From assembly GCF_009764685.1 (NCBI RefSeq), contig NZ_VHLM01000084.1:1-64000 (forward strand): a stretch of 64,000 nt of DNA, written 5' to 3'. A program made the position numbers and the translations under genes. This DNA comes from Flavobacterium sp. I-STPP5a. GTDB lineage: Bacteria > Bacteroidota > Bacteroidia > Flavobacteriales > Flavobacteriaceae. Each line of letters opens with the position of its first letter. Within the stretch, counting starts at the first letter, position 1. Positions 1-64,000 of the stretch are shown piece by piece. The notes under the pieces were generated by a model. That model searched no databases. It was not told where the DNA came from and saw only the letters and a program-made list of their open reading frames with translations.

Positions 1-1
1 A

Positions 2-253
2 GATGGAGCCAAAACAAAAACGTATTCGGTATCCATAAAATCAGAATTACATCAAGACCAAATGGCTTTTCAAGAAACAGAATATTACAAAGAAAAAGCA
101 AAACATCGATACAAGATAGAAGCCAAAAATAGCGAGTTAAAAAATGTACACGGTTATGATAGAGCGATATCATACGGTATTACCAATATGCAAATGCAAG
201 GTGCAATAGCAATTTTTACAGTCAACTTAAAAAGAATACTCAAATTAATGTAG
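2..253 (+). CDS. Transposase, C-terminal part (IS1182-like)
   Basis: The frame is open from the window edge to the stop at 253, so the gene begins upstream of the window. The visible 83 residues include YKEKAKHRYKIEAKNSELK and then YGITNMQMQGAIAIFTVNLKRI, the tail of the DDE transposase domain found in IS1182-type elements (RYKIEAKNxELK followed by a helix ending in NLKR). An ATG at 62 lies inside the domain and is not a credible start. The catalytic DDE residues would lie outside the window, so I cannot tell whether the element is intact. A terminator-like hairpin follows about 95 bases later. The family assignment is from memory of the domain, and the exact IS name is unknown. Confidence 0.75.
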   Translation, partial: DGAKTKTYSVSIKSELHQDQMAFQETEYYKEKAKHRYKIEAKNSELKNVHGYDRAISYGITNMQMQGAIAIFTVNLKRILKLM

Positions 254-348
254 AAAATGTAATCTACACATGCATTTTGCCAAATGAACCTGTATAAGTC
301 AAAAACCAACTCATATAACCTACAATAAAAAACAGTTCCAAAAAAAAA

Positions 349-392
349 ACGCTTATAACGGATGTTTGAAATCCTGTTACAAGCGTTTTTTA
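349..392 (+). terminator. Rho-independent terminator after the transposase
   Basis: Arms at 349-359 and 376-386 pair over 11 positions with one mismatch, an inner GGAT/ATCC pair extends the stem, and a T run follows at 386-392. An A run precedes the stem, so it may work in both directions. It separates the IS end from tpx. Confidence 0.6.
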
Positions 393-554
393 TTATCTAA
401 AAAAGGATGCTAATCAAAATAAGCGATGTTTTTCAGTGCCCTCCTTTTTAGGGTGCGTTTTTTTTTGGTTAAACCAAAAAAAATACAAGATTAATTATAA
501 AAAAAACATCAATTTTAGAACTGTCAATGCATCATTATTCTTAAATAAATTTCA

Positions 555-562
555 TACTTTTG
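555..562 (+). promoter_or_regulatory. Putative -7 element for tpx
   Basis: TACTTTTG matches the flavobacterial -7 consensus TAnnTTTG and ends 23 bases before the tpx ATG at 586. I do not see a clear TTG -33 element at the expected spacing, so this is a moderate call. Confidence 0.45.
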
Positions 563-585
563 AACTTCATAAAAAAACAATAAAC

Positions 586-1083
586 ATGGCTACAATAACA
601 TTAGGAGGAAATCCAATACACACTTCTGGCGAATTACCAACTATAGGAAGTAAAATCGCTGATTTTAAATTGGTTAAAGCTGATTTATCAGTTGTATCAT
701 TACAAGATTTTGCAGGTAAAAAATTAGTTTTAAACATTTTCCCAAGTATTGATACAGGAACTTGTGCAGCATCTGTTAGAAAATTTAATGAAAGTGCAAG
801 TGCTTTAGATAATACTATAGTTTTGTGCATTTCTAGAGATTTACCATTTGCGCAAAATCGTTTTTGTGGTGCTGAAGGTTTAGAAAATGTAGTAAATTTA
901 TCTGACTTTGTTGAAGGAAACTTTGGTAAAACAAACGGCTTAGAAATTACTGATGGTCCACTTGCAGGACTACACTCAAGAGTTGTAATTGTTGTAGATG
1001 AAAATGGTGTTATTACGCATACAGAACAAGTAACTGAGATTGCTGACGAACCTAATTATGAAGCCGCTTTAAGCGTACTATAA
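586..1083 (+). CDS. tpx: Thiol peroxidase Tpx (atypical 2-Cys peroxiredoxin)
   Basis: This 165-residue protein reduces hydroperoxides using thioredoxin as electron donor, in the cytoplasm. The peroxidatic cysteine is Cys60 in PSIDTGTCAASVRKFN and the resolving cysteine is Cys94 in FAQNRFCGAEG, both classic Tpx signatures. The length matches the family. The ATG at 586 was chosen because it gives the normal MATITLGGNPIHTSG start and sits 24 bases after a -7 element. The frame is open further upstream (to 436) but that extension has no family resemblance. dgkA follows 10 bases later, so the two may be co-transcribed. Confidence 0.95.
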   Translation: MATITLGGNPIHTSGELPTIGSKIADFKLVKADLSVVSLQDFAGKKLVLNIFPSIDTGTCAASVRKFNESASALDNTIVLCISRDLPFAQNRFCGAEGLENVVNLSDFVEGNFGKTNGLEITDGPLAGLHSRVVIVVDENGVITHTEQVTEIADEPNYEAALSVL

Positions 1084-1093
1084 AATTAACTTA

Positions 1094-1471
1094 ATGGAGT
1101 TCGAAAAAGACAATACTTTTTTTACAGGGCGATTAAAAAGTTTTCGTTTTGCTTTTAATGGCGCAATCAAATTAATACGAACAGAACACAGCATTATGGT
1201 GCAATGTTTCCTTGGAAGCATTGTAACCATTGCTGGTTTTTATTTTGGCATATCAAAAACAGAATGGTTAGTACAAACTTTAGCTATTGGTTTGGTTATA
1301 AGCATTGAAGGATTAAACACTGCAGTAGAAAAAATTGCTGATTTTATTCATCCTAATTTTCATGAAAAAATTGGGTTTATCAAAGATATTGCTGCTGGTG
1401 CCGTTTTCTTTGCAGCAATAACAGCAATTGTTATTGGGCTAATTATTTACATCCCATTCTTTTCTAGGTAA
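1094..1471 (+). CDS. dgkA: Diacylglycerol kinase family protein
   Basis: A 125-residue inner-membrane protein of the prokaryotic diacylglycerol/undecaprenol kinase family, which phosphorylates a lipid alcohol with ATP. The family signature EGLNTAVEKIAD is present, with Glu72, Asn75 and Glu79. Three hydrophobic helices are seen at roughly residues 36-53, 58-72 and 97-120. Whether the substrate is diacylglycerol or undecaprenol cannot be told from sequence. It lies between tpx (10 bases upstream) and ftsK (15 bases downstream) on the same strand. Confidence 0.9.
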   Translation: MEFEKDNTFFTGRLKSFRFAFNGAIKLIRTEHSIMVQCFLGSIVTIAGFYFGISKTEWLVQTLAIGLVISIEGLNTAVEKIADFIHPNFHEKIGFIKDIAAGAVFFAAITAIVIGLIIYIPFFSR

Positions 1472-1486
1472 TTTACAAATACATCA

Positions 1487-3928
1487 ATGGCAAAAAAAAC
1501 AAAAGCCCCTATCAATAATAAGAAGGACACTTCTTCTAGCAATCAAAAAATCCAAATCTCTAAACAACAGAAAATAGTTTTTGGCACTATGCTTGTTCTT
1601 TTTTCTGTAGCCTTGTTATTAGCATTCATTTCTTTTTTTATCTATGGACAACAAGACCAAAGTGCAGTTCAAGAGATAACGAATAGAGAAGAACTTGTTC
1701 AAAACTGGCTTGGAAAATTTGGAGCATTATTAGCAGATACTTTTATTTACAACGGTTTTGGGGCCACTTCTTTTATATTTGTACGCTTATTTTTCTTATC
1801 AGGCTTGTATCTCGTTGTAGGGATTCCCGTTAAGAGATTGAAGAATATTTGGTTTTGGGACTTATTTGCAATTATTGTACTTTCAATTTTATTTGGTTTT
1901 TTTGCCACTTCATTACCAGAATTAGGAGGTATTATCGGGTATGAACTCAATTTATTCTTACAAGATTATTTAGGTAAAACAGGTACTTTTCTAATATTAC
2001 TTTTTGGTTTAGTGATTTATATCATTTTTAAAATGAAACTTTCACCAGAAATCATTCAATCCTTTCTTGATAGATCCAAAGAGAGTACAATAGACCCTGT
2101 AAATGCTTCAACAAAAAAGGAAACTAATAGCAATTACAACTTGGAGGAATTTGCTGTTGACGAAGAAGAAAAAGATGACATTCATTTAAAAACGAATGGA
2201 AATCAATTTGAAATTAACAAGGAGGCACTCAAGCCTACAATTAGTAATGCTTCAGACATCGTTAGGGACCCAGTTACAAAACCACTTTCAATGGTTATTG
2301 CCCCTCAAAGAGAACCTGAAATTATTAAAAATACAGCAGATACTTTTGTAATTGAAAAAGCAGCTGAAGAAGACATCATTGAAGAAAATTTGGCTTCAAG
2401 ACTAGTGGCTGATTTTGGGTTATTTGATCCTACTCTTGATTTATCAAATTATAAATTTCCTGTAATTGATTTACTAAAAGAATATTCAACAGGAGGAATT
2501 ACAATCAACCAAGCAGAGCTAGAAGAAAATAAAAACAGAATTGTAGATACCTTGCGCAACTACAAAATAGAAATTGCACAAATAAAAGCTACCGTAGGTC
2601 CATCTGTTACATTATATGAAATTGTACCTGAGGCTGGAATCAGAATTTCAAAAATTAAAAGTCTTGAAGATGATATCGCTTTGTCACTATCCGCTTTAGG
2701 AATTCGTATTATCGCACCTATTCCAGGTAAAGGAACTATTGGTATTGAAGTACCGAATAAGAACCCTACTATGGTTTCTATGAAAAGTGTCATTGGCTCA
2801 GCCAAATTTCAAGAGGCCGAAATGGAATTACCTATCGCACTAGGAAAAACAATTTCTAATGAAACTTTTGTTGTGGATTTAGCCAAAATGCCACACTTAT
2901 TGATGGCTGGTGCCACAGGACAAGGAAAATCAGTTGGATTAAATGCGGTTTTAACATCATTATTGTACAAAAAGCATCCTGCAGAAGTAAAATTTGTATT
3001 GGTTGATCCAAAAAAAGTAGAACTTACTCTTTTTAATAAAATAGAGAGACATTATTTAGCAAAACTCCCTGATATGGATGATGCTATTATTACAGATAAT
3101 GCTAAAGTTGTAAACACATTAAACTCTCTTTGTGTAGAAATGGACAATCGTTATTCCTTATTGAAGGATGCGATGGTACGAAATATCAAAGAATATAACG
3201 ATAAGTTCAAGGCTAGAAAATTGAATCCAGAAAATGGACACCGATTTTTACCCTATATTGTTCTTGTAGTAGATGAATTTGCCGATTTGATTATGACGGC
3301 AGGAAAAGAAGTTGAAGTCCCTATTGCACGACTGGCTCAATTAGCACGAGCTATTGGTATACATTTAATTATAGCAACTCAGCGTCCATCGGTAAATGTA
3401 ATCACTGGTTTAATAAAAGCCAATTTCCCTGCGAGAATTGCATTTAGAGTAACTTCAAAAATTGATTCAAGAACAATTCTAGATACGCAAGGAGCAGATC
3501 AGTTAATAGGTCGTGGAGACATGTTATACACAAATGGTAATGATGTAGTTCGTGTACAATGTGCTTTTATTGACACGCCAGAAGTAGAAAAAATAACAGA
3601 ATTTATTGGAGCTCAAAAAGCCTATGCTACCGCTTATTTACTTCCTGAGTTTGTAGGAGAAGAAAGTGGCATTAATCTTGATGTAGATATTTCTGAAAGA
3701 GATACACTTTTCAGGGAAGCTGCAGAGATTATTGTTAATGCACAACAAGGTTCGGCATCTTTACTACAACGCAAATTAAAATTAGGATACAACAGAGCTG
3801 GTAGACTTATTGATCAATTAGAAGCTGCTGGTATAGTTGGACCATTTGAAGGTAGTAAAGCAAGAAGCGTAAATATACTTGATATGAGTTCTCTAGATCA
3901 ATTTTTCAATAATGAACAAAATAATTAA
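1487..3928 (+). CDS. ftsK: DNA translocase FtsK/SpoIIIE
   Basis: An 813-residue septal DNA pump that clears chromosome ends during division. The N-terminus has about four membrane helices (residues 28-190), followed by a variable, acidic linker (about 200-310). The motor has Walker A GATGQGKS at 475-482 and Walker B VVDEFADLI with Asp596-Glu597. The C-terminal winged-helix gamma domain (about 735-800, RKLKLGYNRAGRLIDQLE) is the part that reads KOPS-type polar DNA motifs in other bacteria. Length and order match flavobacterial FtsK. lolA follows directly. Confidence 0.96.
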   Translation: MAKKTKAPINNKKDTSSSNQKIQISKQQKIVFGTMLVLFSVALLLAFISFFIYGQQDQSAVQEITNREELVQNWLGKFGALLADTFIYNGFGATSFIFVRLFFLSGLYLVVGIPVKRLKNIWFWDLFAIIVLSILFGFFATSLPELGGIIGYELNLFLQDYLGKTGTFLILLFGLVIYIIFKMKLSPEIIQSFLDRSKESTIDPVNASTKKETNSNYNLEEFAVDEEEKDDIHLKTNGNQFEINKEALKPTISNASDIVRDPVTKPLSMVIAPQREPEIIKNTADTFVIEKAAEEDIIEENLASRLVADFGLFDPTLDLSNYKFPVIDLLKEYSTGGITINQAELEENKNRIVDTLRNYKIEIAQIKATVGPSVTLYEIVPEAGIRISKIKSLEDDIALSLSALGIRIIAPIPGKGTIGIEVPNKNPTMVSMKSVIGSAKFQEAEMELPIALGKTISNETFVVDLAKMPHLLMAGATGQGKSVGLNAVLTSLLYKKHPAEVKFVLVDPKKVELTLFNKIERHYLAKLPDMDDAIITDNAKVVNTLNSLCVEMDNRYSLLKDAMVRNIKEYNDKFKARKLNPENGHRFLPYIVLVVDEFADLIMTAGKEVEVPIARLAQLARAIGIHLIIATQRPSVNVITGLIKANFPARIAFRVTSKIDSRTILDTQGADQLIGRGDMLYTNGNDVVRVQCAFIDTPEVEKITEFIGAQKAYATAYLLPEFVGEESGINLDVDISERDTLFREAAEIIVNAQQGSASLLQRKLKLGYNRAGRLIDQLEAAGIVGPFEGSKARSVNILDMSSLDQFFNNEQNN

Positions 3929-3967
3929 ACCATGAAATTAAACGCTTTGAAAACAAAAAAGATTGAG

Positions 3968-4621
3968 ATGAAAACTTTTAGTTCAAAAATTATTACATTT
4001 AGTATGCTTTTTTTGCTTGCTTTTTCAGTGAATGCTCAGGATAAAAAAGCAAAAGATTTACTGGATCAAGTTACTGCTAAAGTTAAAAGTTACAATAATA
4101 TCGCTATTGATTTTAAATATTCATTAAATAATGCAAAAGAAAACATCAACCAGGATAGTAAAGGAAATGTTACTATGAAAGGGAATCAATACGTTCTAAA
4201 TTTCATGGGAGTAACTAAAATATTTGATGGAAAAAAAACATATAGTATTGTCCCAGAGGACGAAGAAATTACCATTTCAAATCTTAATGAAAAAGATGAT
4301 AATGCCATCACTCCGTCAAAAATGTTGACTTTTTTTAATTCTGGATACAAATACACAATGGATATTGTTCAAAATGTTAAGGGTAGAAAAATTCAATATA
4401 TAAAATTAGTACCTGTAAGTACAAAAGATCAAAGAAAAGAGGTTTTATTGGGTATTGACATTCAAACAAAACACATCTATAATCTCATTGAAATTGGAAA
4501 AAAAGGAACAAAAACCACATTAACCGTTAATTCTTTTAAAACCAATCAACCTTTGTCAAAAAATCAATTTACATTTGCGGCAAGTAAATATCCAAATTAC
4601 TACATCAACAAATTAGATTAA
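3968..4621 (+). CDS. lolA: LolA-like outer-membrane lipoprotein carrier
   Basis: A periplasmic protein that would shuttle lipoproteins from the inner to the outer membrane. The ATG at 3968 is preferred because it starts directly at a clean signal peptide (MKTFSSKIITFSMLFLLAFS, cleavage after VNAQ), whereas the ATG at 3932 adds 12 basic residues before it. The mature part has the LolA beta-fold pattern (KAKDLLDQVTAKVKSYNNI, then DGKKTYSIVPEDEEI). Position right after ftsK is common in Bacteroidota and supports the call. A permease gene follows 8 bases later. Confidence 0.85.
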   Translation: MKTFSSKIITFSMLFLLAFSVNAQDKKAKDLLDQVTAKVKSYNNIAIDFKYSLNNAKENINQDSKGNVTMKGNQYVLNFMGVTKIFDGKKTYSIVPEDEEITISNLNEKDDNAITPSKMLTFFNSGYKYTMDIVQNVKGRKIQYIKLVPVSTKDQRKEVLLGIDIQTKHIYNLIEIGKKGTKTTLTVNSFKTNQPLSKNQFTFAASKYPNYYINKLD

Positions 4622-4629
4622 TGCACTAG

Positions 4630-6066
4630 GTGAAAATTCTTGACAAATACTTATTAAAAACATTCTTGACTACATTTACAACTGTATTTGTAATCTTATT
4701 TTTTATTTTCATTTTACAAACCGTTTGGTTGTTTATCTCAGAATTAGCAGGTAAAGACTTAGATTTGATAATGGTTATCAAATTCCTTGCCTTTGCAATG
4801 CCTAGAATAGTACCATTGGTATTACCGCTTTCTATTTTACTAGCCTCAATAATGACTTTTGGGAATCTTGCTGAAAATTATGAATTTGCAGCCATGAAGT
4901 CCTCTGGAATATCACTACAAAGAGCCATGAGAATGCTAACAATTTTTATAACATTGTTAAGTATCATGGCCTTTTTCTTTGCAAATAATGTAATTCCATA
5001 TGCTGAATATAAGTTTATTAATTTTCGTAAAAACATTGCTCAAGTAAAACCTGCACTAGCCATTGCCGAAGGACAATTTAATGATGTAGGGTTTTACAAT
5101 ATAAAAGTAAATAAAAAATCAGGAAAAGAAGGTAATGAACTTACTGGCATTACCATTCACAAAAAATCTAATATTGGTGATGGAAGTAAAACCGTAATAA
5201 AAGCCAAAAACGGTTCGTTGATTAGTAGTGAAGAATCTAGTATTTTGCAGTTAGTTTTAAATGATGGGTATTATTATGAAGATATTGTCCCTAAGAAATA
5301 CGAAGACAGAAGCAAAATGCCTTTTGCTAAAAGTTCATTTAAAAAACAAATTATAAATATTGATTTATCAGAGTTGAATAAAACTGACATCAACGATGCA
5401 TCGGTAACCAATACCAATACGATGTTAACGATAAATGAACTATCATATACACTTGATTCTCTAAACAAAAACATCAAAACAGATATCAAAAGTTTTACAG
5501 ATAATCCATCTGCAAGAATCAATTTCCCTAGTGCTAAAGTTTTTTCAAAATCAAAAATAAAAAAAACTTTACCAAATGATATTTTAAGTTTGTATACTAA
5601 TCAGCAAAAATCAGACATTTTAAAAATAGCAAGTAGCAACATTACCAACACCTCCTACTCTATTGAATCAATAAGCAATGAAATTCTAAACAAACAAAAA
5701 AACATCAACAGACACTTAATTGCATTTTACGACAAATTTGTAATTGTTTTTGCTTGTTTTTTAATGTTTTTTATTGGTGCACCCCTTGGAGCCATAATTA
5801 GAAAAGGTGGTTTAGGATTGCCAATTGTTTTTGCCGTACTTATTTTTATATCGTACCATTTTATCAATACTTTTGGAAAAAGACTTGCTCAAGAAGATGG
5901 AATGACACCTTTCTTAGGAGCTTGGCTATCTTCTATTATATTAACACCTTTTGCTATATTACTGACCTATAGAGCAACTAACGACATAGGACTGATTAAT
6001 ATGGATGTAATCCTTTTACCTATTCAAAAGTTATTTAAAAAAATATTCCCAACAACACAAAACTAA
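4630..6066 (+). CDS. LptF/LptG (YjgP/YjgQ) family permease
   Basis: A 478-residue inner-membrane permease of the family that, with LptB and LptC, extracts lipopolysaccharide for transport to the outer membrane. It has three membrane helices in the first 110 residues, a large periplasmic beta-jellyroll-like middle (about 125-365) and three helices at the end, the family layout. KILDKYLLKTFLTTF is the typical opening. The start is GTG at 4630. I cannot say whether it is LptF or LptG. It follows lolA by 8 bases and precedes ribBA by 8 bases. Confidence 0.88.
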   Translation: MKILDKYLLKTFLTTFTTVFVILFFIFILQTVWLFISELAGKDLDLIMVIKFLAFAMPRIVPLVLPLSILLASIMTFGNLAENYEFAAMKSSGISLQRAMRMLTIFITLLSIMAFFFANNVIPYAEYKFINFRKNIAQVKPALAIAEGQFNDVGFYNIKVNKKSGKEGNELTGITIHKKSNIGDGSKTVIKAKNGSLISSEESSILQLVLNDGYYYEDIVPKKYEDRSKMPFAKSSFKKQIINIDLSELNKTDINDASVTNTNTMLTINELSYTLDSLNKNIKTDIKSFTDNPSARINFPSAKVFSKSKIKKTLPNDILSLYTNQQKSDILKIASSNITNTSYSIESISNEILNKQKNINRHLIAFYDKFVIVFACFLMFFIGAPLGAIIRKGGLGLPIVFAVLIFISYHFINTFGKRLAQEDGMTPFLGAWLSSIILTPFAILLTYRATNDIGLINMDVILLPIQKLFKKIFPTTQN

Positions 6067-6074
6067 CACACACA

Positions 6075-7208
6075 ATGAGCTCAAATACAATACAACTTAA
6101 CACTATTGAAGAAGCAATAGAAGATATTAGACAAGGTAAAGTAATCATAGTTGTTGATGATGAAGATCGTGAAAACGAAGGTGATTTTTTGGCAGCAGCC
6201 GAAATGGTAACACCCGAAATGATAAATTTCATGGCTACTCACGGTCGTGGATTGATATGCGCACCGCTAACAGAAAACCGTTGTAAAGAATTAGGACTTC
6301 ATGTTATGGTAAGCAATAATACGGATCCTATGGAAACTGCATTTACCGTATCTGTTGACTTACGTGGAAACGGAGTCACAACCGGAATTTCAGCTTCTGA
6401 TAGAGCTAAAACAATACTTTCTTTAGTTAATCAAAACACAAAACCACATGACTTAGCTAGACCTGGACATATTTTTCCGCTTATAGCAAAACAAGGTGGT
6501 GTATTAAGAAGAACTGGTCATACAGAGGCTGCAATTGATTTTGCAAGACTTGCCGGGTTTAAACCTGCTGGTGTCATTGTAGAAATAATGAATGAAGATG
6601 GAACCATGGCGCGTCTTCCTCAATTAGTAGAAGTTGCCCAAAAATTCAATTTAAAATTAGTCTCTATTGAAGCCCTAGTAGCTTATAGAATGCAACATGA
6701 TAGTTTAATTGTAAAAAAAGAAGATTTCAATATAGAAACTCGTTTTGGTACTTTTAGGCTGAGAGCTTACCAGCAAACTACCAATAAACAAATTCATATT
6801 TCCCTAACTAAGGGAACTTGGAATTTAGGTGATTCTATACTCACTCGAATTAACTCATCACTTGTTAATAATGATTTATTAGGGACATTAACCAATAATG
6901 CCGACCAACAATTAGATGACATGTTTAAGGTGATCAATGAAGAAGGAAAAGGGGCGTTAATTTTTATAAATCAAGACATACAATCTTTAAACTTCTTAAA
7001 TAGATTGAGTGAGTTAAAAGTTTTACAGCAAAATGGGACGCTGAAAGCACCAAAAATCATTATAGATAGCAAAGATTTTGGTATCGGTGCTCAAATACTA
7101 CATGATATTGACATTTCAAAAATAAGATTAGTAACCAATACCGAAGGCACAAAACGCGTGGGAATGATTGGTTATGGATTAGAAATAACAGAATACGTAA
7201 GGTATTAG
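6075..7208 (+). CDS. ribB: 3,4-dihydroxy-2-butanone-4-phosphate synthase with degenerate GTP cyclohydrolase II domain
   Basis: The first 200 residues are a full RibB domain that turns ribulose 5-phosphate into the four-carbon riboflavin precursor. The metal/substrate motif DDEDRENEGD is at 28-37, and ATHGRGLICAPL and RPGHIFPL follow. The rest (about 210-377) has the length and tail of RibA (DFGIGAQIL, ending GYGLEITEYVRY). But it contains no cysteine at all, so the three-Cys zinc site (SECLTGD...C.C) that GTP cyclohydrolase II needs is missing. It is therefore probably a RibB only, with a structural or regulatory RibA relic. A real RibA would have to be encoded elsewhere. Confidence 0.92.
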   Translation: MSSNTIQLNTIEEAIEDIRQGKVIIVVDDEDRENEGDFLAAAEMVTPEMINFMATHGRGLICAPLTENRCKELGLHVMVSNNTDPMETAFTVSVDLRGNGVTTGISASDRAKTILSLVNQNTKPHDLARPGHIFPLIAKQGGVLRRTGHTEAAIDFARLAGFKPAGVIVEIMNEDGTMARLPQLVEVAQKFNLKLVSIEALVAYRMQHDSLIVKKEDFNIETRFGTFRLRAYQQTTNKQIHISLTKGTWNLGDSILTRINSSLVNNDLLGTLTNNADQQLDDMFKVINEEGKGALIFINQDIQSLNFLNRLSELKVLQQNGTLKAPKIIIDSKDFGIGAQILHDIDISKIRLVTNTEGTKRVGMIGYGLEITEYVRY

Positions 7209-7312
7209 TTTGTTTTGAAAAAAAAAGTAAAATAATTTTATTTGTAACCATAAGATTATGAATATTTTATAAAATAATTCAAAATTATCGTTATTTTTTT
7301 TCAAAAATACAC

Positions 7313-7342
7313 TTGTATAAACCAAAAAGAGCCTTACATTTG
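7313..7342 (+). promoter_or_regulatory. Promoter of tRNA-Ser copy 1
   Basis: TTG at 7313-7315 and TACATTTG at 7335-7342 are separated by 19 bases, an excellent fit to the flavobacterial TTG-N17-23-TAnnTTTG promoter. The tRNA begins 33 bases after the -7 box. Confidence 0.75.
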
Positions 7343-7368
7343 CAGTCGAATTCAGCTAATGAAATCGA

Positions 7369-7469
7369 CATACTGGAGAAATGGCAGAGCGGTCGAATGC
7401 GGCAGTCTTGAAAACTGTTGACTGTAACAGGTCCGGGGGTTCGAATCCCTCTTTCTCCGCGGAATTAAA
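7369..7469 (+). repeat. 101-bp direct repeat containing tRNA-Ser, copy 1
   Basis: Identical to 17830-17930, including six bases before and ten bases after the tRNA. The flanks diverge immediately outside, including the promoters and terminators. See the finding on the segment between the copies. Confidence 0.9.
7375..7459 (+). tRNA. tRNA-Ser (anticodon TGA), copy 1
   Basis: An 85-base tRNA with acceptor arms GGAGAAA and TTTCTCC, discriminator G, anticodon loop CTTGAAA with anticodon TGA, a long class II variable arm and a T-loop TTCGAAT. The 3' CCA is not encoded. A second identical copy lies at 17836-17920. Confidence 0.96.
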
Positions 7470-7510
7470 ACCCTAATAATTGATTTTCAATTACTTAGGG
7501 TTTTTTTTTA
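7467..7510 (+). terminator. Terminator after tRNA-Ser copy 1
   Basis: AAAACCCTAA at 7467-7476 pairs with TTAGGGTTTT at 7495-7504, a TAATTGA/TCAATTA inner stem extends it, and a T run follows. Confidence 0.75.
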
Positions 7511-7641
7511 TATCTACTCCTAGCCCACATTTAGTCCACAATAGTTGTTTATTCATTCAAAACGAATTTATAATACTGCACAATCTTTTTTCAGCAATTC
7601 TAGCTTCTAAAGCGTCAAGCAAAATTTAAAATCGAAATTTA

Positions 7642-7813
7642 ATAGAGCATATACACGATGGAAGAGCTGGAAATTATCAAGGTATTTTAGTTTCAAATAT
7701 GGATGAAAAGTTTACAATTATTTTATTGGGAAAAAATTATAATGGGAAAAAAATTTGAAATTTCAGATGCGATTATAGTCATATCTTCATCTAGTAAAAG
7801 AGGGAATAGATAG
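7642..7813 (+). pseudogene. Fragment of a serine hydrolase (beta-lactamase-like) C-terminus
   Basis: Reading + strand from 7642 gives IEHIHDGRAGNYQGILVSN, then MDEKFTIILLGKNYNGKK. After one extra A in the seven-A run near 7747-7753, it continues FEISDAIIVISSSSK to a stop at 7811. The pattern (HDG.aGN, then hydrophobic strand IILL, then a helix) resembles the end of class C beta-lactamase-like serine hydrolases. There is no start or catalytic part, and the frame is broken, so this would be a remnant. Nothing else recognisable is seen in the rest of 7511-7931. Confidence 0.35.
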
Positions 7814-7931
7814 GAGTTCATGGATTTTTGGTGATAAACTTCTAATATTTTGAGCGAGTGAACTCGCAACTTTAAATTGCGCTCTCTGAAGTCTCCTAAC
7901 CTCAATATTCCTTTCTACCAATAACCTAAAT

Positions 7932-8696
7932 TTAAAGCTTTATTTTCAAATCATGAATATCTCTTTTCAACTCTAAAAACAGGTCCTTTATACTGGCAGA
8001 TTCCGTTAATTCCTGTTTGTCATCTCTGAGTCCAATATTACACACGTATTCCCATATCTCCAGGATAGAAGAAACCTTGACTTCATAAGGAGGATAAAAG
8101 CTGTTGTCTGATGAAACAACAAGTGCATTCTTTTTGTTTTTATTCAATCGCTTGTACACCATGCCTTCATTTTTGGTGATCAGTATGTAGGTTTTACCAT
8201 CATTAACATCTCCTAACTTTTCTACATAACGCCCAACGATGATAGTACCATCTGCATGAGGTGGCATCGAATCACCTTCCACCGGAAATCCCCTGTGCTT
8301 TCCTGTTCCCAAAAACGGTAAAGCTATTTGCTGCAGACTTTCAATATATTCTGGATCAGCGTATCCATTCAAATACCCTGCTTTTACTTTTTGCGTGACA
8401 ACTTCTATAAAGTTTTCTCCCTTGTTATCTACCGTAATGGGCAACACCAATCGGTTATTTTCCAATTGTAATAAATCGTCTACTGGAATTTTACGCACAT
8501 CTACAGAGAGCAACAGGTCAATACTGATGTGATAATAATACGCTATTTTCTTCAATATTTCATACGGAGCTTCAGAGGTTCCATCTTCATACTTCACGTA
8601 TCTGCCCCTGGTGATCCCTAGCGATTGCGACAGCTTTTCTTGAGAAATTTTATGTTGTACCCTAAGGCTCCTAATATTATCAGAAAATAAAGACAT
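7932..8696 (-). CDS. XRE-HTH / S24 self-cleaving transcriptional regulator (LexA/CI-like)
   Basis: A 254-residue DNA-damage-type repressor. Residues 5-62 form an XRE helix-turn-helix (SQEKLSQSLGITRGRYVKYEDG). The C-terminal half is an S24 peptidase with Ser143 in FPVEGDSMPP and Lys182 in VYKRL, the catalytic dyad. The Ala106-Gly107 bond in VKAGYLNGY is the likely self-cleavage site. It is transcribed away from dinB, and the 83-base gap carries symmetric operator candidates overlapping both promoters, so it probably represses itself and dinB. The HTH type is that of phage CI repressors rather than LexA proper. Confidence 0.9.
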   Translation of the reverse strand: MSLFSDNIRSLRVQHKISQEKLSQSLGITRGRYVKYEDGTSEAPYEILKKIAYYYHISIDLLLSVDVRKIPVDDLLQLENNRLVLPITVDNKGENFIEVVTQKVKAGYLNGYADPEYIESLQQIALPFLGTGKHRGFPVEGDSMPPHADGTIIVGRYVEKLGDVNDGKTYILITKNEGMVYKRLNKNKKNALVVSSDNSFYPPYEVKVSSILEIWEYVCNIGLRDDKQELTESASIKDLFLELKRDIHDLKIKL

Positions 8697-8703
8697 AGCT
8701 ATT

Positions 8704-8761
8704 TTGTTATAATTTGTAACAACAAATATACTAAAATTTGTTAGTATCTATACTAATTTTG
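8704..8761. promoter_or_regulatory. Divergent promoters and operators between the S24 regulator and dinB
   Basis: Three half-sites of ATACTAA/TTAGTAT lie at 8728-8734, 8741-8747 and 8750-8756; the last two form TTAGTATCTATACTAA. A second perfect palindrome, TTGTTA-N7-TAACAA, covers 8704-8722. TAATTTTG at 8754-8761 is a + strand -7 element for dinB, and CAAATATA at 8723-8730 is the same element on the minus strand for the regulator. Each overlaps a half-site. Binding by the S24 protein is inferred. Confidence 0.7.
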
Positions 8762-8779
8762 TGATGTATAAAAATAGAA

Positions 8780-9946
8780 ATGATGATGAATAGAGCAATC
8801 GTACATATGGACTTAGATACCTTCTTTGTTTCCTGCGAAAGATTAGTAAATCCACAATTAATAGGATTGCCACTAATTGTTGGTGGTAGTTCTGATCGTG
8901 GTGTTGTGGCTTCGTGCTCCTACGAGGCTAGAAAATTTGGAGTCCGATCTGCAATGCCAATTAAATATGCCTTGCGCCTTTGCCCTCAAGCTTCGGTTAT
9001 CAAAGGAGATATGGAATACTATTCTAATAAATCACACGAAGTAACCTCTATTTTAAAAGAAGTAGCGCCAATTGTTGAAAAAGCAAGCATCGATGAATTC
9101 TATTTAGACTTAACTGGAATGGATAAGTTTTTTGGTTGCTATAAATGGACCACAGAACTATCTAGTAAAATTCTAAAAGAAAGTGGTTTACCAATAAGTT
9201 TTGCCCTTTCGGTAAACAAAACAGTCTCAAAAATTGGAACAGGCGAAGCAAAACCTTTAGGCAAAATAGAAATTATTGGTGCTAATGTAAAACCTTTTTT
9301 AAATCCATTGCCTATTCAAAAAATTCCAATGTTGGGCGACGTGACTTTTCAATTACTATCCAGAATTGGCATTAGAAACATTCAAACACTTTCCGAAATG
9401 CCTGTCGAAGTTTTACAACAAATGATTGGTAAAAATGGAGTGGAAATCTGGAAAAAAGCAAACGGAATAGACAACAATCCGGTAGAACCGTACACCGAAA
9501 GAAAATCCATTTCAACCGAACATACTTTTGAAACCGATACCATTGACGTTTACAACATTAAATCTCTAATCACAGGAATGGTCGAAAAACTATCCTATCA
9601 ATTGCGTTCAGAAGGATTTTTAGCATCAACAGTAGTACTTAAAATACGGTACAATAATTTTGATACAGAGACCAAACAAATTAAGATTCCGTACACTTCT
9701 TTCGATCATATTTTAACTAAAACAGCAATAGACCTTTTTGAGAAAGTGTACACCAGAAGAATGCGCTTGCGGTTGGTGGGAATACGGTTCACAGGATTGG
9801 TTCGTGGGACCTATCAAATCAATATGTTTGAAGACACAACAGAATTGTTATCGCTCTACCAAGCCATTGACAAAATTAAAAATAGGTTTGGTTTTGATGC
9901 GGTTTCACGATGTTCAGGCACCATTATAAAACAAAGAACAAAGTAA
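8780..9946 (+). CDS. dinB: Y-family DNA polymerase (DinB/Pol IV type)
   Basis: A 388-residue translesion polymerase. The palm motif HMDLDTFFVSCERL gives Asp11, and SIDEFYLDLTGM gives Asp105-Glu106, so the metal site is intact. CSYEARKFGVRSAMP is the Y-family finger motif, and a little-finger domain follows from about residue 240. Three consecutive ATG codons start the gene at 8780. It faces the S24 regulator and is followed by a DnaE-type polymerase gene after a 311-base gap with repeats. This trio resembles damage-inducible mutagenesis cassettes. Confidence 0.93.
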   Translation: MMMNRAIVHMDLDTFFVSCERLVNPQLIGLPLIVGGSSDRGVVASCSYEARKFGVRSAMPIKYALRLCPQASVIKGDMEYYSNKSHEVTSILKEVAPIVEKASIDEFYLDLTGMDKFFGCYKWTTELSSKILKESGLPISFALSVNKTVSKIGTGEAKPLGKIEIIGANVKPFLNPLPIQKIPMLGDVTFQLLSRIGIRNIQTLSEMPVEVLQQMIGKNGVEIWKKANGIDNNPVEPYTERKSISTEHTFETDTIDVYNIKSLITGMVEKLSYQLRSEGFLASTVVLKIRYNNFDTETKQIKIPYTSFDHILTKTAIDLFEKVYTRRMRLRLVGIRFTGLVRGTYQINMFEDTTELLSLYQAIDKIKNRFGFDAVSRCSGTIIKQRTK

Positions 9947-9956
9947 AAACAATTTA

Positions 9957-10090
9957 CTACGTCAGTTTGTACGTTCAGGCTTGGGTGGGCGTTTCCCGCC
10001 GAAAAAGGCGGGTCGGGCTGTACGCTATATCTTTTGTTCCGCTAGCGCTACACAAAAGGATGCCGCTTCCATCCCTAACGCACAATGTTA
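9957..10090. repeat. Dispersed flavobacterial intergenic repeat
   Basis: The stretch runs through GGCGTTTCCCGCCGAAAAA and CGGGCTGTACGCTATATC to GGATGCCGCTTCCATCCC. It carries two hairpins, including CTTTTGT...ACAAAAG around a CGCTAGCG core. A related unit occurs at 24549-24655. It is far more GC-rich than its surroundings and does not encode a credible protein. I recall similar repeats in flavobacterial genomes. Confidence 0.6.
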
Positions 10091-10119
10091 TTAAGTCAAG
10101 GAATTACTCTTTTAGTTTT

Positions 10120-10177
10120 CACGTAGATTTCGCAGATTTATGCAGAAAAATCAGTTAAAATCTGTTGAATCTGCGTG
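10120..10177. repeat. Imperfect inverted repeat (CACG.AGATT type)
   Basis: CACGTAGATTTCGCAGATTT at 10120-10139 is an imperfect inverted match to the end of the unit, AATCTGTTGAATCTGCGTG. It is a common type of flavobacterial intergenic element and could fold as a hairpin between dinB and the dnaE-like gene. Its role is unknown. Confidence 0.6.
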
Positions 10178-10257
10178 CTATTTTTTTCCTTCTTAACCTA
10201 ATGACATTTCCCTAACGCAAAAAACTATAAATCAAAAATCGTTAAATTTCAATTACA

Positions 10258-13200
10258 ATGTATCTCAATTGCCATTCTTATCATAGCTTACGTTACGGAA
10301 CAATTCCATTGAACGAACTTGTTCAACAAGCTAAAATTTCAGGCCTTACCTCAGTTGCATTGACCGATATTAATACGGTAACGGGCATTTACGATTTCAC
10401 AAAACAATGCAAAGAAGTTGGCATAAAACCTATCGTGGGTGTTGAGTTCAGACAAAACAACAGATTGCTTTTTATTGGCTTAGCCAAAAACCAAAAAGGC
10501 ATTGGCGAAATGTGTCGTTTGCTAACCCATCATAATCTATCCAAAAGCCACTTGCCAGAGGTCGCGCCAGCATTTGAAAATGTATTTGTGGTCTATCCAA
10601 CAGCTAATATGCCTAACGAGTTACGAAATTTTGAATACATTGGCATTCGTCCAGAAGAAGTGCTAAAATTATTCAAAACCGAATGGAAGCCGATCATTCA
10701 AAAAGCGGTAATCCTGCAACCTGTTACTTTTAGATCCAAAAAGGAATTTAACTTACATAGAATTCTGCGTGCTATAGACAACAACATCTTATTGTCAAAA
10801 TTAACCGAAGAGGACATTTGCAAAACTTCTGAAATACTGACAAGTCCCGAAGAGTTGCTTAAAAAGTACAGTGAGTATCCAGAAATTATAAAAAATACCG
10901 AATTCCTTATTGAAGAATGCAATTTTGAATTTGAATTTAAAACGCCTCGAAACAAAAAATTCTATACCAAAAGCAAAGAAGGCGACCGCTTATTATTAGA
11001 AAACTTAGCCAAAAGTGGTTTACTAAAACGCTATGGAAACTCGAACAAAGAAGCGCAAGCCCGCGTAATAAAAGAACTAAAAGTAATCAACGACTTAAAT
11101 TTTAGTGGTTATTTCCTAATAACTTGGGACATCATTCAATATAGCAAAAGTCAAGGTTTTATGCATGTAGGGCGTGGTAGTGGTGCCAATAGTATCGTGA
11201 GTTATTGTCTTGGTATTACAGACATCTGTCCTATCGAACTCGATTTGTATTTTGAACGATTCCTAAACGAAAACCGAAAATCGCCACCAGATTTTGATAT
11301 CGATTGGTCTTGGCGTGAACGTGATTTTATTTTAGAATATATTTTTAAGCGTTTTGATCCAAATCACGTAGCCTTTTGTGGCACAAATGTAGAATTCAAA
11401 TACCGATCTATTTTTAGAGAAGTGGGTAAAGTTTTTGGACTGTCTAAAGACGAATTGGATGGATTATCTAAAGCCAAAGGACGACAAAGAGAAACTAACT
11501 CGGTGGTAAAATATGTCGAAGAATACGGAATGATGTTAGAGAAATATCCTAATCAAAGAAGCATGCACTCCTGCGGCATCATCATTTCTGAAGAACCAAT
11601 TACCAATTTTACAGCACTAGAAATGCCACCAAAAGGTTTTCCAATTGTGCAATTTGATATGCATGTAGCTGAAGATATAGGCTTTGAAAAATTCGATATT
11701 CTGAGTCAGCGTGGTTTGGGTACCATTGATGAAGCTGTTAAAATTATTGAAAAAAACAGAGGAATTAAAGTGGATATCACGGATACTTCATTGTCTAAAA
11801 ACGAAGCCAAATGCAATGAGTTGCTCAGTATTGGTAAAACTTTAGGTTGCTTTTATATAGAAAGCCCGGCTATGCGGGGTTTGTTACGACGTTTAAAATG
11901 CGATAATTACAAAACACTAGTTGCCGCGTCAAGTATCATTCGACCTGGAGTGGCTCAAAGTGGAATGATGCGAGAATATATTTTTAGACACAATAATCCT
12001 GATAAATTTGAATATTTTCATGAGGTTTTCAAAGAACAGTTGGGCGAAACTTATGGAGTTATGGTCTATCAAGAAGATGTAATTAAAATTGCGTTGCATT
12101 ATGGTGGGTTGACTGCAGCCTATGGCGATATTTTAAGAAGAGCCATCAGCGGTAAAGGACGTTCGTTAGCAGAATTACAATCCGTAAAAAATCAATTTTT
12201 TGTTTCTTGCAAAGCAAAAGGGCATCCAGAAAAACTGAGTGAAGAAGTCTACAGGCAAATAGAAAGCTTTGCAGGATATTCTTTTTGTAAAGCGCACTCG
12301 GCAAGTTATGCCGTAGAAAGTTACCAAAGTTTATATTTAAAAACTTATTTTGGAATAGAATTTATGGTAGCAGCTATCAACAATGGCGGTGGTTTTTACA
12401 GACCCGAAATTTACATTCACGAAGCCAAAATGAGTGGCGCAACGATACACAATCCGTGTATCAACAAAAGCGTTTATCAAACAACCGTTGATGGAACAGA
12501 TGTGTATTTGGGTTTTATGCTTTTAAAGAATCTAAACAGCGAGTATATTTTCAATATTGTTGCTGAACGAGAAAAAAATGATGCATTCAAATCTATTGAA
12601 AATTTCATCACCAGAGTTCCATCAGGATTAGAAAGTATCCAAACATTAATATTTATTGGAGCCTTCAGGTGTATTGGCAAAACAAAAAGTCAATTAATTA
12701 TCGAGGCACGAATGCTTTTGATACATCATAAACTGGAGGTAAACACTCCATTGCTTATTGAAGAACCCACTAAGGAATACAAGTTTCCAATTATAGAACG
12801 TTCCATTTTAGAAGATGCTTTTGATGAAATTGAATTATTGAGTTTTCCTGTTTCGTGTTCACCATTTGATTTATTAGAAACAAAATTCAAGAGTGGTGTT
12901 TTGGCCAATAACCTCATTAACTACCTAAAGAAAGAAGTAAAATTGATTGCTTACTTAGTATCTATAAAACAAGTCCCTACAAAAATGGGAATGATGTTTT
13001 TTGGCACTTGGATTGATGCAAATGGAGATTATTTTGACACAGCACATTTTCCTAAAAGCCTTATCAACTATTCGTTCAAAGGCGGTGGATGCTATTTACT
13101 TTTGGGTACGGTTGAGGTAGATTATCATTTTCCAACCATTACTGTTTCAAAAATGGCCAAAATGCCTTTTAAGCCTGATCCGAGATATGCCAATTCAAAA

Positions 13201-13314
13201 ACACTTCAATTTAAGGCAACAGAACAGTTGAGAGGTGATATTAGTACCACCGAACGAGCTCCATATCCGCAAGAACACGAAATCAATTTACCAAGAATAA
13301 AGATGAAAGAGTAA
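10258..13314 (+). CDS. DNA polymerase III alpha subunit-like polymerase (DnaE family, accessory)
   Basis: A 1018-residue C-family polymerase. It starts with a PHP domain (CHSYHSLRYGTIPLNEL, ALTDINTVTGIY). The catalytic palm has PDFDIDW with Asp347 and Asp349, and HVGRGSGANSIVSYCLGI is the nucleotide-binding motif. A helix-hairpin-helix/OB-type tail follows (about 800-1000). It is shorter than replicative DnaE (about 1160 or more), and its place after dinB and an S24 regulator suggests a DnaE2-like translesion role, not the replicative enzyme. The start ATG at 10258 gives the expected MYLNCHSYHSL beginning. Confidence 0.88.
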   Translation: MYLNCHSYHSLRYGTIPLNELVQQAKISGLTSVALTDINTVTGIYDFTKQCKEVGIKPIVGVEFRQNNRLLFIGLAKNQKGIGEMCRLLTHHNLSKSHLPEVAPAFENVFVVYPTANMPNELRNFEYIGIRPEEVLKLFKTEWKPIIQKAVILQPVTFRSKKEFNLHRILRAIDNNILLSKLTEEDICKTSEILTSPEELLKKYSEYPEIIKNTEFLIEECNFEFEFKTPRNKKFYTKSKEGDRLLLENLAKSGLLKRYGNSNKEAQARVIKELKVINDLNFSGYFLITWDIIQYSKSQGFMHVGRGSGANSIVSYCLGITDICPIELDLYFERFLNENRKSPPDFDIDWSWRERDFILEYIFKRFDPNHVAFCGTNVEFKYRSIFREVGKVFGLSKDELDGLSKAKGRQRETNSVVKYVEEYGMMLEKYPNQRSMHSCGIIISEEPITNFTALEMPPKGFPIVQFDMHVAEDIGFEKFDILSQRGLGTIDEAVKIIEKNRGIKVDITDTSLSKNEAKCNELLSIGKTLGCFYIESPAMRGLLRRLKCDNYKTLVAASSIIRPGVAQSGMMREYIFRHNNPDKFEYFHEVFKEQLGETYGVMVYQEDVIKIALHYGGLTAAYGDILRRAISGKGRSLAELQSVKNQFFVSCKAKGHPEKLSEEVYRQIESFAGYSFCKAHSASYAVESYQSLYLKTYFGIEFMVAAINNGGGFYRPEIYIHEAKMSGATIHNPCINKSVYQTTVDGTDVYLGFMLLKNLNSEYIFNIVAEREKNDAFKSIENFITRVPSGLESIQTLIFIGAFRCIGKTKSQLIIEARMLLIHHKLEVNTPLLIEEPTKEYKFPIIERSILEDAFDEIELLSFPVSCSPFDLLETKFKSGVLANNLINYLKKEVKLIAYLVSIKQVPTKMGMMFFGTWIDANGDYFDTAHFPKSLINYSFKGGGCYLLLGTVEVDYHFPTITVSKMAKMPFKPDPRYANSKTLQFKATEQLRGDISTTERAPYPQEHEINLPRIKMKE

Positions 13315-13760
13315 GTCATATATCATCTCTTCTGGTATAGAATGAATGATATAGATGATAGCGAAGCAATACTTTCCGCACCTTAGCTAAACTCGCAAAC
13401 AACATATTCATTATTGAATAATTAATATTATTACTCAACTAAAAATATTAAAAATTAAAAAAAAAGATAAAAAAGAAAAGGAATTCATTTTTTAAATTAT
13501 ATTTGTTTAACTTTTTTACGTTATAAACAAACAAAAATAATAATTATCGTGCAAATTATAAATTTGAAGCACTTACAATCATGAAAATGACTTTTTGTTC
13601 TGTGGTTTTAAATCTATAAATGAGAAATAATATTACTATAATCAAGTTTAGAACTTATGTTGATAAAGCAGTATAAAAAATAATTCATTCAAATATTATT
13701 TCACTGTTCCGATTTAACATTGTGTATGGCAGTCCAGTATAAAATTTAAAAAAAGTAACT
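13315..13760. other. AT-rich gap without a recognisable gene
   Basis: No convincing reading frame is seen on either strand. A TATATTTG -7-like box lies at 13498-13505 on the + strand, about 255 bases before the ABC fragment, but no -33 TTG is visible at the right distance. Confidence 0.4.
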
Positions 13761-14123
13761 GTGAATCAACCCAAAGAAATTGCCAAAGTTGTGAATACTA
13801 ATATACCTTTCAAAACAGGAGATACCACAATATCGGTGTTAAACTCGTCTATAATCCGTTTTTATATTGGCGAATTAGAGCTCATTATTGTACCATCTGG
13901 TTTAGGAAAAATAACGTTACTTTCTATTTTAGGATGCGTTACGTACCTAACACAAGGCCAAGCCTACGTCAATTCACAAGAAGCAAGTAATTCAACAGAA
14001 TCGATGCATTCTGGACAAGATACTTTTACCAATGTACACCAAGAACAAATTGATTATCAAAAAGAACTTCAAAAGCTCAGTAACGCAAAAAAACTATATG
14101 GCGGCAGTGGTTACTTATCATGA
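13761..14123 (+). pseudogene. Decayed ABC transporter ATPase fragment (LolD/MacB-like)
   Basis: From the GTG at 13761 there are 120 codons. Residues around 35-60 read FYIGELELIIVPSGLGKIT and LLSILGCVTYLTQGQ, clearly derived from the Walker A region of a LolD/MacB-type ATPase (consensus GPSGSGKTTLLSILG). The P-loop is damaged: Gly to Val, Ser to Leu, and Thr to Ile after the lysine. All later ATPase motifs are gone; the rest (HQEQIDYQKELQKLSNAKK) is unrelated and looks like a piece of another coiled-coil protein. It cannot be a working ATPase. Confidence 0.6.
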
Positions 14124-14305
14124 AAAATGCAGGAATGATTAAAAAACTGCATTGAATCATAAATCCAAAATGAAGCTTGCTAAAATTAGACCTTTGGCAA
14201 CATACATTTTTTAATTTTTAAAAAACCAGATAAAAAATTTCTTTTACCTGATCACTATTTCAAATAACCCAACAACTATTAACCACAAAACCAAAACAAC
14301 TTAAT

Positions 14306-16729
14306 ATGAAATACACCTTACCACTCATCAGCGTTGGCATTAATGATATTGCACTCGTTGGCGGCAAGAATGCCTCATTAGGCGAAATGCTACAAAACCT
14401 TACATCACTAGGAGTCAATATTCCTGACGGTTTTGTTATTACCGTCGATGGCTATTATGAATTTATTAGCCACAACAATTTAGAAAAAACTATTAATGAA
14501 ATTGTTGCTGAAATTGATTACGACAATATTGAATCATTGCGAAGAGGAGGAATGCAAGTACGACAGCTCATCTTGAATGGAAAATTTCCAGCGGATGTTA
14601 GTGAAGAAATCATTGCTTCTTATGAAAGAATTTCAAAGCAATACGATCAAGATTTTACTGATGTAGCCGTTCGTAGTAGCGCCACCGCTGAAGATTTACC
14701 GGATGCTTCATTCGCTGGACAGCAAGAGACATTCTTGAACGTACGAGGGCCAGAAAACATCATTGATTGTGTTCGAAAATGTTTTGCATCATTATTCACA
14801 GATCGAGCCATAAGCTACCGTCAAAGTTTTGGATACGACCATTTTCAATTGGCTTTATCAGTATGTGTGCAAAAAATGGTTCGCAGCGATTTAGGAACTT
14901 CGGGCGTTGCTTTCTCTATTGATACGGAGAGTGGTTTTAAAGATGCCGTAGTTATTAATGCCTCTTTTGGTTTGGGCGAAATGATAGTGCAAGGTGCTGT
15001 ATCTCCTGATGAATATATTGTGTTTAAACCCCTTGTAAAGCAAGGTTTTAATGCCATCATCGAAAAAAAGATGGGCAACAAAGACAAAATGATGATTTAT
15101 GGAGAAGGTGGGGACGAACGTGTAAAAATTATTCCAACCGAAAATTCATTTCGCAACCGTTTTTGCCTAAAAGATGAAACCATCATTAAATTAGCAAAAT
15201 GGGTAGCAATCATCGAGGATTATTACACTAAAATAAAACAAAAATGGACTCCCATGGATATTGAGTGGGCTATTGATGGCCTATCCAAAGAATTGTTTAT
15301 TGTTCAGGCCAGACCAGAAACGATTCATTCTCAAAAAGATCGACACACTATCACCGAATATCGCATTGAAGATAAAGACAGACTGAAACAATTAATAACA
15401 AAGGGAATAGCTGTTGGGGACAAAATTGGTTCAGGTCCCGCAACAATATTGTATTCATTAGATAAAAGGGTGAGCGAAGGTCACGAGTTCATTGCCGGTT
15501 CAGTCTTGGTTACCGATATGACCGATCCAGATTGGGAACCTATAATGAAAAAAGCATCAGCCATTATTACCAATAAAGGCGGAAGAACTTGCCATGCTGC
15601 TATTGTAGCTAGGGAATTAGGTGTGCCAGCTATCGTTGGCTGTGGTAACATTACTGAACTTTTACTTGAAGGACAAGTGATTACAGTTTCTTGTGCCGAA
15701 GGTGATGAAGGTTATGTTTACGAAGGCGAGATCAAATACGAAAAATCAGAATACGATCTTCGCAATTTACCAAAAGTAAAAACGGATATCATGCTGAACG
15801 TGGCATCACCAAGTTTAGCTTTCCAATTTTCTCACTTACCCAATAAAGGCGTTGGTTTAGCTCGAGAGGAATTTATCATCAATAATTATATTCAAGTCCA
15901 TCCGTTAGCGCTTTTAAATCACCGATCGTTAAATGATTCTGAGCTTACAGTAGAAATTGAGAAAAAAATTATTGGTTATGAAAATGAAGAACACTTTTTT
16001 ATCGAAAAACTATCAAACGGGATCGCGAAAATTGCCGCTTCATTTTACCCGCATAAAGTAATAGTTCGATTTTCAGATTTTAAATCGAACGAATATTACA
16101 ATTTATTGGGAGGGAAGTATTATGAGCCACATGAAGAAAACCCCATGATTGGTTGGAGAGGTGCGTCCCGTTATTATTCAGAAACTTATAAACCCGCTTT
16201 TGCTTTAGAATGTAAAGCCATTAAAAAAGTGCGAGATGAAATAGGATTGAGCAATGTTGTGGTCATGATTCCTTTTTGCAGAACTGTTGAGGAGCTGCAT
16301 AAAGTTTGTGATGTAATGAATGAATACGGCTTGAAGCGTGGTGAAAATGGACTAGAATTGTATTTGATGGCCGAAATTCCGTCTAATATAATTTTAGCAG
16401 AAGAATTTGCGAAACATATAGATGGTTTTTCCATAGGCAGTAATGATTTAACCCAGCTTACACTGGGGCTTGACAGAGATTCCTCATTAGTAGCACATTT
16501 ATATGATGAACGAAATCCTGCAGTAAAAAAAATGTTGGAAATGCTGATACAAACCGCAAAAAAAACAGGCGTTAAAGTAGGTATTTGTGGCCAAGGGCCA
16601 AGTGACTTCCCTGATTTTGCTCAGTTTTTAGTAGAACTAGGAATAGATAGCATTTCAGTTACTCCAGATTCGGTAATCAAAACAGTAAATGCAATTGCAG
16701 CAGTGGAACAGCGAATTGCTCGACAATAG
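14306..16729 (+). CDS. ppsA: Phosphoenolpyruvate synthase
   Basis: An 807-residue enzyme converting pyruvate and ATP to phosphoenolpyruvate, AMP and phosphate for gluconeogenesis. The N-terminal ATP-grasp domain has VGGKNASLGEM and VRSSATAEDLPDASFAGQQE. The central swivelling domain has His430 in GGRTCHAAIVARELG, which carries the phosphoryl group. The C-terminal PEP-binding barrel ends in GICGQGPSDFPDF and ISVTPDSV. Length and motifs match PpsA rather than PPDK. It stands alone between pseudogenes. Confidence 0.95.
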   Translation: MKYTLPLISVGINDIALVGGKNASLGEMLQNLTSLGVNIPDGFVITVDGYYEFISHNNLEKTINEIVAEIDYDNIESLRRGGMQVRQLILNGKFPADVSEEIIASYERISKQYDQDFTDVAVRSSATAEDLPDASFAGQQETFLNVRGPENIIDCVRKCFASLFTDRAISYRQSFGYDHFQLALSVCVQKMVRSDLGTSGVAFSIDTESGFKDAVVINASFGLGEMIVQGAVSPDEYIVFKPLVKQGFNAIIEKKMGNKDKMMIYGEGGDERVKIIPTENSFRNRFCLKDETIIKLAKWVAIIEDYYTKIKQKWTPMDIEWAIDGLSKELFIVQARPETIHSQKDRHTITEYRIEDKDRLKQLITKGIAVGDKIGSGPATILYSLDKRVSEGHEFIAGSVLVTDMTDPDWEPIMKKASAIITNKGGRTCHAAIVARELGVPAIVGCGNITELLLEGQVITVSCAEGDEGYVYEGEIKYEKSEYDLRNLPKVKTDIMLNVASPSLAFQFSHLPNKGVGLAREEFIINNYIQVHPLALLNHRSLNDSELTVEIEKKIIGYENEEHFFIEKLSNGIAKIAASFYPHKVIVRFSDFKSNEYYNLLGGKYYEPHEENPMIGWRGASRYYSETYKPAFALECKAIKKVRDEIGLSNVVVMIPFCRTVEELHKVCDVMNEYGLKRGENGLELYLMAEIPSNIILAEEFAKHIDGFSIGSNDLTQLTLGLDRDSSLVAHLYDERNPAVKKMLEMLIQTAKKTGVKVGICGQGPSDFPDFAQFLVELGIDSISVTPDSVIKTVNAIAAVEQRIARQ

Positions 16730-16920
16730 ATAATTAGTATAGAAAAACACTTGCATTAATTGTAGAAACTAATATGTTTAATTAATTATGTAGTAATAGC
16801 TTATACAATTAAAAAGCGTTTTAAATTGTATAAACTATTAACAAATTGTTTATCTAAATAGTCTAAAAAAAATCTACATTTTTTTATCTTAGAAATCAAA
16901 ATATTTTAAAAAAAAATGAC

Positions 16921-17505
16921 ATGAAAACACTAGTAATAGTAGCACATCCCAATCCCGAGAGTTTTAACAAAAACGGAATTGTTAAAACTGTAATTGCTGC
17001 ACTCAAAGAAAAAAACCACGAAATCGTTGTTCGTGATTTGTATGAATTGAATTTTAACCCAGTATTATCGGCTTGAGATTTTGGAGCTTTTGCCATGGGA
17101 ACTGTTCCTACAGATATACAAACCGAGCGCGATTTTATTTCATGGGCAAACAATATTATTCTCGTTTATCCTGTTTGGCGGATTGGTAGACCTGCAATTA
17201 TGCAGGGATATTTTGATCGTGTTTTAGGTTTTAATTATGCTTTTACTGTTGATGAAAATAGTGCTCGCGGATTATTAAAAACTGAAAAAGCAATAATAAT
17301 TAATACTGCAGGCACACCAGAATTTGTTTACGATGCCTGGCCAACTAGTAAAGATTTGATAAGTAAACCAATAGCAGAAGGTGTTTTAGGATATTGCGGT
17401 ATATCGAATGTTAAACAGTTAACCTTTTTTGGTATTGCTGGTTCAACAGCTGAGCAAAGAGCAACTATATTAGATGAAATTAAATCTGAAATTACAAATC
17501 TTTAA
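16921..17505 (+). pseudogene. NAD(P)H-dependent quinone reductase (KefF/YwrO/MdaB type), interrupted by one stop
   Basis: The + strand frame from ATG 16921 gives MKTLVIVAHPNPESFNKNG, a flavodoxin-fold oxidoreductase start. It continues to NNIILVYPVWRIGRPAIMQG and YFDRVLGFNYAF, and ends at 17505 after 194 codons. One TGA at 17074-17076 (codon 52) breaks it; everything before and after is in the same frame and well preserved. A restart at ATG 17095 would lack the first strand and part of the FMN site. Either a recent nonsense mutation or a sequencing error. Confidence 0.8.
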
Positions 17506-17538
17506 AAGCAGTCAGAAACTATTTTCTCCGCAAGAAAA

Positions 17539-17568
17539 GCCCGAAACTTTTACGTTTCGGGCTTTTTT
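17539..17568 (+). terminator. Strong terminator after the quinone reductase
   Basis: GCCCGAAAC at 17539-17547 and GTTTCGGGC at 17554-17562 pair perfectly around a six-base loop, followed by TTTTTT at 17563-17568. Confidence 0.9.
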
Positions 17569-17773
17569 ATTTCAGAAGCCTTAAAAATTCACTATTGTAA
17601 ATATTTTGCGTTTTCATTTCGAGACTCCCCTTCTAGCATCTCGGTAGTAATCCTATTTTCTTCGATAAGTCTAAAGACGCAAAATTCGTGGTGTTTTTTT
17701 GTTTTAAAAAATTAATCAGTATTCTGCATTTCTATTTTAAAATTCTTTTTTTTAGTAAAACCATAAAAGAATA

Positions 17774-17803
17774 TTGCATATTCGAAAAAACTTATTATAT
17801 TTG
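17774..17803 (+). promoter_or_regulatory. Promoter of tRNA-Ser copy 2
   Basis: TTG at 17774-17776 and TATATTTG at 17796-17803 are separated by 19 bases, the same spacing as in copy 1, yet the sequence around them differs. The second copy is therefore probably expressed. Confidence 0.75.
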
Positions 17804-17829
17804 CACTCGCAATCAAAAAACGAAAGCGG

Positions 17830-17930
17830 CATACTGGAGAAATGGCAGAGCGGTCGAATGCGGCAGTCTTGAAAACTGTTGACTGTAACAGGTCCGGGGG
17901 TTCGAATCCCTCTTTCTCCGCGGAATTAAA
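17830..17930 (+). repeat. 101-bp direct repeat containing tRNA-Ser, copy 2
   Basis: Identical to 7369-7469. The distance between the copies is 10,461 bases. Confidence 0.9.
17836..17920 (+). tRNA. tRNA-Ser (anticodon TGA), copy 2
   Basis: Base-for-base the same as the tRNA at 7375-7459, with intact acceptor, anticodon, variable and T arms. It has its own promoter and its own terminator. Confidence 0.96.
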
Positions 17931-17934
17931 GGCG

Positions 17935-17970
17935 AAACGCTGTAAAACTTAAATTTTACAGCGTTTTTTT
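17935..17970 (+). terminator. Terminator after tRNA-Ser copy 2
   Basis: AAACGCTGTAAAA at 17935-17947 pairs perfectly with TTTTACAGCGTTT at 17954-17966 and a T run follows. Unrelated in sequence to the terminator of copy 1. Confidence 0.85.
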
Positions 17971-17985
17971 ATCGGCACTACCCTA

Positions 17986-18660
17986 TTATTCATTAACTGC
18001 ATCCATTATCGATTTGGAAATCTGTAAACTCTTTACTTTATCCTGATGGTCAAAAATAGAACTGCTAATCATCAATTCGTTTATGCGAGTATATTGAATA
18101 ATTTTTTTTTAAATCTTTAGTTAGTTTTTCTTTGCTCCCTGTAAAGGTGCAAGCAGTCATTTGATTCACATGAAAGCGTGCTCCTCATTCATCATTTCAT
18201 TAAAATATGCTACGGGAGCTTGCAAAGCTTTTCAATCGTTTCGTATTAAATTCAAAAAAAATTAATACAAACTACTAGATAAAAATTGCGCTTCTTCGTC
18301 AATGTCGGCTGCTATTGTATTAACGCAAGCCATTGTTTTAAGTTCGCTCAAAAAGATTGTAGGTTGAAAATTTTCTCTGTAAGAATCAAATGCCTGCATC
18401 ATTTATCTAGATACAAAATGACCTACAAAAGAATGTGGTTAGCCATATTCAGCTGCTAATTTTTCACAAAGAGCATGTGTATTTATCCGAAAAGCAGACA
18501 GTGTATAACCCATAAAAGTTATCGTTAAATTATCATCTTGATGCAAAACATTAGAAAGGACCTTAATAAGCTTCAAAATGAGTTTTTAAGCATAATGGAA
18601 TTTTTCCAAGACACCTGTGTAAAAAACCTATCCGATATGTTATCTCCAAAAATTTAGACA
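17986..18660 (-). pseudogene. Degraded luciferase-like (LLM class) flavin-dependent oxidoreductase
   Basis: The minus strand contains separate pieces in different frames. In gene order they are MMQAFDSYRENFQPTIFLSE and LKTMACVNTIAADIDEEAQF; then VNQMTACTFTGSKEKLTKDL; then RINELMISSSIFDHQDKVKS and LQISKSIMDAVNE, ending at the stop at 17986. Together they match the C-terminal half of LLM-class flavin oxidoreductases. Several stops and frameshifts lie between them. Upstream, a weaker trace of the central part extends to about 18500-18660. The gene is dead; the 5' limit is approximate. Confidence 0.65.
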
Positions 18661-18721
18661 TAAAAACGAACTGATTTACAATAGTAATGAATGTTGCAAT
18701 AAACGAAAAAAAAAGTTCAAT

Positions 18722-20167
18722 TTACTTATTGAAGATTCTCACGCCATCAACTCCATCCGTTAAAAATTCACCTATAAAATCACATTCCCCCCAGTAAAAA
18801 TGAATATAGGAAGCCATTACATTCTTTAGTCTATAAATAGGAGTAGTTACTTTTACTCCTTTAGCATTAAAAACTTCTCCTACTCTTGACAGATTCTCCT
18901 TTTCGATGGCTGTTGAATAATGAAACTCGTGACCTTTAATGGTTTTACCATTCAAATGTACTTCTCGATATCCTAAAGAAAGTTTTGCCTGTTCCATTGA
19001 AGTTTCGATAGGTAAAAAACCTGCCATTGGATACCCGATTCCGTCAGCATTGGTAATCTGATTGCCCAAATACATCATTCCACCACATTCGGCGATTACT
19101 TTTCCGTCATTGGAACAAAAATCAAGAATAGATTTACGCATAGAAGTATTTGCAGTCAAGTCTTTTAAATACAACTCGGGGTAGCCACCTGCCAAATATA
19201 GCATGTTAGCTTCGGGCATAACGGCATCTTTTAGCGGACTGAAATAAATCACGTCACCCAAATTTTCCAAAGCTTTTATGTTTTCAAAATAGGTGAAGTT
19301 AAAAGCATCATCGTGTGCCACTGCTATTTTATACTTCACCGAAGATTGTTGCATATCGTAATTCCCTTCAAATTCCTTTTCTTCACAAAAAGGAGCTGTC
19401 TGACAAAAGTCATCAGACTCTAGTGATAGTGAACTAGCGATGGACACCGCCTCTGTCGTTTTACAGCAATAATTTTTATTCAATGCGGTTTCAGAAAGAC
19501 TGCACAAGGCTAACAATCGATTTACGTTGATCGATTTAGCCAAATGTTGTGCTGCGTTTTCAATTATGGTTTCATAATCGTTTTCAGCAGAAATGGCTAG
19601 TCCCAAATGACGAGAAGGAATAGCAATTCCAAGATCAGAAGGAACAAATCCTAACGCTTCCAGCCCGACATCATCACAAGCGTCTTTCAAAAAAGAAAAA
19701 TGACTTTCGGTATTGACAAAATTGAAGATGACCCCCGCAATTTTAATATTTGGATTAAAATTCTTCAGTCCAAACAGCAATGGTGCCACGCTATAGGCCA
19801 TCGCCTTGGCATTGACTACTAAAATAACGGGAACATCCAGCAGTATCGCAATCTCTGCACTGCTCCCCTGCATTCTATTTGCCCCATCAAAAAGTCCCAT
19901 TACTCCTTCTATTATCGAAATATCGGCTTCTTCACTGTATTGACTATACAATTCCTCCACATGCCTTTCACTCATCATATACGTATCTAGATTGATACTC
20001 ACTTGACAGGCAGCCTTTGTATGATGTTTGGTATCAATATAATCCGGACCGCATTTGAAAGGCTGTATTTTAAACCCTTTATTTTTCAACAACCGGAGCA
20101 ACCCTAATGTGATTGTCGTTTTTCCGGAATTACTTGATGGTGCTGCTATAAGAAATTGTGATTTCAT
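18722..20167 (-). CDS. cbiA: Cobyrinic acid a,c-diamide synthase
   Basis: A 481-residue ATP- and glutamine-dependent amidotransferase that amidates the a and c side chains of (cobalt-)cobyrinate. The P-loop is APSSNSGKTTITLGLL near the start, followed by PFKCGPDYIDTKHH. The glutaminase domain has Cys361 in AECGGMMYLG and a final His region (HFYWGEC). The ATG at 20167 gives the normal start MKSQFLIAAPS; the frame is open a little further. It is divergent from pduX, with promoters in between. The minus strand -7 box lies so close that the mRNA may be nearly leaderless. Confidence 0.93.
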   Translation of the reverse strand: MKSQFLIAAPSSNSGKTTITLGLLRLLKNKGFKIQPFKCGPDYIDTKHHTKAACQVSINLDTYMMSERHVEELYSQYSEEADISIIEGVMGLFDGANRMQGSSAEIAILLDVPVILVVNAKAMAYSVAPLLFGLKNFNPNIKIAGVIFNFVNTESHFSFLKDACDDVGLEALGFVPSDLGIAIPSRHLGLAISAENDYETIIENAAQHLAKSINVNRLLALCSLSETALNKNYCCKTTEAVSIASSLSLESDDFCQTAPFCEEKEFEGNYDMQQSSVKYKIAVAHDDAFNFTYFENIKALENLGDVIYFSPLKDAVMPEANMLYLAGGYPELYLKDLTANTSMRKSILDFCSNDGKVIAECGGMMYLGNQITNADGIGYPMAGFLPIETSMEQAKLSLGYREVHLNGKTIKGHEFHYSTAIEKENLSRVGEVFNAKGVKVTTPIYRLKNVMASYIHFYWGECDFIGEFLTDGVDGVRIFNK

Positions 20168-20172
20168 GACCT

Positions 20173-20214
20173 CAAAGATAAAAATCAATTGTTAATTGTC
20201 AATTTTTATCTTTG
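20173..20214. promoter_or_regulatory. Divergent promoters of cbiA and pduX
   Basis: On the minus strand, TTG (20202-20200) and TATCTTTG (20180-20173) are 19 bases apart and serve cbiA. On the + strand, TATCTTTG at 20207-20214 ends 22 bases before the pduX ATG; its best TTG (20189-20191) gives a short 15-base spacer. The stretch between them is a piece of the dispersed AATTGTTAATTGTCAATT repeat. Confidence 0.6.
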
Positions 20215-20236
20215 TAGTTCTATAGAGAAAGGGAAA

Positions 20237-21085
20237 ATGACAATCAAAGTTACAACTTATGCCAAAATTGGCGAACTCCTGCAAGGAGCTTTTGGCAAAA
20301 GCCAACCATTTTTAGTAAGCAATACTTCTTCTAAATTATTTAAAACAACTACAGTTGTAAGTACAAACCCAAGCCAGGAAGGGATAAGACTCGGAAGTAA
20401 AGCAAAGCAGGCCATCGAATTATTTTGTTCATTACTTGATGATGATAATATAATACCTCCTGTTGAACACATCTATTTTAACCAACAAAGGAATTTTCAA
20501 ATAGGCAAAGGATTGTCGTCCAGTTCTACTGATATCTTAGGAGTATTATTGGCTTTAAACGAAATTTACAAAACTAACTATCCAAACAAGTTCCTCTACA
20601 ATCTCGCTTCTCAGATAGAGCCTACTGACCCTTGTTTAGATTTAGATGCTTTATTATTTAATCAAAAGTCAGGTGAAATTATAGATACCTTCTCTCCAAT
20701 TCCGTGTTCGATGCTATATTTCGATTCGGATCGAAAAATGAATATTGACACCATCAAAATATCTCAAAACAGAAAATATTCTGAAAATCAGGTTTTAGAA
20801 TTTCAAAACCTGTATTCAAACCTAAAGAAAAGTACTAAAAACAATGATTATGCAACCTTTTTTGAATGTACCACAAAAAGTGCTGTTATTAACCAGACTA
20901 TTTTACCTAAAAAAAACTTTACTTTGTTAGTTGATTTTGCTGTCGAAAATAAATGTGGTTTATTTGTGGCTCATAGTGGTACCTTTATGGGATTGCTAAT
21001 TGAACCCCATCGGTTGTCATCAATCGACTTAAAAGCCAAAGATTTCGTGTCAAAACATTGGAACACGTCACTTTTTATTGAGTAA
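20237..21085 (+). CDS. pduX: L-threonine kinase (PduX-like GHMP kinase)
   Basis: A 282-residue GHMP-family kinase. The ATP-binding motif GKGLSSSSTD lies near residue 90, and the opening VTTYAKIGELLQGAFG is typical of the PduX group. In the cobalamin pathway it makes L-threonine O-3-phosphate, the substrate of the CobD decarboxylase encoded three genes downstream. The ATG at 20237 follows GGGAAA; an upstream extension to 20189 would run through the promoter. It begins the operon pduX-cbiP-cobD-cbiB, with cbiP 5 bases after its stop. Confidence 0.85.
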   Translation: MTIKVTTYAKIGELLQGAFGKSQPFLVSNTSSKLFKTTTVVSTNPSQEGIRLGSKAKQAIELFCSLLDDDNIIPPVEHIYFNQQRNFQIGKGLSSSSTDILGVLLALNEIYKTNYPNKFLYNLASQIEPTDPCLDLDALLFNQKSGEIIDTFSPIPCSMLYFDSDRKMNIDTIKISQNRKYSENQVLEFQNLYSNLKKSTKNNDYATFFECTTKSAVINQTILPKKNFTLLVDFAVENKCGLFVAHSGTFMGLLIEPHRLSSIDLKAKDFVSKHWNTSLFIE

Positions 21086-21090
21086 ATTCT

Positions 21091-22566
21091 ATGCGAAAAT
21101 TAAAACCCATTATGTTCGTTGGAACAGCCTCCGACGTAGGAAAAAGCATTATTAATACTGGATTTTGTCGTATTTTTAAGCAGGATGGCTATACCCCCGC
21201 CCCTTTTAAATCGCAAAATATGTCACTTAACAGTTTTGCCACACCCGACGGACTCGAAATAGGCCGTGCGCAAGCCGTACAGGCCGAAGCTTGTGGTATT
21301 CCATGCAGCACCGATATGAATCCCGTTTTATTAAAACCAACAACTGATAAAAGTTCACAAGTTGTTTTAAATGGAAAACCCATTGGAGACCAATCGGCCT
21401 ATGATTATTTTATGGGTAACAACAAAATGGGACTGCTCAAAGAAGCCCAGGCGGCTTATAACCGCTTATCCGAAAAATTTAACCCTATAGTCTTGGAAGG
21501 TGCAGGAAGCATTTCTGAATTGAACCTGAAACATCGTGACATTACCAATATGCGCATGGCAAAATATGCCGATGCAGCCACTTTTTTAATTGCCGACATT
21601 GACAGAGGAGGCGTTTTTGCTAGTGTTTACGGTAGTATTATTTTACTAACTCCCAAAGAAAAATCACTGATAAAAGGAATTATCATCAATAAATTTAGAG
21701 GAGATGCACGCCTTTTTGAAGATGGAAAAAAATTAATAGAAGACCTTTGTGGGATTCCAGTTGTAGGAGTCGTTCCTTTTACAAAAGACATCTATATTGA
21801 GGAAGAAGATTCCGTTGGCCTTCAAAACAAAAGTTCTCAATCCGTTGACAACAAGATAAATATTGCCGTTATTTTACTCAATCGCCTTTCAAATTATACT
21901 GATTTTAATGTATTAGAACGCCATGAAAATGTTAATTTGTTGTATACAAAAGACCCTTTAGAAATTGAAAAAGTCGATATTATTATCCTTCCAGGAAGTA
22001 AAAATACGATTTCAGATTTAATAGAAATTAAGAATAATGGAGTAGCCAAAGCAATTGTCAATGCTCATAAAAATAACAAAACCGTTATTGGAATTTGTGG
22101 CGGTTATCAAATGATGGGACAAACCGTAGAAGATCCACACCAAATGGAAGGAGCAATTGAAAACATGGCCGGATTGGGTTTACTTCCCATAAAAACAATA
22201 CTCACACAAGAAAAAATTACAAGACAAGTACAGTTTCAGTTCAAAAAACACCAAGAAACCTGTGAAGGCTATGAAATACACATGGGGATTTCAACTTCAA
22301 CTGAAGAAAACACCCAGCTGAACCATTTTTCAGATAGCACTACAGATGGTTTTTTATTGGCCGAAAATTGTTGGGGAACCTACATTCATGGAATATTAGA
22401 CAACGAAATTGTCATTAATGATTTGCTCTCACAGACAAAAAAAGAAATGACAGCAACCCCTTTTAATTACAAAGCTTTCAAGGAACAGCAATACGATTTA
22501 CTGGCACAACACCTGCGAGAACATTTAGACATGGAGTATATTTATTCCGTTCTTAAAGAAAAATAA
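21091..22566 (+). CDS. cbiP: Cobyric acid synthase
   Basis: A 491-residue glutamine amidotransferase (CbiP/CobQ) that amidates the b, d, e and g side chains of adenosyl-cobyrinate a,c-diamide. The N-terminal domain has GTASDVGKSIINTGFCRIF and APFKSQNMSLNSFAT. The glutaminase domain has the catalytic Cys336 in GICGGYQMMG and a conserved His in WGTYIHGILDN. Length is family-typical. It is 5 bases downstream of pduX and 2 bases upstream of cobD. Confidence 0.96.
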   Translation: MRKLKPIMFVGTASDVGKSIINTGFCRIFKQDGYTPAPFKSQNMSLNSFATPDGLEIGRAQAVQAEACGIPCSTDMNPVLLKPTTDKSSQVVLNGKPIGDQSAYDYFMGNNKMGLLKEAQAAYNRLSEKFNPIVLEGAGSISELNLKHRDITNMRMAKYADAATFLIADIDRGGVFASVYGSIILLTPKEKSLIKGIIINKFRGDARLFEDGKKLIEDLCGIPVVGVVPFTKDIYIEEEDSVGLQNKSSQSVDNKINIAVILLNRLSNYTDFNVLERHENVNLLYTKDPLEIEKVDIIILPGSKNTISDLIEIKNNGVAKAIVNAHKNNKTVIGICGGYQMMGQTVEDPHQMEGAIENMAGLGLLPIKTILTQEKITRQVQFQFKKHQETCEGYEIHMGISTSTEENTQLNHFSDSTTDGFLLAENCWGTYIHGILDNEIVINDLLSQTKKEMTATPFNYKAFKEQQYDLLAQHLREHLDMEYIYSVLKEK

Positions 22567-22568
22567 TT

Positions 22569-23591
22569 ATGATTTTAGGACACGGAGACGACGGTTACTT
22601 ACATCACGACACCATTAAAGCGAATTTCAGTTCGAATGTTTTTTACGAAGGCCTTCCTAAAGGTTTAAAGGAATTCCTATCGCTGCAATGGGACAGGCTT
22701 AATCGTTATCCAGAAGCAAATGCCGAATCGCTTCAAGAATTAATAGCCCATTGGCACCAACTGAAACCCCAACAAATACTTATAACAAATGGGGCTACCG
22801 AAGCTTTTTATTTGATTGCACATCACTTACAAAAAAAATCGGCCACTATAATCATACCTTCATTTGCTGAGTATGAGGATGCCTGTCGTGTACACAATGT
22901 ACCTGCCGACTTCATGGAATGGTCTGCAGTAAACGACACTACCCGTTTTGATACCCAAGCCGTTTTCTTTGGCAATCCAAACAATCCTACGGGCTTGATT
23001 TTTGAAAAAAAAATGCTTCATTCCCTTTTAGAAAACAATCCCAATGCACTGTTTGTAATTGATGAAGCTTATGTAGATTTTACATCGAATGTGATTACAA
23101 TGGTAAACGAAATCAATACTTTTCCAAACCTTGTACTCGTAAAATCCCTGACTAAAACCTATTCCATTCCAGGTTTGCGTTTGGGATATATCATCAGCCA
23201 AGAACAAAATATTCAAGCCATACAATTGGCAAAAATGCCTTGGTCTGTAAACACTTTGGCTATTGAAGCCGGTAAATTTATTGTAAAAAATGCCGTCGAT
23301 ATTGCGTTACCATTAAATAGATTATTGTCAGACACTTCAGACTTGATGCATTCCTTACAGCAAATAAAAAACATTGAAGTCTATCCCACAACAACTAACT
23401 TTTTTTTGTGCCAAACAAAAGTAAAAACTGCCGCAGCGCTAAAACAACACCTCTTGAATGCCCATCAATTACTGATTAGGGATGCTAGCAATTTCAAAGG
23501 ACTTTCTCCTCATTATTTTAGAGTTGCAACACAAACACCTGAGCAAAATCAACTTTTAATCGATGCTATACGCCAATGGACACTCCTTTAA
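22569..23591 (+). CDS. cobD: L-threonine-O-3-phosphate decarboxylase-like aminotransferase
   Basis: A 340-residue fold-type I PLP enzyme of the HisC/CobD group. The PLP lysine is Lys196 in SLTKTYSIPGLRLGY, with NPNNPTGLIF and IDEAYVDF upstream. In the cobalamin pathway it yields (R)-1-aminopropan-2-ol phosphate, attached by CbiB. Sequence alone could also suit histidinol-phosphate aminotransferase, but the position between cbiP and cbiB, with pduX in the same operon, favours CobD. Its end overlaps cbiB by 16 bases. Confidence 0.87.
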   Translation: MILGHGDDGYLHHDTIKANFSSNVFYEGLPKGLKEFLSLQWDRLNRYPEANAESLQELIAHWHQLKPQQILITNGATEAFYLIAHHLQKKSATIIIPSFAEYEDACRVHNVPADFMEWSAVNDTTRFDTQAVFFGNPNNPTGLIFEKKMLHSLLENNPNALFVIDEAYVDFTSNVITMVNEINTFPNLVLVKSLTKTYSIPGLRLGYIISQEQNIQAIQLAKMPWSVNTLAIEAGKFIVKNAVDIALPLNRLLSDTSDLMHSLQQIKNIEVYPTTTNFFLCQTKVKTAAALKQHLLNAHQLLIRDASNFKGLSPHYFRVATQTPEQNQLLIDAIRQWTLL

Positions 23592-24520
23592 TCACTTTCT
23601 TAATACCTTTATTTGTAGGCTACCTACTCGATTTGCTTTTGGGAGACCCAAGAGGATTGCCTCACCCTATTCGGCTTTTTGGAAATGCAATATATTTTGG
23701 CGAAAACCTATTAAACAAAGGTAAATTTCGCTTTGCAAAAGGAATCACACTCACACTTGTTCTATGCAGTTTGGTCTTTGCATTCTTTTATTTACTGTCT
23801 AACATCTTGCTACAAATCAACACAATTCTTTATATCATTTTTGCCAGTATTTTTGTTTTTTATGGTCTAGCCAATAAAAGCCTGATACAAGAAGGAAAAG
23901 CAGTTTTTGATGCACTTCAAGACAACGGATTGGAAGCGGGTAGAAAACGACTTTCTTGGATCGTAGGACGCGATACCACTACCCTAAATGAAAACCAAGT
24001 ACGAACAGCCGTTTTCGAAACCTTGTCCGAAAATTTAAGTGATGGAGTAATTGCACCTCTTTTTTATTATGCCATTGGTGGCTTGCCCGCTATGATGGCC
24101 TATAAAATGATCAACACCCTAGACTCCATGATTGGATACAAAAATGAAAAATACTTTTATTTTGGCAAATTTGCTGCTCGCTTAGACGATGTTGCCAATT
24201 TCATTCCCGCACGTTTAACTGCATTATTAATGATTATCTTGAGCGGAAAATGGAGTCTTTTTTCATTTGTTCATCAATTTCGCAACCAACATGCCAGTCC
24301 AAATTCAGGCTATCCCGAAGCAGCATTGGCAGGAATCATGAATTGCCGCTTTGGCGGTCCCAATACTTACCACGGAAAAATTGTAAATAAGCCGTACATA
24401 GGAACAAATGATAGGAAAATAGAACATCAAGAGATAATCAGAGTTTCTAGGATTAACCACAAAGTTACTATACTCACTATCATAATTATAACAATTATAA
24501 GTGTTTACATAATTGGGTAA
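23576..24520 (+). CDS. cbiB: Adenosylcobinamide-phosphate synthase
   Basis: A 314-residue inner-membrane protein that joins aminopropanol phosphate to adenosylcobyric acid. Signature parts are GYLLDLLLGDPRGLPHPIR at the start, IVGRDTTTLNENQV in the middle, NLSDGVIAPLFYYAIGG, and SPNSGYPEAALAGIMN near the end. Several membrane helices are visible. Overlap with cobD by 16 bases indicates translational coupling. It is the last gene before the riboswitch. Confidence 0.95.
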   Translation: MDTPLITFLIPLFVGYLLDLLLGDPRGLPHPIRLFGNAIYFGENLLNKGKFRFAKGITLTLVLCSLVFAFFYLLSNILLQINTILYIIFASIFVFYGLANKSLIQEGKAVFDALQDNGLEAGRKRLSWIVGRDTTTLNENQVRTAVFETLSENLSDGVIAPLFYYAIGGLPAMMAYKMINTLDSMIGYKNEKYFYFGKFAARLDDVANFIPARLTALLMIILSGKWSLFSFVHQFRNQHASPNSGYPEAALAGIMNCRFGGPNTYHGKIVNKPYIGTNDRKIEHQEIIRVSRINHKVTILTIIIITIISVYIIG

Positions 24521-24548
24521 CTAAAATTTGATTGTAACTTTCAGGAGC

Positions 24549-24655
24549 CTAAGCTTGAGGCATTTTCGGAGGTATTGGTTCCCGCTATACACAAGTATCT
24601 TTTGTGCCAAACCCTGGCACAAAAGGATACTTGCTCCTATCGGGGCTAAAAGGTA
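24549..24655. repeat. Dispersed intergenic repeat with long hairpin
   Basis: The core CTTTTGTGCCA...TGGCACAAAAG (about 24600-24625) is a perfect stem, extended on both sides by GTATC/GATAC with one bulge. TTCCCGCTATAC precedes it and a CCTATCGGGGCTA tail follows. It is related in plan to the repeat at 9957-10090 (CTATA, CTTTTG, CAAAAGGAT). It could also terminate the cbiB transcript. Confidence 0.6.
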
Positions 24656-24773
24656 TTATTTTGCTTTTTTTTATTATTTTCCAACTAAACACAATAAGCA
24701 AAACTAAAACACTCATAAACAATGTCTTATAAATTTTATCAAAAAGTTTAAAAATTAATCCACATCTGTTTCG

Positions 24774-24781
24774 TACTTTTG
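24774..24781 (+). promoter_or_regulatory. -7 element of the riboswitch-controlled operon
   Basis: TACTTTTG fits TAnnTTTG and lies a few bases before the predicted riboswitch, which would put the start of transcription at its 5' edge. No clear -33 TTG is visible. Confidence 0.55.
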
Positions 24782-24785
24782 CCGC

Positions 24786-24990
24786 TGTAATGGTTTTCTT
24801 TTTAAAATATTAAGAAGAAATTAAAAGGGAATTCGGTGTAAATCCGAGACAGTACCCGCTGCTGTAAGTTTTATTAAGGTTATAACATTATGTCACTGTT
24901 TCAATCATGGAATGGGAAGGCGTTATCAACTGAAACGAGTCAGAATACCTGCCTTTACGTCGATTCGTAGCTTTCGGAGTAAAGGCAAAC
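24786..24990 (+). promoter_or_regulatory. Cobalamin riboswitch
   Basis: The conserved core is present: GGGAATTCGGTG, then AAATCCGAGACAGTACCCGC and TGCTGTAAG, then GTCACTG and GGGAAGGCG, and the B12 box AGTCAGAATACCTGCC at about 24937-24952. A perfect 8-bp hairpin (24951-24958 with 24980-24987) overlaps the end of the B12 box and could be part of the regulatory switch. It precedes the ferredoxin/TonB-receptor gene. When adenosylcobalamin is abundant it should reduce expression of the receptor and, through read-through, of the long corrin operon. Outer limits are approximate. Confidence 0.93.
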
Positions 24991-25084
24991 GGGTGAAATA
25001 ATCTTCTCCTTTATCTTCACGCGTCCTTATTCTATTGTTGCAAATAATCGGTTAACGGGATTATTAACGCACAAATAACTTAAA

Positions 25085-27706
25085 ATGGAAAAGGATTTAT
25101 CCAAAATTAAAAAAATTATTTACCTCTGTAATGGTACTTCATGTACAAACAAAGGCGCTGAAGAAAACATTACTGCCCTCCGTAATTCTCTAACTGAACG
25201 AGAATTAAATGACGAAATTCACACCATAAGGACTAAATGCAGTGGTTTTTGTAAACAAGGCCCAATCATAAGCATTCAGCCAGAAAACACGTGGTACAAA
25301 GAAATGAATGTAACCACATCAAATGCTGTAGTTGCTACTCATATTTTAGAAAACACAATTCTCGAAGACCAATTGTTGTTTTCTTCGAGTAATAACGCCG
25401 AGACCTTTAAACCTCAAAAAAGAAAGAAAAACTTCTTTACAAAGTATTTTTCATTCAAACTTTTTTTTTTGCTGTTAATATCTTTTTTTAAAACGCAAGC
25501 ACAAACTAACCTTAGTGGTTTTATTACAGATGCCAACAATCACAGTAAAATTGAGGGCGCAGCCATTCAGATAAAAGAATCTAGCGAGAACACTATTTCT
25601 ATTGATCAAGGGGCATATAAGCTACCATCTGTTTCAGAAGGAATAAAAACAATTATTGTTTCTTGTGAAGGTTACAATACGTTTAGTCTAAAAATAAATT
25701 TAAAAAAAGACGAACAAAAGAAGCTCAATATTGCCTTGCAAAGTAATGCAATGAACTTGGCCGAAGTTACTATTTCAACTTCACTAGACCGAAAACAACT
25801 AAACAAAATAGATCAGTTAAGCCTGCAACTGCAACCCATAAAATCAGCTCAAGATTTGTTGCGTGCCGTTCCCGGATTGTTTATTGCACAACATGCAGGT
25901 GGAGGAAAAGCCGAGCAAATTTTTATTAGGGGGACAGACAACGATCACGGAACTGATTTTAACATTCAAATGGATGGAACTCCGGTAAACATGCCTTCGC
26001 ACGCACACGGACAAGGCTATGCCGACATGCATTTTATGATTCCAGAAATAATTGGTTCTGCTAACTTTTACAAAGGACCTTATGAGGCAAAACTGGGAGA
26101 TTTTTCAGCCGCAGGTGCTGCCCAGTTTAACTCAAAATACCGTTTAGAAAAAAATGTTATCAAACTAGAATCTGGTATATTTAATACCCAAAGAATCTTA
26201 GCTATGGTTCAGCTTTTAGATCAAAAACATTTGGTTTCAAAATGGAAAGACAATGCGTATGTGGCTACTGAGTACAACTATACCGATGGCTTTTTTGATA
26301 GTAAATTAAAATTCAAACGTTTTAATGTTTTCGGGAAATACAATGCACAACTATCCGATAAAACAACGGCTACACTCTCAGGCTCTTATTTTAATAGCAC
26401 CTGGAACGCTTCGGGACAATTGCCATTGAGAGCTGTAGAGGATGGATCTATTTCTAGATACGGCTCTATAGACGATTCCGAAGGCGGAATTGCGTCAAGA
26501 CTAAACGCAAACTTAGTCATTGAAACCAAATTTAGCGATGCTGCATCCTGGAGAAATCAATTGTATTATTCTAAAAACATCTTCGATTTGTTTTCTAATT
26601 TTACTTTTTTCATGAACGATCCCATCAATGGAGATGAGATATTACAATGGGAAAAACGAGATTTATTCGGTTTAAAAAGTACATATAACAGACTTGACAA
26701 CATTGGTTCTACAAAATTATCCTCTGAAATAGGATTGGTTACCCGTAGCGATATTTTTTCAATGGGCAGAAATCACGTATTGAGAAGGGAATTTCTAAAC
26801 ACCGAAGATCACAATAAAATACGTATTTCAAATTACAGTTTTTATATCGATGAAAATTGGCAGTTTGCACCCAAATGGGCTTTGACATTAGGTGCTAGGA
26901 ACGAAGTCTTCGATTTTTATTTGAATGATAAATTAGACGACTCCAATTCAGGACAAAAAACCGTGTATCGCTTTAACCCGAAAGCACAGTTAAACTTTAA
27001 TGCAACATCAAACTTCACTGTTTTTGCCAAATGGGGAGTTGGACTTCACTCCAATTACGCTCAAACCGCAGTGAGCAAAGACCCAACAGCCGGAAATCCT
27101 GTACCACTATCCGAAGGTGCTGATTTGGGTTTTATAATGAAATTGCATAAAAAATCAATCTTCAATTTCACAGCATGGCGCCTTGATACAGGATCTGAAT
27201 TTAAATTTGTATCTGATGATGGTAGCTTTGAAAACTTGGGACCAACGAGAAAATATGGTTTTGATGCGGCAATCAAAATTCAATTTACAGATTACTTGTG
27301 GGCAGATAGCAATTTGAATTACGCCTACAGCATTTTGAAAGACGCAAAAAAAGGCGAAAACTTTGCACCATTAGCTCCTAGATGGAACTCTACAGGCGGA
27401 TTGACTCTGAAATTAGAAAACGGAATTAATGCTAGTTTGCGGTACCGTTTTATGGGAGAACGTCCTGCTATCGAAGATGGATCAGTATTTTCTGCACCTT
27501 ATACCATCGCAGATGCAATTATCCGATACACCAAACCCCGATATGAAGTATCTCTTTCTGCCGAAAACATTTTCAATGTAGCATGGGCAGAAGCCCAGTT
27601 TTATGATGAATCTCAATTAAAAAATGAAACCGCTCCCGTAATGGATTTTCACAACACTCCGGGGACTCCTTTCTTTATCAAGGCGAGTGTTTCTTATTTC
27701 TTTTAA
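25085..27706 (+). CDS. [2Fe-2S] ferredoxin domain fused to a TonB-dependent receptor
   Basis: One 873-codon frame. Residues 1-100 are a thioredoxin-like [2Fe-2S] ferredoxin with Cys15, Cys20, Cys52 and Cys56, a cytosolic-type domain. Residues 112-142 look like a signal peptide (basic KRKK, hydrophobic core, QAQ cleavage site). Then come a carboxypeptidase-regulatory-like beta domain (about 143-215), a His-rich plug (HAGGGKAEQIFIRG, NMPSHAHGQGYADMHF) and a 22-strand-type barrel ending in an aromatic residue (SYFF). No ATG lies between about 25323 and 25530, so a separate receptor would have to start at TTG 25373 or 25376. A T10 run lies inside the signal-peptide part (25461-25470). The next gene is a NiCoT-like permease, suggesting uptake of cobalt or a corrinoid. 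Confidence 0.85.
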   Translation: MEKDLSKIKKIIYLCNGTSCTNKGAEENITALRNSLTERELNDEIHTIRTKCSGFCKQGPIISIQPENTWYKEMNVTTSNAVVATHILENTILEDQLLFSSSNNAETFKPQKRKKNFFTKYFSFKLFFLLLISFFKTQAQTNLSGFITDANNHSKIEGAAIQIKESSENTISIDQGAYKLPSVSEGIKTIIVSCEGYNTFSLKINLKKDEQKKLNIALQSNAMNLAEVTISTSLDRKQLNKIDQLSLQLQPIKSAQDLLRAVPGLFIAQHAGGGKAEQIFIRGTDNDHGTDFNIQMDGTPVNMPSHAHGQGYADMHFMIPEIIGSANFYKGPYEAKLGDFSAAGAAQFNSKYRLEKNVIKLESGIFNTQRILAMVQLLDQKHLVSKWKDNAYVATEYNYTDGFFDSKLKFKRFNVFGKYNAQLSDKTTATLSGSYFNSTWNASGQLPLRAVEDGSISRYGSIDDSEGGIASRLNANLVIETKFSDAASWRNQLYYSKNIFDLFSNFTFFMNDPINGDEILQWEKRDLFGLKSTYNRLDNIGSTKLSSEIGLVTRSDIFSMGRNHVLRREFLNTEDHNKIRISNYSFYIDENWQFAPKWALTLGARNEVFDFYLNDKLDDSNSGQKTVYRFNPKAQLNFNATSNFTVFAKWGVGLHSNYAQTAVSKDPTAGNPVPLSEGADLGFIMKLHKKSIFNFTAWRLDTGSEFKFVSDDGSFENLGPTRKYGFDAAIKIQFTDYLWADSNLNYAYSILKDAKKGENFAPLAPRWNSTGGLTLKLENGINASLRYRFMGERPAIEDGSVFSAPYTIADAIIRYTKPRYEVSLSAENIFNVAWAEAQFYDESQLKNETAPVMDFHNTPGTPFFIKASVSYFF

Positions 27707-27725
27707 CATAAAGACTATCCCAAAA

Positions 27726-28523
27726 ATGGAACTTCTAAATAACAATTTATCTGCATTGCTCATTTTATTTATTTTAGGTTTGCGTCACGGTTTAGATCCG
27801 GATCACATTACGGTAATAGACAATTATACCTATCGTTTGCATGAAAATAAAAACACTTGGTCAAGATGGGTTGGAACATTATTTACTTTCGGCCACGGTG
27901 TGATGGTTACCCTAATTGCATTAACGCTTAGCTACCTTAAAAATCAATTTGAAGTTCCTTCTTGGGTTGATTTTTTACTTAATTGGGTACCTATGACTTT
28001 ACTATTCATAATGGGAATTGGAAACATCATTTCTTTATCGCAAGCTAAAAATGGTAATTCCTTGAGTATCAAAAAACACCTCATCCCTAAATTTTTAGAC
28101 CAAAATTTAAACCCATTTACGGTATTCTTAACGGGGCTTATTTTCGGATTTATCTTTGATACTTCTTCTCAAATTGCCGCTTTTGGGTTAGCAGTTTCGG
28201 GAACACATCATTGGTTATTTTCGGTTATCGGTGGCCTTGTTTTCTCTATCGGATTAATATTTACAGGAACCATCGACTCGTTTTTATTAAGTAAACTGTT
28301 AAAAACATTCGACCAAACCAAAATTCAAAAGCACCGCTTTAAGTTAAATATACTAATTACGGTAATGTGTTTCATTATACCTTTTTATAAAATAGGAACC
28401 GTATTTAAACCCAATTTAGAACTTAACGATTTTCAAAATAACTTAGTAGGACTAGGATTTCTTGGGACAATTCTTTTCCTCTATTTCGATTTGTATCTGC
28501 GTTCTAGAACAAAAGCTATCTAA
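27726..28523 (+). CDS. NiCoT-like nickel/cobalt permease
   Basis: A 265-residue membrane protein with the metal-binding helix GLRHGLDPDHITVIDNYT, equivalent to the RHAxDADHI signature of NiCoT transporters. About seven to eight hydrophobic helices follow, including FGHGVMVTLIAL and IFGFIFDTSSQIA. The ATG at 27726 is chosen because it places the metal motif at residue 22; the frame overlaps the receptor end if started at 27687. Context in a cobalamin operon makes Co2+ the likely substrate. Confidence 0.85.
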   Translation: MELLNNNLSALLILFILGLRHGLDPDHITVIDNYTYRLHENKNTWSRWVGTLFTFGHGVMVTLIALTLSYLKNQFEVPSWVDFLLNWVPMTLLFIMGIGNIISLSQAKNGNSLSIKKHLIPKFLDQNLNPFTVFLTGLIFGFIFDTSSQIAAFGLAVSGTHHWLFSVIGGLVFSIGLIFTGTIDSFLLSKLLKTFDQTKIQKHRFKLNILITVMCFIIPFYKIGTVFKPNLELNDFQNNLVGLGFLGTILFLYFDLYLRSRTKAI

Positions 28524-29353
28524 TGAAAAACAATAAAATAAGTATTCTGGGTTGTGGATGGTTAGGATTGCCTTTGGCTGAAACTCTGATTCAAAAAGGG
28601 TATTCTATTAAGGGATCCACTACCGATTTAGATAAAATTGCGCTCTTAAAAGACAAAGGTATTTTGCCTTATCAAATAACTATAAGCGACACTGAGATTC
28701 AAACAGATGATATTGCTGACTTTTTAGATTCGGATATTTTAATTATTAATTTTCCACCAAAAAGAAGACCTGATATTGTAGCGTTCCATACACGTCAATT
28801 CAAACTTTTAATTCCAAAATTAATTGAAAGCCGAATTAAGCAAGTATTGTTTGTTAGCTCAACATCAGTCTATCCTGATACGAATGAAACCGTTACTGAA
28901 AGTGAAACTAGAATTCCAGAAAAGGAAAGCGGAAAAGCGTTGTTAATTGTAGAAAAAATGCTTTTAGAACAGAAACATTTCAGTACAACTATTCTTCGTT
29001 TTTCTGGATTAATAGGCTACGATAGAATGCCAGGGCGTTTTTTGGCAGGAAAAAAGGACGTGCAAAATGGCGAAGCCCCTATAAACGTGATTCATCAAGA
29101 CGATTGTATTGCGATTATAGATAGCATTCTAAAAAAAGAAATCTGGGGAGAAATATTCAATGCCAGTACCGATATTCATCCTAAACGTAGGGAGTATTAT
29201 GAACTGGCAGCTGAAAAAATTGGTCTTGAAAAACCAACATTTGCCCCATCAGAAAATTTATGCTATAAAATAATAAATTCAGATAAACTAAAAACAAAAT
29301 TGGACTACCAGTTTAAGTATCCAAATCCGCTGGATTTGTTAAATGCAGAATAA
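28523..29353 (+). CDS. NAD(P)-binding SDR/epimerase-like protein
   Basis: A 276-residue Rossmann-fold protein with the nucleotide motif GCGWLGLPLAETL at residues 9-21. SSTSVYPD and LRFSGLIGYDRMPGRFLAGK are in the style of extended SDR proteins (YeeZ-like). A catalytic YxxxK is not evident. It overlaps the permease by one base (TAATG). Its role in corrin synthesis is unknown; such genes are seen in Bacteroidota cobalamin loci as I recall, but I assign no reaction. Confidence 0.7.
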   Translation: MKNNKISILGCGWLGLPLAETLIQKGYSIKGSTTDLDKIALLKDKGILPYQITISDTEIQTDDIADFLDSDILIINFPPKRRPDIVAFHTRQFKLLIPKLIESRIKQVLFVSSTSVYPDTNETVTESETRIPEKESGKALLIVEKMLLEQKHFSTTILRFSGLIGYDRMPGRFLAGKKDVQNGEAPINVIHQDDCIAIIDSILKKEIWGEIFNASTDIHPKRREYYELAAEKIGLEKPTFAPSENLCYKIINSDKLKTKLDYQFKYPNPLDLLNAE

Positions 29354-29356
29354 AGT

Positions 29357-29464
29357 ATGAAAATCGCCAGAACAATTGCGCTCTCTATCACACATAGCAG
29401 TTATGGAGACCCGCGCGAGAACAAACTGGCTAATCATACCATATTCCAACAAAAACAATATTAG
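29357..29464 (+). CDS. Possible 35-residue small protein
   Basis: An ATG frame, starting 3 bases after the SDR gene stop and ending 6 bases before cobA, encodes a 35-residue peptide (MKIARTIALSITHSSYGDPR at its start). Its reading frame is open throughout and its composition is not that of the AT-rich gaps. I recognise no family. It could be a small gene or the remnant of a deleted operon member. Confidence 0.25.
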   Translation: MKIARTIALSITHSSYGDPRENKLANHTIFQQKQY

Positions 29465-29470
29465 CTACAC

Positions 29471-30259
29471 ATGAATATAAAAGACCCCAAAATAATTAAT
29501 ATCAGTATTGTTGGTTCAGGGCCAGGTGATCCAGAATTGCTTACTGTGAAAGCGGTTAAGCGAATTCAGAATGCCGATATTATCTTGCATGACAATTTAA
29601 TTTCTGATGAAATTTTGAATTTGGCTTCCGCCAATGCTCAAAAAATATATGTAGGTAGAAAATTTGGAGACATAGTAGATTCGATGACACGTCAAGACAC
29701 TATACACGATTTGTTTCTTAAATACGTGCACCAAAACAAAAAAATTGTTCGCCTAAAATCAGGGGATTCGTTTATTTTTGGGAGAGTAGCCGAAGAGATT
29801 CGCTTTTTAACGGATCACAATATTGATTTTGAAGTTATTCCGGGAATTACAGCAGGAATGGCTGCAGCCAACTCCCAACATATTCCTCTTACCGAACGTA
29901 ATAAAACCAATTCAGTCCTATTTTGTACTGGTCATACCGCAACGTACGACTTTGAACAGTTGGACGCATTGGCAAATATGCTTAAAACAGGTACTACGCT
30001 CATTATGTACATGGGCTACAAAAATTTGAATGAAGTAATCGGTACTTTTAAAAGAATTACACCTGATGAAACATTATATATTTCGGCAATTTCGAAAGTA
30101 TCACAAGCTGATGAAACAATTTTTACCGGTACTTTAGAAGAGATGGAGGACAAACTTAAACTAGAAACAATTCCAATGCCCGTTGTTTTTATAGTAGGAA
30201 AACATGCATTTCCAATTGATACTAATATAACTAAAATTTTAGAAGAGAATGAATACTAA
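29471..30259 (+). CDS. cobA: Uroporphyrinogen-III C-methyltransferase
   Basis: A 262-residue SAM-dependent methyltransferase that makes precorrin-2 from uroporphyrinogen III, the entry to the corrin branch. Motifs are GSGPGDPELLTVKAVK near the start, VRLKSGDSFIFGR, PGITAGMAAA and ATYDFEQ; all are standard for SUMT. It is not fused to HemD or to a CysG-type dehydrogenase. It overlaps cbiX by 11 bases. Confidence 0.95.
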   Translation: MNIKDPKIINISIVGSGPGDPELLTVKAVKRIQNADIILHDNLISDEILNLASANAQKIYVGRKFGDIVDSMTRQDTIHDLFLKYVHQNKKIVRLKSGDSFIFGRVAEEIRFLTDHNIDFEVIPGITAGMAAANSQHIPLTERNKTNSVLFCTGHTATYDFEQLDALANMLKTGTTLIMYMGYKNLNEVIGTFKRITPDETLYISAISKVSQADETIFTGTLEEMEDKLKLETIPMPVVFIVGKHAFPIDTNITKILEENEY

Positions 30260-31187
30260 AAAAGGAATTTTAATTTGTGGACATGGAAGCAGAGATCCAG
30301 AAGGTGTTACTGGATTCAAGGAATTAGTACGTCTCTTAAAAATACGTTATCCCAATTATGAAGTTGATTATGGTTTTCTTGAATTTTCTCATCCCGTTTA
30401 TGCAGCTGCAGTAGAGCGTTTGTATACTAATGGAATCCGCGAAATTATTGCTATTCCTGCCATTCTTTTTGCTGGCGGACATGCCAAGAATGACATTCCA
30501 TACGAAATGAATGCGCTTCAAAGTCAATATCCAGATTTAAAGATTACTTTGGGAAAACACTTTGGCATCACGCCATCCATATTACAGCTTTCTAAAAAAC
30601 TGATAGAAGCAACTGAATCTAGACTAACGTCATTAGACCGAAAAGAAACTTGTTTATTAGTTGTCGGTCGTGGCACCTCCGATCCTGATGCCAATTCAGA
30701 CATTGCAAAAATGGCTCGAATGCTTTGGGAAGGAATGGGTTTTGGTTTTGCAACTACAACCTATATTGGAGTTACTCAACCAATATTAAAAGATACGTTA
30801 CCATTAGTGAACAAACTGCCCTATAAACGAGTAGTGGTATTGCCTGTATTTTTATTTACAGGTGTTTTACTAAAGAAAATATATACTCAAGTTGAAGATT
30901 TTGCGAGCAACTCTGATACTGAATTTTGTTATACCGCTTCTTTTGAATGTGACGAACTGCTACTACAAACCATTGACGATCGTATTGCCGAAGTAGAGCA
31001 AGGCAATCCCAATATGAATTGCCAATTATGCAAATACCGTACACAAATCATTGGTTTTGAAAACGAAGTAGGCAAAGAACAAAAAGGACATCACTTGGCG
31101 GTAAAAGGAATTTTATTTGAAGAAGAAGAAAAAATAGCAGTCAAAAAAACACCTTTTTCAGGTTTAAGAAAACTATTAGGAATATAA
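30249..31187 (+). CDS. cbiX: Sirohydrochlorin cobaltochelatase, long form
   Basis: A 312-residue CbiX with two related halves. GILICGHGSRDPEGVTGF opens the first half and LLVVGRGTSDPDANSDI the second, as expected for the long form. The C-terminal MxCxxC motif (Met256, Cys258, Cys261 in NMNCQLCKYR) is the one linked to an iron-sulfur cluster in the Bacillus megaterium enzyme. It inserts Co2+ early, which marks the cobalt-early route. Start overlaps cobA; cbiL follows 3 bases after. Confidence 0.92.
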   Translation: MNTKKGILICGHGSRDPEGVTGFKELVRLLKIRYPNYEVDYGFLEFSHPVYAAAVERLYTNGIREIIAIPAILFAGGHAKNDIPYEMNALQSQYPDLKITLGKHFGITPSILQLSKKLIEATESRLTSLDRKETCLLVVGRGTSDPDANSDIAKMARMLWEGMGFGFATTTYIGVTQPILKDTLPLVNKLPYKRVVVLPVFLFTGVLLKKIYTQVEDFASNSDTEFCYTASFECDELLLQTIDDRIAEVEQGNPNMNCQLCKYRTQIIGFENEVGKEQKGHHLAVKGILFEEEEKIAVKKTPFSGLRKLLGI

Positions 31188-31190
31188 AAA

Positions 31191-31901
31191 ATGATAAAAA
31201 CAGGAAAAATATACGGTATCTCTTTAGGTCCTGGTGATCCAGATTTGATTACCATAAAAGGACTTAAAACACTCCAAAAATCGGATAAAGTATATTATCC
31301 TGGTTCCTTATTGCCTAATGGGAAAACAACCAGTTTCTCCTTGCCTATTTTGCAACACCACCAACTGGACGAAAAAAAATTAGTCGGAATGTTTCTCAAA
31401 ATGTCTGATGACAGAGCGCAAGCCGAAGCTACATATAGGGCCACTTTTCAATCTATGTTGGAAGATTATCATAACGGTTTAACAATTGTTTTTGTCAGCG
31501 AAGGAGACAGCTTGTTTTACAGCACTTTTGCGTATTTATTAGAACACATACAACAACACCAACTCGATGTCGAAATTATTGCTGGCGTTCCCTCCTTTAT
31601 ATTAGCAACGGCACAACACCAGTTACCATTAGCCATACTAAACGAGAAAATTGCCATCATACCAAGGGTCAAGAACAGTCAAGAACTAGAAACCACCTTA
31701 AACGATTTTGACACAGTAGTTTTAATAAAAATACGAAGTGTACTTAAAGATATTTTCCCTTTTTTGATAACAAGTGGACTGACAATTATGTATTGTGAAC
31801 GATTGGGAACAACACAACAATACATTACAACGAATATAGAAGACATTAAGAATAGAGAGATTCCTTATTTCTCTTTGTTAATTATAAAAAAGAAAAAATG
31901 A
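31191..31901 (+). CDS. cbiL: (Cobalt-)precorrin-2 C20-methyltransferase
   Basis: A 236-residue tetrapyrrole methylase. The SAM-binding start is GISLGPGDPDLITIKGLK; VSEGDSLFYSTFAYLLEHI and IAGVPSFILATA fit the CbiL/CobI group. It adds the C20 methyl group. The stop overlaps the ATG of cbiH-cbiC by four bases (ATGA), so they are translationally coupled. Confidence 0.9.
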   Translation: MIKTGKIYGISLGPGDPDLITIKGLKTLQKSDKVYYPGSLLPNGKTTSFSLPILQHHQLDEKKLVGMFLKMSDDRAQAEATYRATFQSMLEDYHNGLTIVFVSEGDSLFYSTFAYLLEHIQQHQLDVEIIAGVPSFILATAQHQLPLAILNEKIAIIPRVKNSQELETTLNDFDTVVLIKIRSVLKDIFPFLITSGLTIMYCERLGTTQQYITTNIEDIKNREIPYFSLLIIKKKK

Positions 31902-33244
31902 AACTAAGCGTAGTAGGAATAGGCCCCGGCGGACAAGAATATATTTTACCAATTGCACAATCGGTTTTGGCAGATGCCGATGTTGTAATTGGGTATCATT
32001 ATTATTTTCAATTTATAGAGCATTTGCTAAAAGAAAATTGCGAATGTATTGGAAAAGAATTAACCGAAGAAGAGGCACGAGCCGTCTTAGCAGTAAACCG
32101 TTGTGAAAAAGGCAAGCATATAGTAGTAATAAGCTCTGGAGATGCTGGCATTTATGCTATGGCATCCTTGGTCTACCAATATGCGAGCACCCAAACCGAT
32201 AAAGACATCGACTTACAAACCATTCCGGGAATAAGTGCTTTTATTGCTTCGGCTGGAAAATTGGGCGCACCGCTAGGACACGACTTTTGCTGTATCTCCC
32301 TATCCGATTTAATGACCCCTTGGACAACAATTGAGAAAAGAATTCACGCTGCAGCAACAGGGGATTTCGTTACTTCACTGTACAACCCAAGAAGTAAAAA
32401 ACGTTTTTGGCAGCTCAACCGACTCAAAGAAATTTTCTTAAAACACCGCAGTCCTACTACTCCAGTTGCAGTAATTCGTCAAGTTACACGTCCAGATGAG
32501 CACATCACTATTACCACTTTGGGCGAATTCGACACCGAAATTGTCGATATGTTTTCATTAGTTATGATTGGAAATTCACAAACCTATCAATTCAAAAATT
32601 TCCTCGTGACACCGCGTGGTTATTTGGCTCGAAAACCCCATACAGGACAGGAAATTCAAGACGAAAGCTTTCGCCAAATTGCCGAAAGTTTACAACGTAC
32701 CGACCTCCCAAGAGCAGACAAATGGGCAGTGATGCGCTGCGTACACACAACAGCCGATTTTGAATACGAAAATCTCTATTTATCGAGTAATAATGCCATC
32801 GAAAAATGGAATGATTACCTCATAAACGGAGGTACAATTATTACCGATGTCACGATGGTGCAATCTGGAATCACAAAAGAATTTACAGGAAAATACCAAA
32901 ACCAGGTACTTTGCTATCTGAATGATCCCGAAGCTACGGCACTAGCACAAAGCGAAAACATCACCCGTAGTCAAGCAGGAATCCGATTAGCATTGGCAAA
33001 ACATCCTAACGCTTTGTACGTGGTAGGTAATGCTCCCACTGCTCTATTCGAATTGTGTGAGCAAATAATAGACGAAAAATGCAAACCTGTTGGCGTGGTT
33101 GGTGCTCCCGTAGGATTTGTAAATGTTGTGGAATCTAAACTGAAATTACAGGCAATCACAAGTATTCCGTATGTTATTATCCGAGAACGTAAAGGAGGAA
33201 GTAATGTGGCAGCAAGTATTGTAAACGCAGCGTTTACATTATAA
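31898..33244 (+). CDS. cbiHC: Fusion of (cobalt-)precorrin-3B C17-methyltransferase and precorrin-8X methylmutase
   Basis: A 448-residue two-domain protein. Residues 1-240 are CbiH/CobJ (VVGIGPGGQEYILP, SSGDAGIYAMASLVY, SLYNPRSKKRFWQL), which methylates C17 and contracts the ring. Residues 255-448 are CbiC/CobH, which moves the C11 methyl to C12, with the catalytic-type His283 in CVHTTADFEYENLY and GAPVGFVNVVESK. In many bacteria these are separate genes. The domains are not neighbours in the pathway order, so the fusion probably aids co-expression rather than direct channelling. Confidence 0.93.
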   Translation: MKLSVVGIGPGGQEYILPIAQSVLADADVVIGYHYYFQFIEHLLKENCECIGKELTEEEARAVLAVNRCEKGKHIVVISSGDAGIYAMASLVYQYASTQTDKDIDLQTIPGISAFIASAGKLGAPLGHDFCCISLSDLMTPWTTIEKRIHAAATGDFVTSLYNPRSKKRFWQLNRLKEIFLKHRSPTTPVAVIRQVTRPDEHITITTLGEFDTEIVDMFSLVMIGNSQTYQFKNFLVTPRGYLARKPHTGQEIQDESFRQIAESLQRTDLPRADKWAVMRCVHTTADFEYENLYLSSNNAIEKWNDYLINGGTIITDVTMVQSGITKEFTGKYQNQVLCYLNDPEATALAQSENITRSQAGIRLALAKHPNALYVVGNAPTALFELCEQIIDEKCKPVGVVGAPVGFVNVVESKLKLQAITSIPYVIIRERKGGSNVAASIVNAAFTL

Positions 33245-33312
33245 TTAACAATGGATAATTAACAATGGATAATTAAAATGCATAATTGACAATTTAAAAT
33301 GGATAATTTTTA
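33245..33312. repeat. Tandem short repeats (AATTAACAATGGAT type)
   Basis: Four tandem variants of AATTAACAATGGAT fill the gap between cbiH-cbiC and the four-helix-bundle gene. Related AATTGTCAATT/ATTATCAATT units recur at 20185-20206, 33703-33740, 36772-36823, 39465-39510, 39563-39600, 42396-42463 and 46218-46249. Confidence 0.75.
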
Positions 33313-33325
33313 AATAATAATAATA

Positions 33326-33679
33326 ATGAGAGATAATGTAATCAAAACGAAATCATTCCTTTTTGCTCTAGAAATTATTAAAATCTCAAAAAGTTTAATG
33401 GAAAACAAAAGGGAGTATGTATTGTCAAAACAAGTCTTGCGTTCAGGTACATCTATAGGTGCTATGGTGCGAGAATCTGAGCATGCAGAATCTAAAAATG
33501 ATTTTATACATAAATTATCAATTGCGCTAAAAGAAGCCAATGAAACCGAATATTGGTTGTTATTGCTACGAGAATCCCAATACTTAACACCAGATGAAAC
33601 AGAAAACATATTAAAGTCAATTCTTGAAATTATAAAATTACTTACTTCTATTATAAAAACAAGTAAAACAAATCGGTAA
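33326..33679 (+). CDS. Four-helix-bundle protein (23S rRNA IVS-type)
   Basis: A 117-residue all-helical protein of the family first seen in 23S rRNA intervening sequences. The signature VLRSGTSIGAMVRESEHAES and the C-terminal KEANETEYWLLLLRES are typical. Function of the family is unknown. It interrupts the corrin-ring operon and is framed by the dispersed AATT-rich repeats on both sides, so it looks like a guest gene rather than a cobalamin gene. Start is ATG 33326; the next gene follows within 3 bases. Confidence 0.85.
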   Translation: MRDNVIKTKSFLFALEIIKISKSLMENKREYVLSKQVLRSGTSIGAMVRESEHAESKNDFIHKLSIALKEANETEYWLLLLRESQYLTPDETENILKSILEIIKLLTSIIKTSKTNR

Positions 33680-33681
33680 GT

Positions 33682-34911
33682 ATGGATTTATCCCCAACAA
33701 CAATCATCAATTGTCAATTAACAATCATCAATTATTTTTTAATTGGCATATCCGACAACCCGAATTTCGTTTTTTCAGACGAAACACAACTCTTGTTGCA
33801 ATCGCAGCAGGTGTTTTCGGGTGGGAAACGCCATTATGAATTGGTACAAAAACACCTTCCCAAAAATCATCAATGGATAACTATTTCGGGAGAAATGAGT
33901 GTGTTATTCGAAACATACAAACAGCAAGGTGAGGTCATTATTGTTTTCGCATCGGGCGACCCTTTATTTTATGGATTTGCAAATACCATTCAGAAATTTC
34001 ATCCCGAAGCAACCGTAAAAACGATACCATATTTCAATAGCATTCAATTGTTGTGTCACAAAGCAGGCGTTACGTACTCAAATATTACGTATACTTCCGT
34101 TCACGGGCGCAGTTGGAAAGAACTGGATGTAGCATTGATGGAACAAAAAGAATGTATTGGTATATTGACAGATGCTCAAAAATCGCCTCAAGCAATTGCT
34201 AAAAGAGCATTGGAATATGGTTATAAAAACTACCAAATGATAGTAGGCGAATCTTTGGAAGGCCATGATGAAAAGATAAGCCATCTCACTTTAGCCAAAG
34301 CGATACAACAAGAATATCAACCGCTAAATTGTATTTTACTGATCAAGAAAGAACAAAAAACAAAACCCTTTGGCATTCCCGACACCGATTTTGAAGGATT
34401 ACCCAATCGTCCCAATATGATTACCAAAATGCCCATTCGATTGCTGAGTTTATCCCAATTGGATCTACACAACCGAAAAACACTTTGGGATATTGGCTTT
34501 TGCACAGGCTCTATTTCAATCGAGGCGCAATTACAATTCTCAAATTTAGATGTTTTGGCTTTTGAAATTCGTCCCGAATGCGAATCGATTTTAGAAAATA
34601 ATGCTCGAAAGTTTGGTGCTTTGAGTATTCAAGCTGTTATGGGCGATTTCTTTTTACAAAATCTAGACGAATTAAAACAACCCGATACCATTTTTATCGG
34701 CGGGCATGGCAACCGATTGGCGTCATTAATTACTAGAATAGATTCATATTTGTTACCAAAAGGGCGAATCGTAATTAATGCCGTTAAGCAAGAAAGCAAA
34801 ACCGAATTTATACAAAGCGTACAGCAACTCAATTATGAGCTGCTTTTATCAACAACCATAAAAATAGATCAACACAACGAAGTAACTATCTTGACCGCTC
34901 AAAAGCAATAG
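33682..34911 (+). CDS. cbiET: (Cobalt-)precorrin-6Y/7 methyltransferase, CbiE-CbiT fusion
   Basis: A 409-residue CobL-type fusion. The N-terminal CbiE part (about 20-215) methylates C5 and the C-terminal CbiT part (about 230-409) methylates C15 and decarboxylates the C12 side chain, with the SAM motif LWDIGFCTGSISIEAQL. The first 18 residues, including TIINCQLTIINY, are encoded by a dispersed repeat unit (33703-33740) that runs in frame into the native FLIGISDNPNF strand. The start GTATGG ATG at 33682 is the only good one before that strand. Confidence 0.92.
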   Translation: MDLSPTTIINCQLTIINYFLIGISDNPNFVFSDETQLLLQSQQVFSGGKRHYELVQKHLPKNHQWITISGEMSVLFETYKQQGEVIIVFASGDPLFYGFANTIQKFHPEATVKTIPYFNSIQLLCHKAGVTYSNITYTSVHGRSWKELDVALMEQKECIGILTDAQKSPQAIAKRALEYGYKNYQMIVGESLEGHDEKISHLTLAKAIQQEYQPLNCILLIKKEQKTKPFGIPDTDFEGLPNRPNMITKMPIRLLSLSQLDLHNRKTLWDIGFCTGSISIEAQLQFSNLDVLAFEIRPECESILENNARKFGALSIQAVMGDFFLQNLDELKQPDTIFIGGHGNRLASLITRIDSYLLPKGRIVINAVKQESKTEFIQSVQQLNYELLLSTTIKIDQHNEVTILTAQKQ

Positions 34912-34935
34912 TTATTAGAACTTATATTTAAATAA

Positions 34936-36771
34936 ATGAAAAAAATAGCTTTACTAGCCAGCACTGACAAAGGAGTACTTTTAGGGAAAATACTTCAAAA
35001 AGAATTTCAAAAATCAGTTTTGGTATCTACCCGAAAACACGAAGGAATTACCGAAATCGAATCGATTGCATTGTTTCTAGAATCAAATTTCACAGCTTTT
35101 GACGGTTTTATTTTTATTGGAGCATTGGGGATTTGTGTGAGGAGCATTGCTCCCTATTTGGAAAACAAAACCAAAGACCCAGCTATTATCAATATCGACG
35201 AAGCGGGTAAATTTGTACAATCGGTGCTTTCAGGACATTTGGGAGGTGCCAATGAATTAGCACAAAATTTAGCCAAAGTTATTGGCGCACAAGCCGTAAT
35301 TACAACTGCTAGTGACGGGCAAGATATTTGGGCTTTGGATACTTTGGCAAAAACGTACAACTGGAAAACGCAAAGTACCATTGGAATGAATGAAATCATT
35401 TCGTTATTTGTTAACAATAAACCCACCGCTTTATTACTAGATATTAAAGACAAAGGCTGTACTTTTTTAGAAAAAAACAAACCCGATTTTGTTACTGTTT
35501 ATTACAGCTATGAAGCAATTGATTTTTCTAAGTATGATCTTTTTCTAGCCGTAACCTATACGGTTTATTCGTCTCCAATTCCGGCATTGTATTATTACGC
35601 TCCGGTAATTACTATGGGTATGGGTTGTTCAAGAGATATCGAATCGGATTTATTGGAAGTTTCTTTTAGAGAACAATTACAACAAAATTGTATTGCTGTC
35701 GAATCTATAAAATCATTCGGTTCTTTGGATGTAAAACACGACGAAGTGGCTTTTATAGCTTTGGCAAATACGTTACAAATTCCGTTTATCACTTTTACAG
35801 CCGATGAATTGAATTCGAAAGTAAGTGCAAATCCATCAGAAGTTGTGATGAGCAAGTTAGGCGTTCATAGTGTTGCAGAAGCTTCGGCAATGCTATTGGC
35901 ACAAACTGATGATTTGATTTTAGAAAAACAAAAACTGCATTTGTCCTCGGGTAAAAAACACACCATCGCTTTGTCATTAGACAAAAAAGCAAAACGAAAA
36001 GCCGAAATAGTAATTGTAGGTGCTGGTCCCGGTGCGGCCGATTTGATATGTGTAAAAGGAAAAGAACTACTGGAAGAAGCCGATTTGATTTTGTATGCGG
36101 GAAGCCTTATTCCAGTTGAGCTAACCCATTATGCCAAAGCTAATGCAATCGTTCGTAACTCAGCAAGTATGACCCTTGAAGAACAAATAGAAATTATGGA
36201 CGAACATTATGCACAAGGGCACTTAATTGTACGTTTACAATCGGGAGATCCTTCCATTTACGGAGCTATTCAGGAGCAAATGACCATTTTTGACGAGAAA
36301 GGGATGGATTATTCTATTGTTCCAGGTATTTCGTCCTTTCAGGCTGCAGCAGCGTATTTGAAATCGGAATTCACTATTCCAGAAGTCGTTCAAACAATTA
36401 TTTTAACCCGAGGAGAAGGAAAAACACCCCTTCCGGAAAAAGAGAAACTGAACGAAATGGCGAAACATCAAGCCACAATGTGCATCTTTTTGAGTGCTAC
36501 TATTGCTAAATCAGTTCAAGAACAACTACTGGAACATTATCCCGAAGATACTCCCGTTGGCGTTTTATATAGAGTAACTTGGAAAGACGAAAGGGTTTTT
36601 GTGGGCAAACTTTCCGAATTGGCTCAAATAATTCGTGATAACAAACTAACTTTAACAACTTTAGTGATTGTTGGAGCTGCCATTGGTGCAAGAAAAAATC
36701 GTTCCTATTTGTACAGCCCTGAGTGGAAACATGTTTTTAGAACAGGGAAAGAAGCAAAAATTAAGGGGTAA
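34936..36771 (+). CDS. cbiGF: Fusion of cobalt-precorrin-5A hydrolase and (cobalt-)precorrin-4 C11-methyltransferase
   Basis: A 611-residue two-domain protein. Residues 1-350 are CbiG (FIGALGICVRSIAPYL, SVLSGHLGGANELAQ, MGMGCSRDIESDLLEV), which opens the delta-lactone and releases acetaldehyde in the anaerobic pathway. Residues 355-600 are CbiF/CobM (VGAGPGAADLICVKGKELL, LQSGDPSIYGAIQEQ), which methylates C11. The two act on successive intermediates, so channelling is plausible. Presence of CbiG supports the cobalt-early route. Confidence 0.94.
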   Translation: MKKIALLASTDKGVLLGKILQKEFQKSVLVSTRKHEGITEIESIALFLESNFTAFDGFIFIGALGICVRSIAPYLENKTKDPAIINIDEAGKFVQSVLSGHLGGANELAQNLAKVIGAQAVITTASDGQDIWALDTLAKTYNWKTQSTIGMNEIISLFVNNKPTALLLDIKDKGCTFLEKNKPDFVTVYYSYEAIDFSKYDLFLAVTYTVYSSPIPALYYYAPVITMGMGCSRDIESDLLEVSFREQLQQNCIAVESIKSFGSLDVKHDEVAFIALANTLQIPFITFTADELNSKVSANPSEVVMSKLGVHSVAEASAMLLAQTDDLILEKQKLHLSSGKKHTIALSLDKKAKRKAEIVIVGAGPGAADLICVKGKELLEEADLILYAGSLIPVELTHYAKANAIVRNSASMTLEEQIEIMDEHYAQGHLIVRLQSGDPSIYGAIQEQMTIFDEKGMDYSIVPGISSFQAAAAYLKSEFTIPEVVQTIILTRGEGKTPLPEKEKLNEMAKHQATMCIFLSATIAKSVQEQLLEHYPEDTPVGVLYRVTWKDERVFVGKLSELAQIIRDNKLTLTTLVIVGAAIGARKNRSYLYSPEWKHVFRTGKEAKIKG

Positions 36772-36823
36772 TTGATAATGGATAATTATCAATTGTCAAT
36801 TTTTAATTGTCAATTAAAAAAAA
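36772..36823. repeat. Dispersed AATTGTCAATT/ATTATCAATT repeat
   Basis: The entire gap between cbiG-cbiF and cbiJ is made of units such as TAATTGATAATGGATAATT and ATCAATTGTCAATTT, able to fold back on itself. Confidence 0.7.
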
Positions 36824-37579
36824 ATGATACTAGTTTTCGGCGGTACAACAGAAGGAAAAAAAGTAGCGAAGTTTCTCGAAACGGAAGCCTTGCCTTACTT
36901 TTATTCTACAAAAACGGAAATCGAATTTGACAAAGGACAATTCGGAAGCTATCGTTTTGGCGCATTCACTCCTGCAACATTAATTGCATTTTGTCAAGAA
37001 AAAAAAATACGTACCATCATACACGCGAGCCATCCTTTTGCCGAAATATTGCATCAAACCATAGCCGAAGCAAGCACCTTTTTATCGCTGACTGTCATTC
37101 GTTTTGAAAGACAATATCCTCTAAAAAGAGCTTCGGAGGATGTGATTTATGTCAAAAATTATGCAGAAGCCATTGACTATTTGAATACTAAAAAGATAGA
37201 AAGTTTATTGGCTTTGACAGGAGTACAAACCATTGAAAAGCTGGAATCGTATTGGAAAAAAAACAGTACTTACTTTCGGATTTTACCTCGGGAAAGTTCT
37301 TTGGCAATAGCCAAAAAAGCAGGGTTCCCAAAAGAAAATTTGATTTTAGAATTTCCAAGTGATGATTTAAATTATGAAATTGAGATTTTAAAAAAATACA
37401 ATTGTAAAGCGGTAATTACCAAAGAAAGTGGTGAATCGGGATTTTTATCCACTAAAATTGAAGCTGCCAAAATTTGCGCAATTCCCATTGTGATTATCGA
37501 AAGAGTTATGTTGCCTAAGAGTTTTCTATTAGTATCTAATGAAACTGATTTGTTTAATTTTATGGCTTTAAAAAAATAA
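36824..37579 (+). CDS. cbiJ: (Cobalt-)precorrin-6A reductase
   Basis: A 251-residue CbiJ/CobK enzyme that reduces the macrocycle with NAD(P)H. The opening ILVFGGTTEGKKVAKFL, then HASHPFAEILHQTIAEA and LLALTGVQTIEKLE, are family signatures. It lies between cbiG-cbiF and cbiD, 3 bases upstream of cbiD. Confidence 0.92.
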   Translation: MILVFGGTTEGKKVAKFLETEALPYFYSTKTEIEFDKGQFGSYRFGAFTPATLIAFCQEKKIRTIIHASHPFAEILHQTIAEASTFLSLTVIRFERQYPLKRASEDVIYVKNYAEAIDYLNTKKIESLLALTGVQTIEKLESYWKKNSTYFRILPRESSLAIAKKAGFPKENLILEFPSDDLNYEIEILKKYNCKAVITKESGESGFLSTKIEAAKICAIPIVIIERVMLPKSFLLVSNETDLFNFMALKK

Positions 37580-37582
37580 AAA

Positions 37583-38659
37583 ATGGCATTGCTTCCTATT
37601 CCAGATGGTCCTTTACGCAGCGGCTACACCACAGGGGCTTGTGCAACTGCTTGTGCAAAAGCGGCACTAACAAGCCTTTTGGAGCAAAAAGAAGTCACGG
37701 AAATAGAAATTACTCTGCCAATAGGTCAAAAAGTAACATTTGTCATTACTTCGTGTATTTTCGATTCACAACAAGCCACATGCACCACCGTAAAAGATGC
37801 AGGAGATGACCCTGATGTTACACATGGTGCAACAATTGGTTGTAAAGTTTCTTTAAATGAAGCTAAGGGTATTCAATTTCTTCAAGGTAAAGGAGTGGGT
37901 ATTGTGACCTTACCTGGATTAGCCATTCCGGTGGGCGAACCTGCCATTAATCCCATGCCAAGGAAAATGATTACCGATGCGGTACATTTTGTTAAACACC
38001 AATTTCAATGTGACAAAGGTGTAGATGTGGAAGTTTTTGTAGTAAATGGGGAAGAAATTGCAAAAAGAACATTGAATTCCCGCATCGGAATTTTAAACGG
38101 GATTTCGATTTTAGGAACAACGGGGATTGTGAAAGCATTTAGCTCAGCAGCCTATGTTGCTAGCATCACACAAGGCATTGATGTAGCGATTGCCAATGGC
38201 TGTTCTGAAATTGTCATCAATTCGGGAGGAAGATCGGAGAATTTATTGAAAGTCCGATTCCCGCATTTGCCTGAATTTGCTTTTATACAATACGGCAATT
38301 GGATTGGAGATACTTTAGAAAAAATAAAATCAGTTCCCCTAGAGAAAGTAACCATTGGAATAATGATAGGAAAAGCAGCCAAACTGGCTCAAGGCGAACT
38401 TGATACCCACAGCGGAAAATCAACTTGGGACAAAGCATTCATACATCAAATGGCTAAGAATTGCGGGTATAGCGATGAACAATGTTTGCCCATTTTAGAT
38501 TTGAATATGGCAAGACGACTGACAGAGATTTTCGATTTTACAGAGCATGAACCTTTCTTTAAATCCTTACGACAACATTGTTATGATGTTTGTAAGCAAC
38601 ATATCCCGAATGTAATATTGACCGTACTTTTGATTGATGCGAATGATAAAATTATATAG
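37583..38659 (+). CDS. cbiD: Cobalt-precorrin-5B C1-methyltransferase
   Basis: A 358-residue CbiD enzyme that methylates C1 in the anaerobic pathway. RSGYTTGACATACAKAAL at the start is the signature; KDAGDDPDVTHGATI, GVGIVTLPGLAIPVGEPAIN and GKAAKLAQGELDTHS follow. CbiD is a diagnostic gene of the cobalt-early route. The 111-base gap after it contains short tandem GTTATTGAAATT-like units and nothing else. Confidence 0.95.
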   Translation: MALLPIPDGPLRSGYTTGACATACAKAALTSLLEQKEVTEIEITLPIGQKVTFVITSCIFDSQQATCTTVKDAGDDPDVTHGATIGCKVSLNEAKGIQFLQGKGVGIVTLPGLAIPVGEPAINPMPRKMITDAVHFVKHQFQCDKGVDVEVFVVNGEEIAKRTLNSRIGILNGISILGTTGIVKAFSSAAYVASITQGIDVAIANGCSEIVINSGGRSENLLKVRFPHLPEFAFIQYGNWIGDTLEKIKSVPLEKVTIGIMIGKAAKLAQGELDTHSGKSTWDKAFIHQMAKNCGYSDEQCLPILDLNMARRLTEIFDFTEHEPFFKSLRQHCYDVCKQHIPNVILTVLLIDANDKII

Positions 38660-38770
38660 CCTTTCTTTGGTCTCAACACAAAGATTAAAATTTAAAATTT
38701 GACCTTGTTATTGGTATTGAAATTAGTACTGAAATTGTTATTGAAATTTAGAAATTAAAAAAAATATAAG

Positions 38771-39472
38771 ATGATAGGTTATCTATTTACAGATTCGCTT
38801 TTATTAGGCATACAGCATTCATTTGAACCGGATCACATGGCAGCGGTTTCGGTATTAGCATCCGAGCGCAGAGACAACAAAATAGGTTTAGCAAAACTAC
38901 TATGGCGTTCTTCGCAATGGGCTGTGGGACATTCAGTAACCCTGTTGCTTTTTAGTGCTTTTGCTTTAGTATTAAAATCCACATTACCCTTAAATCTTTC
39001 TACTTACGCTGAAATTGCGGTAGGTCCGGTAATGATTTGGTTGGGAATATCTGCAATCAGACGCAATCATAAACTCAAAAAGATAATGGACCTTCATCGA
39101 ACTATTGAAGCACACGAGCATACCACAAATGTACTCCATTTACACGGCAAACAAGGAGAAGAAATAGCAATGAATATACTAAGTCGTACCTTTTGGGTGG
39201 GAATGTTACACGGATTAGCAGGCACTGGAGGAGCTTGTTCGATTGCATTGGTCATGGCATCAAAGGATACCTATACCGCCATCGGAATTATTGCTTTGCA
39301 AAGTATCGGAATTATTATTGCCATGACTACTTACAGTTGCGTTTTGGCATTTTCGGTTTCCCGATTCATTGAGCGGAACCAAATTGCTTTCAAAATAATG
39401 AATGCCGTTGTCGGAGTTTTTTCAATATTTATTGGGATACTATGGATTTATAATGCACTAAACAATGGATAA
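38771..39472 (+). CDS. Second NiCoT/UreH-like metal permease
   Basis: A 233-residue membrane protein with the motif GIQHSFEPDHMAAVSVLAS, a variant of the NiCoT metal helix, near residues 13-31. A central loop with several histidines (HRTIEAHEHTTNVLHLHGK) follows, then three to four more helices (LHGLAGTGGACSIALVMAS). It is closer to the short UreH-like type than the permease at 27726. Its place beside the chelatase genes suggests Co2+ supply or release. Confidence 0.8.
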   Translation: MIGYLFTDSLLLGIQHSFEPDHMAAVSVLASERRDNKIGLAKLLWRSSQWAVGHSVTLLLFSAFALVLKSTLPLNLSTYAEIAVGPVMIWLGISAIRRNHKLKKIMDLHRTIEAHEHTTNVLHLHGKQGEEIAMNILSRTFWVGMLHGLAGTGGACSIALVMASKDTYTAIGIIALQSIGIIIAMTTYSCVLAFSVSRFIERNQIAFKIMNAVVGVFSIFIGILWIYNALNNG

Positions 39473-39510
39473 TTATCAATTAATAATGGAGAATTGTCAA
39501 TTGCCAATGG
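39465..39510. repeat. Dispersed AATTATCAATT/AATTGTCAATT repeat
   Basis: Units such as ATAATTATCAATTAATAATG and GAATTGTCAATTGCCAATG fill the gap after the permease gene and overlap its stop. Confidence 0.65.
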
Positions 39511-39544
39511 ACAATGAAAAAAAATATTTAAAAAAAGGCACACA

Positions 39545-41251
39545 ATGAATATACCAAACACGAGAATTATCAATTGCCAATCATCAATTATTAATTATCC
39601 CTTTACCGCCATTTGCGGACAAGACGATTTTAAGTTGGCTTTGCTTTTATGCATGATTGATCCATCGCTGGGCGGGGTTTTGGCCTTGGGTGATAAAGGA
39701 ACTGGGAAAACTACAACGGTTCGGGCACTACAAAACCTGATGAAAAATATTGAGAGTGATTTTCCATTTGTTAATTTACCTATAGGTGCTACCGAAGATC
39801 GGGTTTTAGGTTCCGTACACTTAGAAACTTTAATCAACGAAAAAAAACTGGAAGTCCAAAAAGGATTGCTAGCCAAGGCGCATCGCGGTATTTTATACAT
39901 CGATGAAATCAATCTGTTGAATGATTACCTGATGGATATTTTGTTAGACGCATCTTCAAGTGGGGGGTATTTTCTAGAACGAGATGCGATTTCGCAATGG
40001 CTCGACAGCCGATTTTGTTTAGTAGGAACCATGAATCCAGAGGAAGGCGATTTACGTCCGCAGTTACTAGACCGTTTTGGACTGAGTGTCACTATAAAAA
40101 CACCTACAGACAAAAAAATCCGAATGGAGATTGTGAATCGGCGTTTGGATTTTGATACGGATTCAACGGCATTTTGTAGCCAATTTGAAAATGATGAAAA
40201 GGAGTTGTCTAAAATGATTACATCCGCAAAAGAACAACTTCCTGCCATTTATGTTTCGGAAGAAATTAAGGAAAACATTGCAGACCAATGCATATCGCAC
40301 CAAGTAGAAGGTCTGCGAGCCGACATTTTACTGATGAAAGCAAGTCGTGCTTATGCCGCTTTAGACAATTGTTCCGAAGTAACAGTGATTCATTTAGAGA
40401 AAGTCGCTCCTTTGGTCTTGAATCATCGGGCAAAACATTTTCCAAAAGACAATGACAGTGACAATGGCAATAGCAACGAAAATGGGACTGAAAATCAAAA
40501 TGAAAATATAGAAAATAGCGGTTTAAGTGATTATTTATTACAGGCTACAGCAACGGAGCAGTTTTTAAAAATACAAATACCAAAGATTGATTCAAAAAAA
40601 GGATCATTGTTTAAAAATCAATTGATTCAAAAAAAGAGTCCACATCCTTTTGGGACAGGCACAACAGGAATTGATGTTTTGTCATCAGTAAAAGAATATT
40701 TGACTACACAAAAATTTAAAGTTCATTATAAAAAAGCAGTTTCCACGTCAAAAATTCACTTGGTTTTCCTGATCGATTCTAGTAGCTCAATGGTGAAAAA
40801 TCAGCAAATTTCTTTTATAAAAGGATTGATTTCAGAAACGCTTCTTAAATTTAAAAACAAAAAAATAGTCCTTTCGGCAGTGGCATTGCAAAACGGTACG
40901 GCAACTATAATTTTAAAGCTTACGCAAAATGTAGAAAAATTTATATCCGCAGTACAACAGCTACGTTCTGGCGGAAAAACGAATTTAAAGGCGGGTTTGT
41001 CATTAGTTCACCAACTTTTAAAATCGAAAACGCCTCAGGAAGAAACAGTATTCTATGTCTTGACTGATGGCAAAATAAATAAAGGCGAAACCGAAAACCC
41101 CTTTGCAGAAGCAGTTTCTTATTTTAAAACCTATCTAAGAATCGCCAAAAACACCACGGTAATTGATACAGAAAAGGGCTTTGTAAAATTAGCTTTGGCT
41201 AAAAAATTAGCTAATGAGATGAATGCCAATTATCGCGTTATCGCATATTAG
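39545..41251 (+). CDS. ChlI/ChlD-type AAA+ and vWA chelatase subunit
   Basis: A 568-residue protein. The AAA+ half (residues 20-330) resembles magnesium chelatase BchI, with Walker A LGDKGTGKTT at about 47-56 and ILYIDEINLLNDYLMD. After an acidic, Asn-rich linker, the vWA half has the metal-site motif LIDSSSSM with Asp411, as in BchD. With CobN it could form a cobaltochelatase motor. The first residues (RIINCQSSIINY) come from a dispersed repeat at 39563-39600, in frame with the native PFTAICGQDDFK. The ATG at 39545 lies in or next to that repeat. Confidence 0.9.
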   Translation: MNIPNTRIINCQSSIINYPFTAICGQDDFKLALLLCMIDPSLGGVLALGDKGTGKTTTVRALQNLMKNIESDFPFVNLPIGATEDRVLGSVHLETLINEKKLEVQKGLLAKAHRGILYIDEINLLNDYLMDILLDASSSGGYFLERDAISQWLDSRFCLVGTMNPEEGDLRPQLLDRFGLSVTIKTPTDKKIRMEIVNRRLDFDTDSTAFCSQFENDEKELSKMITSAKEQLPAIYVSEEIKENIADQCISHQVEGLRADILLMKASRAYAALDNCSEVTVIHLEKVAPLVLNHRAKHFPKDNDSDNGNSNENGTENQNENIENSGLSDYLLQATATEQFLKIQIPKIDSKKGSLFKNQLIQKKSPHPFGTGTTGIDVLSSVKEYLTTQKFKVHYKKAVSTSKIHLVFLIDSSSSMVKNQQISFIKGLISETLLKFKNKKIVLSAVALQNGTATIILKLTQNVEKFISAVQQLRSGGKTNLKAGLSLVHQLLKSKTPQEETVFYVLTDGKINKGETENPFAEAVSYFKTYLRIAKNTTVIDTEKGFVKLALAKKLANEMNANYRVIAY

Positions 41252-41259
41252 AATCCGAT

Positions 41260-41745
41260 ATGATGAATACAATTGTAGCGAATATAAAAACGTGTGGCCT
41301 TGTAACAGAATTGACTAACTCTCAATCTGATAATTTTATAATCATACAAAAACATTGGAAAATTTTTAATGAAGAGCTAAAAAAATACAAACTAAATCAA
41401 AATCGCGGGAATTGGGAAAAATTTGGTATTACCTATAAAAGGGATGAAAAGTATTTCTATTTGACAGCAATTCCAAAATTGGAGCAAGTATTTCCGGATC
41501 ATTTTACTTTCATGGAAATTCCAAAAGGAGAGTATGAAATTTTTACGCACAAAGGAAAAATGGAAAATCTAAAACAGACAATTAATACCATTTATAAAAT
41601 TAGTATTCCAAACTCAAACTTAAAAATTGAAGACCCTAAAAAAGTTGGATTCATTCATTTTGAAAAATACGATTATCGATTTCAATGGAACAAACCAACG
41701 TCCATTATTGATATATACCTGCCTTTGAAAACCAATTTTGAATAA
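41260..41745 (+). CDS. GyrI-like effector-binding domain protein
   Basis: A 161-residue protein resembling the AraC effector-binding/GyrI-like fold (TAIPKLEQVFPDHFTFMEIP, GEYEIFTHKG, and the end FEKYDYRFQWNKPTSIIDIY). This fold binds small hydrophobic or tetrapyrrole-like ligands in some members. There is no DNA-binding domain. It lies 8 bases after the chelatase subunit and before pduO, so a ligand linked to corrinoid metabolism is conceivable, but this is inference. Confidence 0.7.
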   Translation: MMNTIVANIKTCGLVTELTNSQSDNFIIIQKHWKIFNEELKKYKLNQNRGNWEKFGITYKRDEKYFYLTAIPKLEQVFPDHFTFMEIPKGEYEIFTHKGKMENLKQTINTIYKISIPNSNLKIEDPKKVGFIHFEKYDYRFQWNKPTSIIDIYLPLKTNFE

Positions 41746-41817
41746 CTAAAATTGATATACCTAAAGTTAAATACGGAAAATAACTACAAAAAAAATAACC
41801 ATACTAAAAAATATACT

Positions 41818-42396
41818 ATGAAAATATACACTAAAAAAGGAGATACCGGAAAAACAGGATTATTTGGCGGAAGCCGCGTTTATAAAGATGATGTTCGTGT
41901 GAACTGTTACGGAACTTTAGACGAAGTAAATTCTACCATTGGTTTGTTGCGTGCTAAGTTAGGAACCGAACACGAATGGCAACAAAACCTGCATAAAATT
42001 CAGAAAGATATGATGGATATGATGTCACATTTGGCAAGACCATCAGATTGTAAAAAGGTAAACCCAAATCCAAAACCCGAAGATGGAGCGGAATTCTGCG
42101 AGGCTTGGATAGACGAACTGGAAGTTGCTATGACAAGCAAATCAGATTATTTCTTGCTTCCGGGCGGAAACGAAATTTCGGCTTTATGTCATGTCGTACG
42201 TACACAAATGCGTCGAGGCGAACGTTTATTGGTAAGTTTGATGAAAGAAGATGAGGTCGATGATTATATTCCTGCCTACATCAACAGAATGTCGGATCTT
42301 TTCTTCATTCTAGGTCGTGCCGAAATGGATAAAGCAGGTGTAGCCGAAGAAAAATGGCAGTTATTTTTATATAAAAGAAAGAAACAAATTGAATAA
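41818..42396 (+). CDS. pduO: ATP:cob(I)alamin adenosyltransferase, PduO type
   Basis: A 192-residue enzyme that transfers the adenosyl group from ATP to cob(I)alamin or cob(I)inamide. The start MKIYTKKGDTGKTGLFGG is diagnostic; FLLPGGNEISALCHVVRTQM and RRGERL, YINRMSDLFFILGR complete the active site. The ATG at 41818 is chosen over the open extension to 41752, which reads through AT-rich DNA. It converges with cobN, with a hairpin repeat between them. Confidence 0.95.
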   Translation: MKIYTKKGDTGKTGLFGGSRVYKDDVRVNCYGTLDEVNSTIGLLRAKLGTEHEWQQNLHKIQKDMMDMMSHLARPSDCKKVNPNPKPEDGAEFCEAWIDELEVAMTSKSDYFLLPGGNEISALCHVVRTQMRRGERLLVSLMKEDEVDDYIPAYINRMSDLFFILGRAEMDKAGVAEEKWQLFLYKRKKQIE

Positions 42397-42463
42397 TGAT
42401 TAATTGATAATTGACAATGGATAATTATCAATTACCCATTGTTAATTATCAATTTTTATCCAT
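42396..42463. terminator. Bidirectional hairpin made of dispersed repeats
   Basis: TAATTGATAATT at 42401-42412 and AATTATCAATTA at 42423-42434 pair perfectly over 12 bases, with further GTTAATTATCAATTTTT units after. It lies between the convergent ends of pduO and cobN and may end both transcripts, although the stem is AT-only. Confidence 0.5.
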
Positions 42464-45400
42464 TTATTCTGAATCTATAAGAAGCTGTTGCAGCTTTTCA
42501 ACCGTTTCTGGTTTTGGTTCTTTCCACATTCCTCGTTGGATCGCTTCCAGCATACGTTCGGACATGTCTTTTAATGCCCACGGATTTACTTTTTCTATAA
42601 ATTCTTTGTTTTCGGGTTTAAATAAATATTCCTCTGTGATGCCTTCGTACATAAAATCGTCAATCATGTCGGTCGTGGCATCATAAGCAAAAAGGTAATC
42701 CATAGTTGCTGCCAATTCAAAAGCACCTTTGTAACCATGTCTTTTTACGCCTTCAATCCATTTTGGATTTACCACACGGGAGCGATAAACTTTTAATAAT
42801 TCTTCTTTCAGTGTTTTTACTTTCGGGTTATCTGGGCGGGAATGATCTCCAAAATAAACTTGGGGCTGCGTACCACTTACGGTTTGTACGGCATTAGTCA
42901 AACCACCTTGAAACTGGTAATAATCATCGGAATCCAGAATGTCATGTTCCCGATTGTCTTGATTGTGCATCACAATTTGAATATCGGATAGCCGCTGTTC
43001 AAAAACTTCGTGCGCCGACTCCCCTATTCTATCGCTACCATAAGCATAGCCACTCCATTGCATATATACCCGTGCCAAATCTTCTTTGGTTTGCCAATTT
43101 TTCTCATCAATTACGGCTTGTAATCCTGCGCCATACGCTCCGGGTTTAGAACCAAAAACACGAAACAAGGCTCTTTTATGAGCTTTATCATCGGTAATCC
43201 CTTTGGCTTTCCAATCGGATTTTTCTTTTAGAAAACGTTTTCTGATAGGGTTCATTTCAATATCTTCGTCCAACTGTGCTACTCGTTCTACCACTTTATT
43301 ATATAACGAAATCACATCTGGAAAAGCATCTCTAAAAAAACCCGAAATACGCAACATTACATCTACTCGCGGCCGTTTGAGCATGAGCATCGAGATGATT
43401 TCAAAATCGGTCACCCTCCGATTTGCCCCTTCCCAAACAGGTTTTACACCCATAAGTGCAAAAGCTTGCGCAATGTCATCACCGCCAGTTCGCATGGTTG
43501 AAGTTCCCCAAACCGATAGCCCAACCGTCTCGGGATATTCTCCATTTTCTTGTAAATAGCGTTCTATAATGAGGTTTGCACTTTTTACTCCTAAAGCATA
43601 AGCTGTTGGAGTTGGGATAGTTCGTACATCTACCGAATAAAAATTTCTTCCTGTAGGCAAAACATCTAGCCTCCCTCGTGTGGGCGCACCCGAGCTTCCC
43701 GAAGAAACATACTTCCCATTCAACCCCGACAATAAATTAGCGATTTCGTTTGTGGTTTGCTGTACTTTTGGGTAAGTGTCTTTGGCTATAAAATCAAGAA
43801 CGTCATCAAAATTTAGGTAGCCCGTTTCTTTATTATCTAATAAAAATTGGGATAAATAGACTCGTGAAATCAATTCGAGTTGTTCGACAGCATCCCCAAT
43901 TGTTCGACAATAGATCTGCTGAATATCTTTTTCGAAAGGGGTGGAATAATCACAATGCAGCGGATTAAAATCCAATTCCAAATCGAGTGCCAATGCATGA
44001 GTTATGCCTTTTATCGCTCCCGAAGGTACACGGTGCAAGGCAATGAGCAAATCAAGTAATTGATCATTTTCTGGAGCTTGTCCAAAAATATGCAAGCCAT
44101 CTCGAATTTGTGCTTCTTTTAAATCACACAAATAACCATCTAATTTTACTAATAATTCGTCAATATCTTCTACCGACGCACGCAAATCGGTATCTAAATG
44201 TGCTTCTTGAACCAGTGTTTTTATTTGCTTCTTTAATACTGTAGCTCTCTTTATATCCAACGTAAAAGCTTCGTAATATTCGTCTATGAGATGCTCCAAT
44301 TGAGTTAAAATACCATAGCTTTCGGCACGCGTCATGGGCGGAATCAGGTGATCCAAAATCACGGCTTGGTTGCGACGCTTGGCTTGAGTTCCTTCTCCAG
44401 GATCGTTGACAATAAAGGGATAAAAATGCGGAATGGCTTCCATCAACAACCTTGGATAGCAACTTTCTTTGCTTAATGCAACACTTTTCCCCGGCAACCA
44501 TTCGAGGTTTCCGTGCTTGCCTACGTGAACAACAGCATCGGCTTGAAAAACATGATTTACCCAAAAATAATAGGCCAAATAATTGAAAGTGGGCGGTAAA
44601 TCTGGCGAATGATAAATCGCTTTTTCATCTTGATTGTACCCTCGTGAAGGTTGAATACTCACAAAAACAGTTCCCAATAAAAAACCAGCAATAGCAAATT
44701 TTCCATCGCTATAAAATGGAGAATCTTCCGGTTTCCCCCATTGCTTTTCGAGTTGTTCTCTAAGATTTGACGAAATGGTATTGTATTGTTTGTAAAAATT
44801 TTCAATTGACAACGAAACCTGAAACGGTCGGAATTGGGTCGTATCTACATCATTGGTAATATAATGCGTGACCAATTCTATCAATTCCTGACTCGAATTG
44901 GGAATAAAGCTCCCCAAATCATATCCATTATCTTTGAGAGCCTTGATGATATTAACCATACTTTCGGGTGTGTCAAGCCCTACTCCATTGGCCAAACGAC
45001 TGTCTTTGTTGGGATAATTGGGCATTATCAAAGCGATGCATTTTTCTGAATTCTTTTTGGTTTGCAGTCGATGCCAACGTACCGCAAAATCAACCACAAA
45101 ATCAACTCCTTCCTGGTGCGTCTCGTACTTTAAAATATCTGAATCGGTTATGGCATCCTTGCCCAATGCTACTTTAAAGGATACTGCGGTTGTAATAATT
45201 CGCCCGTCCAATTCGGGTAGTGCTATATTGATAGCTACATCAGTAGGCGTTAATCCAAATAAATTGTCTTGCCAAACTTCTTTGGTACATGAAGCAAAAA
45301 TAGCCTGAATAACAGGAACATTGAGTTTCTGAAAAATAAAATCGCTTTCATTCTCTGTTAATGCTTTTATCGAAAAACTAGTGGTATTGATAATTGTGCT

Positions 45401-46195
45401 TAACTCACGATTCATCCCTTGAGTAAGTAAGTCATACAATTCATCGGTTGTATTCTTGTCCCGAAGATTATTGACAAAAGCCATAATCGGACGTGTATTT
45501 TTTCTCTTTAATTGTTCGCAAATTGCATAAACAGGCTCTAAATTATCTGCTAAATAATGCGATTGATATACTAGAACCACGGTATCGAATTCTGTATGAT
45601 ACGCTTGTTCCTTAGATAAAATTCCACTATTTAAATCACACAAAAACAAATCGGGTATGCGTTGCGGACCATTATATACCAAATCTTTTCTATCAAAAAA
45701 ATGATGCAAAATAAAACGCAATGCTTCCATCAAATTTTGTTTTCCACCAGCGCAAAAGTATTTCCAAACCAAATCGGAAACCGATAAATCGACAGTTGAA
45801 AGATTCATCAGCTCTATATCTGGCGCATCATAACCCGATAAAAAAAGCACTGGAATGTTCTTATTCCTGCATTCCAATTCAATAGATTCTACCAAATAAG
45901 GATAATAACTAATACCTCCTAACAATCTACAAATAACGAGTTTGGCTTCGCCAATGACTTCTTCAACATATTTATCGATGGTCAATTCTTGTTTTAGATA
46001 GGTCAAGTTGGCCATTCGAAGACTCACGTCGACGGAGCTCAGTGACCGAGATAATTCCTTATATGCTTTATTAAGCGAATGAATTTCGGTATCGGCGGCG
46101 GATAGAAAAACAATATCTCCTTTGGATTGTTCGATGTGAAAAACGCCGTCCTCATTAGGATTCCAGCCTCCAGGAATGGTAGGTATTAAATGCAT
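42464..46195 (-). CDS. cobN: Cobaltochelatase CobN-like subunit
   Basis: A 1243-residue large chelatase subunit. The porphyrin/metal domain has VVHVGKHGNLEWLPGK near residue 558, and GSKPGAYGAGLQAVID and LGVKSANLIIERYLQENGEY further on. Length matches CobN/ChlH. CobN normally works with CobS/CobT or, in some groups, with ChlI/ChlD-type motors, and one of these is encoded just across at 39545. With CbiX also present, its exact substrate (late cobalt insertion or another tetrapyrrole) is uncertain. Transcribed with cobW, which lies 76 bases upstream. Confidence 0.93.
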   Translation of the reverse strand: MHLIPTIPGGWNPNEDGVFHIEQSKGDIVFLSAADTEIHSLNKAYKELSRSLSSVDVSLRMANLTYLKQELTIDKYVEEVIGEAKLVICRLLGGISYYPYLVESIELECRNKNIPVLFLSGYDAPDIELMNLSTVDLSVSDLVWKYFCAGGKQNLMEALRFILHHFFDRKDLVYNGPQRIPDLFLCDLNSGILSKEQAYHTEFDTVVLVYQSHYLADNLEPVYAICEQLKRKNTRPIMAFVNNLRDKNTTDELYDLLTQGMNRELSTIINTTSFSIKALTENESDFIFQKLNVPVIQAIFASCTKEVWQDNLFGLTPTDVAINIALPELDGRIITTAVSFKVALGKDAITDSDILKYETHQEGVDFVVDFAVRWHRLQTKKNSEKCIALIMPNYPNKDSRLANGVGLDTPESMVNIIKALKDNGYDLGSFIPNSSQELIELVTHYITNDVDTTQFRPFQVSLSIENFYKQYNTISSNLREQLEKQWGKPEDSPFYSDGKFAIAGFLLGTVFVSIQPSRGYNQDEKAIYHSPDLPPTFNYLAYYFWVNHVFQADAVVHVGKHGNLEWLPGKSVALSKESCYPRLLMEAIPHFYPFIVNDPGEGTQAKRRNQAVILDHLIPPMTRAESYGILTQLEHLIDEYYEAFTLDIKRATVLKKQIKTLVQEAHLDTDLRASVEDIDELLVKLDGYLCDLKEAQIRDGLHIFGQAPENDQLLDLLIALHRVPSGAIKGITHALALDLELDFNPLHCDYSTPFEKDIQQIYCRTIGDAVEQLELISRVYLSQFLLDNKETGYLNFDDVLDFIAKDTYPKVQQTTNEIANLLSGLNGKYVSSGSSGAPTRGRLDVLPTGRNFYSVDVRTIPTPTAYALGVKSANLIIERYLQENGEYPETVGLSVWGTSTMRTGGDDIAQAFALMGVKPVWEGANRRVTDFEIISMLMLKRPRVDVMLRISGFFRDAFPDVISLYNKVVERVAQLDEDIEMNPIRKRFLKEKSDWKAKGITDDKAHKRALFRVFGSKPGAYGAGLQAVIDEKNWQTKEDLARVYMQWSGYAYGSDRIGESAHEVFEQRLSDIQIVMHNQDNREHDILDSDDYYQFQGGLTNAVQTVSGTQPQVYFGDHSRPDNPKVKTLKEELLKVYRSRVVNPKWIEGVKRHGYKGAFELAATMDYLFAYDATTDMIDDFMYEGITEEYLFKPENKEFIEKVNPWALKDMSERMLEAIQRGMWKEPKPETVEKLQQLLIDSE

Positions 46196-46217
46196 TTGTA
46201 CAATTCTAATTAAAAAA

Positions 46218-46249
46218 AATGGACAATCAACAGTGGTTGATTATCCATT
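46218..46249. repeat. Hairpin between cobW and cobN
   Basis: AATGGA-C-AATCAAC and GTTGATT-A-TCCATT pair with one internal mismatch around an AGTG loop. It is a variant of the dispersed ATGGATAATT repeat and could modulate cobW-cobN read-through. Confidence 0.55.
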
Positions 46250-46271
46250 CAAATATACCTTCTATTTGGTA

Positions 46272-47309
46272 CTAATTCAATCTTTCGTTGATAATTTGTT
46301 GCAAATTTTTATGCTCCAATTCGTCTCCGATGATAACCAAACTCGTTTTTCTGGTTTCATTATCTTTCCATTTACGGTCAAAATAACTGTCAAAACGAGT
46401 CGATACTCCTTGTAGAACCATACGCATCGATTTTTCGGGAACGTTTATAAACCCTTTAATTCTATAAATTTCGTATTCTTCGATGATTTGTTTCAGTGTT
46501 GCAACCAATGTTTCTGGAGTATGAACCGCAGTAATTTCGATAACTACAGAGTCAATATGATCGTCATGTTCGTGTTCATGACCATTGGCATGATCCTCTT
46601 CATGGTGTGAATGACGGTTTGCTAAATCATTTTCGGCTTGAGCTCCAATTCCTAACAAAATGTCAGCAGCAATAATACCTTTATTGGCACTAACCATTTT
46701 TACATTCGATCTAATTTTACCAGCAATAATAGCTTGTACTTCTTCAAATTGTGATTCATCAAGCAAATCTTTTTTGGTCATTACGATCAAATCGGCACAA
46801 GACAATTGGTCTTCAAACAATTCTTCAATTGGGGTTTCATGATCTAAAGATTCATCTGCTTTACGTTGTGCTTCTACTCTAGCACGGTCACAAATTTCGC
46901 CAGTTGCCTGCCCTACTGCATCAACCACTGTAATCACAGCATCTACGGTAATTTGTGGTTTTAATTCCGGCCAGTTAAAAGCATGCAATAGCGGTTTTGG
47001 CAAGGCAAGTCCCGAAGTTTCAATTATAATATGGTCGATAGTGTCTTTACGTTCCATCAATTGCAGCATAATTGGCAAAAACTCGTCTTGTACGGTACAG
47101 CAAACGCAACCGTTACTCAACTCCATAATATCTTCTTCGTTGGTACAACAGGATTTTAGTAATTCGCCATCAATACCCATTTCGCCAAACTCGTTTACAA
47201 TGACAGCCAGTCGTTTACCATTGTTGTTTTCTAATAAATTACGAATAATTGTGGTTTTCCCTGACCCAAGGAAACCAGTTATTATAGTTACAGGAATTTT
47301 ATTTGTCAT
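46272..47309 (-). CDS. cobW: CobW-type G3E GTPase, cobalt/zinc chaperone
   Basis: A 345-residue GTPase of the G3E family. The P-loop is TGFLGSGKTT at 11-20, and the metal motif is GCVCC with Cys68, Cys70 and Cys71. MTKKDLL provides the guanine-specificity region. A His/Asp-rich loop (HHEEDHANGHEHEHDDH) about 225-245 is a metal sensor or store. The C-terminal CobW_C domain follows. Directly upstream of cobN on the same strand, so it most likely delivers cobalt to the chelatase. Confidence 0.93.
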   Translation of the reverse strand: MTNKIPVTIITGFLGSGKTTIIRNLLENNNGKRLAVIVNEFGEMGIDGELLKSCCTNEEDIMELSNGCVCCTVQDEFLPIMLQLMERKDTIDHIIIETSGLALPKPLLHAFNWPELKPQITVDAVITVVDAVGQATGEICDRARVEAQRKADESLDHETPIEELFEDQLSCADLIVMTKKDLLDESQFEEVQAIIAGKIRSNVKMVSANKGIIAADILLGIGAQAENDLANRHSHHEEDHANGHEHEHDDHIDSVVIEITAVHTPETLVATLKQIIEEYEIYRIKGFINVPEKSMRMVLQGVSTRFDSYFDRKWKDNETRKTSLVIIGDELEHKNLQQIINERLN

Positions 47310-47831
47310 AACTGTTTTTAAAATGTGTTATTATTGGTTAAAAATAGTATATCCATTGGAAAATATCGAGTTTATTTAAGTTTTTTTTTACGCAAAATTG
47401 ATAAAATGTACCGCGTACGATGCTTATTTTCCTAAATTTTAAAAATGCTGTTTTCTAAAATGATTAGTACTACCAAGAACTACAAATTTTTTAATTGGCG
47501 CAATTAAAAAATTGATATCCAAAAAAGTTACAACTAAATACATATCAACACATTGCCAGCACAATAGAAAATTCAGTATTTATTTTTTTGATTAATTTTC
47601 GTACCTCATATTCGGTTGATTTTAAATTTCCTATACCGTATGAAGTATAACAAGAAAACACAAAAATCCTGATTATCAAGAGCAGAACAAATTTTTTAAC
47701 GACAGTCAATTTAAAATATGTATTGTGTAAACATCAATACAAATGGTTAATTAATAAACGTTTACATTTTAACATCATTTTTAACAAAAAGGAATAATTT
47801 TTAATTAATTTTGCAAAGCTTTTTTTTAGAT
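47310..47831. other. Gene-free gap between the cobalamin and copper blocks
   Basis: About 520 AT-rich bases with no convincing gene. It must hold the divergent promoters of cobW (minus) and the Cys-rich gene (plus); an ATTAATTTTG stretch just before 47815 fits a TAnnTTTG -7 element for the latter. I do not see cobalamin riboswitch motifs here. Confidence 0.45.
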
Positions 47832-48209
47832 ATGAAAAAACACCACTTTATATTATTAGTCTTATTAGGCATGTTTCTTATGTCTAATACTGCTATGGCT
47901 TGTGGTAAAGGTTTAGAAAAGAGTTCTTGTAAAAAAGAGGTTTCTTCAACTAAAAAAGTTAAAAAGAGTTGTTGCGGTAGTGCTAGTTCTAGAGAAAAAG
48001 AACACAAAAGCTGCAAAGACAATTGCGGTACTTCTAAATGTGGATGCTCTTCAACCTGTCCAACTTCTTCAGTAAGCTTGTTATCCGAAATCATTTTTAA
48101 AAATTTAATCTTTAACTATTCTTCAATTGAGAAAGTTAAATTTTTCAACACAACACCATCAATATCAGATGGTTTTTATTCTATTTGGCTCATCCCTAAA
48201 ATAAGCTAA
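47832..48209 (+). CDS. Small Cys-rich secreted protein
   Basis: A 125-residue protein with a signal peptide (MKKHHFILLVLLGMFLMSNT, cleavage near AMA). The mature start is packed with cysteines and lysines: CGKG, SSCKKE, KKSCCGSA, HKSCKDNCGTSKCGCSSTC. The second half is unrelated and lacks cysteines. I do not recognise a family. The Cys pattern and the neighbouring copper genes suggest metal binding in the periplasm; this is inference. The ATG at 47832 is chosen over a TTG 21 bases earlier. Confidence 0.7.
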   Translation: MKKHHFILLVLLGMFLMSNTAMACGKGLEKSSCKKEVSSTKKVKKSCCGSASSREKEHKSCKDNCGTSKCGCSSTCPTSSVSLLSEIIFKNLIFNYSSIEKVKFFNTTPSISDGFYSIWLIPKIS

Positions 48210-48392
48210 GCCTTTTTTGACAGCCCTACTTGCGTCAAATTTATAGCATTTTGCTATTCAATCTAACAGTTTAGTATTGTTTTTCTACACCAATATTGGT
48301 ACAGAAATTATAATCTTTCGTTACTGTTATTTATCCCAATTTATTTTATCAACCAATCAAGGTAGTTTGCCTTGATTACAACTTTATTTATA

Positions 48393-49265
48393 ATGAAAAA
48401 TTCATTTATGAAAATAATGATAGCAATTATTGTATTGCTATCAACAACAATTAATGCACAAATAAAAAATGCCAAAACTGAAAACATTAAAGTTTATGGC
48501 AACTGTGGCATGTGCGAAACCACAATCGAAAAAGCAGGAAACATAAAAAAAATTGCCACTGTAGATTGGAACCAAGAAACTCAGATGGCTACAATAACTT
48601 ATGACGCCACCAAAACAAATCAAGAGGAAATACTCCAAAGAATTGCATTAGTGGGTTATGATAGTGATCACTTTCTTGCTCCAGATGATGTTTATAGTAA
48701 TCTTCACGGATGTTGCCAATATGAAAGAGTAGCAAAAGTTCCTGCCAAAGCAGTAACGACAACGATTGCTAATAACGAAGACCATTCTAAACATAGTAAT
48801 CATGTTGAAACAAATAGTACTATACATCAAAATGACCATCAAGTAAAATCGGTTTTTGAAAATTACTTTTTGGTAAAGGATGCCTTGATTGCTTCAAATG
48901 GAAATAATACTGCCGCTGCTGCAAAAGAATTAATATCGACTATTAATAATGTTAAAATGGACAAGCTTGAAATGGAAGTTCACATGGCTTGGATGAGCGT
49001 TGTCAATACGATAAAGAAGGATGCAGAAAATATCGCCACTACAAAAGATATAAAAATCCAACGCGATCACTTCACTACGTTATCCAAAGACATGTATGCA
49101 TTAATCAAAGTTTCTAAATACGAAACTCCTGTATACTATCAATTTTGTCCAATGTTCAACGAAGGTACTGGTGCTAATTGGTTAAGCAAAGAGAATGCAA
49201 TAAAAAATCCCTACTATGGCTCCATGATGCTAAGTTGTGGAAAAACAGTTGAAACTATAAAATAA
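48393..49265 (+). CDS. HMA domain plus DUF3347 periplasmic copper protein
   Basis: A 290-residue secreted protein. The signal peptide (FMKIMIAIIVLLSTTINAQ) is followed by a heavy-metal-associated domain with the metal motif YGNCGMCETTIEKA. A His-rich linker (DHSKHSNHVETNSTIHQNDH) leads to a DUF3347 domain (YFLVKDALIASNGNNTAAAA, VHMAWMSVVN, CPMFNEGTGANWLS), commonly tied to CusB-like copper efflux proteins. ATG 48393 starts the signal peptide. The next gene is 5 bases downstream. Confidence 0.82.
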   Translation: MKNSFMKIMIAIIVLLSTTINAQIKNAKTENIKVYGNCGMCETTIEKAGNIKKIATVDWNQETQMATITYDATKTNQEEILQRIALVGYDSDHFLAPDDVYSNLHGCCQYERVAKVPAKAVTTTIANNEDHSKHSNHVETNSTIHQNDHQVKSVFENYFLVKDALIASNGNNTAAAAKELISTINNVKMDKLEMEVHMAWMSVVNTIKKDAENIATTKDIKIQRDHFTTLSKDMYALIKVSKYETPVYYQFCPMFNEGTGANWLSKENAIKNPYYGSMMLSCGKTVETIK

Positions 49266-49270
49266 TTCAA

Positions 49271-49759
49271 ATGAAAAAAGTATATTTAATCCTAACATCA
49301 ATGGTTTTGATGTTCTCAATGCAAAGCAATGCGCAAATTATAAAAGCCGAAATTAGAGCTACAGGTTTAACGTGTTCCATGTGTTCCAATGCAATCAACA
49401 AGCAGCTAAAAAGCATGGCAGAGGTGGCTAATGTAGAAACCGATTTGAATACCAATACATTTACAGTAACACTAAAAGAGGGTAATAGTTTAACTCCAAA
49501 AGTGTTTAAAGAAAAAGTAGAAAAAGCAGGTTTCTTTATTGGTTCACTAATAATAACATTGAAAACTGAAATAATTAAGCAGGAAGGTTATATTGAAGTT
49601 AACAAAGCTTCAACTAGCAATGCCGAAGTCCAAATTCAAATTTTAGACAAAGGTTATGTTACAGAGAAAGAATTTAAGAAACTATCTAAATCGCTCCACA
49701 ATGTGGTAACCTATACTTCAAACAACGAAGACGATTTTCATATTAAATATATAAACTAA
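49271..49759 (+). CDS. Periplasmic HMA-domain protein
   Basis: A 162-residue protein with a signal peptide (KVYLILTSMVLMFSMQSNAQ) and an HMA fold (IRATGLTCSMCSNAINKQL with Cys-x-x-Cys, then VANVETDLNTNTFTVTLKEG). It would bind a soft metal ion such as Cu(I) in the periplasm. The last 60 residues have no known motif. Its final codon overlaps the ATG of the next gene by one base, showing coupling. Confidence 0.82.
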   Translation: MKKVYLILTSMVLMFSMQSNAQIIKAEIRATGLTCSMCSNAINKQLKSMAEVANVETDLNTNTFTVTLKEGNSLTPKVFKEKVEKAGFFIGSLIITLKTEIIKQEGYIEVNKASTSNAEVQIQILDKGYVTEKEFKKLSKSLHNVVTYTSNNEDDFHIKYIN

Positions 49760-50568
49760 TGAGAAAGGTTTGCATTTTATTAATCCTGTTTGCGTTTCAA
49801 AACAATTACAGTCAAGAGTTATTTGTAGTTACAGATCCTGCAAGTAATATTCCAGCAAATACAGTAAGTATTCGGCTATCACAATCTTTGTTTAAAGAAA
49901 AAATTATATCAGGTTATAATTATCATTTAATGCCAGAGCTTACGTATGGGTTGAATAAAAATTTAATGTTTAGAGGCTCTGTTTTTGTGAGTAATAGCAG
50001 TAACCAATTGGTAACTGAAGGCGGAAGTTTATATACTAAATACCGTTTCTATTCAACCGATGACATAAACAGTCATTTTCGTTTGGCGGCCTTTGGGAGA
50101 TACAGTTTCAATAATGCCGATATCCATCAGGAACAAATTGAAATCATGGGGCACAATACGGGTTTTGAAACCGGGTTTGTAGCAACTAAATTGATAAAAA
50201 AAGTAGCTATAAGTTCCTCCATTAGCTTTGAGAAAGCATTTGACAACAAACCCAATTATCCTTTTCCAGACGATTTAGGAGATAATGCGACTAATTACAC
50301 CTTATCTTTTGGTAAATTAATGTATCCAAAAAAGTATACTAATTTCAAGCAAACCAACATCAATTTGATGGTTGAATTTGTGGGTCAAACCATAAACCAA
50401 GACGGTAAGTCCTATCTTGATGTTGTTCCTGCAATTCAGTTTATTATCAATAGTCAGGCACGAATAGATTTGGCTTACCGACAAGAGTTATTAAGCTCCA
50501 TGTTAAGAACTGCTCCAAATGGTTTTTATTTTAACCTGGAATACAACTTTTTTAATGCATTCAAATAA
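49759..50568 (+). CDS. Outer-membrane beta-barrel-like protein of unknown function
   Basis: A 269-residue protein with a signal peptide (RKVCILLILFAFQNNYSQE) and many alternating strands such as MPELTYGLNKNLMFRGSVF, GSLYTKYRFY and INLMVEFVGQ, ending NGFYFNLEYNFF. This fits a small outer-membrane barrel. I do not recognise a specific family. Coupling to the HMA gene suggests a role in copper handling. Confidence 0.6.
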   Translation: MRKVCILLILFAFQNNYSQELFVVTDPASNIPANTVSIRLSQSLFKEKIISGYNYHLMPELTYGLNKNLMFRGSVFVSNSSNQLVTEGGSLYTKYRFYSTDDINSHFRLAAFGRYSFNNADIHQEQIEIMGHNTGFETGFVATKLIKKVAISSSISFEKAFDNKPNYPFPDDLGDNATNYTLSFGKLMYPKKYTNFKQTNINLMVEFVGQTINQDGKSYLDVVPAIQFIINSQARIDLAYRQELLSSMLRTAPNGFYFNLEYNFFNAFK

Positions 50569-50680
50569 ATTAATAGAATGAATTATACAACTTAAATAGT
50601 GCAGAATGTAAGTTACTAAATAATAGAATTTTGTATCATTACAATGCAGAAATTAATCCGTAATTTAAATCAAGTAAACA

Positions 50681-50941
50681 ATGAAAAAAATAATCTTTTC
50701 AGCTGTAATAATGGCTTTTGTACTGGTTTCTTGCAACCAAAAAACTAAAGAAATAATAACAACCGATTCAGAAATGATGGAACAAGATTCTACAATGACT
50801 GACCATTCGAAGATGGATCAGTCTAAAATGTATGCTTGCTCAATGCATCCTGAAGTTCGAGGAAAAAGGAATGACAAGTGTTCTAAATGTGGTATGAAAT
50901 TGACTGAACCTGTTACAGAAGATGCAGAAGAAAGCAAGTAA
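50681..50941 (+). CDS. Small lipoprotein with heavy-metal-binding domain
   Basis: An 86-residue protein with a lipoprotein signal (IMAFVLVSC, lipidated Cys18) and a heavy-metal-binding domain: CSMHPEVRGKRNDKCSKCGM. A Met/Asp/His-rich stretch (MTDHSKMDQSKM) precedes it. The same CxMHPE...CxxCGM module occurs in the P-type ATPase (twice) and the multicopper oxidase of this block. Likely a periplasmic copper-binding lipoprotein. Confidence 0.85.
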   Translation: MKKIIFSAVIMAFVLVSCNQKTKEIITTDSEMMEQDSTMTDHSKMDQSKMYACSMHPEVRGKRNDKCSKCGMKLTEPVTEDAEESK

Positions 50942-50964
50942 TACATAATCTTTGGTCATTATCG

Positions 50965-51002
50965 TAAACTAACTTTGTTAATTATTTAGCAAAGTTAGTT
51001 TA
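50965..51002. promoter_or_regulatory. Perfect 13-bp inverted repeat with promoter element before the AraC/HMA regulator
   Basis: TAAACTAACTTTG at 50965-50977 and CAAAGTTAGTTTA at 50990-51002 are perfect inverted arms with a 12-base loop. TAACTTTG at 50970-50977 is also a -7 element (TAnnTTTG), and its mirror gives the same on the minus strand. The regulator ATG is at 51030. No T run follows, so an operator is more likely than a terminator, though a stem in the transcript of the preceding gene is possible. Confidence 0.65.
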
Positions 51003-51029
51003 TATCATCTAAGCAAAAAACTTTGTATA

Positions 51030-51590
51030 ATGAAACTATACATTAAAAATATGGTTTGCAGTCGCTGCAAAATGGTTGTGAAGTCTGTGTTTGAAAATAT
51101 GGGGATTAATCCTATCGCTGTGGAGTTAGGCGAAGTTGAATTAAAAAATGACATTTCCGAAAACCAAAAACAAGAATTACTAAAAAGTCTTCGCGGTATT
51201 GGCTTTGATTTAATTAACGACAAGAAAAGTAAAACTATCGATGCAATTAAAATACTGATTATTGATTTGGTTCAAAATAAAAACAACGATTTGAAAATTA
51301 ATTTATCCAATTATCTTTCACAAAAACTAAATCAAGACTATAATACATTGAGTAATCTATTCTCCGAAGTAGAAAATACCACTATCGAAAAGTATTTCAT
51401 CCATCAGAAAATTGAGAAAGTAAAAGAGTTAATAATATATGATGAACTCTCATTAAGTGAAATTGCTTATTCTTTAAATTACAGTACCGTTTCGCATTTG
51501 AGTAATCAATTCAAAAAAGTAACTGGCTTTTCTCCAACCTACTTCAAGAATATAAAAACCACAAAAAGAAAACAAATAGAAGATTTATAA
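51030..51590 (+). CDS. AraC-family regulator with N-terminal HMA-like metal domain
   Basis: A 186-residue regulator. The first 65 residues resemble a heavy-metal-associated domain (MKLYIKNMVCSRCKMVVKSV with Cys10 and Cys13, ending LKSLRGIGFDL). The last 100 are an AraC HTH (KVKELIIYDELSLSEIAYSL, VSHLSNQFKKVTGFSPTYF). There is no usual sugar-binding domain. It probably senses Cu(I) through the CxxC and controls the downstream ATPase and oxidase; this is inference from domain content and place. Confidence 0.85.
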   Translation: MKLYIKNMVCSRCKMVVKSVFENMGINPIAVELGEVELKNDISENQKQELLKSLRGIGFDLINDKKSKTIDAIKILIIDLVQNKNNDLKINLSNYLSQKLNQDYNTLSNLFSEVENTTIEKYFIHQKIEKVKELIIYDELSLSEIAYSLNYSTVSHLSNQFKKVTGFSPTYFKNIKTTKRKQIEDL

Positions 51591-51667
51591 ATTTTGCATA
51601 TCAAACCCAAAATTCTGCAACTGCAAAAAAGCATTAAACTGGAAATTTGTATTTAAATAACAAAAAA

Positions 51668-54205
51668 ATGACACATACGTACAACATTACCGGAATGACT
51701 TGCGATGGTTGTCGCACTAAAGTAGAAAAAACGTTGAATACTATTGACGGTATTGATGCAAAAGTTTTATTAAATCCTCCAACAGCAACAATAACTATGG
51801 AAAAGTACATTTCGATAGAAAAGTTGCAAGAGAATTTGAAAGCAGCGGGAAAATACACCATTGAGATGAGCAAAGGAGACGTGATCGAGCATATGGAAAC
51901 AAATAAAGCTACTAAAAAATCATGTTGCTCTACCCCATCTCATCATCATAAAAAAGAAACTACTTTACCGAGCAATGCACAAGGAAAATTTTATTGCCCA
52001 ATGCACTGCGAAGGCGAAAAAGTATACGAAAAGGCAGGAGACTGTCCTGTGTGTGGAATGGATTTGGTAAAAGCACCAGAGTTAACCGTTAGCAAAACGC
52101 AGTATACATGTCCAATGCATCCCGAAGTAATTCAAGAAGATCCGGGTTCATGCCCGATATGTGGAATGGATCTAGTGCCAATGGAACCAAGCGAAAGCGA
52201 AGACCAGAAAACATATTCCGACTTGGTTAAAAAAATGAAAATTGCAGTAGCATTTACCGTTCCGATTTTCTTCATTGCCATGATTGATATGGCCCATAAC
52301 AATCCCTTACTACAAGTAATGGATGCCTCAAAATGGAATTGGGTACAATTAATTCTTTCACTTCCTGTTGTGTTTTATGCCTGTTGGATATTTTTTATAC
52401 GTGCTTGGAAATCAATAATCACATGGAACTTAAACATGTTTACTCTTATCGGAATTGGTACGGGAGTATCTTTCCTTTTCAGTTTGGTTGGAATGTTTTT
52501 TCCAGATATTTTTCCCAGTGAATTCAAAACAGAACACGGAACTGTACATTTATACTTTGAAGCTACAGCTGTTATTCTAACTCTTGTATTATTAGGACAA
52601 TTATTAGAAGCCAGAGCCCACAGTCAAACAAGCGGAGCTATAAAAGAACTATTAAAACTAGCACCAACCGAAGCTACTTTGGTTATTGACGGTAGTGACA
52701 AAGTAATTTCAATTCACGATATCAAAAAAGGCGATTTATTACGAGTAAAACCTGGAGATAAAATTCCTGTAGATGGAAAAATAACTGATGGACAAAGCAG
52801 TATCGATGAATCCATGATTACGGGTGAACCAATACCTGTCGACAAGAAAAAAGACGATATTGTCATTGCTGGGACAATAAATGGGAATAAATCATTTGTA
52901 ATGATCGCTGAAAAAGTTGGTTCAGAAACCTTGCTATCGCAAATTGTACAAATGGTCAACGATGCCAGTCGTTCAAGAGCACCTATTCAAAAATTAGCAG
53001 ATAGTATTGCCAAATATTTTGTGCCCATTGTGGTGATCATTTCAATAATTACCTTCTTAATTTGGGCAAATTTTGGTCCTGAACCTGCATTAGTGTACGG
53101 ATTTATAAATGCAATTGCCGTTTTAATTATTGCTTGTCCATGTGCTTTAGGTTTGGCAACGCCAATGTCAGTAATGGTAGGTGTTGGTAAAGGAGCACAA
53201 TCAGGCGTTTTGATTAAAAATGCTGAAGCTCTAGAGAATATGAATAAGGTTAATGTTCTAATTACAGATAAAACAGGAACTATTACAGAAGGAAAACCAT
53301 CTGTGGAAAAAATTTATGCTGCCAACAACAATAATGATTTTTTATTACAAAGCATAGCATCATTAAATCAATACAGCGAACATCCATTGGCACAAGCTGT
53401 AGTCAATTATGCCAAATCAAAATCAATCTCATTAATCGAAGTGAAAGATTTTGAAGCGGTTGCTGGAAAAGGAGTTACGGGAACTGTGTCTACTAAAAAA
53501 GTAGCATTAGGTAATAAAAAACTAATGGAAGAAGTCAAATCCGAGGTTTCTGCCGATTTAGAAAACAAAATCATAGCCGAACAAAAATTAGGCAAAACCG
53601 TTTCTTATATCGCTGTTGATGGAATTGCAGTTGGTTTTGTGTCCATCTTCGATGCCATTAAAGAATCAAGTGCTACGGCCATTAAAGAATTAATGCGCCA
53701 AGGTGTCGAGGTAATTATGCTCACCGGAGACAATGAAAATACCGCCAAAGCAGTTGCTGATGAATTGGGGTTAGCATCATACAAAGCTGGATGCTTACCA
53801 GAAGACAAACTAAAAGAAATTAAAAAATTACAAGCCGAAGGTAAAATTGTGGCAATGGCTGGAGATGGTATCAATGATGCTCCAGCATTAGCACAGGCTA
53901 ATATTGGTATTGCAATGGGAACAGGAACCGATGTAGCCATAGAAAGTGCCAAAATCACTTTAGTAAAAGGGGATTTATTAGGCATCGTGAAAGCCAAAAA
54001 TTTAAGTCATGCTGTCATGAAAAACATAAAGCAAAATCTATTCTTTGCCTTTTTCTATAATGTTTTGGGAGTCCCAATCGCAGCAGGAGTTTTATATCCG
54101 TTTTTCGGAATTTTATTATCTCCAATGATTGCGGCTTTAGCCATGTCATTTAGTTCGGTATCAGTAATTGTGAATGCATTACGGTTAAGAAATTTAAAAC
54201 TTTAA
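51668..54205 (+). CDS. copA: Copper-translocating P1B-type ATPase
   Basis: An 845-residue Cu(I) export pump. Order: HMA domain (MTCDGCR, Cys12 and Cys15), two heavy-metal-binding modules (YCPMHCEG...CPVCGM about 105-130, and TCPMHPEV...CPICGM about 147-172), eight membrane helices, the actuator TGEP, CPC at Cys490-Pro491-Cys492, phosphorylated Asp534 in [13 protein letters not shown] and [16 protein letters not shown] and MSFSSVSV fit the Cu(I) subgroup. ATG 51668 starts the HMA domain; the frame is open slightly upstream. Confidence 0.96.
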
Positions 54206-54213
54206 ATGAAAAA

Positions 54214-55095
54214 ATGAAAAAAATGAAAAAAACAATCCTGTTAAGCATAATCCTTTTGCAATCTTTAATAGTATCAGCACAAGAAAAAATTCAAATTAGA
54301 GTTACCACATCAAGCCCAGCAGCATCGTTTGAGCAAGAAGTAGGTAGCGCAAAAATAAAAGTAGCCTACAGCAGACCATTGGTTAGAGGCCGCAAAGTAT
54401 TTGGTGAGTTAGTACCTTTTGATAAACTATGGCGCACAGGTGCAAGTAATTGCACAGTAATAACCACTTCCGAGGATGTTTATTTTGGCAACAATCTTTT
54501 AAAAGCCGGTAGTTACTCCATATTTTCAATTCCTTCCAATAATGAGTGGACCATAATTGTTAATACCGATACTACTTTACATGGCGAAACGGGCTACGAT
54601 GAAAAGAAAGACGTGATGCGTTTCAAAATTCCCATTGAAAAGAGTCTAAATTTCTATGAAACCTTTACAATTGAATTAAATGACATTAACAGTAAAGGGG
54701 AAGCATTTCTAAAAATTATTTGGGAAAACACGGTGGTAAAAATACCCCTAAACAGTAATGAGGATGACAATATACTCGCATTAATAGACCAACACATCAC
54801 TAAAGGAAAAACCCAAGATGCTACTTTATTGTTTCAGGCAGCAAATTATTATTACAGCACCAATAGAGATTTCAAACAAGCAATAGTATGGCTTTTAGAA
54901 GCTGAAAAATTAGACCCTCAAAATTTCTATTACCCCAATTTGAGACAAAAAATGGCTTCAGAATTACAAGATTACAATAATGCTATTGCTGCAGCAAAGA
55001 AAGCAATTACATTACTCAACAAGGAAAAAATGAAAAGTACAATCGACATATTAAATAAAAGAATCGCAGAGTGGGAAAAATTAATAAAAAATTAA
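54214..55095 (+). CDS. Secreted DUF2911 protein with TPR-like tail
   Basis: A 293-residue protein with a signal peptide (KTILLSIILLQSLIVSAQE), a DUF2911 domain (KVAYSRPLVRGRKVFGELVP, LWRTGASNCTVITTSED, LKAGSYSIFSIPS) and a C-terminal helical, TPR-like part (about 190-290, QAIVWLLEAEKLDPQNFYY). Function is unknown. The start is ATG 54214 or 54223. It lies between copA and the oxidase, all within a few bases, so the operon is shared. Confidence 0.8.
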   Translation: MKKMKKTILLSIILLQSLIVSAQEKIQIRVTTSSPAASFEQEVGSAKIKVAYSRPLVRGRKVFGELVPFDKLWRTGASNCTVITTSEDVYFGNNLLKAGSYSIFSIPSNNEWTIIVNTDTTLHGETGYDEKKDVMRFKIPIEKSLNFYETFTIELNDINSKGEAFLKIIWENTVVKIPLNSNEDDNILALIDQHITKGKTQDATLLFQAANYYYSTNRDFKQAIVWLLEAEKLDPQNFYYPNLRQKMASELQDYNNAIAAAKKAITLLNKEKMKSTIDILNKRIAEWEKLIKN

Positions 55096-55099
55096 AGTA

Positions 55100-57634
55100 A
55101 TGAAATTCAAATTATCAATTATAATTTTTCTTTTTTTGATGAATCAAGTAACTGTTGCTCAGGTTAATTCACAAAAAACGTCTTACACCTGCGTCATGCA
55201 TCCTGAAATTCATTCACCAAAACCAGGTGAATGTCTAAAATGTGGGATGGCGTTAGTTAAAGAAAAAGTTAAACCGATAAAAAAAGCAGTAGTACAAAAA
55301 ACAGTCGCTACAAAAAAGGTGATTTCTGCAACAAAAAAAGAAGTAAAGGAAGTTTCAGAACCCATAAAAGAAACTCCAAAAATCGTTGAAGTTCCAAAAA
55401 ATATTCCTATTTCTGAAAGCAAACCTATAGTTAAGACAATAGCTAAAACAGTTCGATATGATTTGTATGTTCGAGATACATTAGTAACTATTGGCAATAA
55501 ACCTACTAGAGCAATTGCTGTAAACGGTCAAATTCCAATGCCCACGCTAACCTTCACGGAAGGAGATACTGCCGAAATATACGTTCATAACGAATTAAAA
55601 GAAAGTACTTCACTGCATTGGCATGGCCTATTTTTACCCAATAAAGAAGATGGTGTACCTTACCTAACACAAATGCCAATTGAACCAGGTACAACGCATA
55701 AATATAGTTTTCCAATCACACAACACGGAACACATTGGTACCACAGTCATTCGGGTTTACAGGAGCAAATCGGGATGTACGGTTCAATGATTTTAAACAA
55801 AAGAGTTGAAGACGAAACCTTCAGAAAAGGCATTGACGATTTGCCAACAGTTCCTGTAATTTTAAGTGAATGGACCGATATGAATCCAAATAATGTGCAT
55901 CGAATGTTACACAATGCTACCGATTGGTTTGCTATCCAAAAAGGAACTACTCAAAGTTATGCCGAGGCAATCAAGCAAGGTGATTTCAAAACTAAAGTAG
56001 CAAACGAATGGAAACGCATGAATGCAATGGATGTGAGTGATGTTTACTATGATGCCTTTTTAATTAATGGTAAAAGTAATAGTCAATTATCCCAATTCCA
56101 AGGTGGCGACAAAGTACGATTACGCATTTCAAACGGTGGTGCATCAACTTATTTTTGGCTAACGTATGCGGGGGGTAAAATTACGGTTGTTGCCAATGAT
56201 GGTAATGATGTTGAACCTGTTGAAGTCGATCGATTACTAATTGCAGTTTCAGAAACCTATGATGTCGTAGTGACCATTCCTGCTGATAATACAGCGTTCG
56301 AATTTCTAGTGACTCCAGAAGACAGGACTAAATCGGCATCACTATATATTGGTGATGGTATCAAACAATTAATTTCACCGTTACCAAAATTAAAATATTT
56401 TGATGGAATGAAAATGATGAACGGAATGATGAAAATGAACGGAGATTTAGATGATATGGGAATGCAAATGTCTTACAATCAAATGGACATGAATGTAGTC
56501 ATGTATCCTGAAATCACTGGAGAAGTTGAAAAAAAAGAACATAGACAAAAGAAAATAGATCATTCTAAGCATTCTATGAAAATGTCTTCAGACCAATACA
56601 ACAGTAACGAACTTTCAGACATTACGACTTTAAATTATGCAATGTTAAAATCACCAACTAAAACCACACTGCCTCAAGATGCACCTGTAAAAGAATTGCG
56701 ATTTGAATTATCGGGAAACATGAACCGTTACGTTTGGAGCTTAGACAATAAAGTGGTTTCTGAAACTGATAAAATTTTAATCAAGAAAGGTGAAAATGTT
56801 AGAATTACGTTATACAACGGTTCCATGATGCGTCATCCAATGCACTTACACGGTCACGATTTTAGAGTGTTGAACGGTCAAGGAGATTATGCACCATTAA
56901 AAAACGTCATAGACATCATGCCAATGGAAACAGATGTGATTGAATTTAATGCCAATGCTGAAGGCGATTGGTTTTTTCATTGCCATATTTTGTACCACAT
57001 GATGGCAGGAATGGGACGCGTTTTTACCTATCAAAATCAAGCACCAAACCCATTAATTCCAAATCCAAAACTAGCACAGCGCAAATTGTTTGGCGAAGAC
57101 CGTAAATTTCACCTGATGGCAGAAAATGATTTTGCTACTAACGGTAATGATGGTATGGCAATGTTCAGCAACACACGTTGGAGTATTGGCACAGAATGGC
57201 GATTGGGCTACAAAGAGCATCATGGTTATGAAACAGAAACTCATATTGGTAGATATATTGGCAAAATGCAATGGCTAATGCCGTTCATAGGCTTTGATTG
57301 GCGTTACCGTAAAATGGAAGAAGGCGAAATGGAAAAAAACGTATTCAACCAATCCAATACAAAGGACAACCGTTCAGTTTTCAGTGCAGGTATAGAATAT
57401 ACGCTACCCATGCTTATAAAAGCCCAAGCCGAGGTTTTTACAGATGGTAATTTTAGATTTCAGTTAGAACGAATGGATATTCCTGTTTCCAAAAGAGTTC
57501 GCATGGATTTAATGTGGAACACCGATAAAGAATACATGGCAGGATTGCGCTACATCATAAAAAGGAATTTTAGTATTAAAACGCATTTCGACAGTGATAT
57601 GGGATTAGGTTTGGGTGTAAATTTAAATTATTAA
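55100..57634 (+). CDS. Multicopper oxidase (CopA/PcoA-like) fused to a CopB-like barrel
   Basis: An 844-residue secreted protein. After a signal peptide there is a heavy-metal-binding module (TCVMHPEIHSPKPGECLKCG, about 30-50), a Lys-rich linker (55-115) and a multicopper oxidase. Its copper ligands are HWHG at 173, HWYHSH at 212, HPMHLHGH at 579 and HCHILYHMMAGM at 627, all present. A Met-rich loop (about 430-475) is typical of cuprous oxidases. From about 655 a new domain resembles CopB (FHLMAENDFATNGNDGMAMF, WRLGYKEHHGYETETHIGRY), an outer-membrane copper protein, ending LGLGVNLNY. The usual two proteins are thus one. Confidence 0.9.
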   Translation: MKFKLSIIIFLFLMNQVTVAQVNSQKTSYTCVMHPEIHSPKPGECLKCGMALVKEKVKPIKKAVVQKTVATKKVISATKKEVKEVSEPIKETPKIVEVPKNIPISESKPIVKTIAKTVRYDLYVRDTLVTIGNKPTRAIAVNGQIPMPTLTFTEGDTAEIYVHNELKESTSLHWHGLFLPNKEDGVPYLTQMPIEPGTTHKYSFPITQHGTHWYHSHSGLQEQIGMYGSMILNKRVEDETFRKGIDDLPTVPVILSEWTDMNPNNVHRMLHNATDWFAIQKGTTQSYAEAIKQGDFKTKVANEWKRMNAMDVSDVYYDAFLINGKSNSQLSQFQGGDKVRLRISNGGASTYFWLTYAGGKITVVANDGNDVEPVEVDRLLIAVSETYDVVVTIPADNTAFEFLVTPEDRTKSASLYIGDGIKQLISPLPKLKYFDGMKMMNGMMKMNGDLDDMGMQMSYNQMDMNVVMYPEITGEVEKKEHRQKKIDHSKHSMKMSSDQYNSNELSDITTLNYAMLKSPTKTTLPQDAPVKELRFELSGNMNRYVWSLDNKVVSETDKILIKKGENVRITLYNGSMMRHPMHLHGHDFRVLNGQGDYAPLKNVIDIMPMETDVIEFNANAEGDWFFHCHILYHMMAGMGRVFTYQNQAPNPLIPNPKLAQRKLFGEDRKFHLMAENDFATNGNDGMAMFSNTRWSIGTEWRLGYKEHHGYETETHIGRYIGKMQWLMPFIGFDWRYRKMEEGEMEKNVFNQSNTKDNRSVFSAGIEYTLPMLIKAQAEVFTDGNFRFQLERMDIPVSKRVRMDLMWNTDKEYMAGLRYIIKRNFSIKTHFDSDMGLGLGVNLNY

Positions 57635-57680
57635 GTTTAGCACATATAGTTTTACTAGCATTACATCATTCGCTTAAACA

Positions 57681-57724
57681 AAAATCGCCTTTAGGACATG
57701 TATTGCCATAGGCGATTTTTATTA
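57681..57724. terminator. Terminator after the copper operon
   Basis: AAAATCGCCT at 57681-57690 pairs with AGGCGATTTT at 57710-57719, followed by TTTTATT. The A run before and T run after allow function in both directions. Confidence 0.75.
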
Positions 57725-57965
57725 TTTCAATTCACTATTTACTTTACCGATAACGAAATTACTTTTTTTACCTATTAGTGAAAAATTCCCACTCGAGCTC
57801 ATCTGTAACAACTACTTTTTCATCTTGTTAAAACAAGCAGTAGTTTTTATAACTTTTAGATTTATTCAGTTAAAAAATCTTAGTTTTATAACAACCACTA
57901 TTATCGAAGAATTCAAATGAAAATAAACCTAAAATAAAATGTATTATTTTTTATAAGTAAAACAA

Positions 57966-57997
57966 ACAAAGCCAGTACTTTGATGTACTTGCTTTGT
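57966..57997 (-). terminator. Hairpin at the end of the phage-like minus-strand genes
   Basis: ACAAAGC-C-AGTAC and GTACT-T-GCTTTGT pair with one mismatch around a short loop. On the minus strand it is followed by a T-rich stretch, so it could end transcription of the phage-like genes. Nothing else is visible in the rest of 57725-58105. Confidence 0.45.
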
Positions 57998-58105
57998 AGT
58001 TACAATTTAAACACCAATTAACCCACGTTTAAACTACCTTTACAGAATTACTCTGTTAAAGTTTTTAATTGTTGCTTTACTTTTTTTAGTTCCCCCTCCT
58101 GGGAA

Positions 58106-58504
58106 TCAATTTAAGAAGTTGTTTATACTATCCTCATTCATAACTGCCGCTATACAATGACCGCCTTTGCTCCATGTTGCTAAATCAATGCAGTCTATTG
58201 TCCAGGAAACAAATAACCCAAACCAACTCAATGACTTTTCAAGCCTTTTTTTACCAAAGCAACTGGACAAAGTTTCGCCAAACCTACCGAATTCATACCC
58301 ACCTTTAATAAAGGTAACATTCCAGAAAACTGGGAATAAAAAGTTTGCAAAAACATCTACTTTAAAAGCTATGTTAAGCTTCCGTTTGGCCGTGGTTTTA
58401 AACCATTTTCGATGGCGAACATCAACCAACATAATCGTGATTTCGTCAAGGATATAAACTAAAACAAATAAAATCAGTGCTATATTTGATAATATGAAAC
58501 CCAT
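58106..58504 (-). CDS. Phage-associated membrane protein, unknown
   Basis: A 132-residue protein with an N-terminal hydrophobic helix (FILSNIALILFVLVYILDE) and possibly a second around residues 50-68. I do not recognise it. It overlaps the upstream frame by 59 bases and is last in a run of phage-like genes, a place where lysis or holin-like genes often sit, but I do not assign this. Confidence 0.5.
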   Translation of the reverse strand: MGFILSNIALILFVLVYILDEITIMLVDVRHRKWFKTTAKRKLNIAFKVDVFANFLFPVFWNVTFIKGGYEFGRFGETLSSCFGKKRLEKSLSWFGLFVSWTIDCIDLATWSKGGHCIAAVMNEDSINNFLN

Positions 58505-58895
58505 TATGCTTCAAAATTAAATTGAACCCCAACAGGCTCACGTTCATAATTAGTTTATTCATCAAGAAACCAATCGCCAATGGTTCAGATATTAGTATTT
58601 CAGGACTTTCTAAAGTACCGCCGTCAAAGTAGATCATTCCTTTTTCATATGTTGGATATCCAAAATCAACAATCTCAAAAGGAATTGTTGCTACATCAAA
58701 GGTGAAATTGCCATCAGCACCAAACAAGGGAACTGTTATTCCTTCTGTAGAATCAGGGTTTTCAGAATCATATTTTATATTTGGAATGCTTACAAATGTG
58801 GTTTGATTTGTGCTCACTTGATCATTTTCCAAACCTACAAAAACTAAGGTAGTCTCCAACAAAATAATCCTATGTCCATTTTTGATGGAGTACAT
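58446..58895 (-). CDS. Phage-like structural protein, possibly frameshifted
   Basis: A 149-residue frame with beta-rich composition (IILLETTLVFVGLENDQVST, TVPLFGADGNFTFDVATIPF). Upstream in another frame, a coherent 50-residue stretch (IAAIYNSPIVTQGAFQDVFI, EDVRITHKRIEK) runs from just after the tail gene stop at 59023. It would join this frame by a -1 shift at a run of five A (about 58917-58921). The true gene may thus start near 59010 and be broken or programmed. No family is recognised. Confidence 0.45.
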   Translation of the reverse strand: MYSIKNGHRIILLETTLVFVGLENDQVSTNQTTFVSIPNIKYDSENPDSTEGITVPLFGADGNFTFDVATIPFEIVDFGYPTYEKGMIYFDGGTLESPEILISEPLAIGFLMNKLIMNVSLLGFNLILKHNGFHIIKYSTDFICFSLYP

Positions 58896-59022
58896 TTGAA
58901 AAGTGATCGCAAGTATTTTTCAATTCTTTTATGTGTAATTCGCACATCCTCAATAAAAACATCTTGAAAAGCTCCTTGGGTTACTATTGGCGAATTATAG
59001 ATTGCTGCTATTATTTTTATAA

Positions 59023-61017
59023 TTAAGTTATTAAGTTGCTTTGTGTTACTCCTGGTTGTAGAATTCCATTAGTTCTTAAATTGCCAATAACTTCAATTAT
59101 CATGTTGTTTGTGGTTGAAGAGGCTTTAATATAATTCTGAGGAATGCTGGTCATGTAAACTACATTGTTACCTTTAAACCTAGCAATTGGAGAAGTAAAA
59201 GTCATCGGACCCACATTAGAAAAATCTAAAAAATCATAACCACACTCAATGTAGCAGTTAGTAAACTCAAATGCGACATAGTTATTAACAAAAAATTGAG
59301 TTGTGAGTACTGCACATTTTATTTGACAATTAAAAAACTTTGCCAACCCTACTACTCGATAAAATAAAGGGACTGTACCTGTGTACGTAACACAACCTGT
59401 AAATTTTAATATTTGATTGGCTATTTGTTGAGAAAGTCTTACATTTCCCGAGACAAGACAATCACCTTTATAGTTAATGGTAATTACTGCATTAGGATGC
59501 CACTGGACAACGTAGGTAAAGGTTGCTGAACTGCCACAAGTATAATTGCCATGATTTATTGTTGCACTTCTACAATATTGCGCCAGCACAAGGCCATTAG
59601 TTGTGGTGCATTGATTGAAATCCAATATAAAATTATCTCCACTTTGAGTTAAATCAGATATTCCTGCCGTAGTACTTGTAATAGTATTTGCCTTGATAAT
59701 ACCACCTATTGAACCATTACTTGGATTTAAAAAACCTCCGTGGTGAATCAATTCCTCACAAATTAAATTCAATGGATTACCCCTTACAATAAAACCATCA
59801 TTCATAATATAAGTTCTACATTTTATAGAAACTTTTACTCCCCATAATTGAGTTTGATTTTTAACAATTGTACTTCTAAAATCAACAGTTCCGGTAGGAA
59901 TATCAATGATTAAATCAGTTGAATTGGTCATGATTAATCCAGATAAGGCATTGTTTTGCAGTGATATAATTACAGGAAAATCCGAGTAAAATGTGTATTG
60001 CCCAGCACCAAAAGAACCATTCATATAATAAGGGCCACTTGATGCAGTCATAAAAATAAAAGTTCTATATAGATTATTACTTTCTGCTGCGCTCATTGCT
60101 GCGCTCAATGTTAAAAACGGTCTGGCTGGATTTCCCAATTGCGCAGTTGAATCATTTCCAAAACCAGCTGATGCATGTATGTATACATTACCTATAACTA
60201 CAGTAGGAGCAGGAACATTACCCTCTACTACCCATGTATTTGTGTCTGTTTTTTCTAAAAAGAAAGTATCGCCTGTCGTGTAAACTAAGTTTTTTTGAAT
60301 GAAAGTAATTCCAGCTCCGATAATGGTGACAGTTCCTGAACCTTGCACTGTGTATGAAAATTTGGTACCAATTGGAATAGTAACTGATGTGTTACTGGGA
60401 ACAGAAAGCGCAATAGGGCTACTGTTACTAAAAATATTTTTTGTTTTATAGTCGTTAAGTCCAACTGTATAAGTGACTCCTAAAATTCTATTGATTCCCA
60501 ACACCCAAGTTTGGAATAAACTAGCTGACCAATCATACAACTGCTTTACACTTGCAACTTTGGTTGTAGATACTTTTTCCGTTTCAATATCTTGCGAGAT
60601 ATTGGCAATATCTAATTTTGAATTAGTCAAAGCGTCAATTAAAGCCTTTAAGCTTTTCCCCATTTCAGCAGTAAGCGCTTTCGTAGTTCCGCCCGTGCTC
60701 AGGTCATTCACCAAGATAGTACTTAGTGAAGTTTGCACGGTTTTAATGGCATTAACAAGTTCCTGAACGGTGTCTAAATTCACATTGTCAGAGGTAAGTA
60801 AAATGTTGATGTTATCAACTAAATCCTTAAGGATTTTACCCTGCCTGGCATCCAAAGCCTTTCCTGCAATGGTGTAATCAAGGGCGTTGTAACTATCTAT
60901 TTTGATATCGTTAATTTCACTAAACTCTAATTCTCCAGAAGTGTTAGTGGTCAATATTTTGTTTGGCTGATTTTTTTCTAAATCGGCTACTTTTATTCTG
61001 TTATGATTTATACTCAT
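59023..61017 (-). CDS. Phage tail fibre/appendage protein
   Basis: A 664-residue protein. The N-terminus (INHNRIKVADLEKNQPNKIL, ALDARQGKILKDLVDNINIL) resembles the attachment part of tail fibres in flavobacterial phages. A helical region (80-160) is followed by a beta-rich C-terminal half with many short strands (about 270-660), like a beta-helix receptor-binding shaft. The ATG overlaps the stop of the upstream small gene by four bases. Target is unknown. Confidence 0.7.
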   Translation of the reverse strand: MSINHNRIKVADLEKNQPNKILTTNTSGELEFSEINDIKIDSYNALDYTIAGKALDARQGKILKDLVDNINILLTSDNVNLDTVQELVNAIKTVQTSLSTILVNDLSTGGTTKALTAEMGKSLKALIDALTNSKLDIANISQDIETEKVSTTKVASVKQLYDWSASLFQTWVLGINRILGVTYTVGLNDYKTKNIFSNSSPIALSVPSNTSVTIPIGTKFSYTVQGSGTVTIIGAGITFIQKNLVYTTGDTFFLEKTDTNTWVVEGNVPAPTVVIGNVYIHASAGFGNDSTAQLGNPARPFLTLSAAMSAAESNNLYRTFIFMTASSGPYYMNGSFGAGQYTFYSDFPVIISLQNNALSGLIMTNSTDLIIDIPTGTVDFRSTIVKNQTQLWGVKVSIKCRTYIMNDGFIVRGNPLNLICEELIHHGGFLNPSNGSIGGIIKANTITSTTAGISDLTQSGDNFILDFNQCTTTNGLVLAQYCRSATINHGNYTCGSSATFTYVVQWHPNAVITINYKGDCLVSGNVRLSQQIANQILKFTGCVTYTGTVPLFYRVVGLAKFFNCQIKCAVLTTQFFVNNYVAFEFTNCYIECGYDFLDFSNVGPMTFTSPIARFKGNNVVYMTSIPQNYIKASSTTNNMIIEVIGNLRTNGILQPGVTQSNLIT

Positions 61018-61286
61018 TTTTTTGATTGTTTTATAATTTTGCCTGTTTCAAGGTTTACGCGAATATCTCCGTGTTCGTCTTTGATTGCTTTTTCAAGATC
61101 ACTGAAATTTTGTTGCTGCATCGCAATCTGACGCAAAATATCAGCTTTCTGAAATTCATATTGAATTGATAATTCTCCTAATGATAGCTTGGCTTTATCC
61201 ATGAATATATTAAAGTCTTGTAACTTCTTTAATTGATCTGCACTGATTGTTTTTGCTTCTTCTTTATTGATTATTGAGTTTTCCAT
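61014..61286 (-). CDS. Small coiled-coil phage-associated protein
   Basis: A 90-residue, highly charged and mainly helical protein (EEAKTISADQLKKLQDFNIF, FQKADILRQIAMQQQNFSDL, EKAIKDEHGDI). It sits between two tail-fibre genes and overlaps the next by ATGA. I recall similar small proteins next to flavobacterial phage structural genes; a chaperone or linker role is possible but unproven. Confidence 0.6.
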   Translation of the reverse strand: MENSIINKEEAKTISADQLKKLQDFNIFMDKAKLSLGELSIQYEFQKADILRQIAMQQQNFSDLEKAIKDEHGDIRVNLETGKIIKQSKK

Positions 61287-61378
61287 TTTTATTTTTTTTA
61301 AGTGTTTAAAATATATTTGATCTGTTCAACTCCAATAGATTTATTCGCTCTAATGGTTAATAATGATTTTTATTCTGG

Positions 61379-64000
61379 TTACCAAGTTGACAGTACTGAT
61401 CTTAACCAAGTATTAGTTGCAATGCAAACATAAATAGCAGATGATGTTATCCTAATTTCTCCTGGTGTCCCCGTGTCTGTTCTGGATGATGGAGGAATAT
61501 TTAATGCAGATAGATTGTATGATTTAGCATTGATAGATACATTATTAGTAATCGGATTACCGTTTGCATCGGCTTTTACATAGGGGATGTCTTCGAGGTA
61601 GGCTGTTTTGACTACTTTACCAACATAATCAACTTTGAGTACTTTTTTTTCAGGTGCTGTAGGTGTAACAACCTTATTCACACCTATATCAGTAACCAAA
61701 AAAATGTTTTTATTTTTACCAGAAACAATAAATGGATTTGCGTTACCACCACCATATATAGATGATACTATTCCGTTTTGATCTACTGTTGTGGCACCTG
61801 TGCTATTATACTGTGAAAAATAGGCTATCCCATTTTCATCAACGCAACCGGGAGCAAATGATTTATGACCAATATTTATAATAGAAACCTGAGCTGTTTG
61901 TATATTTATTTTATAGATATAATTATTTAACATATTTGAATAGTACAAATAATTTCCAGCAGGATCAATCATACCAAACACTGCGCCTACAATATTAACA
62001 CCGGGAACAAAAGTAGAATAGCTTCCATCAAACTCTACTTTGTAAATATCAGGGCTATTATAATTATTCTTATTTAAAAATACACATGTACTTGTCACTA
62101 TTGGAACTGTTGGAACAGATGGAAAAGTTGCAACTACACTTATTACACCTGCCTGAGTTAATTTAAATAAATTAGGACTTCCAACAGAATATTCTTGGTT
62201 TTCGTTTGCTTGATGATTTCCACTTGTATAATAAATGTCTCCATTTGCAGCAATACCCATATAGGAAGCAATAATTTGTATAGGTAATGTTGCTATTAAA
62301 GATGTTACACCATCTGGCGTTGTTTTCGTTATTGTTCTTCCTAATGAGTTTGAGACATATATGTTGCCATTTGCATCAATAATCATTCTGGCCGCTGATT
62401 GACCAAAACTAGCATTTGTACCAAATACTGAACTTACATTCTGCGCTGTTACTTTCTTAATGTCACCATTTCTCAAACCTACATATACATTTCCTTGGCT
62501 ATCAGTTACCATAGAGTATATAGATGAACTTTCCTTTGCGTAATATCCTAAAGACGAAGACTGCAAACCAGAACTATTAAAAAGTTTGTCAAGTTTTAAT
62601 CCACTATCATTTGCAACTAAACTATTAACAGTTAATTGTCCTGAAAACGTGTCGGGTCCAGTTTTGTTCAACTTACCATTTATTGCCGTTTGTGTTGCAG
62701 TTGAAATCGGCTTGTTTGCATCGCTTGTATTGTCAACCAAATTTAATCCTATTGCCGTCTTATCAAGGGTTTGCCATGACTTGTCTCCTCTATAATATTG
62801 AGAAATTGTTCCAGTTGGAATAGTTGTGGCGTTTGCCAATACAAATGCCGTCGTTGCAATCTGAGTTGTATTTGTTCCAGCAGTAGCTGTAGGTGCTGTT
62901 GGTGTTCCTGTTAATACTGGACTTACTAAGTTAGCTTTAGTCGCTAAACCAGGTACTGTTGGTAGGTCTGCGGTACCTCCTAAATCTCCAGCTAGTTTAA
63001 CCTTTCCTTTTATTGTTGAAGAAGCATCAGGCATTGATGTATTCGCCAATACGAAAGCAGTCGTTGCAATTTGTGTCGTATTTGTACCAACTGTTGCAGT
63101 AGGTGCCGTTGGTACTCCTGTTAAGTTTGGCGAGACTAAATTAGCCTTTAAATTGAAAGCAGCCTGCGTAGCCGTAGAAACAGGCTTATTCAAATCACTT
63201 GTATTATCAACATTAGCAAGTCCTACAGCTGTTTTGTCAAGTGCCTGCCAAGTTTTGTCTCCACGCAAGTATTGGGCAGTAGTTCCGGTAGCAATACTTG
63301 GTTCTTTAGTTGAATCCGCAATTGTAATATTAGCAGTTCCGTCAAATGCAGTTCCGTTGATACTTCTTGGAGTTGTTAATTTTGTTGCAGACAAAACATT
63401 TTTAGCCGCATCGGCTGTGTTATCAGTATTTGCAAGTCCAACATCTGATTTAGTTAATGTTACAACACCGGTTTTTCCGGCAACACTGTCCACTGCGCCA
63501 CTTGTAATAAAGATATATGCTGTACCGCTCCAACGATACGTTTTGTTGGTATCGTTTGCAACATATATTTTTCCAGTTTCTCCAGTAGCTGGAAAACCTG
63601 CCAGGTTTGTAAATTCTAATACATCATCGACATAACTTGGTAATTGAGTTGTTAGAATAATACCGCTGGAATCCAAAGTAGCCACGCCGTTTGCTACACC
63701 TTTTTCAGAAACAGGGATTCTTGGTGTTGAATCGACAGCATTAATTGTAATGTTTGCAGTTCCGTCAAATGCAGTTCCGTTGATAGATCTTGGAGTTGTT
63801 AACTTTGTTGCAGACAATACGTTTTTAGCGGCATCGGCTGTGTTATCAGCATTTGCAAGTCCAACAGCTGTTTTGTTAAGTGCCTGCCAAGTTTTGTCTC
63901 CACGCAAGTATTGGGCAGTAGTTCCGGAAGCAATACTTGGTTCTTTAGTTGAATCCGCAATTGTAATATTAGCAGTTCCATCAAAGGCAGTTCCATTGAT
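61379..64000 (-). CDS. Repeat-rich phage tail fibre with propeller-like domain, N-terminus outside the window
   Basis: The frame is open to the window edge, so the start is not visible; a TTG at 63907 is inside a repeat and is not the start. From the N-terminal side come repeats of the tail-fibre type (KTAVGLANxDNTADAAKNVL, ATKLTTPRSINGTAFDGTAN, GTTAQYLRGDKTWQAL) and APTATxGTNTTQIATTAFVL units. Around the middle a new domain has repeated blades such as DSQGNVYVGLRNGDIKKVT, DANGNIYVSNSLGRTITK and DENGIAYFSQYNSTGATTV, like an NHL/six-bladed propeller. The end (IYVCIATNTWLRSVLSTW) is typical of phage tail proteins. The propeller is the likely receptor-binding head. Confidence 0.8.
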   Translation of the reverse strand: MNGTAFDGTANITIADSTKEPSIASGTTAQYLRGDKTWQALNKTAVGLANADNTADAAKNVLSATKLTTPRSINGTAFDGTANITINAVDSTPRIPVSEKGVANGVATLDSSGIILTTQLPSYVDDVLEFTNLAGFPATGETGKIYVANDTNKTYRWSGTAYIFITSGAVDSVAGKTGVVTLTKSDVGLANTDNTADAAKNVLSATKLTTPRSINGTAFDGTANITIADSTKEPSIATGTTAQYLRGDKTWQALDKTAVGLANVDNTSDLNKPVSTATQAAFNLKANLVSPNLTGVPTAPTATVGTNTTQIATTAFVLANTSMPDASSTIKGKVKLAGDLGGTADLPTVPGLATKANLVSPVLTGTPTAPTATAGTNTTQIATTAFVLANATTIPTGTISQYYRGDKSWQTLDKTAIGLNLVDNTSDANKPISTATQTAINGKLNKTGPDTFSGQLTVNSLVANDSGLKLDKLFNSSGLQSSSLGYYAKESSSIYSMVTDSQGNVYVGLRNGDIKKVTAQNVSSVFGTNASFGQSAARMIIDANGNIYVSNSLGRTITKTTPDGVTSLIATLPIQIIASYMGIAANGDIYYTSGNHQANENQEYSVGSPNLFKLTQAGVISVVATFPSVPTVPIVTSTCVFLNKNNYNSPDIYKVEFDGSYSTFVPGVNIVGAVFGMIDPAGNYLYYSNMLNNYIYKINIQTAQVSIINIGHKSFAPGCVDENGIAYFSQYNSTGATTVDQNGIVSSIYGGGNANPFIVSGKNKNIFLVTDIGVNKVVTPTAPEKKVLKVDYVGKVVKTAYLEDIPYVKADANGNPITNNVSINAKSYNLSALNIPPSSRTDTGTPGEIRITSSAIYVCIATNTWLRSVLSTW
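63216..64000 (-). repeat. Long direct repeats within the tail-fibre gene
   Basis: 63216-63361 and 63855-64000 (offset 639 bases, 213 codons) differ at only a few positions. A further repeat pair within the unit encodes TTPRSINGTAFDGTANITI (about 63303-63425 and 63740-63865). Such tracts allow length change by recombination. Confidence 0.8.

Follow-up and report, generated by a model that had tools for sequence, protein, structure and literature searches.

Outer-membrane receptors usually open with their signal peptide, and the clusters of thioredoxin-like ferredoxins are normally inserted in the cytosol. How, then, can a single open reading frame code for both? The question is raised by a locus of Flavobacterium sp. 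I-STPP5a in a stretch of 64,000 nucleotides (contig NZ_VHLM01000084.1; the window). The frame in question spans 25085–27706 on the forward strand, begins with ATG and runs for 873 amino acids with no internal stop. A sequence-only reading had described it as a [2Fe-2S] ferredoxin joined through a signal-peptide-like segment to a TonB-dependent receptor, all behind a cobalamin riboswitch; the frame, its Pfam domains and an RF00174 match at 24774–24970 confirm this description. Three explanations had been offered: a second translation start at TTG 25373/25376, a real fusion cut after synthesis, or a length change in a T10 run that joined two genes.

Architecture of the frame and its leader

The ferredoxin domain comprises residues 1–95 (25085–25369), as supported by Pfam, alignment and fold match. 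Pfam 2Fe-2S_thioredx (PF01257; cut-off 24.8 bits) matches residues 9–83 with 26.4 bits in the whole protein, and the first 105 amino acids alone reach 31.5 bits. Among five separate homologues, those of L124, L139 and L140 score above this cut-off and those of L128 (21.6) and L137 (16.0) below it. Cysteines 15, 20, 52 and 56, at the positions given by the earlier reading, are invariant in 20 of 20 aligned homologues. The AlphaFold model of the domain (mean pLDDT 75) has 1m2a_A as its best Foldseek match (E 2e-7) and also matches 5abr. In fold, size and four cysteines the domain resembles the thioredoxin-like [2Fe-2S] ferredoxins (PF01257; Aquifex Fd 1m2a/1f37, Azotobacter FeSI 5abr, and NuoE/HydB domains), the cysteines being spaced here as C-x4-C and C-x3-C. 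Unlike the known members, it lies N-terminal to a signal-peptide-like segment and an outer-membrane receptor, and the protein falls far below the cut-offs of the NCBIfam 2Fe-2S ferredoxin equivalogs (NF041612, 43.9 of 150 bits; NF041613, 38.6 of 195 bits). This part is a putative [2Fe-2S] binder.

A linker of mostly low model confidence (residues 96–111; 25370–25417) leads to the internal signal-peptide-like segment (residues 112–139; 25418–25501), which was recognized from hydropathy and by eye rather than by a trained predictor. This segment presents a KRKK stretch, a hydrophobic core and T-Q-A ahead of Q140, directly N-terminal to the mature receptor domains. The most hydrophobic 15 residues of the whole protein are 121–135. 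The pLDDT stays under 50 for residues 102–139, an ill-defined stretch between a fair ferredoxin domain and the receptor. The predicted mature receptor (residues 140–873; 25502–27703, if cleavage falls after residue 139) contains CarbopepD_reg_2 (143–230), Plug (241–345) and TonB barrel (423–829) matches; the plug and β-barrel domains of a TonB-dependent receptor are therefore present by Pfam, with strands in the AlphaFold model. The signal segment is here internal. Where the receptor is unfused, it opens, by eye, with an ATG of its own followed by a short signal peptide in 29 of 31 loci; the other two (L009 and L134) were not settled.

The cobalamin riboswitch aptamer (RF00174; 24774–24970, forward strand) scores 113 bits against a cut-off of 31.5, and all 13 related named loci (L119–L131) have a riboswitch of this family ahead of the ferredoxin. 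Directly after the aptamer, a hairpin-like stretch seen by eye, CTTT-CGGAGT-AAAG (24971–24985, forward strand), is a candidate for the kissing-loop hairpin of cobalamin riboswitches. By eye, the 15 other leaders compared show a similar stretch past the aptamer. Sixteen bases before the start codon stands a conserved element, GTTAACGGG-N(3-4)-TTAAC (25051–25068, forward strand), an inverted repeat with a CGGG loop. It is found once in each of the 14 ferredoxin-first loci (the window and L119–L131), which come from two bacterial families; in L119–L131 it lies 3' of the riboswitch, some 10–26 bases ahead of the ferredoxin start. It is absent from four of four other B12-riboswitch loci, and the whole genome of the strain holds one exact match. 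The element may belong to the expression platform of the riboswitch, or it may offer the CCCG of the aptamer a second partner. The riboswitch would act on the start codon of the fusion. Nothing that we found supports the earlier suggestion of a ferredoxin reporting its iron-sulfur or redox status into the same mRNA.

The fusion gene is set among B12 biosynthesis genes on the forward strand. CobD/CbiB (23576–24520; Pfam) lies upstream. Downstream follow a NicO-type nickel/cobalt permease (27726–28523; PF03824, 50.6 bits, on 27687–28520), the cobalt chelatase CbiX (30249–31187; Pfam), and tetrapyrrole methylases and CbiC, including a methylase fused to CbiC (31898–33244; Pfam). Two Flavo-1 RNAs are encoded on the reverse strand, at 10007–10093 and at 24574–24651, the latter just upstream of the riboswitch and opposite to it in strand. 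Elsewhere in the window, a 166-base direct repeat (86%; 7304–7469 and 17765–17930, 10,461 bases apart) has an exact 101-base core with a tRNA gene; the two copies could flank an inserted element.

Fused and split forms in Bacteroidota

A whole-protein scan of bacterial genomes with six peptide patterns, which was not exhaustive, returned 17 loci. Comparison across flavobacteria, as the earlier reading had proposed, revealed that close relatives share the fused frame: Flavobacterium sp. ZT3R18 (L119), F. undicola (L120) and F. columnare (L121) carry an equal frame of 873 codons that aligns without gaps. The gap-free frame is found in all four assemblies without operon frame breaks, the window included. 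Two separate genes with a stop and an ATG between them, the arrangement named as refuting a fusion, were seen only in distant Chitinophaga, where on sequence comparison they look ancestral rather than a sign of artefact.

These alignments also decide the matter of the T10 run, which lies at 25461–25470 as reported. An assembly or sequencing artefact in this run, joining two genes, could be suspected because the run is longer in the window than in its relatives and the frame is broken in F. davisii (L122), F. covae (L123) and G239 (L136). The three other break-free assemblies have T6 or T7 with equal frame and length; since the run is not conserved and the frame is, the run did not create the fusion, and the T10 artefact is refuted as a source of the fusion as such. 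The three broken frames say little, as in each of these assemblies 5 of the 9 other operon genes are broken too, over more than one frame, which points to poor base calling or decay. The corresponding counts of broken genes are 0 of 9 in L119, whose first gene, CobQ, is truncated at the edge of the sequence examined, 0 of 7 in L120, where the remaining two genes were not found, and 0 of 9 in L121. For the same reason L122, L123 and L136 were dropped as split-gene evidence before counting. We hold an artefact to be extremely improbable.

The fusion is rare. A strong match to the N-terminal part was found in 4 of 398 genomes sampled from the genus (the strain itself, G056, G355 and G239), with E falling from 2e-83 to 2e-19 at the next-best match. 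Among 150 sampled relatives it was found in the strain and G056, and in samples of the family (397 genomes) and the phylum (395 genomes) in the strain only. Such rarity, together with the frame breaks in one of the four, would suit a ferredoxin that is a decaying passenger in a tolerated fusion of which the receptor alone matters. Against this stands the selection on the ferredoxin itself: its omega, where estimable, is as low as that of the receptor (0.04–0.09 in 3 of 6 pairs, dS being saturated in the other 3, versus 0.06–0.11 in 6 of 6 pairs), and its four cysteines are invariant. Both parts thus appear to be under purifying selection, and we give the passenger very little weight.

Omega is higher between the two parts: 0.26–0.56 for linker and signal segment together, 0.17–0.77 for the linker alone and 0.32–0.70 for the signal segment alone. 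When one lineage was simulated under neutrality, a 28-codon linker remained free of stops in 18% of runs at 1 substitution per site and in 16% at 1.5, and a 50-codon linker-plus-signal segment in 3.9% and 2.5%, respectively. Given these stop-free fractions, the open frame alone is moderate evidence; the missing start codons (see below) are a stronger argument than the stop-free figures for the linker alone, which are weak.

The split counterpart was found in Chitinophaga, where in 8 of 8 loci (L124–L131) ferredoxin and receptor are two genes behind a cobalamin riboswitch. The riboswitch, ferredoxin and receptor stand in the order seen in the window; the difference is two genes there and one here. 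The distance from the stop to the likely ATG or GTG is some 15–27 bases by hand count, and L128 offers a second candidate for the receptor start, an in-frame ATG farther upstream that overlaps the end of the ferredoxin gene. The order in L124 is CobQ, CobC, CbiB, riboswitch, ferredoxin, receptor, NicO, dehydrogenase-like, CbiX, CbiL and methylase-CbiC (CobQ, CobC and CbiL being putative assignments), which is that of the window except for the methylase gene at 29471. Identity to the fused parts, measured in L124, L126, L128 and L130, is 46–49% for the ferredoxin and 52–60% for the receptor; of these four loci, L128 and L130 show no NicO match in the sequence examined.

In midpoint-rooted trees the fused rows form one clade, both for the receptor (100/100) and for the ferredoxin (99/97, with a long-branch warning elsewhere in the tree). 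The fused receptor clade lies among the split rows, joining four Chitinophaga rows (89/93, not starred) with the four other split rows outside. Some Chitinophaga pairs are already in one frame, and therefore one stop-codon loss could make such a fusion. Most simply, the fusion would have arisen once, from operon neighbours. Judged by these comparisons, it is real and rare, beyond chance; it is probably under selection and looks unlike a sequencing error.

Translation and processing of the fused chain

Does the receptor keep a start of its own? The gap in ATG codons noted earlier exists: past 25290, ATGs in any frame stand at 25304, 25308 and 25323, and the next only at 25530. Codon 74 (25304) is the final in-frame ATG of the window ahead of codon 223. 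This codon is ATG in three of the four species and GTG in F. columnare. TTG codons beyond it occur at 97, 98 (25373 and 25376, as first reported) and 129 in the window, at 97 in ZT3R18 and at 121 in F. columnare; of the three relatives, ZT3R18 alone has TTG at codon 97 and none has it at codon 98. In F. undicola the frame is free of ATG, GTG and TTG from codon 75 through codon 222, and between codon 75 and the mature receptor no such codon is common to the four species. As the TTG codons vary among the species and F. undicola has no such start in this interval, a separate receptor start appears unlikely; the start proposed at TTG 25373/25376 is not supported, and a conserved TTG start was rejected.

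One frame could still give two products, the full chain yielding the ferredoxin and an internal start (codon 74, a TTG or a non-standard codon) the receptor. The four-species pattern at codon 74 (ATG, ATG, ATG, GTG) and the scattered TTG codons speak for such a start. No start past codon 74 is shared, with F. undicola having none from 75 to 222, and initiation at codon 74, inside the ferredoxin domain (Pfam 9–83), would truncate that domain and still leave 38 residues before the signal segment. Nor was a Bacteroidota-type promoter motif found within 25085–25520 at up to one mismatch. We regard two products as improbable, the least improbable of the rival readings.

Of the three explanations offered at the outset, a real fusion cut after synthesis fits best: the fusion stands by the shared frame, and the cut we infer, along with the topology. 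Loss of the ferredoxin stop codon and the receptor start codon would have turned two genes of a cobalamin operon into one, as the comparison suggests. Translation would start at the ferredoxin only. What was once the signal peptide of the receptor, lying inside the fused chain at approximately residues 112–139, would insert at the Sec translocon with its basic side cytosolic, signal peptidase I would cut after A139, and the receptor would proceed to the outer membrane. By the positive-inside rule (PMC9360617) the ferredoxin would stay in the cytosol; it would be held on the cytosolic face by the signal peptide until the latter is degraded. Both proteins would then be set by one B12-controlled start codon. 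This processing mechanism is likely. Several points weigh against the explanation: a folded domain of 95 residues ahead of the signal peptide could slow export, the linker and signal stretch evolves faster than both flanking parts, and codon 74 is a possible second start. The low scores of the BtuB models (see below) and the lack of a NicO match in L128 and L130 count against it as well.

Features of the signal segment also bear on whether the chain is cut at all. An uncut fusion would carry the ferredoxin into the periplasm or leave it attached to the receptor, and nothing speaks for it directly, the AlphaFold model showing just a low-confidence stretch between the two parts. Such a fate is at odds with the usual cytosolic insertion of these clusters and with the signal-peptide features, which are kept in all four species: the lysine-rich stretch, the hydrophobic core (whose most hydrophobic 15 residues start at 121 or 122) and A or G before Q. 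We consider the uncut fusion quite improbable, somewhat more so than two products and slightly less so than the decaying passenger.

With the cut fusion as the preferred reading, the internal signal peptide could serve as a cuttable anchor that tethers one ferredoxin to the inner membrane beside the cobalt permease for each receptor exported, so that a single B12-controlled start codon would fix cobalt import and cytosolic redox handling of the metal at 1:1. We put this forward tentatively, as a possibility on the doubtful side.

Cobalt, the ferredoxin and the biology of the locus

We likewise infer the task of the ferredoxin and the substrate of the receptor. With the NicO permease, the receptor would most likely bring in cobalt or corrinoid, and the ferredoxin would supply electrons to cobalt, or handle it, in the cytosol; no electron partner of the ferredoxin was identified. 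Taken as a whole, the explanation (fused operon neighbours, a sole ferredoxin start, Sec insertion, a cut after A139 and roles in cobalt or corrinoid supply) is, in our judgement, moderately probable.

Related ferredoxins occur in other settings. In nitrile hydratase operons, one lies directly 3' of a NicO-type gene (L137:3667–4828 and L138:3354–4476; Pfam was run on L137). The nitrile hydratase gene of both operons bears CTLCSC, a motif that we take to be of the cobalt type, and no riboswitch was found in the 12 kb around either ferredoxin. This hints that cobalt is linked to the ferredoxin type both in B12 operons and in those with nitrile hydratase. In other Flavobacteriaceae (L090–L102, L155) the ferredoxin sits within a frame of 269–307 amino acids with a C-terminal extension of ~165 residues, for which the two proteins tested (L139 and L140) gave no Pfam match. 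A B12 riboswitch lies within ~1.5 kb in 9 of the 14 L090–L102 and L155 loci versus 0 of 6 other ferredoxin loci. Ferredoxin-bearing frames of 535–674 amino acids in other genomes were set aside as hydrogenase/NuoF-type, mainly from their length; L141 (590 amino acids) and L157 (listed as 1046 amino acids) were viewed as sequence.

The receptor probably imports cobalt or a corrinoid. BtuB models score far under their cut-offs (TIGR01779, 33.1 of 599.7 bits; NF007926, 26.6 of 836 bits), and the genome of the strain holds a second B12-riboswitch receptor; for these reasons the fused receptor may serve cobalt or precursors. The second locus (L177:5265–8399) consists of a cobalamin riboswitch followed by a 617-amino-acid TonB receptor with an ordinary start, and it includes a DUF5074 gene whose protein start is lipoprotein-like. 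Receptors of ~40% identity in the same genus were not counted as orthologues; they are likely paralogues, because none of the 20 loci searched, out of 28 with 1.5 kb of flanking sequence, has a B12 riboswitch.

Among the closest described arrangements is that of Novosphingobium aromaticivorans, where a riboswitch, a TonB receptor, a NiCoT permease and CobW form a predicted cobalt system, according to PMC7689651, which also states that no cobalt-specific receptor has yet been confirmed. The locus here likewise has a B12 riboswitch, a TonB receptor and then a nickel/cobalt permease, and cobalt as the receptor substrate is a prediction in both. Here a ferredoxin is added, a word absent from the text of PMC7689651. 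Our literature search, which covered titles and abstract openings and few subscription papers, found no such ferredoxin–receptor fusion named.

A precedent for the processing is known from other proteins. Bradyrhizobium fbcH encodes a cytochrome b/c1 polyprotein that is cut at an internal signal peptide. As in fbcH, two operon neighbours are made here as one chain. A conserved frame encodes both protein parts and an internal segment resembling a signal peptide, where signal peptidase presumably makes the cut. The proteins differ from those of fbcH: the first is a small redox protein, and the second product would be bound for the outer membrane.

A receptor whose signal peptide comes after a folded cytosolic domain is an exception among outer-membrane proteins, which as a rule begin with that peptide. 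The locus offers a natural way to ask at what distance from the N-terminus Sec signals and signal peptidase still work, and the split Chitinophaga form and the fused Flavobacterium form are a ready pair for experiments. The possible tie between ferredoxin and cobalt in two settings makes the task of the ferredoxin testable.
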